Positions 1-64,000 of a DNA stretch of 64,000 nucleotides are shown one piece after another. The notes below the pieces were generated by a model that saw nothing but the letters and a program-made list of their open reading frames with translations, was not told where the DNA came from and made no database searches. The DNA comes from Serratia marcescens subsp. marcescens ATCC 13880 (GTDB taxonomy: Bacteria > Pseudomonadota > Gammaproteobacteria > Enterobacterales > Enterobacteriaceae): assembly GCF_017299535.1 (NCBI RefSeq), contig NZ_CP071238.1:4464001-4528000 (forward strand). Direction: 5' to 3'. Position 1 is the first letter of the stretch. Each line of letters opens with the position of its first letter. The position numbers were made by a program, and so were the translations under genes.

Positions 1-2
1 GC

Positions 3-83
3 CGCATCGCCGAACTGGGGCGCAGACTTAAAGAGGCCGGCGAGCGACGGACGGCTTCAGGCACGATCCCCGTCTTTCGATGA
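3..83 (+). CDS. 3' end of an unidentified gene (partial)
   Basis: A frame open from the window edge runs 26 codons to a TGA at 81-83. It encodes a charged, helix-like tail (RIAELGRRLKEAGERR followed by TASGTIPVFR). It could be the C-terminus of a gene that starts outside the window, but it is too short to assign to a family and may be chance. The 138 bases between it and aac(6')-Ic hold no other obvious gene; a TATTAT hexamer at 179-184 could be the -10 element of the next gene, but no good -35 is visible. Confidence 0.3.
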   Translation, partial: RIAELGRRLKEAGERRTASGTIPVFR

Positions 84-221
84 CGTTGACGGTGTGGTCG
101 CCATCTGTGGCGATAAATCCAGGATGCGCCAATCACGCGTGCCGGCATGTCCGGCCGCTCACTGACGATGCAACGTGATATTATTCCCCATCACTTCTCT
201 GCCATCAGATAAGGCCCCTGC

Positions 222-662
222 ATGATCGTCAACTGCGACCACGACAACCTCGACGCCTGGCTGGCGCTGCGCTCGGCGCTGTGGCCCACCTGCCCGTTGG
301 AAGAGCACCGCGCGGAGATGCGCGAAATATTGGCTTCGCCGCACCACACCGCGTTTATGGCGCGGGGGCTGGACGGCGCTTTCGTTGGCTTTGCCGAGGT
401 CGCTCTGCGCCACGATTACGTCAACGGCTGCGAATCGTCGCCGGTGGCGTTTTTGGAAGGGATTTATACCGCCGAACGCGCCCGCCGCCAGGGCTGGGCG
501 GCCCGCCTGATCGCGCAGGTGCAGGAGTGGGCGAAGCAACAGGGGTGCAGCGAGCTGGCGTCGGATACCGATATCGCCAATCTGGACTCCCAACGCCTGC
601 ATGCGGCGCTGGGCTTTGCAGAAACGGAACGGGTGGTGTTTTACCGAAAAACGCTGGGCTGA
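222..662 (+). CDS. aac(6')-Ic: aminoglycoside 6'-N-acetyltransferase AAC(6')-Ic
   Basis: This 146-residue GNAT-fold enzyme acetylates the 6'-amino group of aminoglycosides such as tobramycin, netilmicin and amikacin, using acetyl-CoA in the cytoplasm. The acetyl-CoA loop is RRQGWAARL at residues 88-96, preceded by the beta-strand FLEGIYTAERA, and the family's C-terminal LHAALGFAE follows at 126-134. The sequence matches my recollection of AAC(6')-Ic, the chromosomal enzyme of S. marcescens, apart from a few N-terminal substitutions, so it is probably an allele. It is intrinsic rather than plasmid-borne, and in this species usually weakly expressed. The last codons lie inside a 65-bp sequence that is repeated 1.85 kb downstream. 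Confidence 0.93.
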   Translation: MIVNCDHDNLDAWLALRSALWPTCPLEEHRAEMREILASPHHTAFMARGLDGAFVGFAEVALRHDYVNGCESSPVAFLEGIYTAERARRQGWAARLIAQVQEWAKQQGCSELASDTDIANLDSQRLHAALGFAETERVVFYRKTLG

Positions 663-712
663 TCAGGCACCTTGTGTTGCCGCTGATGCGCCAACTGCTC
701 GGCGCGCAGCAG
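648..712. repeat. left copy of the 65-bp direct repeat bracketing the insert
   Basis: This segment holds the final 15 bases of aac(6')-Ic, its stop codon included, plus about 50 bases matching the 3' end of the HPP gene, which is otherwise located past 2515. The first 22 bases (648-669) are identical to 2500-2521. The rest matches 2522-2565 with a few substitutions and a one-base gap. The HPP-like part is a fragment with no gene attached here, so this copy is a relic of the original aac/HPP junction. Confidence 0.9.
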
Positions 713-961
713 CCTCTTCCCCACCAATATTAACCAAACCCCATCCCCATCCCCATCCCCATCCAGCGTTTGCCGTGGCACTCTCACCGGCACAGCAACC
801 GAATCGGTCGCCCATCAACATAAGGCTATCAAATACAATCATAATGAGCGTAATTGGTTCTATTTTGATTGGATTTGTCGCCTTACTTTATTTTGAAAAA
901 CTTATAATGGGGACATCACATACCCGCAGATACCGCTCAATAGAACAGGAGATTGGCATTT
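713..961. other. AT-rich non-coding left part of the insert
   Basis: The sequence from the end of the left repeat to the PEBP gene changes abruptly from GC-rich to AT-rich after about 770, unlike the flanks. It presumably carries the promoter of the PEBP-AraC pair. The only open frame is the short one at 844-987. There is no integrase, transposase or inverted terminal repeat. Confidence 0.6.
739..762. repeat. four tandem CCCCAT units
   Basis: Four perfect copies of the hexamer CCCCAT lie in non-coding sequence just inside the left repeat. Such short tandem repeats can vary in copy number by slippage. No promoter spacer role is evident because the nearest downstream gene starts 200 bases away. 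Confidence 0.8.
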
Positions 962-987
962 ATGAAACTGACCAGCCAAAGCTTTAA
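844..987 (+). CDS. possible 47-residue single-span membrane peptide
   Basis: An ATG-started frame encodes a hydrophobic N-terminal segment (roughly SVIGSILIGFVALLYF) followed by a charged tail ending ETDQPKL. The topology is that of a small inner-membrane protein. Against it: no good ribosome binding site lies close to 844, and its end overlaps the start of the PEBP gene by 26 bases in another frame. It could be real, a remnant of a larger membrane protein, or chance. I do not recognise the family. Confidence 0.25.
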   Translation: MSVIGSILIGFVALLYFEKLIMGTSHTRRYRSIEQEIGIYETDQPKL

Positions 988-1603
988 AGAAGGAGAGTTC
1001 ATTCCCGCTGAGTTCGCCTTCGCTATCCCCGATGCCGCCAATCGTGTCGCTTTATCGGGAAATCGCAACCCCCATCTCGCCTGGAGTGAAGTGCCTGCAG
1101 GCACGCAGTCTTTCGTGATCGTCTGCCATGATCCCGACGTGCCAAGCCGCGGTGATGATGTGAATCAAGAGGGTCGGGTTGTGCCCGCATCGTTGCCGCG
1201 CGTTGATTTCTTTCACTGGCTGCTGCTGGATATTCCGGCCAGTACCGTGGAAATTGCGGCGGGCTCTCAATCGGACGGCGTAACGCCGCGTGGCAAAACC
1301 GGGCCAAACGCCCCTTCGGCCTATCGCCACGGCATCAATGACTATACCGGTTGGTTTGCCGCCGACGAGCAGATGAAGGGGGAATATTACGGTTACGATG
1401 GCCCATGCCCACCGTGGAACGATACGTTAGTTCATCATTATATTTTCACGGTTTATGCGCTTGCTACCCACGGTTTGGATGTACAAGGGCCGTTGACAGG
1501 GGCTAATGTGAATGCCGCCCTGGCGAAGGCGCCAGTGCTGGCCCAGGCAAGCCTGACAGGCCTTTATAGCCTGAACCCTAACGTAGCATCAACGGCGAAA
1601 TAA
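962..1603 (+). CDS. YbhB/YbcL-family phosphatidylethanolamine-binding-like protein
   Basis: This 213-residue protein belongs to the PEBP / Raf-kinase-inhibitor-like family. It shows the family's ligand-pocket signatures in order: DPDVP at 57-61, FHW at 84-86, GYDGPCPP at 144-151 and HHYIFTVYAL from 158. The cellular role of bacterial members is unclear. It lacks a signal peptide, so a cytoplasmic location is likely. The ATG at 962 is preceded by AGGAG at 947-951 and is preferred to a TTG at 953 that has no room for a ribosome binding site. The AraC-type gene begins 19 bases downstream, which suggests one transcript. The gene lies within the repeat-bracketed insert and is lower in GC than its neighbours. 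Confidence 0.88.
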   Translation: MKLTSQSFKEGEFIPAEFAFAIPDAANRVALSGNRNPHLAWSEVPAGTQSFVIVCHDPDVPSRGDDVNQEGRVVPASLPRVDFFHWLLLDIPASTVEIAAGSQSDGVTPRGKTGPNAPSAYRHGINDYTGWFAADEQMKGEYYGYDGPCPPWNDTLVHHYIFTVYALATHGLDVQGPLTGANVNAALAKAPVLAQASLTGLYSLNPNVASTAK

Positions 1604-1622
1604 TCGCATGAAGGAGTCGAAT

Positions 1623-2501
1623 ATGAGCCGAACCGGTTCCTTCGGATCAGTGCGAACCAGACGCGAGCCGGGTGTGAAGCTTTTGCATTGGCACTCTCCG
1701 TCGGGGGCTCCGGTGTCGAGGCGCCGCTTGTGCGGAGTGTGCCAGCCGACATTGAAACGCCAGCTGTACACGCCGCAGTTCGTCTTCCATGAAGCGACGG
1801 TCTTGCTGATCGTGGCGGGCCAACTCGGTATCACATCCGCTTCACAACATTTGTCTCTGGAGACCCCCGGCGAACTGCTCCTGGTTCCCCCCAACACCCG
1901 CGCAGATTTAGTCAAAACGCCGGGCGATATCGATCGGCCTTTTCGCTCGATACTCCTGACGCTGTCGGCAGAACTGCTGGATGTCTTTCACCGAACCCGG
2001 CAGGCTTCACCCCCTATTCCCCCTAAAGATGACGCGTGGAAAACGCTGCCTCTGGACGAAGACCTGTCGGCGACGTTTTATCACGTGATTGAAAGCGTGG
2101 AAAAACAGGAAATCAGTGATATTCGCCTGCAATACCGCCTTCTGGACTTTTTGACCGCGCTGGCCGAACGGGGACATTTTTTTACGCATTTACCATTGGA
2201 TAGCCCATCACAGCGCCTGCGCACCTTGATTTTTGAGGCTCCGGAACAAAACTGGACAGCAGAAACAGCGGGAAAAACGTTAGCGATGAGCCCGGCAACG
2301 TTGCGGCGGCGTCTTGCCGCCGAACAGACACGCTTCGAAGATTTGCTGATAGACGTCCGTATGCATCACGCCATGATGTTGCTTCAAACCACCCGATGGG
2401 ATATGGCCCGCATTGCAGAGGCCTGCGGTTACAAATCCAGAGCGCGTTTTAGCGAACGCTTTCAAAAGCGCTTTGGCTACGCGCCTTCCGCCATCCGATA
2501 A
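1623..2501 (+). CDS. AraC/XylS-family transcriptional regulator
   Basis: The 292-residue protein has an N-terminal cupin-like sensing region of the AraC_N type and a C-terminal double helix-turn-helix from about residue 205. The first recognition unit is around AGKTLAMSPATLRRRL and the second around MARIAEACGYKSRARFSERF, ending GYAPSAIR as in typical family members. The ATG at 1623 is preceded by AAGGAG at 1611-1616 and is preferred to the ATG at 1608. It probably controls itself and the PEBP gene, but the effector is unknown. Its TAA stop lies at the junction with the right-hand repeat (2500 onward), so the insert boundary is within bases of the gene's end. Confidence 0.88.
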   Translation: MSRTGSFGSVRTRREPGVKLLHWHSPSGAPVSRRRLCGVCQPTLKRQLYTPQFVFHEATVLLIVAGQLGITSASQHLSLETPGELLLVPPNTRADLVKTPGDIDRPFRSILLTLSAELLDVFHRTRQASPPIPPKDDAWKTLPLDEDLSATFYHVIESVEKQEISDIRLQYRLLDFLTALAERGHFFTHLPLDSPSQRLRTLIFEAPEQNWTAETAGKTLAMSPATLRRRLAAEQTRFEDLLIDVRMHHAMMLLQTTRWDMARIAEACGYKSRARFSERFQKRFGYAPSAIR

Positions 2502-2565
2502 AACGCTGGGCTGATCAGGCAATCTTGCTTTGCCGCTGATGCGCCAGCTGCTCGGCGCGCAGCAG
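2500..2565. repeat. right copy of the 65/66-bp direct repeat bracketing the insert
   Basis: This copy contains a fragment of the aac(6')-Ic tail (coding for KTLG and the stop) with no gene attached, followed by the genuine 3' end of the HPP gene. Together with 648-712 it shows that the aac/HPP junction exists twice. The 1.8-kb PEBP-AraC segment lies between the copies. Confidence 0.9.
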
Positions 2566-3231
2566 GATCTCCTGCAGATCGTCCTCGTCGATATCGAACA
2601 GATCTCCCTCCATCAGCGCCTCGTGCAGATCGGCGCGGGTAATGGAAACGGCATCGATCGGCAGATTGGCCGGCTTGGCCTCCGCCGGCGCCAGCGCGTG
2701 CGGGTAGCGCCGCCCGGCCAGGTTATTGAACAGAATGGCCAGCGCCGCCAGCAGCACCGAGTTCAGCAGCACCGGGTACAACACGAAGTGGTAGCCCATC
2801 TGGTGAATGCCGGGGCCGCCGAGGATGGCGGTCAGCGCCACCGCGCCGCCGGGTGGATGCAGGCAGCGCAGCTTGAACATCAGGCCGATGGCCACCGCCG
2901 CCGCCGCGCCGCAGGCCAGGCCGGGATCGGGGATCAGCAGACCGGCGCTGACGCCCACCGTCGCCGCCAGCGCATTGCCGCCGACGATCGACCAAGGCTG
3001 CGCCAACGGGCTGTTGGGCACGCCGAACAGCAGCACCGCCGAAGCGCCCATCGGCGCGATAAACCACAGGTTCACCTCGCCCAAAATAAAGTGGCTGATC
3101 CAGCCGGCGAGCATCAGCCCCAAACCGGCGCCGACGCTGGAAATCAGCATCTCTCGTTTGCCCACCGCCAGCGGGTGCGGCCATAGGCGCGCGCATCCCA
3201 CTTTCACCCGTTCTATCCACTGCGTCTTCAT
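2515..3231 (-). CDS. HPP-family integral membrane protein
   Basis: The 238-residue protein has about five to six hydrophobic segments (around 29-49, 53-72, 82-100, 104-120 and 150-172). It carries the family's namesake motif, LHPPGGAVALTAILGG, with the HPP triplet at 125-127. The C-terminal 60 residues are soluble and acidic (GDLFDIDEDDLQEILLRAEQ). HPP proteins of plastids and cyanobacteria have been linked to nitrite transport; the role of this enterobacterial branch is not established. The ATG at 3231 is preferred to a TTG three codons upstream. The stop codon lies inside the direct repeat and was probably once directly adjacent to the stop of aac(6')-Ic. Confidence 0.85.
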   Translation of the reverse strand: MKTQWIERVKVGCARLWPHPLAVGKREMLISSVGAGLGLMLAGWISHFILGEVNLWFIAPMGASAVLLFGVPNSPLAQPWSIVGGNALAATVGVSAGLLIPDPGLACGAAAAVAIGLMFKLRCLHPPGGAVALTAILGGPGIHQMGYHFVLYPVLLNSVLLAALAILFNNLAGRRYPHALAPAEAKPANLPIDAVSITRADLHEALMEGDLFDIDEDDLQEILLRAEQLAHQRQSKIA

Positions 3232-3351
3232 GTTACCCAATACGGCTCAATTCACGTGTTGGCAACAAATATATCACATCATCCTGAAGGAACTCACGGC
3301 GCCGTAAACCGCGCCGCCCAAGAACTTTTAGGCTAACAGATTGATTTTTAG

Positions 3352-4038
<687 letters not shown>

Positions 4039-4043
4039 GAAAA

Positions 4044-4068
4044 AAATCGGCGGCCACGACGCCGCCGT
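4044..4068 (-). terminator. intrinsic terminator of the gab transcript
   Basis: A GC-rich stem (CGGCGGC 4048-4054, GCCGCCG 4061-4067) is followed on the minus strand by a run of T (complement of 4041-4046). It lies just beyond the permease stop, so it should end the leftward gabT-gabD-permease transcript. It may also slow rightward yfcF transcription. Confidence 0.7.
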
Positions 4069-4111
4069 TCTCAATGCCGAGAAACAACATCACTGCTTGA
4101 GGGAAGGCAAA

Positions 4112-5353
4112 TCACCATCCAGAGGGCAGATAGCCTAACAATGAAGCGATGGCGTACACCGCGCTGGCCAGGTACAGCAACACAATGCTGACCTGCAGCA
4201 GCGGGTGCGTGATCCAGTTGCACTGCCAGCGCGGGGTCTGGTCACCGTGTTTGCGCGCGCCGCGCAAGATCAGCATCGGCATGATCGACAGGATCACCCC
4301 GCTGAACACCCCGGCGAAGTAGAGCGCGTTGACGAACGACACCAGCCCGCTGTAAGCCAGCACGAACGGCGGCACCACCACCAGCAGCAGCACGCCGAAA
4401 CGGCGCAGCGGCAGCTCGTCGTTGCCCAGCCTAAACTTGTCGAAAATATTGGTCAGAAAACTGCCGCCCAACCCCCAGTACGAGGTCAGCATCGCGCACA
4501 GCGCGAAGATGTTGGCGGAGAAGAACGCCCACTGCCCCAGCGCCTGGCCCCAGGAAATGGTGGCCACATCGGAGATGTCATCCAGCCCGCTGAGCGCAAT
4601 CACCGACATCGGCACCGCCGCCAGCAAAATGAAGGTCACCACCATGCCGACGATGATCGCCTTCGGCAGTTGTTCCGGCTTGTCGGCGAAGCCGCGCGCC
4701 ATCTCCGGCACGATGTACTGCGCCGAGAAGCAGAACACCACCACGTTGAACACCGGCACCATATAGCGCCAGTCGCCGTCCAGCAGGTTGCGCATCTGGG
4801 TGGTGTCTTTCAGCAGCGTCGCCGCCACCAGCGCGGTCAACATCACCACCATGCCAATGCTGATGAACTTCTCGCCGCGGCCGATCGCTTTCAAACCGAG
4901 GTACAGCACGCCGGCGGCGGGTACGAAGAACAGCAGGCTGCCCAGCGCCGGCGAGATGCCGAACAGCGATTGCAGCAGCTTGCCGCTGCCGGTCATGTAG
5001 GCGGTAAGCGCCCCGACGCTGTTGACGCACACCGAAGCGAACATCAGCCAGGCACCAAGTCCGCCGACGTAGCGCTTCGCCAGCCCGCTCAGTTGCAGAT
5101 GCGCGCGGGTGCGCAACGTAGATTCGGCAACGTACAGCATGGTGATGGTGGTCAGGCTCCCCACCAGCACCAGCCAAAACAGCAGCGGCAGGAAACCGGC
5201 CTTGCTGGAGGCGTAGGCGATGGAGAGCACCCCGGCGCCGATGTTGGTGCCGACGATCATCGCCACCCCTTCGAGGAAACTTAACGATTTGGCGGGTGCA
5301 GGTGCTCGCACCCCGGCGGCAAGCGCCGGAGAAACAGAGATATTATCAGACAT
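4112..5353 (-). CDS. amino acid permease of the hydroxy/aromatic amino acid (HAAAP) family
   Basis: The 413-residue inner-membrane protein has about eleven hydrophobic spans. Its N-terminal signature, VAMIVGTNIGAGVLSIAYA, is typical of the Trp/Tyr/Ser permease family (TyrP, Mtr, SdaC-like). It lies 58 bases downstream of gabD on the same strand and probably ends the gabT-gabD operon, so its substrate may be GABA or a related amino acid. This is unlike E. coli, where the gab permease GabP belongs to a different (APC) family. Family membership is clear; the substrate is inferred only from context. Confidence 0.85.
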   Translation of the reverse strand: MSDNISVSPALAAGVRAPAPAKSLSFLEGVAMIVGTNIGAGVLSIAYASSKAGFLPLLFWLVLVGSLTTITMLYVAESTLRTRAHLQLSGLAKRYVGGLGAWLMFASVCVNSVGALTAYMTGSGKLLQSLFGISPALGSLLFFVPAAGVLYLGLKAIGRGEKFISIGMVVMLTALVAATLLKDTTQMRNLLDGDWRYMVPVFNVVVFCFSAQYIVPEMARGFADKPEQLPKAIIVGMVVTFILLAAVPMSVIALSGLDDISDVATISWGQALGQWAFFSANIFALCAMLTSYWGLGGSFLTNIFDKFRLGNDELPLRRFGVLLLVVVPPFVLAYSGLVSFVNALYFAGVFSGVILSIMPMLILRGARKHGDQTPRWQCNWITHPLLQVSIVLLYLASAVYAIASLLGYLPSGW

Positions 5354-5411
5354 GCATCATCCTTTATCGCCCGGCGACGCTGGCCGCCGGGATGGGTTAA
5401 CGTCCTGACGC

Positions 5412-6866
5412 TCAACGGCTCACATCGATACACAGGTATTTCAGCTCCAGATATTCTTCTATCCCGTAGCGCGATCCTTCACGCCCGAGCCCTGATTGTT
5501 TCACGCCGCCGAACGGCGCCACTTCGTTGGAAATCAGTCCGGTGTTGATGCCGACCATGCCGTACTCCAGCGCTTCCGGCACCCGCCACTGGCGCGCGGC
5601 GTTCTGCGTGAACAGGTAGGCGGCCAGGCCGAATTCGGTGTCGTTGGCCATGGCGATGGCTTCCGCCTCGTCATGGAAGCGGAACAGCGGCGCCACCGGC
5701 CCGAAGGTCTCTTCTTTGGCGAAGCGCATCTTCTGCGTCACGCCGGTCACCACCGTCGGCTGGAAGAAGGTGCCGCCCAGCGCGTGCGGCTGGCCGCCGG
5801 TGGCGATCTGCGCCCCTTTGATCAGCGCGTCGTCGATATGGCTCTGCACCTTCGCTACCGCATCGCTGTCGATCAGCGGCCCCTGGGTGGTGCCTTCCTG
5901 GCTGCCGTCGCCGACTTTCAACTGCTCGACCGCCGCCACCAGTTTCTCCGCCAGCCGCTCGTAGATGCCGTCCTGCACGTAGATGCGGTTGGCGCACACG
6001 CAGGTCTGGCCGCTGTTGCGGAACTTGGAGGCCATGATGCCCGCCACCGCCGCGTCCAGATTGGCGTCGTCGAACACGATGACCGGCGCGTTACCGCCCA
6101 GCTCCAGCGACAGTTTCTTGATGCTCGGCGCGCACTGCGCCATCAGGATGCGGCCGACCTCGGTCGAGCCGGTAAAGCTCAGCTTGCGCACCACCGGGCT
6201 GTCGCACAGCACCTTGCCCACCTGCGCCGCTTCGCCAGTCACCACTTGCAGGACGCCGGCGGGAATACCGGCGTCCTGCGCCAGTTTGGCCAGCGCCAGC
6301 GCGGTCAGCGGCGTTTGCTCGGCCGGTTTGACGATGATGGCGCAACCGGCCGCCAGCGCCGGCGCCACCTTGCGGGTGATCATCGCCGCCGGGAAATTCC
6401 ACGGGGTGATGGCCGCGCACACGCCGATCGGCTGCTTCACCACCACCAGGCGCTGCGAAGCCTGCGGCGCCTGCAATACCGCGCCGTCCACCCGCTTGGC
6501 CTCTTCGGCAAACCAGGTGATGAACGACGCGGCGTAGGCCACTTCGCCGCGCGCTTCCGCCAGCGATTTGCCCTGCTCGGCGGTCATCAGCTGCGCCAGA
6601 TCTTCCTGCGCGGCCAGCACCTGGTCGGCCCAGGCCAACAGCAGCGCAGAACGCTGCTTGGCGGTCAGCTGTTTCCAGTCGTTTTGCGCCCGCTGCGCCG
6701 CCGCAATCGCCTGCTGGGTTTCCTCTTCGCTGACCAGCGGAATGCTGGCCAGCTCGGCGCCGGTGGCCGGGTTGATCACCGCTTCGCGCTTGCCGCTCAG
6801 GGCATCGCACCATTCACCGTTGATCAGACACTGGCTGCGCAACAGCTCGGGATTGTTCAATTTCAT
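5412..6866 (-). CDS. gabD: NADP-dependent succinate-semialdehyde dehydrogenase
   Basis: The 484-residue enzyme oxidises succinate semialdehyde to succinate, the second step of GABA catabolism. It is a full-length aldehyde dehydrogenase. The cofactor-binding stretch ITPWNFPAAMITRKVAPALA is present, as are the catalytic Glu in LELGGNAP and the catalytic Cys in SGQTCVCANR. The length matches E. coli GabD (482). It starts 12 bases downstream of gabT on the same strand, so the two are co-transcribed, and the permease gene follows. The same fold also covers related semialdehyde dehydrogenases, but the gabT partner supports GabD. Confidence 0.95.
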   Translation of the reverse strand: MKLNNPELLRSQCLINGEWCDALSGKREAVINPATGAELASIPLVSEEETQQAIAAAQRAQNDWKQLTAKQRSALLLAWADQVLAAQEDLAQLMTAEQGKSLAEARGEVAYAASFITWFAEEAKRVDGAVLQAPQASQRLVVVKQPIGVCAAITPWNFPAAMITRKVAPALAAGCAIIVKPAEQTPLTALALAKLAQDAGIPAGVLQVVTGEAAQVGKVLCDSPVVRKLSFTGSTEVGRILMAQCAPSIKKLSLELGGNAPVIVFDDANLDAAVAGIMASKFRNSGQTCVCANRIYVQDGIYERLAEKLVAAVEQLKVGDGSQEGTTQGPLIDSDAVAKVQSHIDDALIKGAQIATGGQPHALGGTFFQPTVVTGVTQKMRFAKEETFGPVAPLFRFHDEAEAIAMANDTEFGLAAYLFTQNAARQWRVPEALEYGMVGINTGLISNEVAPFGGVKQSGLGREGSRYGIEEYLELKYLCIDVSR

Positions 6867-6878
6867 GCCGTTCGCTCC

Positions 6879-8144
6879 TTAGTGGGCCAGCGCGCGGGAC
6901 AGGATGCCCATCGCCTTGGTGAACTGATCGTCCGGAATGGTCAGCGGGTAGAGGAAGCGGATCACGTTGCCGTTCACGCCGCAGCTCAGCAGCAGCAGCC
7001 CTTCCTCCATCGCCTTCTGCTGCACCTGGCGGGTGATCTCCGCCGAAGGCTTGCCGGTAGCCGGATCGTTGAACTCCACCGCCACCATCGATCCCTGCGC
7101 GCGCACATCGGCGATCGCCGGGCTGGTTTTGCGCGCCTGCTGGAGCACTTCCACCAGGTGCTGCCCCAAGCGCTGAGCGCGCTGGCACAGCTGCTCTTCT
7201 TCAATCACGTCCAGCACCGCGTGCGCGGCGGCCACCGCCAGCGGGTTACCGGCATAGGTGCCGCCCAGCCCGCCCGGCGCCGGCGCGTCCATCACCTCGG
7301 CGCGGCCCGCCACCGCCGACAGCGGCATGCCGCCCGCCAGGCTTTTCGCCATGGTGATCAGATCCGGTTTAACGCTGTAGTGCTCCATGGCGAACAGCTT
7401 GCCGGTACGGGCGAAGCCGGTCTGCACTTCGTCGGCGATCAGCAGGATGCCGTGCTGGTCGCACAGCGCGCGCAGCGCCTGCATGAAATCGGCCGGCGCC
7501 ACGTTGAAACCGCCCTCGCCCTGCACCGGCTCCAGCACAATGGCCGCCACCTGCTTGGGATCGATATCCGCTTTAAACAAGCGATCCAGGCTGTTCATCG
7601 CGTCTTCGGTGGTCACGCCGTACAGCGCGTTCGGGTACTGGCCGTGGAACACCGAGCCGGGGAATGGGCCAAAGCCCAGTTTGTAAGGCGCCACTTTGCC
7701 GGTCAGCGCCATGGTCATATAGGTGCGGCCGTGGAAGCCGCCGCCGAAGGTGATCAAGCCCGGACGGCCGGTGTAAGCGCGGGCAATCTTCACCGCGTTT
7801 TCCACCGCTTCCGCGCCGGTGGTGAAGAAAGCGGTTTTACACGGACCGGCGATCGGCGCGCGTTGGTTGATGCGCTCCGCCAACGAGACATAGCTTTCAT
7901 AAGGAACGATCTGATAGGCGGTGTGGGTGAAGGCCTGCAGCTGCTTTTCAATTGCGGCGATCACTTTTGGGTGGCGATGGCCGGTGTTCAGCACGGCGAT
8001 CCCCGAGGCGAAGTCGATCACTTCCTTGCCTTCCACATCCCACAGCGTAGCGTTCTCTGCGCGCTCGGCGTAAAAACCACACATCACGCCCACTCCGCGC
8101 GGGGTGGCGTCCTGACGGCGTTGGTTCAATTCTGCGTTTTTCAT
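6879..8144 (-). CDS. gabT: 4-aminobutyrate aminotransferase
   Basis: The 421-residue class-III PLP-dependent aminotransferase moves the amino group of GABA to 2-oxoglutarate, giving succinate semialdehyde and glutamate. Visible motifs are the phosphate-binding TTGAEAVENAVK, the PLP-contacting LIADEVQTGFARTG, and the Schiff-base lysine in ITMAKSLAGGMPLSAV. Length and sequence fit E. coli GabT. It is the first gene of the leftward operon. Its 121-bp upstream region is shared with the divergent MocR regulator and contains a repeated 11-mer likely to be that regulator's operator. Confidence 0.95.
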   Translation of the reverse strand: MKNAELNQRRQDATPRGVGVMCGFYAERAENATLWDVEGKEVIDFASGIAVLNTGHRHPKVIAAIEKQLQAFTHTAYQIVPYESYVSLAERINQRAPIAGPCKTAFFTTGAEAVENAVKIARAYTGRPGLITFGGGFHGRTYMTMALTGKVAPYKLGFGPFPGSVFHGQYPNALYGVTTEDAMNSLDRLFKADIDPKQVAAIVLEPVQGEGGFNVAPADFMQALRALCDQHGILLIADEVQTGFARTGKLFAMEHYSVKPDLITMAKSLAGGMPLSAVAGRAEVMDAPAPGGLGGTYAGNPLAVAAAHAVLDVIEEEQLCQRAQRLGQHLVEVLQQARKTSPAIADVRAQGSMVAVEFNDPATGKPSAEITRQVQQKAMEEGLLLLSCGVNGNVIRFLYPLTIPDDQFTKAMGILSRALAH

Positions 8145-8161
8145 GCTGTTCTCTCCGGTCG

Positions 8162-8246
8162 GTGCCAGTTACACGTTTCGTTCACATTCGTGAAACAATG
8201 ACGTTTATTTACACAGGATGTGGCCCTATAATCGAGTGCCAGTTAC
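8162..8246. promoter_or_regulatory. direct-repeat operator between gabT and the MocR gene
   Basis: GTGCCAGTTAC occurs twice in direct orientation, at 8162-8172 and 8236-8246, 74 bp apart (about seven helical turns). An inverted pair TTCAC/GTGAA at 8181-8194 and a TATAAT at 8227-8232 (with TTTATT at 8204-8209, 17-bp spacer) lie between them. MocR/GabR regulators are known to bind direct repeats near divergent promoters, so this is the probable binding site. Confidence 0.7.
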
Positions 8247-8265
8247 GAATAAATGAGGGATCCAA

Positions 8266-9738
8266 TTGCGCTCATTGAGTGGTGATCTGTTGCTGCAGCG
8301 CCTCGGCGAACAGCCCGATGACAAGCTGCACAAACGGCTTTACAACGCGATCCGCACCAGCATTCTCGATGGCAGCCTGCCGCCCTCCAGCCGCCTGCCC
8401 GCCTCGCGCGATCTGGCACAGGAGCTCAGCCTGTCACGCAACACCGTGTTAACCGTTTATGAACAACTGCTGGCGGAGGGCTACGTGTCGGCGCGCGCCG
8501 GCAGCGGCACCTTCGTCGCCGACACGGTGCCGGACAGTTGCCTGTCCACCGGCGGCGCTCCGGCGGACGGCAGCGGGCAACCGCGGCGCGTCGAACTGTC
8601 GGAGCGCGGCGCCACGCTGCTGCACCACGCCAGCGCCAGCCCCAAACAGTGGGGGGCGTTCATTCCCGGCGTCCCCGACGTCAACGCCTTTCCTCATCAG
8701 CTGTTCAGCAAGATCCAGGCGCGCCTCAGCCGCCGCCCGACGCCGCAGCGGCTGACCTACAGCAATCAGGGCGGCAGCCCGGAGCTGCAGCATGCGTTGG
8801 TGGAGTATTTACGGGTGGCGCGCTCGGTGCGCTGCTCGCCGGAACAGATCCTGATCACTGAAGGCATCCATCAGGCGATCGATCTGGTGACGCGCATGTT
8901 GTGCAATCCGGGGGATGACGCCTGGATCGAAGAGCCGGGCTATTGGGGGATCCGCAATATCCTGCGCATCAATGCGCTGAACATCTGCCCGCTGGCGGTG
9001 GACGAGGCCGGGCTGGTGCCGCCGGAGCAGCCAACTACGCCGCCCCGCCTGATTTTCGTCACCCCGTCGCACCAATATCCGCTCGGCTCGGTGATGAGCC
9101 TGGCGCGCCGCCAACGGCTGCTGGCGCTGGCGCGGAACGCCGGCGGCTGGATCGTCGAAGACGATTACGACAGCGAATTCCGCTTTTCCGGCCAACCGAT
9201 CCCGGCGCTGCAGGGGCTGGAAGCCGATGCGCCGGTGATCTACATCGGCACCTTCAGCAAAACGCTCTACCCGGCGCTGCGTCTCGGCTATGTGGTATTG
9301 CCGCCGCCGCTGGTGCAGGCGCTGAAAACCGCCCACGCCGAGCTGTACCGCGGCGGGCACCTGCTGATCCAGAGCGCGCTGGCGGAGTTTATTCAGGCGG
9401 GGCACTACACGGCGCATATCCGCCGCATGCGGTTGCTGTATGCCCGGCGGCGCGCCTTCCTGACCGGGTTGATCGAACAACATCTCGGCAAGCAGGCGCT
9501 CAGCGAATTCAACAGCAACGCCGGCTTGCACCTGATCCTCAACCTGCCGGACGAGGCCGACGACGTGGCGATCGCCGCCGCCGCCGGCGCGCGCGGGGTG
9601 CTGGTGCGGCCGCTGTCGCGCTACTATATGCAGCCCAACCGCCGGCGCGGCCTGCTGATGGGCTTTGCCTGCGTGCCGGAAGAGCAAATGGCCGCCGCCT
9701 TCACCCAACTGCTGGCGTGCATCAACGCCCCGCACTAA
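8266..9738 (+). CDS. MocR-family (GabR-like) regulator with aminotransferase domain
   Basis: The 490-residue protein fuses a GntR-type winged helix (residues about 15-80, containing LPPSSRLPASRDLAQELSLSRNTV) to a class-I aminotransferase-like domain. The PLP lysine is in YIGTFSKTLYP and the PLP-contacting Asp in WIVEDDYDSEFRFSG. In GabR of Bacillus subtilis, PLP and GABA bound to this domain activate gabTD; the divergent position next to gabT suggests the same job here. The start is the TTG at 8266 after a GAGGGA at 8255-8260. The gene name gabR would be reasonable but rests on context. Confidence 0.88.
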   Translation: MRSLSGDLLLQRLGEQPDDKLHKRLYNAIRTSILDGSLPPSSRLPASRDLAQELSLSRNTVLTVYEQLLAEGYVSARAGSGTFVADTVPDSCLSTGGAPADGSGQPRRVELSERGATLLHHASASPKQWGAFIPGVPDVNAFPHQLFSKIQARLSRRPTPQRLTYSNQGGSPELQHALVEYLRVARSVRCSPEQILITEGIHQAIDLVTRMLCNPGDDAWIEEPGYWGIRNILRINALNICPLAVDEAGLVPPEQPTTPPRLIFVTPSHQYPLGSVMSLARRQRLLALARNAGGWIVEDDYDSEFRFSGQPIPALQGLEADAPVIYIGTFSKTLYPALRLGYVVLPPPLVQALKTAHAELYRGGHLLIQSALAEFIQAGHYTAHIRRMRLLYARRRAFLTGLIEQHLGKQALSEFNSNAGLHLILNLPDEADDVAIAAAAGARGVLVRPLSRYYMQPNRRRGLLMGFACVPEEQMAAAFTQLLACINAPH

Positions 9739-9760
9739 GTCAGAGCGCCGCCCGCCTGCC

Positions 9761-11380
9761 TCACCAGGCCTGAAACCGCCAGCCGTCCGCCTGTCGGTAC
9801 AGGCGGTGCGTCGGCCGCAGCGCCTGCAGGAAGTCTTCGTCGTGCGACACCACCAGCATCGCGCCGGGGAAATCCGCCAGCGCGGTTTCGATCGCCAGCG
9901 ACGACGCCAGATCCAGGTGGTTGGTCGGCTCGTCGAGCAACAGCAGCTGCGCCGGTTGTCGCCGCCACAGCGCACAGGCCAGCGCCGCCTTCAGCCGTTC
10001 TCCGCCGCTCAGCGAGCCCAGCGGCAACGCGATGCGATCCGCGCCAAGCTGCAGCTGCGCCAGCCGGGTGCGCAACGCCCCTTCCGCCAACGGCGAATCC
10101 TGCAGCCCCAGATGTTCCATTACCGACAGGCCCGGATCGAGCTGCGACAGGGTTTGATCGAGGTAGGCCGTCGACAGCGGGCAATGACAATGGCCGGAAA
10201 GCGCCGCCAACTGACCGAGAACGGTCTTCAGCAAGGTGGATTTGCCGCAGCCGTTGGGGCCGGTCAACGCCACGCGCATCGGACCGTCGATCCGCAAATC
10301 CAGCGGCGGCGCGCTGACGAACGGCAGCTGCAGCCGCTCGAGCACCAGCACCTGCTTGTTTGCGTTCACTTCACTGCCGGGCAGCGCCAGCAACACCGGC
10401 TGTTCCTCTTCCACCCGCTGATAGGCTTCGCGCACTGCCGCATCGAGGCTGTCGCGCCGATCCTGATGCTGTTTGCGCAGCGTGCCGAGGCTCTCCTTCG
10501 CCGCCGACTTGTAGGCCACCCGTTCGAAAGAGGCGATATTCAGCGTATCGACGACGCGCAGCGTTTGCGCCGAGCGCCGCTGGCTCATGTCGTGCTCTTT
10601 CTGTTGGCGGGCGCGGGTGCGGCGGCGCTCCTCGCGCGCATGTTCCAGATCGGCGCGCGCCGCCTGCTGCTCCGTATCGCGCTGGCGCCGGTAGTCATCA
10701 TAGTTGCCGCCGTAGCTGCGCAGCGCGCCGGGCGTCAGTTCGACGATGCGCTCCATGCACGCCAGCAGCTGCCGGTCATGGCTGGCGATCAGCAACCCGC
10801 CCCGCCACTGATCCAGCTGTTGATACAGCCAGGCGCGCCCGGCGTTGTCGAGGTGGTTGGTCGGTTCATCCAGCAGCAGAAAATCCGCCTCGCCCAGCAA
10901 GGCGCCGCACAGGGCCGCGCGCATCCGCTCGCCGCCGCTCAGCGAACTGGCGGATCGCAACGGATCGAAGGCCGGCAGCCCGGCGGCGGCGAAGGCGTTT
11001 TGCAGGCGATCGTGGAGATCCCAGCGCCCTTCCAGACGATCGATATCGTCCGCCAGCGGCCGCCCCTGCTCGAGACGCGCCAGCGCGGCGAACGCCTCGC
11101 CATAACCCAGCAGCTGGGCCAGCGTGGTGTCCGCGGCGATCTCCGGTTGCTGTGCAACGTAAGCTACTGTGGCATGAGATTCGACGTGCCCGTTGCCCGG
11201 TTGATCCAGCCCGGCGATCAGGCGCAGCAGCTGGGTTTTGCCGACGCCGTTGCGCCCCACCAGGCCGCAGCGCTGCCGATCAAAAGCGAGATCCAGCGGA
11301 CCGAACAGCGTTTCGCCGTCAGCAAATTGGCAGATCAGTTGATGTAAAACGAAATAAGGGGACTGCGCTGAATGAGCCAT
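9761..11380 (-). CDS. ABC-F family ATPase
   Basis: This 539-residue soluble protein has two ABC ATPase domains in tandem and no membrane span. Domain 1 has GRNGVGKT, LSGGERMR and LLLDEPTNHLD; domain 2 has GPNGCGKS, LSGGERLK and LLLLDEPTNHLD. A charged, coiled-coil linker rich in Arg, Gln and Glu lies between them (around residues 230-300). ABC-F proteins act on ribosomes, as translation factors or antibiotic-protection factors. This one does not look like EttA, Uup, YbiT or YheS closely enough for me to name it. The ATG at 11380 follows AGGAG with five bases between, better than a GTG overlapping that site at 11386. Confidence 0.88.
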   Translation of the reverse strand: MAHSAQSPYFVLHQLICQFADGETLFGPLDLAFDRQRCGLVGRNGVGKTQLLRLIAGLDQPGNGHVESHATVAYVAQQPEIAADTTLAQLLGYGEAFAALARLEQGRPLADDIDRLEGRWDLHDRLQNAFAAAGLPAFDPLRSASSLSGGERMRAALCGALLGEADFLLLDEPTNHLDNAGRAWLYQQLDQWRGGLLIASHDRQLLACMERIVELTPGALRSYGGNYDDYRRQRDTEQQAARADLEHAREERRRTRARQQKEHDMSQRRSAQTLRVVDTLNIASFERVAYKSAAKESLGTLRKQHQDRRDSLDAAVREAYQRVEEEQPVLLALPGSEVNANKQVLVLERLQLPFVSAPPLDLRIDGPMRVALTGPNGCGKSTLLKTVLGQLAALSGHCHCPLSTAYLDQTLSQLDPGLSVMEHLGLQDSPLAEGALRTRLAQLQLGADRIALPLGSLSGGERLKAALACALWRRQPAQLLLLDEPTNHLDLASSLAIETALADFPGAMLVVSHDEDFLQALRPTHRLYRQADGWRFQAW

Positions 11381-11386
11381 AAGCAC

Positions 11387-11660
11387 TCCTGAATGAGATC
11401 AAAACATCCCCACAGGGCGCGAGAGCGCACAGCGTGGGACACGATATCAACAGGTGTGGGTGTTCATTTTCGGTAATGGCTCCGCAGAGAGAAGGATTTT
11501 GCAACGCGTAAAGGCTAACCGATCTTTTGTTCGTTATGCAAACAGAGTCTGAGATTCATGACATCTATCACATTCGGCGCAACGCAGATTTCCAAGCGGC
11601 GCGACAACGGCTAGATTTATCTCATCCGACCACTTGTGTTCACATAATAATAACAGATGC
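11387..11660. other. non-coding region between the ABC-F gene and the fadH repeat
   Basis: No convincing gene is seen. It should hold the ABC-F promoter (minus strand) and the fadH promoter (plus strand). At 11619-11635 the sequence ATCTCATCCGACCACTT partly matches the FadR operator: the core TCCGACCA and right arm fit, while the left arm is poor. Short open frames here lack ribosome binding sites. Confidence 0.5.
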
Positions 11661-11789
11661 TCATCCCCAATCGCTTTCAACCTGCAGCCAGGCGGCAAGT
11701 TCGGGCGTTCCCAGGAGCTTACTCAAGTAAGTGACTGGGGCGAGCGAACGCAGGCAACAACGCTGCAGGTTGAAAGAGGCGGGGGATGA
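11661..11789. repeat. 129-bp palindromic interspersed-repeat-like element
   Basis: Imperfect terminal inverted repeats of about 28 bp face each other (11661-11688 and 11762-11789). They share TCATCCCC at the outside and CTTTCAACCTGCAG inside. The centre holds another dyad, CTTACT-CA-AGTAAG (11718-11731). No coding capacity is present. The architecture and the sequence style resemble the short palindromic repeats scattered between genes in Serratia and Yersinia (YPAL-like); that family link is from memory. The right end stops six bases before the fadH Shine-Dalgarno sequence. Confidence 0.75.
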
Positions 11790-13826
<2,037 letters not shown>

Positions 13827-13831
13827 AAAAA

Positions 13832-13850
13832 GGGCGCACCGCGCCCCTTG
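13832..13850. terminator. hairpin between convergent fadH and rlmG
   Basis: A GGGCGC/GCGCCC stem around an ACC loop is flanked by A-rich sequence on the left and CTTGTT on the right. It is placed to end both transcripts; the minus direction has the better T run. Confidence 0.65.
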
Positions 13851-13860
13851 TTATTCACGC

Positions 13861-15000
13861 TCAGCGACGCGCGCCGGATTTCACCGCTCGAAGGATCACG
13901 AACTTCTTGTTCGAGGCCACCAGCGTGCAGTTGCCGAACAGGCGCTTGAGTTTCTGATGGTAGTCGAGGTGACGGTTGCCGACGATGCGCAATTCGCCGC
14001 CCACCTGCAGGCAGCGCTTGGCGTCGCAGAACATCTGCCAGGCGGTGTGATCGGTAATGGCGTGTTGCTGGTGGAACGGCGGGTTGCAGAGCACCGCCTG
14101 CACGCTTTCGCGCTCGATGCCCGCCAGCGCGTTGTTCACCTCAAACTGACAGCGATCCAGCTCTTGCGGCAGGTTGTGCTCCACGTTCAGCTCGCTGGAG
14201 GCCACCGCCATGTATGATTCATCGACGAAGGTCACCTGCGCTTCCGGGTTTTGCGCCAGCGCCGTCAAACCAATCACGCCGTTGCCGCAGCCCAGATCGA
14301 CGATATGGCCGTTCAGGCCACGCGGCAGATGCTCAATAAACAGGCGCGCGCCGATATCCAGGCTGCCGCGCGAGAAGACGTTGGCGTGGTTGTGGATCAG
14401 CCAATCGGTGCCGTCCAGCGCCCAGTTGGTGGTTTCCGCCGCCGCCGGCGGAACGATGTCCGCCGCCTGGCAGAAGATCAGGCGCGCCTTCTTCCATGCC
14501 AGGCTGGTGCGCGTTGGGCCCAGCACTTTTTCAAACAGCTGCATCGTCGAGGTGTGCACGTCGCGCGCTTTGGCGCCGGCAACGATCAGCGTGTCTTCGG
14601 TCACGACGTGGCGCAGCGCGCGCAGCTGCTGTTCCAGCAGCGCCAGCGCTTTCGGCACGCGAATCAGCACCACCGCCGGCGCCGCCGGCAGCTCGGCCAG
14701 GCTGTCCAGCAGCGTGACCTGCTCGGGATCCAGACCGTTGAGCTTGAGGTTGTGGCGCGTCGCCAGCTGGCTCATGTACGAATCGCTGACGCTGTAAGGG
14801 CGATGCGCGTGCAACGCACAGGCCAGGGTGCCGAAGTTATCGTTGAAAATCAGCACCGGGCGGCCGCCGATATCTACGTTTTCAAGCTGTTGCAGCAGAT
14901 ATTCGTCCGCCGCTTCCCACGCCTGCAGTTGGGTGGATTCTTCCTGTTGGGGATAACGCTCCAGCTCAAGTTGCTGTGTTCCCAGATCGAGTTGGCTCAT
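13861..15000 (-). CDS. rlmG: 23S rRNA (guanine-1835-N2)-methyltransferase
   Basis: The 379-residue enzyme methylates N2 of G1835 in 23S rRNA using S-adenosylmethionine. The C-terminal half is the catalytic Rossmann domain, with motif [12 protein letters not shown] and the catalytic CNPPFHQQ. The N-terminal half is a degenerate methyltransferase-like domain, as in E. coli RlmG (YgjO, 378 residues). It is divergent from ygjP with about 150 bp between, and the fadH-rlmG-ygjP-ygjR-alx order matches E. coli. Confidence 0.95.
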
Positions 15001-15149
15001 TGCCCCTCCTGACTGATAAAATTTGGGCTGTTTATCCCCTAAAAACGCCCGTCAGTAAAATGTTTTTTCGGATAAATTGCGTATGTCAGGATTTGAGCGA
15101 AAAAACAGCATAGAATGACCGGCTGAATGGCCGTTGATACGGAACAAGA

Positions 15150-15656
15150 ATGTCTGAATTGACCTACCTGCAAGGCTACCCAACGCATCTGCAAAGCCAG
15201 GTGCAGCAACTGATCCATCAGAATCGGCTGGGGGACGTGCTGCTGCAGCGCTATCCGCAGGTGCACGACTGCACCACCGACAAATCGCTGTATCAGTTTA
15301 CCGTCGATCTGAAAAACCAGTATCTGCGCAACGCCCAGCCGCTGAGCAAGGTGGCCTACGACAGCAAGATCCACGTCATGAAACATGCGCTGGGCCTGCA
15401 CACCGCCATCTCGCGCGTGCAGGGCGGCAAGCTGAAGGCCAAGGCGGAAATTCGCGTGGCGACGGTGTTCAAGGTCGCGCCCGAGCCGTTCCTGCGCATG
15501 ATCGTGGTGCATGAGCTGGCGCATCTGAAAGAGAAAGATCACAACAAGGCGTTCTACAGCCTGTGCTGCCATATGGAACCGGATTACCACCAGTTGGAGT
15601 TCGATACCCGGCTGTATCTGACGCACCTTTCGCTGTTCGGCGAGCTGTATGCATAG
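15150..15656 (+). CDS. ygjP: YgjP-family zinc-dependent hydrolase
   Basis: This 168-residue protein of the YgjP/DUF45 family carries an HELAH zinc-binding motif within FLRMIVVHELAHLKEKDHNKAF, plus the downstream helix CCHMEPDYHQLEFDTRLYL. It looks like a minimal M48-type metallohydrolase. The E. coli counterpart is of similar length (167) and has the same neighbours. The substrate is not certain. It precedes ygjR by 49 bases and may be co-transcribed with it. Confidence 0.9.
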   Translation: MSELTYLQGYPTHLQSQVQQLIHQNRLGDVLLQRYPQVHDCTTDKSLYQFTVDLKNQYLRNAQPLSKVAYDSKIHVMKHALGLHTAISRVQGGKLKAKAEIRVATVFKVAPEPFLRMIVVHELAHLKEKDHNKAFYSLCCHMEPDYHQLEFDTRLYLTHLSLFGELYA

Positions 15657-15705
15657 CGCGTGAGGGCGTGATAATCTGCGGTTTTAGGCTGGACCGGAGC
15701 TCGCC

Positions 15706-16686
15706 ATGATTCGCTTTGCCGTTGTCGGCACCAACTGGATTACGGAACGTTTTATCGATGCCGCCCATGAAAGCGGCAAACTCAAGTTGAGCGCCGTGTA
15801 TTCACGCTCGCTGGAACAGGCGCAGGCGTTTGGCGCCAACTATCAGGTCACGCAGTTTTTCGACTCGCTCGAGGCGATGGCCCAGTCCGATACCATAGAC
15901 GCGGTGTATATCGCCAGCCCCAACTCCCTGCACTGCCCGCAATCGCTGCTGTTCCTGCGCCATAAAAAGCATGTGATCTGCGAAAAACCGCTGGCCTCCA
16001 ACCAGAGCGAAGCGGAACAGCTGGTAGCCTGCGCGCGGGAAAACCAGGTGGTGCTGTTCGAGGCGTTCAAAAGCGCCTATCTGCCGAATTTTCTGGCGCT
16101 GCAACAGGCATTGCCGAAAATCGGCCGACTGCGCAAAGCCTTCATCAACTATTGCCAATACTCTTCGCGCTACCCGCGCTACCTGGCCGGCGAGAACCCC
16201 AACACGTTTAATCCGCAGTTCTCCAACGGCTCGATCATGGACATCGGCTACTACTGCCTGGCCAGCGCGGTGGCGCTGTTCGGCGCGCCGCAGTCGGTGC
16301 TCGCCAGCGCCACGCTGCTCGATACCGGTGTGGACGCCCACGGCACCGTCTGCCTGAACTACGGCGATTTCGACGTCACGCTTTCCCATTCCAAGGTCAG
16401 CGACTCGGCGATCCCCAGCGAGATCCAGGGAGAAGAAGGCACGCTGATTATCGACAAAATCTCCGAGTGCCAGGGCGTGGCGCTGACGCCGCGCGGCGGC
16501 AACCGCCAGGATCTGAGCCAGCCGCAGCACATCAACACCATGCTGTATGAGGCGCTGGCCTTCGCCGAGTTGGTTGAGAAGCGTCAGGTGGAACATCCGG
16601 GGCTGGAGAATTCGCTGATCGTCGCCCGCCTGCTGACCGATATCCGCCGCCAGACCGGCGTCGTCTTCCCCGCCGACGGAGAATGA
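15706..16686 (+). CDS. ygjR: Gfo/Idh/MocA-family NAD(P)-dependent oxidoreductase
   Basis: The 326-residue protein has an N-terminal Rossmann domain (FAVVGTNWITERFIDAA at the start) and the family's catalytic-site signature HVICEKPLASN, with Lys in the EKP motif around residue 95. A C-terminal alpha/beta domain follows. It corresponds to E. coli YgjR by sequence and position. The substrate is unknown, probably a sugar or polyol. The next gene starts two bases after its stop. Confidence 0.88.
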   Translation: MIRFAVVGTNWITERFIDAAHESGKLKLSAVYSRSLEQAQAFGANYQVTQFFDSLEAMAQSDTIDAVYIASPNSLHCPQSLLFLRHKKHVICEKPLASNQSEAEQLVACARENQVVLFEAFKSAYLPNFLALQQALPKIGRLRKAFINYCQYSSRYPRYLAGENPNTFNPQFSNGSIMDIGYYCLASAVALFGAPQSVLASATLLDTGVDAHGTVCLNYGDFDVTLSHSKVSDSAIPSEIQGEEGTLIIDKISECQGVALTPRGGNRQDLSQPQHINTMLYEALAFAELVEKRQVEHPGLENSLIVARLLTDIRRQTGVVFPADGE

Positions 16687-16687
16687 G

Positions 16688-17419
16688 ATGAAACCGCTGC
16701 TCGTGATGCAAACCGGCGACGCGCCGCAGGCCATTCGTCAGGAATTGGCAAACTTTGAAGGCATGTTCCTGCAACAGGGCAATATCGACGCCGAACGCGC
16801 GCACATCGTGCATCTGCCCGCCGGCGAACGGCCGTTGCCGCCGGCCGCCTATTGCGGCGTGGTCATCACCGGCTCGCCGGCGATGGTGACCGAACGGCTG
16901 CCGTGGAGCGAGGAGGCCGCCGAGTGGCTGCGCCAGGCGATGGCGATCAAACTGCCGCTGTTCGGCGTCTGCTACGGCCATCAGCTGTTGGCCTACGCGC
17001 TCGGCGGCGAAGTGGGTTACCACCCGCAGGGCATGGAAGTCGGCACGCTGGAGATCGAACTGCTGCCCGCCGCGGCCGACGATCGGCGGCTCACCCTGCT
17101 GCCGCCGCGCTTCAAAGCCAACCTGATCCACTCGCAGAGCGTGCTCACGCCGCCCGCCGGCGCGCAGACGCTGGCGCGTTCGCAGCAGGACGCGCACCAG
17201 ATCCTGCGCTATGGCGATCATGCCCTGACCACCCAGTTCCACCCGGAATTCAACGGCGCGGTGATGAGCCAGTATCTGCAGTGGCTCGGCGAGCTGCATC
17301 CCGAGCAGCAAGCCCGCTACCACCAGCAACAACAACAGGTTAGCGACACGCCGTTCAGCCGCCTGCTGCTGCAGGGATTCGTCGTCAGCCTGGGCGCGCA
17401 AAAAGCGTTGGCCGGCTAA
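16688..17419 (+). CDS. class-I glutamine amidotransferase
   Basis: The 243-residue protein is a GuaA-like class-I amidotransferase. The nucleophile elbow FGVCYGHQLLAYALGG holds the catalytic Cys, and TTQFHPEF holds the His-Glu pair. It is a free-standing glutaminase domain, so it either acts with an unknown synthetase partner or hydrolyses a gamma-glutamyl compound directly, as PuuD does. It begins two bases after ygjR and is probably co-transcribed with it. I do not recall an E. coli gene at this position. Confidence 0.85.
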   Translation: MKPLLVMQTGDAPQAIRQELANFEGMFLQQGNIDAERAHIVHLPAGERPLPPAAYCGVVITGSPAMVTERLPWSEEAAEWLRQAMAIKLPLFGVCYGHQLLAYALGGEVGYHPQGMEVGTLEIELLPAAADDRRLTLLPPRFKANLIHSQSVLTPPAGAQTLARSQQDAHQILRYGDHALTTQFHPEFNGAVMSQYLQWLGELHPEQQARYHQQQQQVSDTPFSRLLLQGFVVSLGAQKALAG

Positions 17420-17464
17420 CGCGATTCACGTTGACCGCCGACACATTTTGCATTACTTTCTGCT

Positions 17465-17606
17465 CTGCAAAGGGGAGTAACTTCATTGCCGGTCAATCGT
17501 CATTACGATGCGCAAGCATCCGGTTACCGGGCAACCTGATGTCAAAGGTGTAACCACCTTCATCAACGTTGTAAGTGAGACCTTGCCGGAAGGCGAGGTT
17601 TGCTTG
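17465..17606 (+). promoter_or_regulatory. yybP-ykoY manganese riboswitch upstream of alx
   Basis: The leader begins with the aptamer hallmark AAAGGGGAGTAAC (near 17469) and proceeds through paired segments (GGTTACC/GGGCAACC, AAGGTGTAACCACCTT) to GAGACCTTGCCGGAAGGCG. It corresponds to the alx leader of E. coli (the SraF/PRE element), which senses manganese and alkaline pH. It is followed directly by an intrinsic-terminator-like hairpin and then alx, so manganese probably raises alx expression. Confidence 0.9.
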
Positions 17607-17620
17607 CAGCGTTCACAGAG

Positions 17621-17657
17621 CGGCTGGCGTCTTCCGACGTTGGCCGTTTTTGTTTTT
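17621..17657 (+). terminator. expression-platform terminator of the alx riboswitch
   Basis: CGGCTGGCGTC (17621-17631) can pair, with G-U wobbles, with GACGTTGGCCG (17636-17646) across a TTCC loop. TTTTTGTTTTT follows. It lies between the aptamer and the alx ribosome binding site, as expected of a conditional terminator. Confidence 0.8.
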
Positions 17658-17671
17658 GAAGGATACCTCTG

Positions 17672-18640
17672 ATGATGAATTCCGTTGGCACACCGTGGTT
17701 ATGGGGCAGCTTCGCCGCCGTCATAGTCGTGATGCTCGCAATCGATCTCCTGTTGCAGGGCCGTAAAGGCGCGCACACCATGACTATGAAGCAGGCCGCC
17801 AGTTGGTCGCTGGTGTGGGTCAGCCTCTCCCTGCTGTTCAACTTCGGTTTCTGGTACTACCTGAATGAAACCGCCGGGCGCGCCGTCGCCGATACCCAGG
17901 CGCTGGCCTTCCTGACCGGTTACCTGATCGAAAAAGCGCTGGCGGTGGATAATGTGTTCGTCTGGCTGATGCTGTTCAGCTACTTCGCCGTGCCGGCCAA
18001 CCTGCAACGGCGGGTGCTGATCTACGGCGTGCTGGGCGCAATCGTGCTGCGCACCATCATGATCTTCGCCGGCAGTTGGCTGGTCAGCCAGTTCCAGTGG
18101 CTGCTGTATCTGTTCGGCGCTTTCCTGTTGTTCACCGGTATTAAAATGGCGCTGGCGAAGGAAGATGACTCGGCGATCGGCGACAAACCGCTGGTGAAAT
18201 GGCTGCGCAGCCGCTTGCGCATGACCGACAGCCTGGAAGGCGAGCGTTTCTTCGTGCGCCGCAACGGCATCCTGTTCGCCACCCCGCTGGTGCTGGTGCT
18301 GATCCTGGTGGAACTGAGCGACGTGATTTTCGCGGTGGACAGCATTCCGGCGATCTTCGCCGTGACCACCGATCCGTTCATCGTGCTGACCTCTAACCTG
18401 TTCGCCATCATGGGCCTGCGCGCCATGTACTTCCTGCTGGCCAACGTGGCGGAACGTTTCTCGATGCTGAAATACGGCCTGTCGGTGATCCTGGTGTTTA
18501 TCGGTATCAAGATGCTGATAATCGACTTCTTCCACATCCCGATCGGCATATCGCTCGGCGTGGTGGCGGGCATCCTGACGCTCACCTTGCTGATCAACAC
18601 CTGGGTCAATCGCCGCAACGATCGCCTGGCGAAGAAATAA
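17672..18640 (+). CDS. alx: TerC-family manganese exporter Alx
   Basis: The 322-residue inner-membrane protein of the TerC family has about nine hydrophobic spans and the acidic membrane motifs [15 protein letters not shown] and [19 protein letters not shown], whose Asp and Glu residues are thought to carry metal. It is nearly collinear with E. coli Alx (321), which exports manganese. It is controlled by the riboswitch just upstream. The first of two ATG codons at 17672 is taken, with AAGGA eight bases upstream; starting at 17675 is also possible. Confidence 0.95.
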
Positions 18641-18655
18641 CCATAATCTGTTATC

Positions 18656-18674
18656 CGGGGCGCTAGCCGCCCCG
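18656..18674 (+). terminator. possible terminator after alx
   Basis: A CGGGGCG/CGCCCCG stem with a CTAGC loop sits 16 bases after the alx stop. The T run that follows is weak, so termination may be partial. The next 230 bases to sstT are non-coding and should include the sstT promoter; a TATAAA lies near 18842. Confidence 0.5.
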
Positions 18675-18902
18675 CGATTGTTTGGCAATTCCCCCAAAAC
18701 GCCAAACGTTATTGCGATCACACAAATGTAACCAGTATGTTATCAAGTGTTGATCCGCGCTCAGAATTTCACCCTCGCCTCTTTCCAACCTCATTCGATT
18801 GCTGAATACTGATTCGGCAAACACACTTAGTTACAGAATCATATAAAGCTGTCCGGCGTCGTTCCCGCCGCGGCGGCCAGATAACATCAGGAAGAAAGCA
18901 CT

Positions 18903-20138
18903 ATGCAAAAACTACTACAAAAGATCACGCAGGGCAGCCTGGTCAAACAAATCATGGCCGGCCTGGTGGCCGGCATTCTGGTGGCGCTGGTTTCGCCGGC
19001 GGCCGCGGCGGCGGTCGGCCTGCTCGGTTCCCTGTTCGTCGGCGCGCTGAAAGCGGTGGCGCCGGTGCTGGTGCTGATTCTGGTGATGGCCTCGATCGCC
19101 AACCATAAACAGGGGCAGAAAACCAACATTCGCCCGATCCTGTTCCTCTACCTGCTGGGCACCTTCGCCGCAGCGCTGGTAGCGGTCGTCGTCAGCTTTA
19201 TCTTCCCTTCCACGCTGGCGCTGACCACCGGCGCGACCGACATTACCCCGCCGGGCGGCATTGTGGAGGTGATGAAGGGCCTGTTGATGAGCGTGGTGGC
19301 CAACCCATTCCATGCGCTGATTAACGCCAACTACATCGGCATTCTGGCGTGGGCCGTCGGGCTGGGGCTGGCGCTGCGCCACGCTTCCGAAACCACCAAG
19401 GGGCTGATCAACGACATGTCCCATGCGGTCACGCTGGTGGTGCGCGCGGTGATCCGCTGTGCGCCGCTCGGCATCTTCGGCCTGGTGGCCTCTACGCTGG
19501 CGGAAACCGGCTTCGGCGCGCTGTGGGGCTATGCGCAACTGCTGATGGTGTTAATCGGCTGCATGCTGCTGGTAGCGCTGGTGCTCAACCCGCTGATCGT
19601 GTACTGGAAGATCCGCCGCAACCCGTATCCGCTGGTGTTCGCCTGCCTGCGCGAGAGCGGCGTGACCGCCTTCTTCACCCGCAGCTCCGCCGCCAACATC
19701 CCGGTGAACATGGAGCTGTGCAAAAAGCTGAACCTGAATGAGGACACCTACTCGGTTTCCATCCCGCTGGGCGCCACCATCAACATGGCCGGCGCGGCGA
19801 TCACCATCACCGTGCTGACGCTGGCGGCGGTAAACACGCTGGGCATCGCGGTAGACGTCCCGACCGCCCTGTTGCTGAGCGTGGTGGCCGCCCTCTGCGC
19901 CTGCGGCGCCTCCGGCGTGGCCGGCGGCTCGCTGCTGCTGATCCCGCTGGCGTGCAACATGTTCGGCATTCCGAACGACGTGGCGATGCAGGTGGTGGCG
20001 GTCGGCTTTATCATCGGCGTGCTGCAGGATTCGGCGGAAACCGCCCTCAACTCCTCCACCGACGTGCTGTTCACCGCCGCGGCCTGCCAGGCGGAAGACC
20101 AGCGGCTGGCGAACGAAGACCCGCTGAAGGTGCGTTAA
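18903..20138 (+). CDS. sstT: sodium:serine/threonine symporter
   Basis: The 411-residue inner-membrane symporter belongs to the dicarboxylate/amino acid:cation symporter family and imports serine and threonine with Na+. Hydrophobic helices span the length. The substrate/sodium-site signatures [20 protein letters not shown] and [12 protein letters not shown] are present. It matches E. coli SstT (414) by length, sequence and position after alx. E. coli has ygjV between sstT and uxaA; that gene is absent here. Confidence 0.95.
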
Positions 20139-20155
20139 CCCCGCCTTGCCTCATC

Positions 20156-20185
20156 AAAAAGGCGCTCCCTCGAGCGCCTTTTTTA
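20156..20185. terminator. bidirectional terminator between sstT and uxaA
   Basis: A perfect GGCGCTC (20161-20167) / GAGCGCC (20172-20178) stem with a CCTC loop is flanked by AAAAA on the left and TTTTTT on the right, so it can stop transcripts from both sides. Confidence 0.9.
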
Positions 20186-20191
20186 TCAGCC

Positions 20192-21679
20192 TTACAGCGT
20201 CACCCCGCTTTTAAATATCGCCAGCTCGCGGAAGTCGTTGGTTTCATTACGCGCCGGACGCCCGTTGGCGATCTCGACAATCAGGTCGATGAAGCGGCTG
20301 AGCAACGTCTCCATCGCCACGCCGTGAACCAGGCCGCCGGCGTCGAAATCGATCCAGTGCGGTTTCTTCGCCGCCAGCTCGCTGTTGGTCGCCAGCTTCA
20401 CCGTCGGCACAAAGCCGCCGTACGGCGTGCCGCGCCCGGTGCTGAACAGCACCATATGACAGCCGGCGCCGGCCAGCGCGCTGGTCGCCACCGCATCGTT
20501 GCCTGGCGCGCTGAGCAGATTCAGCCCCGGCACGCGCAGCCGCTCGCCGTATTTCAACACGTCCACCACCTGGCTTAGCCCCGCCTTTTGGGTGCAGCCA
20601 AGCGACTTCTCCTCCAGCGTGGTGATGCCACCGGCCTTGTTGCCCGGCGACGGATTCTCATAAATCGGCTGCTGATGGGCAATGAAATAGCGTTTGAAAT
20701 CGTTGATCATGTCGACGGTTTTGCCGAAGGTCTCCCCATCGCGACAGCGGCTCATCAGAATGCGCTCGGCGCCGAACATCTCCGGCACTTCGGTCAGCAC
20801 CGTAGTGCCGCCGTTGGCGATCGCATAATCGGAGAACCGCCCCAGCAGCGGGTTGGCGGTGATACCCGACAATCCGTCCGAACCGCCGCACTCCAGGCCG
20901 AACTTCAGCTCGCTCAGGCGGCCCGGCTCGCGGCGATCGTGGCGCATCTCCCGGTACAGCTCGTGCAACAGCGCCAGCCCGGCCTCCACTTCGTCGTCCT
21001 GTTGTTGGCACACCATAAAGCGCAGCCGCCGCTCGTCCTCTATCCCCAACGTGGCGCGAAAGGCATCCACCTGATTGTTCTCGCAACCCAGCCCGATCAC
21101 CAGCACCGCGCCGGCGTTGGGATGGCGCGCCAGATTTTGCAGCATGATGCGAGTATTGGCATGATCCTGCCCCAGCTGCGAGCAGCCGAACGGATGGCTG
21201 AACAGGTGAACGCCGTCGATCCCGTCCGCCTGCGTTTGCTGCAAAAAGCGCTGTTGGATCTGACGGGCGATGCCGTTGACGCAGCCGACGGTCGGCACGA
21301 TCCACAGCTCGTTGCGGATCCCCACTTCGCCGCCGGCCCGTCGGTACAGCTGCACCTCGCGATCCGCCGCCTGCGGCGGCAACGTCGGGAACTGCGGCTG
21401 GTAACGGTAGCTGTCCAGATCGCTCAGGTTGGTTTTGACGTTTTGCGAATGAATGTGCTCCCCAGGCGCAATGGCCGCGAGCGCATGGCCGATCGGCTGG
21501 CCGTATTTGATGATGTCTTCGCCCTCGGCGATCGGGCCGAGCGCAAATTTGTGCCCGCGCGCCACCGGCTGCGCCAGTTGGATGACCGCGCCTTCCAGCT
21601 CAACGCACTCTCCGGCAGCCAGATCGCGCAGCGCCACCGCCACGTTATCCTGCTCATGAATCTTTATCGTACTTTGCAT
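20192..21679 (-). CDS. uxaA: altronate dehydratase
   Basis: The 495-residue enzyme dehydrates D-altronate to 2-keto-3-deoxygluconate in galacturonate catabolism. It has an N-terminal SAF domain (about 1-90) and the large UxaA/GarD dehydratase domain, with conserved Cys and Asp-rich stretches such as GSDGLSGITANPLLGRFSD and STGRGTPYGGFVPTVKLATN. Length equals E. coli UxaA. It begins 20 bases after uxaC on the same strand, so the two form the uxaCA operon under ExuR. Confidence 0.96.
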   Translation of the reverse strand: MQSTIKIHEQDNVAVALRDLAAGECVELEGAVIQLAQPVARGHKFALGPIAEGEDIIKYGQPIGHALAAIAPGEHIHSQNVKTNLSDLDSYRYQPQFPTLPPQAADREVQLYRRAGGEVGIRNELWIVPTVGCVNGIARQIQQRFLQQTQADGIDGVHLFSHPFGCSQLGQDHANTRIMLQNLARHPNAGAVLVIGLGCENNQVDAFRATLGIEDERRLRFMVCQQQDDEVEAGLALLHELYREMRHDRREPGRLSELKFGLECGGSDGLSGITANPLLGRFSDYAIANGGTTVLTEVPEMFGAERILMSRCRDGETFGKTVDMINDFKRYFIAHQQPIYENPSPGNKAGGITTLEEKSLGCTQKAGLSQVVDVLKYGERLRVPGLNLLSAPGNDAVATSALAGAGCHMVLFSTGRGTPYGGFVPTVKLATNSELAAKKPHWIDFDAGGLVHGVAMETLLSRFIDLIVEIANGRPARNETNDFRELAIFKSGVTL

Positions 21680-21699
21680 AAACCGGTCCCGGATAACGG

Positions 21700-23112
21700 C
21701 TACGCCAGTTCAATGGCGAAATAGTTTTTGGCGTTGTCGAAGCAGATGTTTTTCACCATCTCGCCCAGCAGCGCGATATCCGCCGGCGCTTCGCCGTCCG
21801 CCACCCAACGACCGATCATCTGGCAAAGGATACGGCGGAAGTATTCATGGCGCGTATACGACAGGAAGCTGCGACTGTCGGTCAGCATGCCGACGAAGCG
21901 GCTCAGCAGCCCGAGCTGCGCCAGCTGCGTCATTTGGCGCTGCATGCCGTCCTTCTGATCGTTGAACCACCAGCCGGAGCCGAACTGCATCTTGCCCGGC
22001 GTGCCTTCCCCCTGGAAATTGCCGATCATGGTGCCGATCACTTCGTTATCGCGCGGGTTGAGGCAGTAGAGAATGGTTTTCGGCAGGCCCCCCTGCCGCG
22101 CCTGGGCATCCAGCAGCCGCGACAGCGGTTCCGCCAGCGGCCGATCGTTGATCGAGTCGAAGCCGATATCCGGCCCGACGGCGGCCAGCATGCGGCTGTT
22201 GTTATTGCGCAGCGCGCCGATGTGATACTGTTGCACCCAGCCGCGGCGCCGGTATTCGCCGGCCAGGAACAGCAGCACCGCGCTTTTGAACTGGGCGCTC
22301 TGTTCCGGCGTCGGCAGCTCGCCGTTCAGGCGGCGCAGCAGGATCGCATCCAACGTCGCTTCATCGGCCTCGCCGAACACCACCACGTCCAGCGCATGAT
22401 CGGCCACCTTGCAACCGTGGGCGGCGAAGTGATCCATGCGCTTGTACAGCGCGTCGCACAGCGTGCTGAAGCGGCCGATGGCGGTGTCCGCCGCCGCCTC
22501 CAACTGCCGCAGATAGTCGTTGAAGCCGGGCGCATCGATGGTGAAAGCCTTGTCCGGCCGCCAGCTCGGCAATACCTTGATATCGAAGCCACGATCGTCG
22601 GCGATCGCCCGATGGTGGCGCAGATCGTCGATCGGATCGTCGGTGGTGCCGACCATTTTCACGTTCATCTGCTGCATGATGCCGCGCGCGCGAAACGCAT
22701 CCTGCGCCAATAGCGCATTACCGCGCTGCCAGATCTCATCCGCCGTGGCCGGCGACAGCAGCGTGCCGGTGATGCCGAACGGCCGACGCAGCTCCAGATG
22801 CGTCCAGTGATAGAGCGGGTTGCCGATGGTATGCGGCACCGTGGCGGCCCAGGCGTCGAATTTCTCGCGATCGCCCGCATCGCCGGTGCATAACCGCTCC
22901 GCCACGCCGTTAGTGCGCATCGCCCGCCATTTGTAGTGATCGCCCCGCAGCCAGATATCGTACAGGTTGCTGAAGCGGGTATTCTCCGCGATCTGCTGCG
23001 GCGGCAAATGGCAGTGATAATCGAAAATCGGCTGCGGCGCCGCATAATCGTGATACAAGCGCCGGGCAAATTCGCTGTCCAGCAGGAAATCTTCGCTCAA
23101 AAACGTCGCCAT
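21700..23112 (-). CDS. uxaC: glucuronate/galacturonate isomerase
   Basis: The 470-residue enzyme converts D-glucuronate to fructuronate and D-galacturonate to tagaturonate, the first cytoplasmic step of hexuronate use. Family markers are [18 protein letters not shown] near the N-terminus and [18 protein letters not shown] and [18 protein letters not shown] later. Length matches E. coli UxaC (470). The ATG at 23112 has AAGGAG upstream and is preferred to an in-frame extension to 23166. It is divergent from exuT. Confidence 0.96.
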
Positions 23113-23159
23113 CTCGGGCTCCTTACTTGCCGTGCGGCACGGGGTTCGAATCACAAAAG

Positions 23160-23342
23160 TTATCACACCAATTTTAACTAGCGTCCAGCAGATTTTTCCC
23201 GATGTCTGCCGTTCATCCTCTCTCCACGCCCTTTTTCGCTCAATTTACCGGCAAAAATGCCCTATTTCACCGGCCACAGTATCGCTCAGGCGAATAATTC
23301 CTTTTGTGATATCACTCAACTTTTAAACCTGTATGACAGGTT
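23160..23342. promoter_or_regulatory. candidate ExuR operators between uxaC and exuT
   Basis: ExuR is a FadR-type GntR regulator, a group that favours TNGTNNNACNA. Two candidates lie here. On the minus strand, TGGTGTGATAA (complement of 23160-23170) fits with one mismatch and sits in an AATTGGT context. At 23326-23342, AACCTGT-ATG-ACAGGTT is a perfect seven-base dyad with the GTnnnAC core, just before exuT. A GTGATATCAC palindrome near 23306 could help CRP, but its half-site spacing is wrong for a consensus site. Confidence 0.6.
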
Positions 23343-23396
23343 ATTGTCTCGCCAGCCGCATCGACGGCCACACCTTCAAACGGGGAGACATTTCGG

Positions 23397-24695
23397 ATGC
23401 GTAAAATTAAAGGGTTACGCTGGTACATGATCGGACTGGTGACCATCGGCACCGTGCTGGGCTACCTGACCCGCAACGCCATCGCCGTCGCGGCGCCGAC
23501 GCTGGAAGATACGCTGCACATCACCACCCAACAGTATTCCTATATCGTCGCCGCCTATTCCGCCTGCTACACCGTGATGCAACCGGTGGCGGGCTACGTG
23601 CTGGACGTGCTGGGCACCAAGGTCGGTTACGCCATGTTCGCCATTCTGTGGGCGCTGTTCTGCATGGGCACCGCGCTGGCCAACAGCTGGGGCGGCCTGG
23701 CGCTGGCGCGCGGCGCGGTCGGCATGGCCGAGGCGGCGATGATCCCCGCCGGGCTGAAGGCCAGCAGCGAGTGGTTTCCGGCCAAAGAGCGTTCGATCGC
23801 CGTCGGTTATTTCAATGTGGGTTCATCGATCGGCGGCATGATCGCCCCGCCGCTGGTGGTATGGGCCATCGTGGCGCACAGTTGGGAAATGGCGTTCATC
23901 ATCACCGGCGTGCTGAGCCTGATCTGGGCCATTTGTTGGCTGCTGTTCTACAAGCACCCGAAAGATCAGAAGAAACTGAGCCAGGAAGAGCGCCGTTACA
24001 TCCTCGAAGGCCAGGAAGCGCAGCACCAGACCTCTAACGCCAAAAAGATGTCCGCCTGGCAGATCGTGCGCAACCGCCAGTTCTGGGGCATCGCGCTGCC
24101 GCGCTTTCTGGCGGAACCGGCCTGGGGCACCTTCAACGCCTGGATCCCGCTGTTCATGTTCAAGGCCTACGGTTTTAATCTGAAAGAGATTGCCATGTTC
24201 GCCTGGATGCCGATGCTGTTCGCCGATCTCGGCTGCATCGTCGGCGGCTACCTGCCGCCGCTGTTCCAGAAGTATTTCAAGGTTAATCTGATCGTCTCAC
24301 GCAAGCTGGTGGTGACGATGGGAGCGGTGTTGATGATCGGCCCCGGCATGATCGGCCTGTTCACCAGCCCTTACGCGGCTATCGCGCTGCTGTGCGTCGG
24401 CGGCTTCGCCCATCAGGCGCTGTCCGGCGCGTTGATTACCCTCTCTTCCGACGTATTCGGCCGCAATGAGGTGGCGACCGCCAACGGGTTGACCGGCATG
24501 GCGGCCTGGACAGCCAGCACGCTGTTCGCCCTGGTGGTCGGCGCCCTGGCGGACACCCTCGGCTTCAGCCCGCTGTTCGCCGCGCTGTCGGTCTTCGACA
24601 TTCTCGGCGCCATCGTCATCTGGACGGTGTTGCAAAACCGCCCGGCCGCCGAAACGCAACCGGCCACGCTGCAGCCTGCCCCGGCGCGCAGCTGA
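23397..24695 (+). CDS. exuT: hexuronate transporter
   Basis: The 432-residue inner-membrane transporter of the anion:cation symporter branch of the major facilitator superfamily imports galacturonate and glucuronate. It has twelve predicted spans, with the family motifs [16 protein letters not shown] and [19 protein letters not shown]. It is nearly collinear with E. coli ExuT. The ATG at 23397 follows GGGGAG with nine bases between. It is divergent from uxaCA and upstream of exuR, as in E. coli. Confidence 0.96.
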
Positions 24696-24754
24696 TCCCG
24701 CCGCCCGGCCGCCGCGCCGGGCCTCTTGCTCCTCTGGCAGCGGTGCCGAATAAG

Positions 24755-24765
24755 TGGTATAACAA
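24755..24765. promoter_or_regulatory. candidate ExuR autoregulatory operator
   Basis: TGGTATAACAA is an exact match to the FadR-subfamily pattern TNGTNNNACNA and is close to the TTGGTATACCAA-type sites I recall for ExuR/UxuR in E. coli. It lies 50 bases upstream of exuR, consistent with autoregulation. Confidence 0.6.
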
Positions 24766-24814
24766 ATCCGATGGCCACGCGCCCCTTCCCACCGCACCGT
24801 ATAGAGCATTCACT

Positions 24815-25591
24815 ATGGAATTCACCGAAACCAGACGCCTGTATCAGCAACTGGCCGCCGAGCTCAAGCAACGCATCGAAAGCGGCCGCTACCCGGTAGG
24901 CGACAAGCTGCCGGCCGAGCGATACATCGCCGAAGAGATGAATGTCAGCCGCACCGTGGTGCGCGAAGCGATCATCATGCTGGAGGTGGAAGGCTATGTG
25001 GACGTGCGCAAAGGATCCGGGATCCACGTGGTGTCCAACCAGCAAAAGCACCTGGTGGTGCCGGGCGACAGCATCGAGTTCGCCACCGCCGGCCCGTTTG
25101 AGCTGCTGCAGGCGCGCCAGCTGATAGAAAGCAACATCGCCGAATTCGCCGCCACCCAGGTGACCAAACAAGATATCGTGCAGTTGATGGAGATCCAGGA
25201 GCACGCCCGTAAAGAGGATCGCTTCCGCGACTCGCAGTGGGATCTGAAGTTCCACGTGCAGGTGGCGCTGGCCACCCAGAACACCGCCATGGCCACCATC
25301 GTGGAAAAAATGTGGGTGCAGCGGGTCAACAACCCTTACTGGAAAAAACTGCATGAACATATCGACGAACGCTCGATCGCCAGCTGGTGCGACGATCACG
25401 ATCAGATCCTCAAAGCGCTGATGCGCAAAGACCCTTACGCCGCCAAACTGGCGATGTGGCAGCACCTGGAAAACACCAAACAGATGCTGTTCAACGCCAC
25501 CAGCGACGACTTCGAATACAACGCCGATCGCTACCTGTTCGCCGAGAATCCGGTGGTGCATCTGGATGGCGTGAACCACGAGCCGAAATAG
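24815..25591 (+). CDS. exuR: hexuronate regulon repressor ExuR
   Basis: The 258-residue GntR/FadR-family repressor has an N-terminal winged helix (about 5-75, with [25 protein letters not shown]) and a C-terminal FCD ligand-binding domain. It represses exuT and uxaCA until hexuronates or their catabolites bind. Length equals E. coli ExuR. The ATG at 24815 is chosen because the homologue starts with the same residues ([18 protein letters not shown]); an in-frame upstream extension to 24743 lacks a ribosome binding site. Confidence 0.95.
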
Positions 25592-25777
25592 CCACGGCGG
25601 TCAAAAACCGTCGGCTTATGTCAGGTAATGTAAAATCCGCTGAATCGATGCCGGAACCGCCGTTTGCCGTGTACTATTTCACCGTCGGCAACGTAGATTT
25701 CCCTGTTGCCAATCGTGCTATTTTGGTAGAGTTAGCCCACTTTTTTACCCATTGCTGCGGGGGCGGGACGCGAATAA

Positions 25778-26224
25778 ATGCGCTGGTTGTTTGCCATGCT
25801 GATTGCTGTTTTCTGCTGGACCGGTTCGGTCTCCGGCCAACAGCTATGCGTGGCGTCACCCAAGCCAACCCCCAGCGCGCTGAGCAGCCTGCCGCTGCTG
25901 GCGGAGCCGGCGCTTTCCCCCTATGATCATGTGTATCGGGCGCCGGCCGAAGCGCGCCGCAAAGCCCCCGGCAAGTTGCCGCTGCTGCTGCCCAGAGCGC
26001 ACTCTTTCTCCGGTTCGCTGCTCGCATCCTCCCTGCCGGCGCCGGTCTATACCCTGGCTGCAGAGCCGGGTTACCGAATTCGCTTCCCCCGCCAGGACAC
26101 CCCGGCCCCCAACCGGCTTGCCCAGGTCGACTGGATGCTGGACGCTTCCAGGCAACAGAGTCGCCAGGCCGGTTGGAAAGAAAGCAACATGCAGTACCGT
26201 GGCACGCTGACTTACCACCTATGA
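25778..26224 (+). CDS. exported protein of unknown family
   Basis: The 148-residue product starts with a clear signal peptide: MRWLFAMLIAVFCWTGSVSG with likely cleavage near residue 20. A Pro-, Leu- and Ala-rich mature part follows, with a basic patch (APAEARRKAPGKLP) and a C-terminus ending MQYRGTLTYHL. I recognise no domain. It stands alone between exuR and yqjA with non-coding sequence on both sides. The ribosome binding site is weak (GGGACG). The signal peptide argues that it is real. Confidence 0.6.
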   Translation: MRWLFAMLIAVFCWTGSVSGQQLCVASPKPTPSALSSLPLLAEPALSPYDHVYRAPAEARRKAPGKLPLLLPRAHSFSGSLLASSLPAPVYTLAAEPGYRIRFPRQDTPAPNRLAQVDWMLDASRQQSRQAGWKESNMQYRGTLTYHL

Positions 26225-26360
26225 CCGGTGTCGCACCGCTTAGAAACCTTAAAGCAACGCCGTTTCATCGTTATCAGCACTCAGGATCGCCGCGCGCTTT
26301 CAGCTCACGCCCGCTCCGCCGCTGAGATAAAAATAAACAATGACGTTTTAGGAACACCGG

Positions 26361-27041
26361 ATGGACATCATTAAAGAACTGATACATGCCTTATGGCTGC
26401 AGGATTTTGAGACGCTGGCGAACCCTTCGTTGGTGTGGACCCTCTACATCCTGCTGTTCATGATCCTGTTTTTGGAGAACGGCCTGCTGCCGGCCGCTTT
26501 CCTGCCGGGTGACAGCCTGCTGATCCTGGTCGGCGTGCTGATCGCCAAAGGCACCATGGGCTTCCCATTGACCATCGTTATCCTGACCGTCGCCGCCAGC
26601 CTGGGGTGCTGGGTCAGTTATATACAAGGCCGGTGGCTCGGCAATACGCGAACGGTGCAAGGCTGGCTTTCGCATCTGCCGGCTCACTACCATCAACGCG
26701 CTCACAACCTGTTCCACCGCCACGGCCTTTCCGCCCTGCTGGTCGGCCGCTTCCTGGCCTTCGTGCGCACCCTGCTGCCAACCATCGCCGGCCTGTCCGG
26801 CCTGAGCAACGCACGCTTCCAGTTCTTCAACTGGATGAGCGGCCTGCTGTGGGTCTTGATCTTGACGACGCTGGGCTTCGCCCTGGGGAAAACTCCGGTG
26901 TTCCGCAAGTATGAAGATCAGCTGATGTTCTGCCTGATGATGTTGCCGCTGGTATTGCTGGTGGTCGGGCTGGTCGGCTCGTTGATCGTGTTGTGGCGCA
27001 AGAAGCGCGCCAACAGCCAGAACCCGGGGAAAGGGGCGTGA
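26361..27041 (+). CDS. yqjA: DedA-family membrane protein YqjA
   Basis: The 226-residue inner-membrane protein of the DedA/SNARE-associated family has four to five spans and the family motif around [18 protein letters not shown] plus the [19 protein letters not shown] segment, whose Arg and Glu/Asp residues are essential in homologues. DedA proteins support proton-motive force and lipid carrier recycling, and YqjA aids alkaline tolerance and drug resistance in E. coli. mzrA overlaps its stop codon. Confidence 0.95.
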
Positions 27042-27412
27042 CAGCAAAGCGCCCGCGCTGGCAATACGTCCTGATGATCGCGCTCGCCCTGCTGGCGTTG
27101 GCGACGCTGTTGGTGCCCTGTATGGTGCGCACCGAGAGCGAGCTGCGCATCCGCGCCAGCCAGCAAGGGCTGTCGCTGCCCGACGGCTTTTATGTCTACC
27201 AGCGCCTGGATGAACGCGGCATCCGCATCAAAAGCATTACGCCGGAAGGCGATGGCCTGGTCATCCGTCTGGATTCGCCGGAGCAGCAATTGCTGGCGCG
27301 CGAAGCGTTGCAAACCATTCTGCCACCCGGTTACCACATCGCATTGAGCGAGTCCCCCGTGCCGTCGCATTGGGTGCGCGAATTTGCGCGCTCCCCGCTC
27401 AATCTGGGATAA
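27038..27412 (+). CDS. mzrA: EnvZ/OmpR modulator MzrA
   Basis: The 124-residue inner-membrane protein has a short basic cytoplasmic end, one span (about [21 protein letters not shown]) and a periplasmic domain. In E. coli MzrA (YqjB, 127 residues) binds EnvZ and links CpxR to OmpR signalling. The start is the GTG at 27038, preceded by GGGGAAAGGGG and overlapping the yqjA stop as GTGA, which implies translational coupling. A GTG 45 bases upstream would extend into yqjA and has no ribosome binding site. Confidence 0.88.
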
Positions 27413-27414
27413 TC

Positions 27415-27440
27415 CCCCTTCATATGAAGGGGTTTCCTTT
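27415..27440 (+). terminator. terminator of yqjA-mzrA
   Basis: CCCCTTCATATGAAGGGG (27415-27432) is a perfect palindrome followed by TTTCCTTT, three bases after the mzrA stop. It separates mzrA from the yqjC leader. Confidence 0.75.
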
Positions 27441-27487
27441 CATTGCCATAATCTTCATTTTCATTCGCATCGATTAGCTCAAGAATT

Positions 27488-27655
27488 AATCAGTCAGCAC
27501 TGGGTCACGGCTGATTCTTTGGGGGCTCGCCGGTTTCATGACTATGCTGAAGGGTAACTTCAGCCGGCGATGAACGCCCTCCTCTCGCGCTGCCGCCTTC
27601 GGCAGCCAGGAAAGCGGATGCCTGTTCAGGCATCCCATGAACAAGGAACTGAAAG
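27488..27655 (+). promoter_or_regulatory. highly structured leader before yqjC
   Basis: Three perfect hairpins follow each other: GCTGAAG/CTTCAGC (27546-27564, also enclosed by CGCCGG 27528-27533 and CCGGCG 27564-27569), GCTGCCG/CGGCAGC (27589-27606) and GGATGCCTG/CAGGCATCC (27616-27635). The last ends 20 bases before the yqjC start, next to its AAGGA sequence. There is no T run, so these are not ordinary terminators. Confidence 0.65.
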
Positions 27656-28027
27656 ATGAAATTACGCCACTCCCTGTTACTGCTGTTGCCACTCTGCACG
27701 CTGCCGGCCCTCGCTTCGGCCGCAGAGGGCGGCTGCGCCGCCAAAGCGCAAGACATCCAACAGCAAATCGACTACGCCACCCAACACGGCAACACCCACC
27801 GCGTGGACGGGCTGAAAAAAGCGCTGAGCGAAGTGCAGACTCACTGCACCGAAGCCGGCCTGCAGGCCGAACGCCAAAAAAATATCGCGGAGAAGCAGCG
27901 CAAGGTCGACGAGCGCCGGCAGGAGCTGAAAGAAACGCAGCAAACCGGCAAGCTGGACAAGGTCGCCAAGAAGCAGCAAAAGCTGGCGGAAGCGCAAGCT
28001 GAGTTGAAACGCGCCCAGGCGGAATAA
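27656..28027 (+). CDS. yqjC: periplasmic protein YqjC (DUF1090)
   Basis: The 123-residue protein has a signal peptide (MKLRHSLLLLLPLCTLPALASA, cleavage near residue 22). The rest is a highly charged, almost wholly alpha-helical coiled-coil sequence rich in Lys, Gln and Glu, with one Cys near each end of the first helix pair (GGCAAK and THCTEA). This is the YqjC/DUF1090 pattern; its function is unknown. It precedes the yqjDEK group as in E. coli. Confidence 0.9.
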   Translation: MKLRHSLLLLLPLCTLPALASAAEGGCAAKAQDIQQQIDYATQHGNTHRVDGLKKALSEVQTHCTEAGLQAERQKNIAEKQRKVDERRQELKETQQTGKLDKVAKKQQKLAEAQAELKRAQAE

Positions 28028-28191
28028 TTTTTTTACACCAGCGGATTTATCGATGAGAGCCCCATCACACGGGATTTCTTAAGCATATGGAATTGATGTC
28101 TGGTGTTATCTGCTGGCCATCACCCCTTTGCTCCGGCGAAAAAATCCGCTATGTTAAAAGTCTGTCGAAATAAACGTTAAGGAATAATCAC

Positions 28192-28497
28192 ATGGCACAT
28201 GATTCAAATGCAGAAAACTTACGCGCTGAACTGAAGTCCTTAGCCGATACGCTGGAGGAAGTGCTGAACTCCTCCACCGACAAGCCGAAAGCCGAGTTGG
28301 AGAAGCTGCGTTCGAAAGCGGAAGGCGCGCTGAAAGAGACCCGCGCTCGCCTGAGCGACGCCGGTGACAAGCTGGCTTCGCAAACCAAACAGATCGCCGG
28401 CCAGGCCGACGACTACGTGCGCGACAACCCGTGGACCGGCATCGGTATCGGCGCGGCGGTCGGCGTGGTGTTGGGCGTGCTGCTCGCGCGTCGTTAA
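28192..28497 (+). CDS. yqjD: ribosome- and membrane-associated protein YqjD
   Basis: The 101-residue DUF883 protein has a long amphipathic helix (about 1-80, rich in Lys/Glu/Ala) and a C-terminal glycine-rich membrane anchor, GIGIGAAVGVVLGVLLARR. In E. coli YqjD tethers ribosomes to the inner membrane in stationary phase and is RpoS-dependent. CTATGTTAA near 28150 resembles an extended sigma-S -10 element, which would fit. yqjE follows two bases after the stop. Confidence 0.9.
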   Translation: MAHDSNAENLRAELKSLADTLEEVLNSSTDKPKAELEKLRSKAEGALKETRARLSDAGDKLASQTKQIAGQADDYVRDNPWTGIGIGAAVGVVLGVLLARR

Positions 28498-28499
28498 TC

Positions 28500-28901
28500 A
28501 TGGCTGAACAACCGCAAGTTCGCGCGCAGGGCCCCGCCAAAGGGGTCCTGGATATCGGTCAGCGCATCATCACGATCCTGGTCGGCATGGTGGAAACCCG
28601 TGTCCGGCTGGCGGTAGTCGAGCTGGAAGAGGAGAAAGCCAACCTCATTCAGCTGCTGATCATGGCCGGCATGACGCTGCTGTTCACCGCCTTCGGTTTG
28701 ATGAGCCTGCTGATCCTGATCTTCTGGGCCATCGATCCGGTCTACCGGCTGGTGGCGCTGGGCGCAACAACCGGCGTGCTGCTGTTCCTGGCCGTGGTCG
28801 GCACCATCTGGACGCTGGTCAAGGCTCGTCGCACCACGCTGCTGGGCGCCACGCGCAAGCAGTTGGAACTCGACCGCGCCGAACTGGAGCGCGAACCATG
28901 A
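28500..28901 (+). CDS. yqjE: inner-membrane protein YqjE
   Basis: The 133-residue phage-holin-superfamily-like membrane protein has two spans (about 50-72 and 80-105) between a basic N-terminus and a charged C-terminal helix (KQLELDRAELEREP). It matches E. coli YqjE in length and position. The ATG at 28500 lies two bases after yqjD, and its stop overlaps the start of yqjK (ATGA), so the three genes are translationally linked. Its role is unknown. Confidence 0.9.
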   Translation: MAEQPQVRAQGPAKGVLDIGQRIITILVGMVETRVRLAVVELEEEKANLIQLLIMAGMTLLFTAFGLMSLLILIFWAIDPVYRLVALGATTGVLLFLAVVGTIWTLVKARRTTLLGATRKQLELDRAELEREP

Positions 28902-29185
28902 GCCGCCGCCGCTACCTGGAATGGAAAAAAGAGAGGCTGATTCGCCAGATCCAGCAACAGCGTCTGGATCTGGCCGAACACAAGTCTTTGTGGCTGGAAA
29001 AGACCGAACGCATTGACCGCGGCTGGCAGACAGTGTTTGGCCTGCGCCGCTATCTGGTACTCGGTTCCAGCGTCATGGCGCTGTACGGCATCCGCCACCC
29101 CAGCAAGATGATCCGCTGGTCGCGTCGTGCTTTCGGCGCCTGGAGCGCTATTCGACTGTTTAAAAAGACGTTTTCCTCCAAGTAA
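28898..29185 (+). CDS. yqjK: YqjK-like protein
   Basis: The 95-residue basic protein has an N-terminal helix with the conserved IQQQRLDLAEHKSLWLE stretch and a short hydrophobic segment around YLVLGSSVMALYGIRHP. It corresponds to E. coli YqjK (99 residues) and overlaps yqjE by four bases. It probably works with YqjD and YqjE at the membrane; no biochemical function is known. Confidence 0.88.
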   Translation: MSRRRYLEWKKERLIRQIQQQRLDLAEHKSLWLEKTERIDRGWQTVFGLRRYLVLGSSVMALYGIRHPSKMIRWSRRAFGAWSAIRLFKKTFSSK

Positions 29186-29480
29186 GCCACTTAGCCTTTC
29201 CTTCAAACCTCCTGTTGCTCTGCCCGCATTTTCTTCCTTGATACAACGCGTCTAACCCCGGGGCCGGGCAACCTGCTGATCGGCGGTATTTTATTAGCAC
29301 GCTAAAGATTCAGATTTTTTGAAAAATTACGACAGTTTTACTTGCTAACAACCTGAGCACTTCCCGCTTAACATTCACTCCATCAATACGATACGGAGCG
29401 GACAGGGTCAGAGACCCGCTACGCCGCCCGTTGATATGACTACCGCCGAACAGGCACACAAAAACACTTTGGAGTAGATG
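29186..29480. promoter_or_regulatory. yqjF upstream region with possible YhaJ boxes
   Basis: These 295 non-coding bases include a perfect TTAGC-AC-GCTAA dyad at 29294-29305 and ACTTGCTAACAA at 29340-29351. The latter differs by one base from ACTGGCTAACAA at 31924-31935 between yhaJ and yhaK. In E. coli the LysR-type protein YhaJ activates yqjF, so these are candidate YhaJ sites. Confidence 0.5.
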
Positions 29481-29876
29481 ATGAAAAAATTAGAAGATGC
29501 AGGTTTGCTGGTTGCTCGTATCCTGATGCCAATCCTGTTTATCGTGGCAGGCTACGGCAAAATGGGTGACGCTTACGCCGGAACTCAACAGTACATGCAA
29601 TCGATGGGCGTGCCTGGCTTCTTGCTGCCGCTGACCATTCTGCTGGAGTTTGGCGGCGGTCTGGCGATCCTGTTCGGCTTCCTGACCCGCACCGTGGCGC
29701 TGTTCACTGCCGGTTTCACCATCCTGACCGCGCTGCTGTTCCACACTGATTTTGCGGAAGGCGTAAACCAGCTGATGTTCATGAAAAACCTGACCATCGC
29801 CGGCGGCTTCATCGTGTTGGCGGTCGCAGGCCCGGGCGGCTTCAGCATCGACCGTCTTCTGAACAAGAAATGGTAA
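29481..29876 (+). CDS. yqjF: DoxX-family inner-membrane protein YqjF
   Basis: The 131-residue DoxX-family protein has four hydrophobic spans and the motif LEFGGGLAILFGFLTR. It is nearly identical in layout to E. coli YqjF (130), whose promoter responds to dinitrotoluene breakdown products and other quinol-like compounds through YhaJ. The ATG at 29481 has GGAG six bases upstream and matches the E. coli start MKKLED; the ATG at 29478 would leave only three bases. A strong terminator-like hairpin separates it from yqjG. Confidence 0.92.
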   Translation: MKKLEDAGLLVARILMPILFIVAGYGKMGDAYAGTQQYMQSMGVPGFLLPLTILLEFGGGLAILFGFLTRTVALFTAGFTILTALLFHTDFAEGVNQLMFMKNLTIAGGFIVLAVAGPGGFSIDRLLNKKW

Positions 29877-29890
29877 TCTAAACTGTCATT

Positions 29891-29922
29891 CAGGGCCCGG
29901 CATGCCGGGCCCTGTCGTTTTT
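29891..29922 (+). terminator. terminator between yqjF and yqjG
   Basis: CAGGGCCCGGC and GCCGGGCCCTG form a near-perfect stem (29891-29914) followed by TCGTTTTT. Read-through into yqjG is still possible, since yqjG starts only 25 bases later. Confidence 0.8.
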
Positions 29923-29946
29923 CACTCGGACACCAAGGAGATTCCC

Positions 29947-30933
29947 ATGGGACAACTCGTCGATGGCGTTTGGCAAGACATCTGGTATGACACGAAATCT
30001 ACCGGCGGCCGTTTCAAACGTTCAACCGCTCAGTTTCGCAATTGGGTGACCGCCGACGGTCAGCCCGGCGAACACGGCGCGGGCGGCTTCCAGGCCGAAG
30101 CGGGCCGTTATCACCTGTACGTTTCTCTCGCCTGCCCCTGGGCGCACCGCACGCTGCTGATGCGCAAACTGAAAGGGCTGGAGCAGATCATTCCGGTCTC
30201 GGTGGTGCACCCGCTGATGCTGGAAAACGGCTGGACCTTCGGCCAGGATTTTCCTGAAACCACCGGCGATCCGCTGTATCACGCCGACTTCCTGTACCAG
30301 ATCTACCTGCGGGCAGACCCGCACTACAGCGGGCGCGTGACCGTGCCGGTGCTGTGGGATAAACAGCGGCAAACCATCGTCAGTAACGAATCCGCCGACA
30401 TCATCCGCATGTTCAACAGCGCGTTTGACGGCGTCGGCGCTCGGGCTGGGGACTACTACCCGACCGATCTGCGCGGCAAGATCGATGAGCTGAACGGCTG
30501 GATTTACGATCAAGTGAACAACGGCGTGTACAAGGCCGGTTTCGCCACCAGCCAGGAAGCCTATGACGAAGCGGTCAACGGGGTATTCAACGCGCTGGAG
30601 CGCCTTGAGCAGATCCTGGGGCAACATCGCTACCTGACCGGCGATCGGCTGACCGAAGCCGACCTGCGTCTGTGGACCACGCTGGTGCGTTTCGATCCGG
30701 TGTACGTCACCCACTTCAAGTGCGACAAACACCGCATCAGCGACTATCTGAACCTGTACGGCTTCCTGCGCGACATCTATCAGATGCCGGGCATCGCCGA
30801 GACGGTCAGCCTGCCGCACATTCGCAACCACTACTACCGCAGCCATGCCACCATCAACCCGCACGGCATCATTTCCATCGGGCCGGCGCAGGATCTGGAC
30901 GAGCCGCACGGCCGCGACCAGCGCTTCGGTTAA
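29947..30933 (+). CDS. yqjG: glutathionyl-hydroquinone reductase YqjG
   Basis: The 328-residue Xi-class glutathione transferase reduces glutathionyl-hydroquinones, releasing glutathione from quinone conjugates. The catalytic Cys lies in the SLACPWAHRTL motif (around residue 63), followed by a GST C-terminal helical domain. Length equals E. coli YqjG. The ATG at 29947 has AAGGAG nine bases upstream. Its place beside yqjF and yhaJ/yhaK fits a quinone-response neighbourhood. Confidence 0.95.
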   Translation: MGQLVDGVWQDIWYDTKSTGGRFKRSTAQFRNWVTADGQPGEHGAGGFQAEAGRYHLYVSLACPWAHRTLLMRKLKGLEQIIPVSVVHPLMLENGWTFGQDFPETTGDPLYHADFLYQIYLRADPHYSGRVTVPVLWDKQRQTIVSNESADIIRMFNSAFDGVGARAGDYYPTDLRGKIDELNGWIYDQVNNGVYKAGFATSQEAYDEAVNGVFNALERLEQILGQHRYLTGDRLTEADLRLWTTLVRFDPVYVTHFKCDKHRISDYLNLYGFLRDIYQMPGIAETVSLPHIRNHYYRSHATINPHGIISIGPAQDLDEPHGRDQRFG

Positions 30934-30936
30934 GGC

Positions 30937-30969
30937 GAAAAAAATCCCCTTGCCGCCCGGCAAGGGGAT
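30937..30969. terminator. bidirectional terminator between yqjG and yhaJ
   Basis: ATCCCCTTGCC (30944-30954) pairs with GGCAAGGGGAT (30959-30969) across a GCCC loop. A run of A on the left gives a T run for yhaJ on the minus strand. Confidence 0.85.
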
Positions 30970-30984
30970 GTCATCCCACCGACG

Positions 30985-31884
30985 TTAACGTTGCGCGAAC
31001 AGGCGCGGAATTTCGCGCAGGAACCAGGCCTTCGCCTCCCCCATGCTGTCGCGCCGCCAGGCCATGATGATGTCGGCTTCGCGGCTGTATTCCGGCCCCA
31101 CCACGCGCAGCCGGCCGGCTTCGATATCTTTCTCCACCATCGGATACGGCATGGTCGCCACCCCCAACCCGGCCAGCAGCGCCAGACGTTTGTCTTCAAT
31201 GGTGCTCACCGTCAGGCGCTGTTGCTTGTCCAGCAGCTGTACGGTCAACACCGGGCGCTCGCGAGCGGTATCCGCCACCGCGATGCCGCGGTATTTCACG
31301 CGGGTCACCTCGGACAACGGTTCCGGCTCCTGGTGGATAGGATGATCCGGCGCGGCGACATAAACGCTCATGACCTTGTACAGTTTGCGGGTGTTGATCT
31401 CCGACGACGCGCGAAAATGCATGTCCGGCGCGATCACAATGTCGGCGCGCCCCTGTTCCAGCCGCTCCCAGGCGCCCGCCAGCACTTCGGTGAAAATCGA
31501 CACCTGGGTATTGGCCTTCAGCGCCAGCTTGTCCACCAGCGGGAACAGCAGGCTCGGCGGCGACAGCGCTTCACTGACGATGGTCAGGTGGGTTTCCCAA
31601 CCGCGCGCCAGCGCCTCGGCGTCGGTGGTCAGCTTATCGGCCGCCTCCAGCAGCACCCGCCCGCGCTCCAGCAACATGCGCCCGACGTTGGTGAACTTGG
31701 TGCGGTGGCCCGAACGGTCGAACAGCACCACGTCCAATTCTTCTTCCAATTTTTGCATGGTGTAGCTGAGCGCCGACGGCACCCGGCCCAATTCGTCGGC
31801 GGCCGCGGCGAAACTGCCACGCCGGTCGATCGCATCCATCACTCTCAGCGCCTCAAGCGTGAGCGCCCGATCTCTGGCCATCAC
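30985..31884 (-). CDS. yhaJ: LysR-type regulator YhaJ
   Basis: The 299-residue LysR-family regulator has an N-terminal winged helix (about 8-66, with RRGSFAAAADELGRVPSALSY) and a C-terminal effector domain ending MAWRRDSMGEAKAWFLREIP. It is very close to E. coli YhaJ (298), which senses quinol-like aromatic breakdown products and activates yqjF. It is divergent from yhaK with about 100 bp between. Confidence 0.93.
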   Translation of the reverse strand: MMARDRALTLEALRVMDAIDRRGSFAAAADELGRVPSALSYTMQKLEEELDVVLFDRSGHRTKFTNVGRMLLERGRVLLEAADKLTTDAEALARGWETHLTIVSEALSPPSLLFPLVDKLALKANTQVSIFTEVLAGAWERLEQGRADIVIAPDMHFRASSEINTRKLYKVMSVYVAAPDHPIHQEPEPLSEVTRVKYRGIAVADTARERPVLTVQLLDKQQRLTVSTIEDKRLALLAGLGVATMPYPMVEKDIEAGRLRVVGPEYSREADIIMAWRRDSMGEAKAWFLREIPRLFAQR

Positions 31885-31923
31885 ATCCCTCTGTCAGGAA
31901 ATTTGAATATGCCGACCAGATTA

Positions 31924-31935
31924 ACTGGCTAACAA
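31924..31935. promoter_or_regulatory. possible YhaJ box between yhaJ and yhaK
   Basis: ACTGGCTAACAA lies in the 104-bp divergent region and is within a short TTA...TAA dyad. It matches a sequence upstream of yqjF (29340-29351) at 11 of 12 positions. LysR proteins commonly bind between themselves and a divergent target. Confidence 0.45.
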
Positions 31936-31988
31936 TCCGACGTCCAGATGCTTACCATTTGGATAATGAATTTAGAGAGCCGATTGCC

Positions 31989-32690
31989 ATGATTACATGC
32001 AGAACAGCACAACAATGCGGGCAAGCTGACTTTGGTTGGCTGCAGGCTCGCTACACCTTTTCCTTTGGTCACTACTTCGATCCCAAACTGATGGGCTACG
32101 CGTCGCTGCGGGTGTTGAATCAGGAGGTGCTGGCACCGGGCGCGTCGTTCCAGCCGCGCACCTATCCCAGCGTGGATATCCTGAACCTGATCCTGCAGGG
32201 CGAGGCGGAATACCGCGACAGCGACGGCAACACCGCGCGCGCCAAAGCCGGTGAAGCGCTGCTGTTGGCCACCCAGCCGGGCCTGAGTTACAGCGAACAG
32301 AACGTCAGCAGCGATACGCCGCTGACCCGCCTGCAGCTGTGGCTGGACGCCTGCCCGGAACGCAATAACGAGCGGGTGCAGCGCCTGGCGCTGCCGGCGG
32401 CAGGCAACCTGCTGCTGGCCTCGCCAGACGGCGCGCAGGGCAGCCTGCAGCTGCGCCAGCAGGTTTGGATCCACCATCTCGATCTGCAGCCGGGCGAAGA
32501 ACAAACGCTGACGATTAACGGGCCGCGCGCCTATTTGCAGTCGATTCACGGCACCATCGCCGCCACCGGCGAGCGCCACGAGGAACAGCGTCTGAGCTGC
32601 GGCGACGGCGCCTTCGTGCGTGAGGAGAATCGCCTGACGATCCGCGCCGAGACGCCGCTGCGCGCGCTGCTGATTGACCTGCCGGTGTAA
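31989..32690 (+). CDS. yhaK: pirin-like bicupin YhaK
   Basis: The 233-residue two-cupin protein of the pirin family is collinear with E. coli YhaK (233), a redox-sensitive cytosolic protein. The N-terminal cupin holds the possible metal-site strand around FGHYFDPKLMGYASLRVLN. The ATG at 31989 matches the E. coli start MITTRTARQCGQ; ten in-frame codons upstream have no homologous sequence. Pirin-type proteins can have quercetinase activity. It is divergent from yhaJ. Confidence 0.92.
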   Translation: MITCRTAQQCGQADFGWLQARYTFSFGHYFDPKLMGYASLRVLNQEVLAPGASFQPRTYPSVDILNLILQGEAEYRDSDGNTARAKAGEALLLATQPGLSYSEQNVSSDTPLTRLQLWLDACPERNNERVQRLALPAAGNLLLASPDGAQGSLQLRQQVWIHHLDLQPGEEQTLTINGPRAYLQSIHGTIAATGERHEEQRLSCGDGAFVREENRLTIRAETPLRALLIDLPV

Positions 32691-32705
32691 GCCGACCGAA
32701 AAACG

Positions 32706-32742
32706 AAAAACCCCGCGCAACTGGCGTTGCGCGGGGTTTTCT
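32706..32742. terminator. bidirectional terminator between yhaK and rnpB
   Basis: CCCCGCGCAAC (32711-32721) and GTTGCGCGGGG (32726-32736) form a perfect 11-bp stem. A run of A precedes it and TTTTCTTTT follows. It serves both yhaK and the leftward rnpB transcript. Confidence 0.92.
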
Positions 32743-32747
32743 TTTGT

Positions 32748-33125
<378 letters not shown>

Positions 33126-33166
33126 GGCGCGGATAGTAGCGTCGCGACGGCGGCAGGTCAACCGCT

Positions 33167-34030
33167 TTACGGCTGTTGTTGCTCCAGCGCGTGCTTATAC
33201 AGCGCATTTTTCTTCACGCCGTGGATTTCCGCCGCCAGCGCCGCCGCCTTTTTCAGCGGCAGCTCTTTTTGCAGCAGCGCCAGCGTGCGCAGCGCCTCGA
33301 GCGGCAGCGCATCCTCCTGCGCCTTGTGGCCTTCGACGATCAGCACCATCTCACCGCGGCGGCGCACTTCATCTTCCTGCACCCACGCCAGCAGCTCGCC
33401 CACCGGCGCGCCGTGGATGGATTCCCAGGTTTTGGTCAGCTCGCGCGCCAACACCACATAGCGCTGCGGGCCCCAGACGGTGACCATGTCCTGCAGGCTT
33501 TCCAGCAGGCGATGGGTGGATTCGTAGAAAATCAGCGTGCGCGGTTCCTCCGCCAGCGCCATCAGCGTATCCTTGCGTCCCTTGGTTTTCGCCGGCAGGA
33601 AGCCTTCGTAGCAGAAACGGTCGGAAGCGACGCCCGCGGCGCACAGCGCGGTGGTGGCGGCGCAGGCGCCCGGCAGCGGCACCACGCGAATGCCGGCCTC
33701 ACGGCAGCGGCGCACCAGGTGATAACCGGGATCGTTGATCAGCGGCGTGCCGGCGTCGGAAACCAGCGCAATGCTTTGGCCTTCCTGCAGTTTCGCCAGC
33801 AGTTGCTCGGCCTTTTGCTGTTCGTTGTGATCGTGCAGCGCGAACAGACGCGCGTTGATCGCGAAGTGTTGCAACAGCAATCCGGTATGGCGCGTATCTT
33901 CCGCCGCGATCAGATCAACGCTTTTCAGTACCTCTAACGCACGGTGGGTAATATCGCCCAGATTGCCGATGGGGGTGGGCACCACATACAGCGTTGATGC
34001 AGAAATGACTGATTGTTGGTGTTGATTCAT
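33167..34030 (-). CDS. rsmI: 16S rRNA (cytidine-1402-2'-O)-methyltransferase
   Basis: The 287-residue enzyme methylates the 2'-O of C1402 in 16S rRNA. It belongs to the tetrapyrrole-methylase-like fold. Family motifs are [19 protein letters not shown] at the N-terminus, [14 protein letters not shown] and [19 protein letters not shown]. Length matches E. coli RsmI (286). It is divergent from lpoA with only 62 bases between the start codons, the usual enterobacterial arrangement. Confidence 0.96.
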
Positions 34031-34092
34031 TGTTTCATCCGGGTTGCCGATTTAATATTGAGCATCTTGAAAAAAACATCACTGGATACAGT

Positions 34093-36132
34093 ATGCTTTC
34101 CTCAACATTCGTTCGTACCAAAGCAGGGCGTTCCAAGCCTGTCCGACTGACCGCAGTCATCGCCGCCGCCCTTTTCCTGGCGGGCTGTCCAAGTCGGGCC
34201 CCGCAAACGCCGCCCGCCAATATACAGGACGAAGCGAGCGCCAGCTCCGATTACTACCTGCAGCAGTTGCAGCAAAGCAGCGATGATAACAAGGCTGACT
34301 GGCAATTACTTGCTATTCGCGCCTTGCTGCGTGAAGGAAAACTGCCGCAGGCCGGCGACCAGTTGAATCAACTGCCGAAAAACCTCAGCGGCGCACAGCA
34401 GACTGAACGCCAGTTGCTGACTGCCGAACTGCAGATCGCCAACAAGAGCTACGTCAGCGCCCGCAGCACGCTGGGCCACCTGGACAGCGGTGCGCTGTCG
34501 CCGAATCAGAAGGTGCGCTACTACCAGGCGCAGATCGCCGCCAACCAGGGCAAAGCGTCGCTGCCGCTGATCCGCGCCTATATTGCTCAGGAGCCGTTGC
34601 TGACCGGCAAGGCGCACCAAGACAACCTGGATCAAACCTGGCAGGCCCTGCTGCAACTGCCGCCGCAGGAGATGAACAGCCTGGTGATCAACGCCGATGA
34701 GAACGTGCTGCAAGGCTGGCTGGATCTGCTGCGCGTCTATCAGGACAACAAGCAGGATCCCGATCTGCTGAAGGCCGGCATCAAAGACTGGCAGAACCGT
34801 TATCCGAAGAACCCGGCGGCCAAAACGCTGCCGGCTCGCCTGAACCAGGTGCTGAACTTCACCCAGGCCTCCACCTCGAAAATCGCCCTGCTGCTGCCGT
34901 TGAACGGCCAGGCGAAAGTGTTCGCCGACGCCATCCAGCAAGGCTTCGAAGCGGCGAAAAACGGCGGCTCCATGCCGGCGCCGCAGCCTCAAGCCGCGCA
35001 ACCGGCCAGCACGCCGGCTCAAACGGCGCCGGCCGATCAGGCCACTACGGGTGACATCAACGCCAACGGCGCTGTCAGCCCTTCGGCGCAAGAGAGCCAG
35101 CCCGCCGTGACCGCCGCGCAACCCGCTGCGCCGTCCAGCGCGCCGATAACGCCGCCGCAGGCCGCCAACGCGCAGGTCAAAGTGTACGATACCACCAGCC
35201 AGCCGCTGGCCGCCTTGCTGAGCCAGGCGCAGCAGGATGGCGCCACTCTGGTGGTCGGGCCGCTGCTGAAAGAGAACGTCGATCAGTTGTCCGCCAGCAC
35301 CACCACGCTGAACGTGCTGGCGCTCAACCAACCGGAAACGCCGAAAGACAACCTGAACATCTGTTACTTCGCCCTGTCGCCGGAAGATGAAGCGCGCGAC
35401 GCCGCCCGCCACATCTGGGAACAGCAGAAGCGTCAACCGCTGCTGCTGGTGCCGCGCGGCGCCTTCGGCGATCGCGTCGCCAGGGCCTTTAACCAGGAAT
35501 GGCAGAAGCAAGGCGGGCAAACCGTGCTGCGTCAGGACATCGGCTCCGCCGGTGAACTGCGCCAGATGGTGAACAGCGGCGGCATCCGCATGACCGGCAC
35601 GCCGATGTCGAGCGCCCCGGCGCCGCAGAGCGTCACCATCGCCGGGCTGACCATTCCTGCGCCGCCGAGCGACGTGCCCGCCGCCACCGGCGGCAGCGTC
35701 GACGCGGTGTATATCGTCGCCACGCAGTCTCAGCTGACGCTGATCAAACCGATGATCGACATGGCCACCAGCTCGCGCGGCAAGCCGGCGATGTACGCCA
35801 GTTCGCGCAGCTACCAGGCAGGCGCCGGCCCGGACTTCCGTCTGGAAATGGAAGGCCTGCAGTTCAGCGACATCCCGCTGCTTGCCGGCTCAAACCCTCA
35901 GCTGTTGCAGCAGGCCAGCGCGCGTTTCCGCAACGACTACTCGCTGGTGCGCCTGTATGCAATGGGGATGGATGCCTGGACATTGGCCAACCACTTTGCT
36001 GAAATGCGCCAGCTGCCGGGCTTCCAGGTTTCCGGCACCACCGGCACGCTGAGCGCGTCGCCGAACTGCGTGATCAACCGTAAGCTGCCTTGGCTGCAAT
36101 ACCGTCAGGGCACGGTCGTTCCAGTCTCTTGA
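34093..36132 (+). CDS. lpoA: outer-membrane lipoprotein LpoA, activator of PBP1A
   Basis: The 679-residue lipoprotein is anchored in the outer membrane and stimulates the transpeptidase of PBP1A (MrcA). It has a lipobox, LFLAGC, near residue 36, then an N-terminal TPR-like helical domain and a C-terminal domain with a periplasmic-binding-protein fold starting [19 protein letters not shown]. That domain is interrupted by a low-complexity Ala/Pro/Gln/Thr insert at about residues 293-361 (34970-35175), as in E. coli. The ATG at 34093 puts the lipobox at a normal distance; upstream codons to 34030 are not homologous. Confidence 0.94.
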
Positions 36133-36482
36133 ACCCACGCGCCTCAGGGGCGGGCTATGAGTTACTGGCCCGCCGTCACCTGGAACACGCCGGGCTCACC
36201 TTCTGCGCCGCCAATGTCGCGGTGCGCGGCGGTGAGCTCGACCTCATCATGCGCGACGGCACCACCTGGGTGTTCGTCGAAGTGCGCTACCGCCGCAACG
36301 ACGCCTTCGGCGGCGCGGCCGCCAGCGTCACCTTTCGCAAACAACAGCGGTTGCTGCACGCCGCCGCCGTCTGGCTGGCGGGGCGCGGAGCCAGTTTTGA
36401 CACATCATCTTGCCGTTTTGATGTTTTGGCCATTACCGGTAGCCAGTTAGAATGGATACCCAACGCCTTCAATGCGGATTAA
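36090..36482 (+). CDS. yraN: UPF0102 family protein YraN
   Basis: The 130-residue protein has an endonuclease-like fold with the conserved [20 protein letters not shown] core (Glu/Asp and VEVR resembling the Holliday-junction-resolvase active site) and RFDVLAITG later. It is homologous to E. coli YraN (131). The TTG at 36090 overlaps the end of lpoA by 43 bases. It is chosen because the N-terminus (MAAIPSGHG) resembles the E. coli one; a second TTG at 36129 overlapping the lpoA stop is an alternative. Function unknown. Confidence 0.88.
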
Positions 36483-36533
36483 TCGGGGTTTTACGGCGCA
36501 GACCGGCCCTTTGACTTAGTGGATTAATACAAC

Positions 36534-37124
36534 GTGCTGGATAGAATTAAAGTCTGTTTCACCGAAAGCATCCAAACCCAGATCGCGGCGGCGGAAGCAC
36601 TGCCGGACGCCATTTCCCGCGCTGCGATGACGCTGGTTCAATCCTTACTCAACGGCAACAAAATCCTGTGCTGCGGCAACGGCACCTCGGCAGCCAACGC
36701 GCAGCACTTCGCCGCCAGCATGATCAACCGTTTTGAAACCGAGCGCCCCAGCCTGCCGGCCATCGCTCTCAACGCCGACAACGTGGTGCTGACGGCAATC
36801 AGCAACGATCGGCTGCACGACGAAGTGTACGCCAAGCAGGTGCGTGCGCTCGGGCACACCGGCGACGTGCTGCTGGCGATTTCCACCCGCGGCAACAGCC
36901 GTGATATTGTGAAAGCGGTCGAGGCGGCCGTTACGCGCGATATGACCATCGTCGCGCTCACCGGCTACGACGGCGGCGAGCTGGCCGGGCTGCTCGGCCA
37001 GCAGGATGTCGAAATCCGCATCCCGTCGCACCGCAGCTCGCGCATTCAGGAAATGCATATGCTGACCGTAAACTGCCTGTGCGACCTGATAGACAATACG
37101 TTATTCCCCCACCAGGACGATTAA
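36534..37124 (+). CDS. diaA: DnaA initiator-associating protein DiaA
   Basis: The 196-residue SIS-domain protein binds DnaA and promotes timely initiation at oriC. It is almost identical to E. coli DiaA, including [19 protein letters not shown] and [17 protein letters not shown]. The start is a GTG at 36534. It follows yraN and precedes dolP by nine bases, so lpoA-yraN-diaA-dolP is probably one transcript. Confidence 0.96.
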
Positions 37125-37133
37125 GGAACTGAG

Positions 37134-37709
37134 ATGAAGCTAAAAGCCACATTTGCAGTGCTGTCCAGCGCCCTGCTGTTGCAAGGCTGTATCGCCGGTG
37201 TCGTCGTCGGCAGTGCGGCCGTCGCGACCAAAACCGCCACCGACCCGCGCAGCGTAGGAACCCAGGTGGATGACGGCACGCTGGAAGCCAGGGTCGAAAG
37301 CGCCCTGAGCAAAGACCAGCAGTTGAAGAAAGATGCCCGGGTGGTCGCCACCGCCTATCAGGGCAAGGTGCTGTTGACCGGCCAGTCGCCTAACGCCGAT
37401 CTCACCGCGCGCGCCAAGCAGATCGCCATGGGCGTGGAAGGCACCACCGAAGTGTATAACGAAATCCGTCAGGGCACGCCGGTCAGCCTGAGCACCGCGT
37501 CCTCCGACACCTGGATCACCACCAAGGTGCGTTCGCAGCTGTTGACCAGCGATACGGTGAAATCGTCCAACGTGAAGGTCACCACCGAAAACGGCGAAGT
37601 GTTCTTGCTGGGCCTGGTCACTCAGCAGGAAGGGCAGTCGGCGGCGCAGATCGCCAGCCAGGTCAGCGGCGTGAAGCACGTCACCACCGCCTTTACCTAC
37701 GTGAAATAA
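37134..37709 (+). CDS. dolP: BON-domain outer-membrane lipoprotein DolP
   Basis: The 191-residue lipoprotein (YraP) has a lipobox LLLQGC with Cys near residue 19 and two BON domains (about 45-113 and 120-190). DolP localises to the division septum and anionic phospholipids of the outer membrane and supports cell-envelope integrity and BAM function. It ends the lpoA operon and converges on mtgA. Confidence 0.95.
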   Translation: MKLKATFAVLSSALLLQGCIAGVVVGSAAVATKTATDPRSVGTQVDDGTLEARVESALSKDQQLKKDARVVATAYQGKVLLTGQSPNADLTARAKQIAMGVEGTTEVYNEIRQGTPVSLSTASSDTWITTKVRSQLLTSDTVKSSNVKVTTENGEVFLLGLVTQQEGQSAAQIASQVSGVKHVTTAFTYVK

Positions 37710-37716
37710 TCCGCCT

Positions 37717-37752
37717 GGCGGGAGCGGCGCCGTGCCGTTCCCGCCCGTTTAA
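37717..37752. terminator. terminator between dolP and mtgA
   Basis: GGCGGGAGCGGC can pair with GCCGTTCCCGCC with one G-U pair, followed by CGTTTAAT. It lies in the gap between the convergent genes. Confidence 0.65.
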
Positions 37753-38480
37753 TCCAGCTTGTTCTCGCGTAAAAACGCTTCCCCGCCCAGTTGCCGCATC
37801 TGCCGCATGATCCACTGTTGACGCTGCACCACATAGCCGGACGGCGCATCGGCCCTGAAGCGATGCGGATTCGGCAATACCGCCGCCAGCAGCGCCGCTT
37901 CGGCCGCGCTCAGACGTTTGGCCGGCTTATGGAAAAAGCGCTGTGAAGCCTCTTCCACGCCGAACACCCCATCGCCGAACTCGACGATGTTCAGGTACAC
38001 CGTCAGAATACGCCGCTTGGTCCACACCAATTCGATGCCCGACGTCAGCCCTGCCTCCAATCCTTTGCGCAGCCAGCTGCGGCCATCCCACAAAAACAGG
38101 TTCTTGGCGGTTTGCTGCGACAGCGTTGACGCGCCGCGAATGCGCGTCGGGCGCTTCTCGTTGTGGCTGAGCGCCTTTTCAATGGCCGCCACGTCGAAGC
38201 CCCAATGGTCTGGAAACTTCTGATCTTCCGCCGCCATCACCGCCAGCGCCATTTGCGGCGAGATGTCGTCCATCGACACCCAGTCCGAATGGGCGACATA
38301 GCCGAAGTCGCCGCTCAGCCAGGCGCTGACCTGCCGCTCCACCATCACGGCGGAAAACGGCACCGGCAGGAAGGCAAAGAGCACAATGCCCAACACCCAC
38401 AGGCCGATAATCGCGATGACGCCGCGCTTCAGCCAATACCACGGGCGCAGCCGCCGCCATCCGACGAGCGATTTTCTCAT
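37749..38480 (-). CDS. mtgA: monofunctional peptidoglycan glycosyltransferase
   Basis: The 243-residue inner-membrane protein has one N-terminal span (about 19-42) and a GT51 glycosyltransferase domain. Motifs are [15 protein letters not shown] (catalytic Glu), [17 protein letters not shown], and [25 protein letters not shown]. It polymerises lipid II into glycan strands and is linked to division. Its ATG overlaps the elbB stop (ATGA), so the two are co-translated. Confidence 0.96.
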
Positions 38481-39130
38481 TCAGCCAGTTCCAGCACCCG
38501 CGCCACCAGCTTATCGATGCCCAGGGCCGCCTGCGCGATAGACGGCGCCAGCATATAGGCCGGCGTGGTCACGATCTTATGTTCGCGATCCACCACGATG
38601 TCGTCCACCGGGCAAATCACCGGTTCGCCGCCCATGGCGTCAATCACTTCCCCCAGATCCGGATCGTTGCCAATGGTGAGCCGCGCTTGTTGATCCAGCA
38701 GTTTCGGCAACAGCACCGGCGCGATGCACATCAGGCCAATTGGTTTGTTGGACTTATGCATCTCGCGCGTCAGACGCGCCAAATCTTCATCGACCCAACA
38801 TTCCGCGCCGGCTTCGGCGAAATTGCTGAGGTTCTTGGCGGCGCCAAAGCCGCCGGGCACGATCAGCGCATCCAGCTGCGCGGCCTCTGCCAGCGCCAGC
38901 GGCTGCACCGCACCGCGGGCAATGCGCGCCGATTCAATCAGAACATTGCGCGACTCCGCCGTCTCCTCACCAGATAAGTGATTAATAACATGGCATTGTG
39001 GTTTATCAGGCGCAAAGCACACCGCCTGGGCGCCGGCACGATCCAACGCCAGCAGCGTCAGCACCGCTTCATGGATCTCCGTACCGTCATAAACGCCGCT
39101 GCCGCTGAGGACTACACCCACCTTTTTCAT
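38477..39130 (-). CDS. elbB: glyoxalase/isoprenoid-biosynthesis protein ElbB
   Basis: The 217-residue DJ-1/PfpI-superfamily protein has the nucleophile-elbow stretch [16 protein letters not shown] and the [13 protein letters not shown] loop. E. coli ElbB (217 residues) has weak glyoxalase activity and was linked to early isoprenoid synthesis. The ATG at 39130 has AGGAG upstream and gives the family length; an extension to 39181 has no ribosome binding site. The arcZ small RNA gene lies upstream, divergently transcribed. Confidence 0.94.
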
Positions 39131-39228
39131 CACTCTTACTCCTGTCGCTGCTGTCAACTGGTTCGTGCTCGGAGTTGACAAACACTAATCTACATCACAC
39201 ATTTTAATGAATCTTCTAACAAGAGCGC

Positions 39229-39258
39229 TTACATTTGCTATGTTGTTGGCTGTATGAT
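39229..39258 (+). promoter_or_regulatory. arcZ promoter
   Basis: TTACAT at 39229-39234 and TATGAT at 39253-39258 are spaced 18 bases apart, predicting a start near 39265. That start fits the expected 5' end of ArcZ. Confidence 0.65.
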
Positions 39259-39264
39259 GTTTAG

Positions 39265-39378
39265 GAATTCGCAACAACCTGCTCGACCAGAACACTGAAA
39301 CCAATACGCAGGTTCACAATTTCCCTGGTGTTGGCGCAATATTCGCGCACCCCGGCTTAGGTCGGGGTCATTTTTTTT
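39265..39378 (+). ncRNA. arcZ: small regulatory RNA ArcZ
   Basis: ArcZ is an Hfq-dependent RNA that activates rpoS translation and represses motility genes and others. In E. coli it lies between elbB and arcB and is repressed by ArcA. Here, in the same place, the 3' half from 39318 carries the conserved seed ATTTCCCTGGTGTTGGCGCA. TATTCGCGCA follows, then the terminator hairpin CCCCGGC-TTAG-GTCGGGG and eight T. The 5' half is much less conserved than the processed 3' part, as expected. The 3' end is close to the arcB stop on the opposite strand (39368), so the tail overlaps arcB antisense by about ten bases. Confidence 0.94.
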
Positions 39379-41707
39379 CAGCGTTCTCAACCCAAGCCCG
39401 CAGTACCTGCACGTCGTTGCGCCACTCTTGTTTCAGCTCATCTACCCAATCCTGCACGTTATCCCACCAGGCCGGCAGCGTCGGCGTTTGAATCTGCTGC
39501 GCCAGCTGCTGCAGATGGCGCAGACCGACCGAACCGGCGGCGCCCTTGATCTTATGCCCTTCCTCAGTGATGCCTTTCTGATCGCGCGCCGTCATGTTGG
39601 AGTCCAGCACCGCCAGATAGCCCGGCATCATCTGTTCGAACATCTCCAGGCTTTGGTGGATCAACTGCGGGCCAACCAGATCCATGTACTGTTCCAGCAT
39701 CGCGGTATCGAGTAACGACTCATTAATCTGCATCGCCTTGTGCTCCGTTTTCTTTGAAGTGTGAGAAGGTTGATGATCCCAATAGTGTTTGATGACCTTG
39801 GTCAGCGCCGGCACCGACAGCGGCTTGCTCAGCACATCGTCCATGCCCGCCTCGAGATACTCTTTTTTGTCTTTCAGCACGTTGGCGGTCAGGGCCACCA
39901 ACGGCGGCAGCGCCTGCCCGGCATAGCGCTCGCGCAGCGCCCGGGCGATGTCCAGCCCGGTCATGTCCGGCAGTTGAATGTCCAGCAGCACCAGATCGAA
40001 CTCGTCCGGATCGAACATCGCCAGCGCATCGTGGCCGTTCATCGCCACGTCGACGCTGTTGCCCAGCTTCTCCAGCACCGAGCGCGCCACGATCACATTC
40101 AGTTCGATATCCTCCACCAGCAGGATGTGCAGCGCCGGCAACGGCAGCGCCTCTTCTTCCGGCGCCGCGCTGACGGCTTCCTGCACCGCCGGCGCCTTGA
40201 TGGTTAAGGTAAAGCAAGAACCGTGCCCTTGTTCGCTGCGCACGGTAATGTCGCCGCCCATGCTCTGCGCCAGCCGCTTGGAGACCGCCAGCCCGATGCC
40301 GGTGCCGGTGGCCGGGCGGCCGCCGCGCTGATCTTTCACCTGGTAATACATGGCGAAGATCTTGTCCTGCTCGTCCTGCGGGATGCCCATGCCCGAGTCT
40401 TCCACCTCGAACACCAGTTTCTCCTGCGCCTCGCGCCGCACGCGCACCACAATTTGCCCCTGCTGGGTAAATTTCACCGCGTTGCCGATCAGATTCCACA
40501 AGATCTGCCGCAGGCGGGTGCCGTCGGTCACGATCTGCTGCGGCAGCGGCGTCTGCGGCTCCATGACGAACTGCAGCCCTTTCGGCTGCGCCAGCAGGCC
40601 CGAGAGGTTCTCCAAATCCGCCAGAAAACCGGTGAAGTCCACCGGCTGGTTGTCGAGCTGCACCTTGCGCCGCTCGAGCTTGTCCATTTCGATAATGTCG
40701 TTGAAGATATTGCCGAGGGTGATGGCGCTGACGTGGATGGTCTTCAAGTATTTCAGCTGCTCGTCGTTCAGCTCGGTATCGAGCAGAATGCGGCTCAGGC
40801 CGACGATGCCGTTAAGCGGCGTACGCAGCTCGTGGCTGATGGTGGAGATAAAGGTGGTCTTCTCCCTGCTGGCGTTCTCCAGCGCGTCCTGGTAGCGCTT
40901 ACGCTCGGTAATATCGCGGCCGAAGCCCATCAGCCCGTGGCGTTTGCCTACCCGGTCGTAAAACGGCACCTTGCGCAGCTCGAAACAGGCCTTGCGGCCG
41001 TCGGGATACACCAGCCATTGTTCGTAGGTCAGCGAAACGTTGTGGCGGAACACCTTCTCGTCGGTCTCAATGACCTTTTCGGCGATCTCCTGGCCGTAGA
41101 CGTCGAACGGCGTCAGGCCGATCAGCTGTTTCTCGCTCTTGCCGGTCAGCAGTTCCATCGCGCGGTTGCAGCCGGAAAACTCTTTGTCTTCGTTGCGGTA
41201 GTAGACCAGATCCGGCGAGGCATCGAGGAAGGAACGCAACAGCGCCGATTGCTGGCCCAGCTCAATCTGCGCCAGCTCGCGCTGTTCCATCTCTTCCGTC
41301 AGCTTTTCCATCACCTGCAGGCGCTCTTCTTCCGCCTTGATACGGTCGGCGATCTCCTGATTCAGCTGGCTGATATTGTCTTTGAGCTGCTGATTGAGCT
41401 CCAGATCGCGGTGGCGCATCTCTTCGAGCTTGTCCACCAGCCGCGCCAGCCGTTGGCGCGACTCTTCCAACTGTTCCACCACCACCGAGAGAAAATAGAC
41501 CGCCCACGGGGTGATCAACAGGCCGAAGAAGATCGAACGCACCACGTCGATGCTTTCCACTTCGCCGCGCAGCAGCATGGTCACCGCCATCTGCACCACC
41601 ATCGCCAGCACCACCAGCGCCGAGGCCAGCAGCAGCGAGAAGCGCACCAACCCCAGTTTCACCATTAAATCAACGTAGTACTGGGCCAACACCCGGATTT
41701 GCTTCAT
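39368..41707 (-). CDS. arcB: hybrid sensor kinase ArcB
   Basis: The 779-residue inner-membrane hybrid kinase senses quinone redox state and phosphorylates ArcA. In order it has two N-terminal spans (about 23-47 and 57-77), a coiled coil (about 80-150), a PAS domain (about 155-270), the kinase core with the first phospho-His in STISHELRTPLNG near residue 292 and the ATP-lid GTGIGLAVSK, a receiver domain with Asp in LVLLDIQLPDMTG, and a C-terminal HPt domain with His in EEGHKIKGAAGSVG. Length matches E. coli ArcB (778). The ATG at 41707 is chosen by homology (MKQIRVLAQYYVDLM). The arcZ gene lies at its 3' end. Confidence 0.97.
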   Translation of the reverse strand: MKQIRVLAQYYVDLMVKLGLVRFSLLLASALVVLAMVVQMAVTMLLRGEVESIDVVRSIFFGLLITPWAVYFLSVVVEQLEESRQRLARLVDKLEEMRHRDLELNQQLKDNISQLNQEIADRIKAEEERLQVMEKLTEEMEQRELAQIELGQQSALLRSFLDASPDLVYYRNEDKEFSGCNRAMELLTGKSEKQLIGLTPFDVYGQEIAEKVIETDEKVFRHNVSLTYEQWLVYPDGRKACFELRKVPFYDRVGKRHGLMGFGRDITERKRYQDALENASREKTTFISTISHELRTPLNGIVGLSRILLDTELNDEQLKYLKTIHVSAITLGNIFNDIIEMDKLERRKVQLDNQPVDFTGFLADLENLSGLLAQPKGLQFVMEPQTPLPQQIVTDGTRLRQILWNLIGNAVKFTQQGQIVVRVRREAQEKLVFEVEDSGMGIPQDEQDKIFAMYYQVKDQRGGRPATGTGIGLAVSKRLAQSMGGDITVRSEQGHGSCFTLTIKAPAVQEAVSAAPEEEALPLPALHILLVEDIELNVIVARSVLEKLGNSVDVAMNGHDALAMFDPDEFDLVLLDIQLPDMTGLDIARALRERYAGQALPPLVALTANVLKDKKEYLEAGMDDVLSKPLSVPALTKVIKHYWDHQPSHTSKKTEHKAMQINESLLDTAMLEQYMDLVGPQLIHQSLEMFEQMMPGYLAVLDSNMTARDQKGITEEGHKIKGAAGSVGLRHLQQLAQQIQTPTLPAWWDNVQDWVDELKQEWRNDVQVLRAWVENAEKK

Positions 41708-41799
41708 AGCGGCTCCCTTCAGACACAATCTTTTGAATCATACCGTAAAACAGCGGTGAGATAAGGCGGCAAACGCCGAAGTGTGGCAAAGATTGCACT

Positions 41800-42738
41800 T
41801 CAGAGCGGCATGCCGGGCCGGTAGCGCCGTTTTTCATCCAGCGCGCTGCCCTGCCCGCCGTGCCGTTGCAGATAAGCGCCGACCGCCTGCATGCCGCTCC
41901 AGCGGTTTTCGCACCACAGCGGCGCCAGCAGCGTCGGCCGCCGGGCGCTGGCGGAAAGACGGTGGTACACCACCTCGCCCGGCGTATGGCGGATCATCTC
42001 CCCGGCGCTGGCGGCGTAATCCTCCAGCGCCAGTTCGGGCAACCGCCCGGCCTGCCACGCCCGCGCCAGGATACTGCCGGTGACGACGTGCAGCGGATGC
42101 AGCTTGATGCCGTCGACGCCGGTCTCCGTCACCCGCTGCAGCGTAAGCAGATGATCGCGCTGGGTTTCTCCCGGCAGCCCGACGATCAGATGGCAGCACA
42201 CCTTCAGCCCGCGCTGCCGGGCCAGCCGCGCAGTCTGCTGATAACAGCGAAAATCATGGCCGCGGTTGATGCGCTTCAGTGTTTTATCATGCGCCGTCTG
42301 TAGCCCCAGCTCCAGCCACACCTCATAGCCTTGCTCGCGGTATCCCGTCAACAGATCCAGCGCGGCGGCCGGCACGCAGTCCGGCCGGGTGCCGACGCAC
42401 AGTCCGACCATGGCGCTCTGCGCCAACGCCTGCCGATACATCGCCTCCAGCCGTTCAACCTCCGCATAGGTGCTGGTATAGGCCTGGAAATAGGCCAGAT
42501 AGCGCCGCGCCCGATCGACCCGCGCGGCCTGCTGCGCCAGCTGTTCGGCGATGCTCTGGCGCTGCATCGCCTCATCGGCAAACGAGGCGACGTTGCAGAA
42601 CGTACAGCCGCCGCGCCCCAACGTGCCGTCGCGGTTAGGGCAGCCGAATCCGCCGTGCAGCGTGAGTTTATGGATCTTTTCGCCATAGCGGCGCTGGAGA
42701 TCCGCGCCAAACATATTGACTAATTGCGGCAACTGCAT
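41800..42738 (-). CDS. yhcC: radical SAM protein YhcC
   Basis: The 312-residue TIGR01212-type radical SAM protein has an iron-sulfur cluster motif near residues 32-49: the Cys in GFGCPNRD and then CTFC in GRGGCTFCN. This spacing is longer than the classic CxxxCxxC and typical of this subfamily. Later motifs are VGLCVGTRPDCV and ELGLQTAHDKTLKRINRGHD. It is homologous to E. coli YhcC, whose substrate is unknown. It lies between arcB and gltB as in E. coli. Confidence 0.93.
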   Translation of the reverse strand: MQLPQLVNMFGADLQRRYGEKIHKLTLHGGFGCPNRDGTLGRGGCTFCNVASFADEAMQRQSIAEQLAQQAARVDRARRYLAYFQAYTSTYAEVERLEAMYRQALAQSAMVGLCVGTRPDCVPAAALDLLTGYREQGYEVWLELGLQTAHDKTLKRINRGHDFRCYQQTARLARQRGLKVCCHLIVGLPGETQRDHLLTLQRVTETGVDGIKLHPLHVVTGSILARAWQAGRLPELALEDYAASAGEMIRHTPGEVVYHRLSASARRPTLLAPLWCENRWSGMQAVGAYLQRHGGQGSALDEKRRYRPGMPL

Positions 42739-43429
42739 AATCTTGGTGGTTCTCTGTGCTCAAAGCCGCGATGCTAATAAGAAACGGTTTTTCCCGCGAT
42801 GACAGAGATCAACGCTTTCCCCGCAAGGCGCCACTAGGCATAACTATTCATCATAAATGCAAATCAATTCACTATAATTCTGATGAATTATTCTAATCGT
42901 CACGCAACCGTTAACGGCAATATGACAACACGGTGAAAAATAGTCATAAACATCAGCCAAGCAATATCTTATAGAATAAAATTCTGGCATTAACCCCCGC
43001 ACTAGCATGGTGCAGAGATTAAGGGGTTGCACTATAGTGAGACAGCTCACACTTCTGCGGGGATCGGCGTTGCCCCACGATAGTGCAAAAATGCATTAAA
43101 ACACTTATTTTTCAAATAAATAAACATCACCAATTCGATAAGAATCTATCTTAAGCCCACATTTGACCTGCGAATCCTTTCTCGCTAAGTTGGAAGTCCG
43201 CTGGAAGCTTTCTGGACGGGCAAACGTCTCGTCATATTTATGCAGTAATTGAAGACTCCCTCTTAAAACAAGTCCTATACCACTTGTGAGACCGTCACGA
43301 GAGGCCATTGATGGAGGGCGGAAAAGCAGATTGGCGGGGTTAACTTGCTGATTGGACTTCTGCCTGAAATTGGGAAGCCCCCTCGCAGTAGGTTGTGAGA
43401 GTCACGCAGAGCCTGGGGAGGTTCACGAT
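42739..43429. promoter_or_regulatory. long AT-rich control region upstream of gltB
   Basis: These 690 bases hold no convincing gene. A dyad GCACTAGCATGGTGCA at 42999-43014 closely matches the NtrC-binding pattern. CACTATAGTG at 43030-43039 and a half-site GATAGTGCA at 43079-43087 follow. GGGGAT-N5-TTGCC at 43059-43074 has the GG and GC of a sigma-54 promoter at the right spacing, but otherwise fits only in part. The rest is AT-rich, as expected if Lrp binds as in E. coli. If transcription starts near 43085, the gltB leader is about 345 bases. Confidence 0.5.
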
Positions 43430-49323
<5,894 letters not shown>

Positions 49324-49337
49324 ACCTTCCGTACCAT

Positions 49338-49371
49338 CAGAGGCTCGGCATATTGCCGGGCCTCTGTTTTT
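49338..49371 (+). terminator. terminator of the gltBD operon
   Basis: CAGAGGCTCGGCA pairs with TGCCGGGCCTCTG (one G-U) around a TAT loop and is followed by TTTTT. E. coli has gltF after gltD; no gltF-like gene is seen here. Confidence 0.88.
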
Positions 49372-49488
49372 AGCCTGCCACGCTTTGTAACAACCTCCCC
49401 TCTCCCCACCGCCTCAACGCGCTATAGTATTGAGTTAGCACCATTGCGGGGCGCGGCTGCGCCTGACACCGAGATAAGGATAGCGAAC

Positions 49489-49968
49489 ATGAAATGCTCC
49501 ATTTCCCTGTTGGCCGGCGCGCTGCTGGCCGTCAGTTTCAGCGCTTCAGCCATGGCGCTGGATTCGCAGGAGGTTGGTTACAATATCGAAGCGCGCGGCG
49601 CACGCCCGGTCGTGGCGCAGTTGGGCAAGGCCGGGCAGTTCGGCGCCGTGGAAAACAGCATCCGGCTGGGGGACGACAGCTGGATTGCCCTGGCGCCCAA
49701 GTTGGCCGGCGGCGGCAATGCCGGCTTTACCGCCGGCATCAAATCGGCCCTCTCCGCAGCCCTGATCTACAATCCGGCGGCGGTGTTGCAGGCGCTCAAC
49801 AAAGGCAACGATCTGCCGCTCAATGACATTTGCACCGCGCCGCCGGAAGTGCAAGGCGATACCGCCATCACCAGTTTCCGTGAGCGTGCAGCCCACGCCC
49901 TATCTACCGTGCGCGTAGGCGATCTCAGCGCGCCGCGCGACGCCTGCATTGCCGCGTTGAAAGGCTGA
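49489..49968 (+). CDS. small exported protein of unknown family
   Basis: The 159-residue product has a clear signal peptide: MKCSISLLAGALLAVSFSASAMA with likely cleavage before LDSQEVGYN. The mature part is a compact mix of helices with two Cys (DICTAPPEV and DACIAALKG) that could form a disulfide in the periplasm. I recognise no domain. The ATG at 49489 has AAGGA upstream. It is monocistronic, with the gltD terminator before it and a shared terminator with sspB after it. Confidence 0.7.
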   Translation: MKCSISLLAGALLAVSFSASAMALDSQEVGYNIEARGARPVVAQLGKAGQFGAVENSIRLGDDSWIALAPKLAGGGNAGFTAGIKSALSAALIYNPAAVLQALNKGNDLPLNDICTAPPEVQGDTAITSFRERAAHALSTVRVGDLSAPRDACIAALKG

Positions 49969-49982
49969 GCGCGTCTGCCGGG

Positions 49983-50016
49983 CAAAAAAAAAGCACCCCC
50001 ATGGGGTGCTTTTTCG
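49983..50016. terminator. bidirectional terminator before sspB
   Basis: AGCACCCC (49992-49999) and GGGGTGCT (50003-50010) pair around a three-base loop, with a run of A on the left and TTTT on the right. Confidence 0.92.
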
Positions 50017-50031
50017 TTTGTTCTCACGGGG

Positions 50032-50532
50032 TTATTTCACCACGCGCAGCGCCGGGCGGCCACCGCGCGGCGGCTGCGGCGGTTCGTCATCCGGGCCGTC
50101 ATCTTCCGCGGTATCCGGGCGATCGCCGTCGATCACCGACATCAGAGTTTCCGAAGGGATCGTCTCATTGTCCAGACCTTCGAACACGCCTTCGCTCTCG
50201 TCGTAGGCGGCTTCCGGTTCGAACATCGTGCCGGCGCCGTTTTCACGCGCATAAATCGCCAGCACGGCGGCCATCGGCACCGAAACCTGACGCGGCACGC
50301 CGCCGAAGCGCGCGTTGAACTGCACGTCTTCGTTACCCAACGCCAGGTTGCCTACCGCGCGCGGCGCGATATTCAGCACGATCTGACCATCGCGCGCGAA
50401 CTCCATCGGCACCTGAACATCCGGGCGAGTCACGTCGACCACCAGGTGCGGCGTCAGTTGGTTATCCAGCAGCCAGTCGTAGAACGCCCGCAGCAGATAC
50501 GGGCGACGCGGCGTCATCTGAGACATGTCCAT
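50032..50532 (-). CDS. sspB: ClpXP adaptor SspB
   Basis: The 166-residue adaptor delivers ssrA-tagged proteins and RseA fragments to ClpXP. The folded substrate-binding domain (about 1-115, LTPHLVVDVTRPDVQVPMEF and PRQVSVPMAAVLAIYARENG) is followed by a flexible acidic linker and the C-terminal ClpX-binding peptide GRPALRVVK. It begins five bases after sspA in the same operon. Confidence 0.97.
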   Translation of the reverse strand: MDMSQMTPRRPYLLRAFYDWLLDNQLTPHLVVDVTRPDVQVPMEFARDGQIVLNIAPRAVGNLALGNEDVQFNARFGGVPRQVSVPMAAVLAIYARENGAGTMFEPEAAYDESEGVFEGLDNETIPSETLMSVIDGDRPDTAEDDGPDDEPPQPPRGGRPALRVVK

Positions 50533-50537
50533 CGCGC

Positions 50538-51179
50538 TTAGCCCCGGGTCTGCAGGCGCATTTCACGCTCGGCTTCGGTCAGGGAAGCCAGGAAGGCGTC
50601 GCGTTCGAAGACGCGGGTCATGTAGCCTTTCAGCTCTTTGGAACCGGCGCCGCTCAATTCGATGCCCAGCTGCGGCAGACGCCACAACAGCGGCGCCAGG
50701 TAGCAATCCACCAGGCTGAACTCTTCGCTCATGAAATACGGCGCCTGACCGAAGATAGGCGCGATCGCCAGCAGCTCTTCGCGCAGTTGGCGACGGGCGG
50801 ATTCCGCTTCCTGGCCGCTGCTCTTCTCGATCTTGTCCATCAGCGAGTACCAGTTCTTCTCGATGCGCAGCATCATCAGACGGCTCTCACCACGGGCAAC
50901 CGGGTAAACCGGCATCAGCGGCGGGTGCGGGAAGCGCTCATCCAGATATTCCATGATGATGCGGGATTCATACAGGGTCAGTTCGCGATCGACCAGCGTA
51001 GGCACCGTCTGGTAAGGGTTGAGGTCAATCAGATCTTGCGGCAGGTTATCCATTTCGACCTGCTCGATCTCGACGCTGACACCTTTCTCCGCCAGTACGA
51101 TGCGTACTTGATGGCTAAAAATGTCGGTCGGGCCAGAGAACAGCGTCATTACCGAACGTTTGTTGGCAGCGACAGCCAT
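50538..51179 (-). CDS. sspA: stringent starvation protein A
   Basis: The 213-residue GST-fold protein binds RNA polymerase and reprogrammes transcription in starvation and acid stress. It lacks glutathione transferase activity. The N-terminal thioredoxin-like half (SVMTLFSGPTDIFSHQVRIV, YQTVPTLVDRELTLYES) and the helical half with the PHPPLMPVYPVARGESRLM surface are present. The ATG at 51179 has GGAGG upstream and gives the family length. A terminator separates it from rpsI. Confidence 0.97.
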   Translation of the reverse strand: MAVAANKRSVMTLFSGPTDIFSHQVRIVLAEKGVSVEIEQVEMDNLPQDLIDLNPYQTVPTLVDRELTLYESRIIMEYLDERFPHPPLMPVYPVARGESRLMMLRIEKNWYSLMDKIEKSSGQEAESARRQLREELLAIAPIFGQAPYFMSEEFSLVDCYLAPLLWRLPQLGIELSGAGSKELKGYMTRVFERDAFLASLTEAEREMRLQTRG

Positions 51180-51442
51180 GAAAACCTCCAAGTTATCTAG
51201 AAAATACTGCGAATAGCCAACTGACAGGCTGCTATCCTGAATAATCTTGCCGCAGGCCGGCAGCACGCAGCGCGACCCGAGCCCATAAAAAACCGGCCCA
51301 GGAGGTCAACTGCACGGCGAACAGGCGCAAAAGTGGGTGATAGTTTACCAGATTTTGCTTGTTTTGTGGGGACGGTGCGGCGAATTCATGTTGAATTGTC
51401 TGATATGCCACAGATTTTAGTCGGGGACGGCGGATTTCAGGC

Positions 51443-51475
51443 ATAAAAAAAACCCGGTGAAGCACCGGGTTTTTT
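51443..51475. terminator. terminator after rpsI
   Basis: CCCGGTG (51453-51459) and CACCGGG (51463-51469) form a stem around a three-base loop, with A and T runs on the two sides. It ends the rplM-rpsI transcript. The interval up to sspA (51180-51440) holds the sspA promoter and no gene. Confidence 0.92.
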
Positions 51476-51505
51476 GCGTAAATCGCACTGCCGAAGCAGC
51501 GAAAA

Positions 51506-52518
<1,013 letters not shown>

Positions 52519-52606
52519 GAGAAGTCGTTCACAAAGATCGAACGGTTTTTGAATGGAAAATAAATTTATCGCCGGCGGCGGACAACCGGCGATAGGCCCG
52601 GCGGGC

Positions 52607-53734
52607 TCAGGGCAGATGCGGCAGCTTGAGGTACTCTTCGCTCTGCATTTCCTGCAGGCGCGACAGGCAGCGCTGGAATTCAAATTTCAGCTGCACCCCC
52701 TGATAGATCTCGAACATCGACGCTTCGGCGCCGATCACCAGCTTGATGTGCCGCTCGTAGAATTCATCCACCAGCGCCAGGAAACGGCGCGCGGTATTCT
52801 CTTTCAGCGGCCCCATCACCTGCACATTATACAGGATCACGCTGTGGTACAGCCGCGACAGCGCGATGTAGTCCAGTTGGCTGCGCGCCTCTTCGCACAG
52901 CGTGTGGAAATCCACCGCCAGCACGCCGTCCACCGAACGGATCGCCTGCAGCGGCCGATGGTTGATCTGCAGCACCGGCGCGTCCTCCCCCGCCTTGCCC
53001 GCCAGCTTGACGAACATCCGATCCAGCGCCTCGCGCGTCTGGTCGCTCAGCGGCGTCAGGTAGAGGTGCGCCTGGGTCAGGGTGCGCAGACGATAGTCGA
53101 TGCCGGCGTCGACGTTCATCACGTCGCAGTACTCGTTGATCAGATCGATAGCCGGCAGGAAACGCGCCCGCTGCAGGCCGTTGCGGTACAGATCGTCCGG
53201 CGGGATGTTCGACGTGGCCACCAGCGTGATGCCGCGCGCGAACAGCGCCTGCAGCAGCGTGGCCAACAGCATGGCGTCGGTGATGTCGGAGACGAAGAAT
53301 TCGTCGAAGCACAGCACGTCGGTCTCGGCCTTGAAGCCGTCGGCGACGATTTCCAGCGGGTTTTCCCGCCCCTGCAACTCGGTCAGCTCTTCATGCACCC
53401 GCAGCATGAAGCGGTGGAAGTGCAGGCGCATTTTGCGATCGCTCGGCAGACTGTGGAAGAACATATCCATCAACCAGGTTTTGCCGCGCCCGACGCCGCC
53501 CCACATGTACAGCCCCTGCACCGGGCGCTGAGGCGCCGCTTCGCCGCCCTTGCCCAGCAAGCGGCTGAGCTTGCCGCGCAGCCCGCCGGCCGGCGCGCTC
53601 GCCGCCGGCTTTTGCAGCAGAGCCTGATAAATGCGATCCAGTTGAGTGACGGCCCGGCGTTGAACCTCATCGGCCTGATATTCCCCCGCCTCCAGCGCCT
53701 GCTGGTAGCGAGATAACGGTGATAGTGCCTGCAT
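52607..53734 (-). CDS. zapE: cell division ATPase ZapE
   Basis: The 375-residue AFG1-type AAA ATPase associates with the Z-ring at late division. The Walker A is GLYMWGGVGRGKTWLMD (residues near 75) and the Walker B is DVLCFDEFFVSDITDAML; an arginine-rich C-terminal region follows. It matches E. coli ZapE/YhcM (375). It is divergent from zapG with 231 bp of non-coding sequence between. Confidence 0.96.
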   Translation of the reverse strand: MQALSPLSRYQQALEAGEYQADEVQRRAVTQLDRIYQALLQKPAASAPAGGLRGKLSRLLGKGGEAAPQRPVQGLYMWGGVGRGKTWLMDMFFHSLPSDRKMRLHFHRFMLRVHEELTELQGRENPLEIVADGFKAETDVLCFDEFFVSDITDAMLLATLLQALFARGITLVATSNIPPDDLYRNGLQRARFLPAIDLINEYCDVMNVDAGIDYRLRTLTQAHLYLTPLSDQTREALDRMFVKLAGKAGEDAPVLQINHRPLQAIRSVDGVLAVDFHTLCEEARSQLDYIALSRLYHSVILYNVQVMGPLKENTARRFLALVDEFYERHIKLVIGAEASMFEIYQGVQLKFEFQRCLSRLQEMQSEEYLKLPHLP

Positions 53735-53965
53735 CTGTTCGATGTTCCCTAAGAACGCTTAGAAATTATTTAGCCAACGTTGGCGGCAAGTTGATGCCGA
53801 TTCGCACCGTTATCGCCACAAATGCCCGCTGCGGGCGCCGCTGAAAACCCTGTGAAAACCAGGTGGAAGCGCATCAGGATTCCACTCGGACAAGGTTAAC
53901 GGTTATAGTGGATATTATTAAGTGAAAAATCCCTGCGGAACAACGAAGTCAAAATAGGAGTCATC

Positions 53966-54367
53966 ATGACCTGGGAGTATGCGCTGATTGGTTTGGTCGT
54001 CGGTATCGTGATTGGTGCGGTGGCGATGCGTTTTGGCAACCGTAAATTACGTCAACAACAAGTCCTGCAGAACGAGCTGGACAAGAGCAAAACCGAGCTG
54101 GAAGAGTACCGTCAGGAGCTGGTCGGCCACTTTGCCCGCAGCGCCGAGCTGCTGGACAACATGGCGCGCGATTATCGCCAGCTGTATCAGCACATGGCGA
54201 AAAGCTCCAACAACCTGCTGCCGGATCTGCCGATGCAGGAGAACCCGTTCCGCTATCGCCTGACCGAAGCGGAAGCGGACAACGATCAGGCGCCGGTGGA
54301 AATGCCGCGCGACTATTCTGAAGGGGCCTCCGGCCTGCTGCGCGGTCAAAGCGCACGCCGCGACTGA
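53966..54367 (+). CDS. zapG: cell division protein ZapG (YhcB)
   Basis: The 133-residue DUF1043 protein has an N-terminal span (MTWEYALIGLVVGIVIGAVAM), a coiled-coil stretch (about 28-85) and a disordered C-terminus with the conserved LPDLPMQENPFRYRL. In E. coli YhcB/ZapG links division, cell-wall and envelope synthesis. The ATG has AGGAG upstream. It precedes degQ, as in E. coli. Confidence 0.95.
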   Translation: MTWEYALIGLVVGIVIGAVAMRFGNRKLRQQQVLQNELDKSKTELEEYRQELVGHFARSAELLDNMARDYRQLYQHMAKSSNNLLPDLPMQENPFRYRLTEAEADNDQAPVEMPRDYSEGASGLLRGQSARRD

Positions 54368-54378
54368 TATTCCTTCTT

Positions 54379-54398
54379 CGCCCGCGGGGCCACCCGCG
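54379..54398 (+). terminator. possible terminator after zapG
   Basis: Two copies of the self-complementary CCCGCGGG, separated by GCCA, can form a strong stem 11 bases after the zapG stop. The T run is poor. Confidence 0.45.
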
Positions 54399-54547
54399 GG
54401 GTTAATCCCGTTTGCGCCATATTGACCTTCCTTCGCATTACCTTTACTGAACTTTGCACGCAAATTCACGGTCTTACCCTTCACTATGACAAGGCGATTG
54501 CCTTATCATCAAATTTTCATCGGCAGGTATTGAGAGAGTTATCATCA

Positions 54548-55918
54548 ATGAAGAAAAAGTCGTTAATTCTTAGTGCATTGGCAATGAGCCTCGGCCTGGC
54601 GCTCAGCGCCGCACCGGCGGCCAACGCGGCCCTGCCCGTCGCCGTGCAGGGGCAGCCGCTGCCGAGCCTGGCGCCGATGCTGGAAAAAGTCTTGCCCGCC
54701 GTAGTGAGCGTGCATGTCGCAGGCACCCAGGTGCAGCGTCAACAGCTGCCGGAAGAGTTCAGACGCTTCTTCGGCCCCAATTTCCCCGGCCAACAGCAGA
54801 GCTCCCGCCCGTTTGAAGGGTTGGGATCCGGCGTGATCATCGACGCCGCCAAGGGCTACGTGCTGACCAACAACCACGTCATCAACAACGCCGACAAAAT
54901 CCGCGTGCAGTTGAACGACGGCCGCGAGCTGGACGCCAAGCTGGTCGGGCGCGATGAACAATCCGACATCGCCCTGCTGCAGCTCAGCGATACCAAAAAC
55001 CTGACCGCCATCAAGATGGCCGATTCCGACCAGCTGCGCGTCGGCGACTTCGCCGTGGCGGTCGGCAACCCGTTCGGCCTGGGCCAAACCGCCACCTCCG
55101 GCATCATCTCGGCGCTGGGCCGCACCGGCCTGAATCTGGAAGGGCTGGAAAACTTCATTCAGACCGACGCCTCCATCAACCGCGGCAACTCCGGCGGCGC
55201 GCTGGTTAACCTGAACGGCGAACTGATCGGCATCAATACCGCCATTCTGGCGCCGAGCGGCGGCAACGTCGGCATCGGCTTCGCCATTCCGAGCAATATG
55301 GCGCAGAACCTGAGCCAGCAGCTGATCGAATTCGGCGAAGTGAAACGCGGCCTGCTTGGCATCAAGGGCAGTGAAATGACCCCGGACATGGCCAAAGCCT
55401 TCAACACCGACGCGCAGCGCGGCGCTTTCGTCAGCGAAGTGTTGCCGAAATCTGCCGCCGCCAAGGCCGGCATCAAAGCCGGGGATATTCTGGTTTCCGT
55501 CGACGGCAAACCGGTGAACAGTTTTGCCGAACTGCGCGCCAAGGTCGGCACCACCGCACCGGGCAAAACCCTCAAGGTAGGCCTGCTGCGCGACGGTAAA
55601 CCGCAGGAAGTCTCGGTCACGCTGGACAACAGCGAGAGCGCCTCGACCAACGCCGAAACGCTGTCGCCGGCGCTGCAGGGGGTATCCCTCAGCAACGGCG
55701 CGCTGCCGAGCGGCGACAAGGGCGTGAAGGTGGAGAACGTGGATAAAGGCTCGACGGCGGCGCAAATCGGCCTGCAAAAAGGCGACGTGATCATCGGCGT
55801 CAACCGCCAGCGCGTGGACAGTATCACCGCACTGCGCAAGGTGCTGGAAGCCAAACCGCCGGTGATGGCGCTCAATATCGTGCGCGGTAACGAAACCATT
55901 TATCTGCTGCTGCGTTAA
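54548..55918 (+). CDS. degQ: periplasmic serine endoprotease DegQ
   Basis: The 456-residue HtrA-family protease/chaperone degrades misfolded periplasmic proteins. It has a signal peptide (about 1-27, ending AANA), a trypsin-like domain with catalytic His in VLTNNHVINNA, Asp in DEQSDIALLQL and Ser in INRGNSGGALV, then two PDZ domains (about 260-350 and 370-456). The length and short loop region fit DegQ (455 in E. coli) rather than the longer DegP. The ATG at 54548 starts a normal signal peptide. degS follows. Confidence 0.95.
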   Translation: MKKKSLILSALAMSLGLALSAAPAANAALPVAVQGQPLPSLAPMLEKVLPAVVSVHVAGTQVQRQQLPEEFRRFFGPNFPGQQQSSRPFEGLGSGVIIDAAKGYVLTNNHVINNADKIRVQLNDGRELDAKLVGRDEQSDIALLQLSDTKNLTAIKMADSDQLRVGDFAVAVGNPFGLGQTATSGIISALGRTGLNLEGLENFIQTDASINRGNSGGALVNLNGELIGINTAILAPSGGNVGIGFAIPSNMAQNLSQQLIEFGEVKRGLLGIKGSEMTPDMAKAFNTDAQRGAFVSEVLPKSAAAKAGIKAGDILVSVDGKPVNSFAELRAKVGTTAPGKTLKVGLLRDGKPQEVSVTLDNSESASTNAETLSPALQGVSLSNGALPSGDKGVKVENVDKGSTAAQIGLQKGDVIIGVNRQRVDSITALRKVLEAKPPVMALNIVRGNETIYLLLR

Positions 55919-55926
55919 TTTGTGCA

Positions 55927-55962
55927 AAAACCGGGCTCGGTGACATACTGCGCCCGGTTAAC
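55927..55962 (+). terminator. possible terminator between degQ and degS
   Basis: AACCGGGC and GCCCGGTT are complementary around a loop of about 15 bases. The loop is long and no T run follows, so it may be only partial. Confidence 0.4.
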
Positions 55963-56006
55963 TCATGCTATCCTCCGAACATCGTTCACCACACCACGAA
56001 AACTCC

Positions 56007-57065
56007 ATGTTTGCTAAGCTCTTGCGTTCTGTCGTTATCGGTCTCATCGTTGCCGGCCTGCTGTTGGCCGCTCTGCCCATGCTGCGTTCTTCCAACGGTC
56101 TGTTTGCAGAGAAAACCGAGAATACCAGCGACGAAACGCCGGTGAGCTACAACAAGGCGGTGCGCCGCGCCGCGCCTGCCGTGGTGAACATCTACAACCG
56201 CAACCTGAACGGCGCCGCCAACGTGCTGTCGCTCGGTTCCGGCGTGATCATGAACGAACGCGGCTATATCATCACCAACCGCCACGTGATCAAAGACGCA
56301 CAGCAGATCACCGTGGTGTTGCAGGATGGCCGCCGTTACGAAGCGCTGCTGGTGGGCTCCGACGGCCTGACCGATTTGGCGGTGCTGAAGATCGATCCCG
56401 GCAACCTGCCGGTGATCCCGACCAACAAAAACCGCGTTGCCCACGTCGGCGATGTGGTGCTGGCGATCGGCAACCCGTATAACCTGGGGCAGACCGTCAC
56501 TCAGGGCATCCTCAGCGCCACCGGGCGCATCAGTATGAGCACCACCGGCCGGCAGACGTTCCTGCAGACCGACGCCTCAATCAACCGCGGCAATTCCGGC
56601 GGCGCGCTGGTCAACTCGCTGGGTGAGCTGATCGGTATCAACACCCTGACCTATGACAAAATCACCGACGGCGAAACGCCGGAAGGGCTGGGCTTTGCGA
56701 TCCCGATCGAACTGGCCACCAAGATCATGGACAAGCTGATCCGCGACGGCCGCGTTATCCGCGGCTATTTCGGTATTCAGGGCAAGGAGATCATTCCGCT
56801 GCGCTCGTCCAATTCCGGCATCGATCGCCTGCAGGGCATCATCGTGACCGAGATTACGCCGAACGGCCCGGCGAGCAACGCCGGCTTCCAGATCAACGAC
56901 ATCATCATCAACGTGGATAACAAACCGGCGGTGTCCGTGCTGGAGACCATGGATCAGGTGGCGGAGATCAGACCGGGCACCGAGATACCGGTTATCGTGC
57001 TGCGCGACGGCAAACGCATTACGTTGAAAATGACGGTGGGTGAATTCCCGGAAGACAGCAATTAA
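56007..57065 (+). CDS. degS: envelope-stress sensor protease DegS
   Basis: The 352-residue inner-membrane-anchored HtrA protease detects unfolded outer-membrane porin C-termini with its PDZ domain and cleaves RseA to release sigma-E. It has an N-terminal anchor (about 6-27), catalytic His in IITNRHVIKDA, Asp in DGLTDLAVLKI, Ser in INRGNSGGALV, and one PDZ domain (about 255-350). The ATG at 56007 is chosen by homology with E. coli DegS (355). Confidence 0.96.
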   Translation: MFAKLLRSVVIGLIVAGLLLAALPMLRSSNGLFAEKTENTSDETPVSYNKAVRRAAPAVVNIYNRNLNGAANVLSLGSGVIMNERGYIITNRHVIKDAQQITVVLQDGRRYEALLVGSDGLTDLAVLKIDPGNLPVIPTNKNRVAHVGDVVLAIGNPYNLGQTVTQGILSATGRISMSTTGRQTFLQTDASINRGNSGGALVNSLGELIGINTLTYDKITDGETPEGLGFAIPIELATKIMDKLIRDGRVIRGYFGIQGKEIIPLRSSNSGIDRLQGIIVTEITPNGPASNAGFQINDIIINVDNKPAVSVLETMDQVAEIRPGTEIPVIVLRDGKRITLKMTVGEFPEDSN

Positions 57066-57095
57066 AAAAGGGCCGGCATTGATAGCCGGCCCTTT
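57064..57095. terminator. bidirectional terminator between degS and murA
   Basis: GGGCCGGC (57070-57077) and GCCGGCCC (57085-57092) pair around a seven-base loop, flanked by AAAAAA and TTT. Confidence 0.88.
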
Positions 57096-57136
57096 GCTAT
57101 TCATCCTGCCGACGCAGCCGCGCCGGCGCTAATGAC

Positions 57137-58414
<1,278 letters not shown>

Positions 58415-58451
58415 CTAATCTGAAGCTGCCCGCCCGGCAGGGCAAACAGCC

Positions 58452-58706
58452 TTAAAATCCGTTGAGTTTGCGGTCTCGCTGCCACTCTTCAGGGGTGTAC
58501 GCCTTAATAGACAAGGCATGAATGCGGTTGTCCGCAATGTATTCCATCAGCGGTGCGTAAACCGTCTGCTGTTTTTTGACGCGGCTCATGCCGGCGAACA
58601 GTTCACCGACCACAATCGCCTGAAAATGGCTACCGTCGCCCGTCACATGTACTTCATCCAGTGCCAATGCCTGCATCAGCACGTCTTTAATCTCGTTGGT
58701 TTCCAT
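58452..58706 (-). CDS. ibaG: BolA-family protein IbaG
   Basis: The 84-residue BolA-type protein (YrbA) binds iron-sulfur clusters with monothiol glutaredoxins and responds to acid. It has the KH-like fold with [28 protein letters not shown] and the C-terminal [13 protein letters not shown]. Length equals E. coli IbaG (84). It precedes murA by 55 bases, and the mla terminator separates it from mlaB. Confidence 0.95.
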
Positions 58707-58782
58707 AGTATCCAGTTCTGCCGCTAAAGGATCATAAACAGCCTAGTATCTTAGTGGAATACGATGTTTTCTTAAACTAAAG

Positions 58783-58811
58783 AAAAAGCCCCTGCATAAC
58801 AGGGGCTTTGT
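58783..58811 (-). terminator. terminator of the mla operon
   Basis: AGCCCCTG (58787-58794) and CAGGGGCT (58800-58807) pair across a CATAA loop. On the minus strand a T-rich run (complement of AGAAAAAG) follows, so it ends mlaFEDCB before ibaG-murA. Confidence 0.88.
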
Positions 58812-58846
58812 ATCGTTTTGCCACGCAAGAGCGGCGTAAAACGCCG

Positions 58847-59149
58847 CTAACCGGCGGTATCGACAGGCATTATCGCCTGCAGGTTGTAGAGCGCGATCAG
58901 CGTTTTCAGGCGCTCGGTGGCGCCGAAAATTTTCAGCGCTACGCCGCGTTGGCGCTGCTCTTCCTGCAGATGCAGCAACAGCGCCAGCCCGGCGGAGTCC
59001 ACGCGCTGCAGTTGCGCCACGTCGATCGCAGTTTTATCCGCCATCAGCGCGTCGCGCTGCCGCCACAGCGGCTGCAGCGTTTCCCGATCCAGTTCACCGC
59101 GCAGGATCAGCGTCTGCTGCTCTGATTCGAAGCTGAGCGCTGCCGACAT
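58847..59149 (-). CDS. mlaB: STAS-domain protein MlaB
   Basis: The 100-residue cytoplasmic STAS protein binds the MlaF ATPase and is required for the Mla complex to work. The STAS core is around IDVAQLQRVDSAGLALLLHL. The residue matching the functional Thr52 of E. coli MlaB is Ser here (VDSAG instead of VDTGG). The start at 59149 overlaps the mlaC stop (TGATG), so it is translationally coupled; an upstream extension inside mlaC is not expected. Confidence 0.93.
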   Translation of the reverse strand: MSAALSFESEQQTLILRGELDRETLQPLWRQRDALMADKTAIDVAQLQRVDSAGLALLLHLQEEQRQRGVALKIFGATERLKTLIALYNLQAIMPVDTAG

Positions 59150-59778
59150 CAGTTTTTCTTGTCCAGCGTGATAGGCTGCGCGGCGGCGGCCTGCAGCTGT
59201 TTGGTCAGGCCGTCGATGCCCTGAGTACGCAGCGTAGACGCCCACTCATTTTGCTTGGTGGTGATCATGCTGACGCCTTCGGCGATCATGTCATACGCCT
59301 GCCAGTAGCCGGTTTTGCTGTTCTTGCGCCATTGGAAATCCAGACGCACCGGCGGACGGCCACCGTTGTCGATGATGGTGACGCGAATAGCCACGATGTC
59401 GGCATTGCCCAGCGGCTGTTCAGGCGCGATCTGGTAAGTCTGGCCGTGATACATCGCCAGCGCCTGGCCGTAAGCCTGCTCCAGGTAAGCCTGGAAGGCG
59501 GTGAAGTAAGCTTCGCGCTGCGCAGGCGTTGCCTCTTTGTAGTAACGCCCCAGCACCAGCGCACCGGCGTATTTCACCTGAACGAACGGCATCAGTTCCT
59601 GATGCACGATGGCACGCAGGTAGTTCGGGTCCTGCTTGATCTTCGGCTGTTCGTTCTTCAAACGGCTGAAAGTCTTCTGCGCCGCTTCTTGCATCATGCT
59701 GTAAGGATTGGTTTGGTCGGCTGCGCTCGCCAGCGGTGCAACCACCAGCAGAGCCACCATCAGTAAACGTTTAAACAT
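59149..59778 (-). CDS. mlaC: periplasmic phospholipid carrier MlaC
   Basis: The 209-residue periplasmic protein shuttles phospholipid between the MlaA-porin complex in the outer membrane and MlaFEDB in the inner membrane. It has a signal peptide ([19 protein letters not shown], cleavage near residue 19) and the MlaC/Ttg2D domain with VPFV-like [20 protein letters not shown]. Length is close to E. coli MlaC (211). It lies 14 bases after mlaD. Confidence 0.96.
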
Positions 59779-59792
59779 GCAGGTATCCTCTC

Positions 59793-60341
59793 TTAATGAT
59801 TTGGAACAGCGGGTTGCGGTGCGGCGCCGGCAGCCGGCTCAGCGGCCGCGTCTCCCGATTTGGCGCTGTCCTGACCGCCGCTTTTATACAGGAACTGGCC
59901 GATCAGGTCTTCCAGAACCATGGCTGATTTGGTGTCCTGAATGGTGCCGCCATCTTTCAGGATGGTGGTGCCCATATCAGGATCTTCGAAGCCCACGTTA
60001 AGCGCCAGATATTGCTCGCCCAGCAGGCCGGAGGTGCGGATCGCCAGCGAGCTGGTATCCGGGATTTGGTCGTACTTTTTCTGGATATCCAGCGCCACGC
60101 GCGGCGTGTAGGTTTTCGAATCGAGTTCGATGTCCGCCACGCGGCCGATCACCACGCCGCCAATTTTCACCGGCGAACGCGGTTTCAGGCCGCCGATGTT
60201 GTCGAACGTTGCGTAAATGCGGTAGGTCGGCTCGCTGCCGATCGATTTAAGGTTCGCCACCTGCAGGCAGATAAACACGATGGCGCACAGCGCGATCAGC
60301 ATAAATGCCCCAACCCAGATTTCACTCTTCTTCGTTTGCAT
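59793..60341 (-). CDS. mlaD: inner-membrane MCE-domain protein MlaD
   Basis: The 182-residue subunit has one N-terminal span (about 8-28) and a periplasmic MCE domain (about 38-120, starting [23 protein letters not shown]) that forms a hexameric ring for lipid passage. The C-terminus is a disordered Ala/Pro tail. The ATG at 60341 is chosen because E. coli MlaD begins MQTKKNEIWVG. It follows mlaE closely. Confidence 0.96.
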
Positions 60342-60345
60342 CGAA

Positions 60346-61128
60346 TCAATTCCCAAACATCAGTGCGGTCAGCACGAAATCCAATCCCAACACCGCCAGT
60401 GACGAATGCACCACGGTACGCGTCGTCGCCCGGCTAATCCCTTCAGAGGTAGGCACGGCGTCGTACCCATTGAAAATGGCAATCCAGGTTACGGTAATGG
60501 CGAATACCACGCTTTTGATCAGGCAGTTGAGCAGATCTTTTTTCCACTCCACGGCGCCCTGCATCGCCGACCAGAAGAAGCCGCTGTCGATGCCTTTCCA
60601 GTCCACGCCGACCACCGAGCCGCCCCAAATGCCGATCGCCACGAAAATGATGGTCAATAGCGGCATGCTGATCAGCCCGGCCCAGAAGCGCGGCGCCACG
60701 ATGCGCCGCAGCGGATCGACCGCCATCATTTCCAGGCTGGAGATCTGCTCCGTCGCCTTCATCAGGCCGATTTCCGCCGTGAGCGCGGAACCGGCGCGGC
60801 CGGCGAACAGCAGCGCCGTGACCACCGGCCCCAGTTCGCGCAGCAGCGACAGCGCCACCATCATGCCGAGGCTGGCCTCGGCGCTGTAGGTGGTGAGCAC
60901 GATATAGCCCTGCAGGCCCAGCACCATGCCGATAAACAGCCCGGAGACCATGATGATCAGCAGCGACTGCACGCCGACGCTGTAGAGCTGTTTCAACAGC
61001 AGCGGCCACTGCTTGCCGGGTTCCGGCCGGCCAATCAACGCGTTGAACAGCATCAACCCGGCGCGGCCGAAGCTGGCGCTGGTGTTGATGCCACTGCGCC
61101 CCAACGACGCTAACGCTCTTAATAACAT
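60346..61128 (-). CDS. mlaE: MlaE phospholipid ABC permease
   Basis: The 260-residue inner-membrane permease of the MlaE/YrbE family has about five spans and the conserved [15 protein letters not shown] and [25 protein letters not shown] segments; the latter contacts the MlaF ATPase. It is the membrane core of the retrograde/anterograde phospholipid transporter MlaFEDB. Length equals E. coli MlaE (260). Confidence 0.97.
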
Positions 61129-61132
61129 GAGC

Positions 61133-61948
61133 TTATTTACTCCCTAAGCCTAGCAGTTCGGTCTGATAATCCCCGGCCGGATAGCGGAACGGCACCGGCC
61201 CATCCGCTATACCATCCAGGAACTGGCGCACGCGCGCATCAGGATTGTTCTGCAATTGCTGCGTGGTGCCTTCGGCGATCACCCGGTGGTCGGCCACGAT
61301 GTAGGCGTAGTCGGCGATGCTCAGCACCTCCGGCACGTCGTGCGACACCACGATGCAGGTAATGCCCAGCGCATGGTTCAGCTCATCGATCAGCTTGACC
61401 AGCACTCCCATGGTGATCGGATCCTGGCCAACGAAAGGTTCGTCGAACATGATCATTTCCGGGTCCAGCGCGATCGCGCGCGCCAACGCCGCCCGGCGCG
61501 CCATGCCGCCGGAAAGCTCGTTGGGCATCAGCTGAGCCGCGCCGCGCAGCCCCACCGCTTCCAGCTTCATCAGCACCGTGCTGCGCAACAAAGGCTCCGG
61601 CAGGTTGCTGTGCTCGCGCAGCGGGTAGGCCACGTTTTCGAATACGGTCAAATCGGTAAACAGCGCGCCAGACTGGAACAGCATGCTCATTTTTTTGCGC
61701 GCGTCGTATAACTGACGGCGGGACAACGCGGGAATGTTGTCGCCGTCGAACCAAATCTCCCCGCTGTCCGGCGCCAGCTGGCCGCCTATCAGGCGCAGCA
61801 GCGTGGTTTTGCCGATGCCCGATGGCCCCATGATCGCCGTGACCTTACCGCGAGGCACCGTCAGGTTGATGTCTTCAAATATCCGTCGGTCGCCGCGCGA
61901 GAAGCTCATGTCGCGCACTTCGACCAAATTATCTGCCTTTTGGAGCAT
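61133..61948 (-). CDS. mlaF: MlaF phospholipid ABC transporter ATPase
   Basis: The 271-residue ABC ATPase powers MlaFEDB. Walker A is GPSGIGKTT (residues near 40), the Q-loop is [11 protein letters not shown], the signature is [14 protein letters not shown], and Walker B is [12 protein letters not shown]. The ATG at 61948 ([16 protein letters not shown]) has AAAGGG nine bases upstream and fits the E. coli length of 269; an ATG eight codons earlier is less likely. It is the first gene of the operon, divergent from yrbG. Confidence 0.95.
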
Positions 61949-62251
61949 GTTAATGGACCCTTTACGACTCATCTTTTGCTGAATCTACCCGTGATGTTAA
62001 AGCAATGGGCGCAATCCGTCTCATCTTTACAAAAACTTACTGCCATTTCGCAACCAATGGTGCCATTGGTTTTACTTTTCCGCGCCACCCGGTCAAAATT
62101 GGCGCCATAACGAAAAAAAACGAAACTGTTCAACTATTAGCCGGGGAAAACCGTTGCTGCGGCTCAAACGCGCGCAACGGAGGGCAAGCAATACCGCCGC
62201 ATTGACGGCTTTAACCAACGAACCGGGATAATACCCGACAAAGGACCCTGC
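61949..62251. promoter_or_regulatory. mlaF-yrbG divergent control region with paired dyads
   Basis: The 303-bp non-coding region holds a perfect dyad AACCAATGGTGCCATTGGTT (62052-62071) and a related shorter palindrome TGGCGCCA (62100-62107). Both share the core TGGYGCCA, and their centres are 42 bp apart (four helical turns). This looks like a pair of operators for an unidentified regulator. No gene is seen. Confidence 0.6.
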
Positions 62252-63229
62252 ATGTTTCTCGCGATAGCATTATTAATCGTTGGTTTATTTCTACTGGTGT
62301 ACGGTGCAGACCGCTTAGTTTATGGTGCTGCCGTGATTTCCCGCTCGCTCGGCGTACCGCCGTTGATCATCGGCATGACCATCGTCGGCATCGGCACTTC
62401 GCTGCCGGAGCTGATCGTGTCCACCACCGCCGCGCTGAACGGGCAGATAGATATGGCCGTTGGCAACGTAGTAGGTTCCAACATCACCAACATTTTATTG
62501 ATCCTGGGCGTGGCGGCGTTGATTCACCCGCTGGCCGCGCGCTCTGAGATACTGCGGCGCGAACTGCCGCTGATGTTAGCGGTCACAGTATTATGCGGTT
62601 TCGTGTTGATGGACGGCACCCTGAGCAGGCTGGACGGCGTGCTGCTGCTGGCCGCCGCCGCCGGCTTCATCCTGCTGATGCTGAAAATCGCCCGGCTGGC
62701 GCAGCGCGAGGGCAGCGACAGCCTGACTATGGAGCAGATCGCCGAGCTGCCGCAGGACAGCAGCAATACCGTGGCGGTGCTGTGGCTGGTGCTGGCGTTT
62801 ATCATTCTGCCGCTCTCTTCCAGAATGGTGGTCGATAACGCGACGGTGATCGCGCACTATTTCGGCCTGAGCGAACTGGTGGTCGGTTTGACCATTATCG
62901 CCATCGGCACCAGCCTGCCCGAACTGGCCACCTCCATCGCCGGGGCGCTGAAGGGCGAGGATGATATGGCGATTGGTAATATCATCGGCTCCAATATTTT
63001 CAACACGGTGATCGTGCTGGGCGTACCCGCCCTGCTGTCGCCGGGCAGCGTAGACACCGCCGCCTTCCAGCGCGATTACTGGGTGATGCTGGCGGCCAGC
63101 GTGCTGCTGAGCGTGCTGTGCATCGGCCGCAAACATCGCATCGGCCACCTGGCGGGCGCGCTGTTATTATGCGGCTTTATTGCGTATCTTGCGGTGCTGT
63201 TCTTTAACCCTTTCAGTACTTTCGGCTAA
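62252..63229 (+). CDS. yrbG: sodium/calcium antiporter YrbG
   Basis: The 325-residue inner-membrane protein of the Ca2+:cation antiporter family has ten spans and two inverted alpha-repeats: GIGTSLPELIVSTTAALNG with AVGNVVGSNITNILLILG, and AIGTSLPELATSIAGALKG with AIGNIIGSNIFNTVIVLG. These repeats bind the ions. It matches E. coli YrbG (325) and precedes kdsD by 16 bases, as in E. coli. Confidence 0.97.
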   Translation: MFLAIALLIVGLFLLVYGADRLVYGAAVISRSLGVPPLIIGMTIVGIGTSLPELIVSTTAALNGQIDMAVGNVVGSNITNILLILGVAALIHPLAARSEILRRELPLMLAVTVLCGFVLMDGTLSRLDGVLLLAAAAGFILLMLKIARLAQREGSDSLTMEQIAELPQDSSNTVAVLWLVLAFIILPLSSRMVVDNATVIAHYFGLSELVVGLTIIAIGTSLPELATSIAGALKGEDDMAIGNIIGSNIFNTVIVLGVPALLSPGSVDTAAFQRDYWVMLAASVLLSVLCIGRKHRIGHLAGALLLCGFIAYLAVLFFNPFSTFG

Positions 63230-63245
63230 ACCGACGGGAATGAGT

Positions 63246-64000
63246 ATGTCGAACATTGAGTTGCAACCGGGCTTCGATTTTCAACAGGCCGGTAAGGAAG
63301 TGCTTCAGATAGAGCGTGAAGGGCTGGCCCAGCTCGATCGCTACATCAACGCAGACTTCACCCGCGCCTGCGAAACCATCGCCGCCTGCGGCGGCAAAGT
63401 GGTGGTGATGGGCATGGGCAAATCCGGCCATATCGGCTGCAAGATCGCCGCGACCTTCGCCAGCACCGGCACGCCCTCATTCTTCGTTCATCCGGCGGAG
63501 GCCAGCCATGGCGATTTGGGCATGGTCACCCCGCAGGACATCGTGCTCGCCATCTCCAACTCCGGCGAGTCCAGCGAGATCCTGGCGCTGATCCCGGTGT
63601 TGAAACGCCAACAGATCACCCTCATCTGTATGACCAACAATCCGGAAAGCGCGATGGGTAAAGCGGCGGATATCCACCTGTGCATCAAGGTGCCGCAGGA
63701 AGCGTGCCCGCTGGGGCTGGCGCCGACCACCAGCACCACCGCCACGCTGGTGATGGGCGATGCGCTGGCCGTCGCGCTGCTCAAAGCGCGCGGTTTCACG
63801 CCGGAAGATTTCGCGCTGTCGCATCCGGGCGGCGCACTCGGCCGCAAACTGCTGCTGCGGGTTAGCGATATCATGCACAGCGGCGATGAAATACCCCACG
63901 TCAGCGCCGACGCCTCGTTGCGCGACGCGTTGCTGGAAATTACCCGCAAAAATCTGGGCCTGACGGTGATCTGCGACGATTTGATGAAAATCGCCGGCAT
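63246..64000 (+). CDS. kdsD: arabinose-5-phosphate isomerase KdsD (5' part, cut by window end)
   Basis: The first 251 codons of a frame that stays open to the window edge. The enzyme interconverts ribulose-5-phosphate and arabinose-5-phosphate, the start of KDO synthesis for lipopolysaccharide. The SIS domain (about 35-185) is complete, with VVMGMGKSGHIG, ISNSGESSE and the catalytic-region SHPGGALGRKLLLRV. The first CBS domain has begun (VSDIMHSGDEIPHV) and the rest lies outside. E. coli KdsD has 328 residues, so about 77 codons are missing. The start at 63246 (MSNIELQPGFDFQQAG) is by homology; an ATG six bases earlier is in frame. Confidence 0.96.
   Translation, partial: MSNIELQPGFDFQQAGKEVLQIEREGLAQLDRYINADFTRACETIAACGGKVVVMGMGKSGHIGCKIAATFASTGTPSFFVHPAEASHGDLGMVTPQDIVLAISNSGESSEILALIPVLKRQQITLICMTNNPESAMGKAADIHLCIKVPQEACPLGLAPTTSTTATLVMGDALAVALLKARGFTPEDFALSHPGGALGRKLLLRVSDIMHSGDEIPHVSADASLRDALLEITRKNLGLTVICDDLMKIAG

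Follow-up and report, generated by a model that had tools for sequence, protein, structure and literature searches.

A PEBP-AraC gene pair between two copies of the aac(6')-Ic/HPP gene junction in the Serratia marcescens complex

In Serratia marcescens subsp. marcescens ATCC 13880, a PEBP gene and an AraC-family regulator gene lie between aac(6')-Ic, the chromosomal aminoglycoside 6'-N-acetyltransferase gene of Serratia, and a gene encoding an HPP-family membrane protein. The pair is bounded by two copies of one short sequence, and each copy joins the tail of aac to the tail of the HPP gene. The question that this locus raises is how a small gene pair could enter a gene junction, leave both neighbours unbroken and end up between two copies of that junction. 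We have analysed it in the window, i.e., the whole stretch of 64,000 nucleotides from positions 4,464,001 to 4,528,000 of contig NZ_CP071238.1, and in 30 genomes of the genus Serratia, one per species and the window's own (G000) included. A sequence-only reading of the window had described a duplicated junction with a pair of lower GC content between its copies, and the repeat, the genes and the GC difference have all been confirmed.

The locus begins with a complete aac gene (222-662, plus strand), whose product scores 334.6 bits with the NCBIfam exception model NF000021, above its cut-off of 310. The left arm of the repeat (648-712) consists of the last 15 bases of this gene and 50 bases of a decayed HPP tail with a 1-base deletion, and bases of the left type continue 3' of it at 713-720. 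It is followed by a poorly conserved stretch (714-825), in part perhaps a more decayed HPP tail, which is clear only in the homologue of G012, and by the conserved leader of the insert (826-961, plus strand), the presumed promoter/operator of the pair, with a TATAAT at 903-908. The PEBP gene (962-1603, plus strand) encodes a protein of 213 aa (Pfam PF01161, E 1.3e-34) that reaches 82 bits with TIGR00481, whose cut-off is 57.75, and thus belongs to the YbhB/YbcL family. The gene of the AraC-family regulator (1623-2501, plus strand; 292 aa; PF12833, E 3e-15) probably starts at ATG 1623 rather than at 1608; an AAGGAG site lies upstream of ATG 1623, and this start agrees with that of protein P0001, which is 98% identical. 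If it is correct, only 19 bases separate the two genes. In the right arm (2500-2565), the last 15 bases of aac are fused to the AraC stop codon (2499-2501), which the first bases of the arm overlap, and the intact tail of the complete HPP gene follows (2515-3240, minus strand; PF04982, E 4.5e-49). A glutathione transferase (GST) gene (3403-4038, plus strand; NF011693, 328 bits, cut-off 150) forms the conserved right flank. The GC content of the insert (713-2499) is 54.6%, compared with 64.6% for aac, 66.4% for the HPP gene and 61.1% for the window, and 1.3% of the blocks of 1,787 bases, taken in 200-base steps and including those that overlap the insert, are as low in GC as the insert.

The two copies of the direct repeat align over 66 columns with 92.4% identity and one 1-base gap, and have exact runs of 22, 17 and 18 bases in common. 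When the whole genome of the strain (5.16 Mb) was searched with each copy, scoring 40 first-look candidates per query, only these two copies were found, with E values of about 1e-20 or better; the next-best match covered 26 bases (E 5.8e-4 and 2.6e-5 for the two queries). The repeat is therefore not dispersed, and membership of a common repeat family, which the sequence-only reading had named as an outcome that would speak against it, was excluded. That reading had also put the length of the duplication at 65 bp. As a description of 648-712 and 2500-2565 in the window this stands, but it does not hold for the original length: the left copy of G012 can be aligned with the HPP side for about 112 bases, and therefore the duplication was originally longer and 65 bp is what decay has left of it in the window. 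When the left arms of the window and of G001 were compared singly with the HPP gene, nothing convincing appeared beyond about 72 bases.

Between the window and G012, the stretch 714-825 differs at 39 of 108 positions (8 of 101 between the window and G001), and the leader next to it differs at 4 of 136 positions from G001 and at 4 of 136 from G012. A near-invariant leader beside decaying DNA fits a functional promoter region, although the promoter scan of 100-3500 returned no full sigma-70 site. For a core dS of about 0.1, the divergence of 714-825 from G012 is too large for its age. The decayed part of the left arm also contains four tandem CCCCAT units (739-762), which are not expanded in G001 or G012.

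The locus was matched in 26 of the 30 Serratia-genus genomes, and the four with no match to it (G025-G028) are genomes of 1.5-3.6 Mb. We have used as reference an rpoB tree of 25 of the 30 genomes, from which G007 and G025-G028 were left out, and in which the S. marcescens complex corresponds to a clade of 12 species (100/100). The whole arrangement is present in three genomes, G000, G001 and G012, hereafter the carriers. In eight of the twelve species of the complex (G009, G010, G011, G013, G021, G022, G024 and G029), aac and HPP are both complete and lie end to end at a single junction, and the two stops meet as TGA/TCA, as they do in the right copy of the window. These are the empty sites that the sequence-only reading had predicted, so that its other adverse outcome, a lack of any genome with an empty site, was excluded as well. 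They bear out its view that the two genes stood end to end before the insert, as does G023, a more distant Serratia in which the genes adjoin with 78-80% identity. Across 2500-2570, the window's right copy and the junction of G029 are identical (71 of 71 bases). The twelfth species of the complex, G014, has aac followed by a 116-bp HPP tail and contains neither the insert nor an intact HPP gene. In its HPP-GST interval (L157), HPP is reduced to this 116-bp tail and a small internal scrap. Only the end of aac could be recognised beside HPP at the DNA level in G004, G006 and G020, and HPP occurs with no recognisable adjacent aac in ten genomes. A pattern scan of viral_contigs gave one contig (L162) with an empty junction.

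The rpoB tree pairs each carrier with an empty species (G000 with G029, 88/94; G001 with G011, 100/99; G012 with G024, 93/93), and the presence of the insert is therefore patchy within the complex. One genome per species cannot tell loss from repeated gain. The gene trees of the locus are weakly resolved: the aac tree places the three carriers with G010 and G011 in an unresolved group (93/93), and the HPP tree does not group the carriers together. Flank identity was unusable on the left as a measure of recombination tracts, the sequence left of aac varying between genomes.

The sequence of the arms points to a common history of the three inserts. The right junction lies at the identical base in all carriers, where the AraC stop codon TAA runs into the AAAACGC of the aac tail with a few bases in common. 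The motif CTCTTC is common to the three left arms and to the G014 relic, and it is absent from 25 of 25 other HPP gene ends. Together, the identical junction and the common motif would imply one origin. Regarding its age, dS among the three carriers is 0.047-0.097 for PEBP and 0.086-0.117 for AraC, compared with 0.089-0.119 for the GST gene, 0.096-0.121 for a permease gene, 0.078-0.146 for HPP and 0.134-0.187 for aac. For the two insert genes, dN is 0.009-0.023, well below dS. Judged by this comparison, the age of the insert comes close to that of the flanking-gene divergence, and is somewhat lower when PEBP and aac are considered. Since its divergence resembles that of neighbouring core genes and dN is well below dS, the insert is old and seems to have been kept, with conserved proteins.

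As to where the pair came from, its relatives are sporadic. In a sample of 394 genomes from the order, 4, among them the own genome, have a PEBP relative at E<=1e-30. Among the best 80 of the 519 confirmed loci of the PEBP search of genome_contigs, six non-Serratia loci encode proteins with 79-81% identity; one is labelled Pantoea and the other five carry names that we take to be those of Burkholderiales. Within the same best 80 of 519 loci, PEBP is immediately followed by an AraC relative (E<=1e-6) in 16, S. bockelmannii included. The AraC relatives, among the best 120 of 233 proteins, are 98% identical in S. marcescens, 86% in P0002 (jgi, lgn, ena) and at most 66% beyond. P0002, the nearest outside the S. 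marcescens cluster among these best 120 of 233, is a cluster of 67 sequences whose longest contig measures 13.4 kb; such cluster counts, for AraC and for HPP, are numbers of non-redundant sequences and not strain frequencies. This sporadic occurrence makes a horizontal origin of the pair from outside Serratia likely. Similar pairs are also found at other places in Serratia: L083 (2757-4267) encodes one with 77% and 48% protein identity, and G005, G015 and G016 have PEBP-like and AraC-like matches close together (67-73% at the DNA level), and hence such pairs may have entered Serratia more than once.

Phage, viral and plasmid sequences were also compared with the locus. The 50,697 phage records gave no match to the locus, and the AraC scan of viral_contigs gave no relative. 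The locus query was matched by 213 plasmid records, none of them over 80% of the query; 19 of the 20 matches listed concern the HPP part, and the remaining one comes from a Pantoea plasmid with a PEBP-AraC pair of 71% DNA identity. At the protein level, 1 of 72,556 plasmid records matched PEBP at E<=1e-50, with 62% identity; the annotation of the 11.4 kb around it includes neither aac nor HPP. Carriage of the locus by a phage or a plasmid was rejected on these grounds, the phages having no match and the plasmid matches being partial. A near match to the locus is also absent from the E. coli genomes.

Regarding function, the PEBP protein has its domain in common with the YbhB/YbcL (PEBP/RKIP-like) proteins, represented by the E. 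coli YbhB structures 1fjj and 1vi3, and matches them significantly in sequence. It differs from those chains in length, 213 aa versus 159-170, and in being paired with an AraC regulator, and it scores below the cut-offs of the two kinase-inhibitor equivalog models. A review proposes in its title that FT/YbhB proteins are enzymes of small-molecule metabolism, and states that their genes are rarely found in conserved operons; its main text makes no mention of 'AraC' (PMC8793217). The pair may encode a putative small-molecule binding or enzymatic PEBP under the control of its AraC partner.

Taking these data together, we consider a single ancestral acquisition through homology-assisted illegitimate recombination, an insertion with long target duplication, to be the best explanation, and we hold it with somewhat more confidence than doubt. 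A PEBP-AraC operon, probably of non-Serratia origin, would have been inserted a single time at the aac-HPP junction, in an ancestral lineage of the S. marcescens complex. Its right end would have been joined through the few bases that the AraC stop codon has in common with the last aac codons, and its left end inside the HPP tail, so that a target stretch of roughly 100 bases or more came to stand on both sides and both neighbouring genes remained intact. A linear fragment that recombined by homology-facilitated illegitimate recombination is a plausible substrate and route. The left HPP tail, free of selection, would then have decayed, and the operon with its own conserved leader would have been retained. 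The present patchiness could be due to exchange of the locus between lineages through its conserved flanks, i.e., allelic exchange, or to loss. Several observations weigh against this explanation: the left-type HPP tail of G014, with neither insert nor intact HPP, could mean that the relic came first; the sequence of the carriers is similar to this relic, as detailed below; the stretch 714-825 diverges far more between the window and G012 than the rest of the insert; and no donor closer than the 86% of the AraC protein P0002 is known among the best 120 of 233 proteins.

The G014 relic is the basis of a different order of events, which we regard as possible, if clearly less probable than a single insertion. 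HPP would have decayed in a G014-like lineage, the PEBP-AraC pair would have arrived behind this remnant, and recombination with a normal strain would later have restored an intact HPP together with a scrap of the aac tail, so that the apparent duplication is a loss followed by a regain. The relic has left-type bases, and in the left arm of G012 the homology to HPP stops near the place where the relic does. In addition, when the profile of the carriers past the HPP homology was compared with the relic, 4 of 150 shuffles were as good, compared with 30 of 150 for HPP and 48 of 150 for an intergenic control; with the longer segment (72-200), 8 of 150 shuffles did as well against G014 and 61 of 150 against HPP. 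The absence of a group match between this longer segment and HPP speaks against a longer HPP remnant common to all carriers. The likeness to the relic is nevertheless weak (z 2.4, with several comparisons made), and we take it as a hint for this route and no more. Two or more events are needed in place of one, and G014 could equally be a carrier that lost the insert and HPP by deletion. That the locus records a loss and regain, the whole HPP having been recovered by one-sided homologous recombination, is a tentative proposition to which we would give a little less weight still. If it were true, some bacterial target duplications around inserted genes would have been left behind by a repair through regain, and the insertion itself would not have produced them. 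The proposal of recombination with a diverged locus, made from the sequence of the window, is compatible with the left-arm HPP-tail bases, given their absence from the 25 other HPP ends and their presence in the relic.

The patchy distribution could also be explained if the insert had been present in the ancestor of the complex and the empty sites were secondary, arising by recombination between the arms or by replacement from outside. We find this rather unlikely, even though the carriers are scattered and the dS of the insert is close to that of the core genes. In G012, one left-type base occurs in the right arm as well as in the left, which could reflect gene conversion or pairing between the arms, but one base is thin. 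Left-type bases were found in none of the eight empty junctions of the complex, and the precise excision that the earlier reading had envisaged thus found no positive evidence. This absence is weak evidence against excision, which could still have occurred because a crossover within the first 22 identical bases would yield a clean empty site and leave no trace. Nevertheless, eight losses are many, and replacement by empty alleles would presumably be easier than excision. A circle, as suggested in that reading, or a plasmid could have integrated through one crossover in common aac/HPP sequence, but this is improbable. Such an event would give direct repeats of the homologous stretch with diverged arms, and one relative of the pair does reside on a Pantoea plasmid; yet the circle must already have carried an aac tail fused to an HPP tail, backbone genes are absent from the insert, which is only the pair and its leader, and the single plasmid record with a strong PEBP match has neither neighbour annotated around it. 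Nothing here points specifically to a circle. We give least credit of all to a dedicated mobile element or cassette with a long target duplication. The compact pair and its sporadic distribution would suit such an element, but the insert shows neither mark of a transposon or integron-type element: Pfam gave no match to recombinase families for PEBP, for AraC or for another 10 small frames that lie within the insert or cross its ends, and no inverted repeat of at least 16 bases pairing the two ends of the insert was found. The phage records had no match either.

About 2.2 kb left of the window start there is a 50-bp stretch (L146 7766-7815; G000:C1:4461766-4461815) that was matched alone, with 96-100% identity, in 7 of 13 other regions and over 49 bp in an eighth; four further regions have longer but less similar matches that extend across it, and G009 has none. 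ARAGORN places a tRNA-Met gene in six of the regions, and in these the stretch overlaps the end of the gene. From this stretch and the variable sequence left of aac, it is probable that aac borders a tRNA-Met island hot spot.

The locus offers a natural case of how a small foreign operon that lacks its own transposase can enter a conserved gene junction and leave the neighbours unbroken, with carriers, empty sites and a relic state coexisting in one species complex. It implies nothing new for aminoglycoside resistance. We found no literature on this particular junction in a search that did not cover the term aac(6')-Ic, and we do not claim its absence from print. The event adds one more case, clear but ordinary, to a type of change already known from bacterial genomes. 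Insertion with long target duplication has been described in Helicobacter pylori (Nobusato et al., 2000, as cited in PMC1643837 and PMC3031569), with the same elements as here: a gene unit that was inserted, a relative whose site is undisturbed, in our case the single target copy of 8 of the 12 complex genomes, and a long and variable direct duplication, whose 66 columns at 92% in the window and about 112 bp in G012 far exceed the target duplications made by transposases. The H. pylori-type cases, in those citations, often concern restriction-modification genes, whereas here the unit is a PEBP-AraC pair and the left copy is old and decayed. The locus is also similar to the microdiversity loci described in PMC2884548, small variable segments between direct repeats for which illegitimate or homology-assisted recombination is proposed; as given there, direct repeats flank 10-18% of the small variable segments in the surveyed species and 66-94% of these repeats are under 30 bp, whereas the repeat between aac and HPP is longer and both neighbouring genes are intact.
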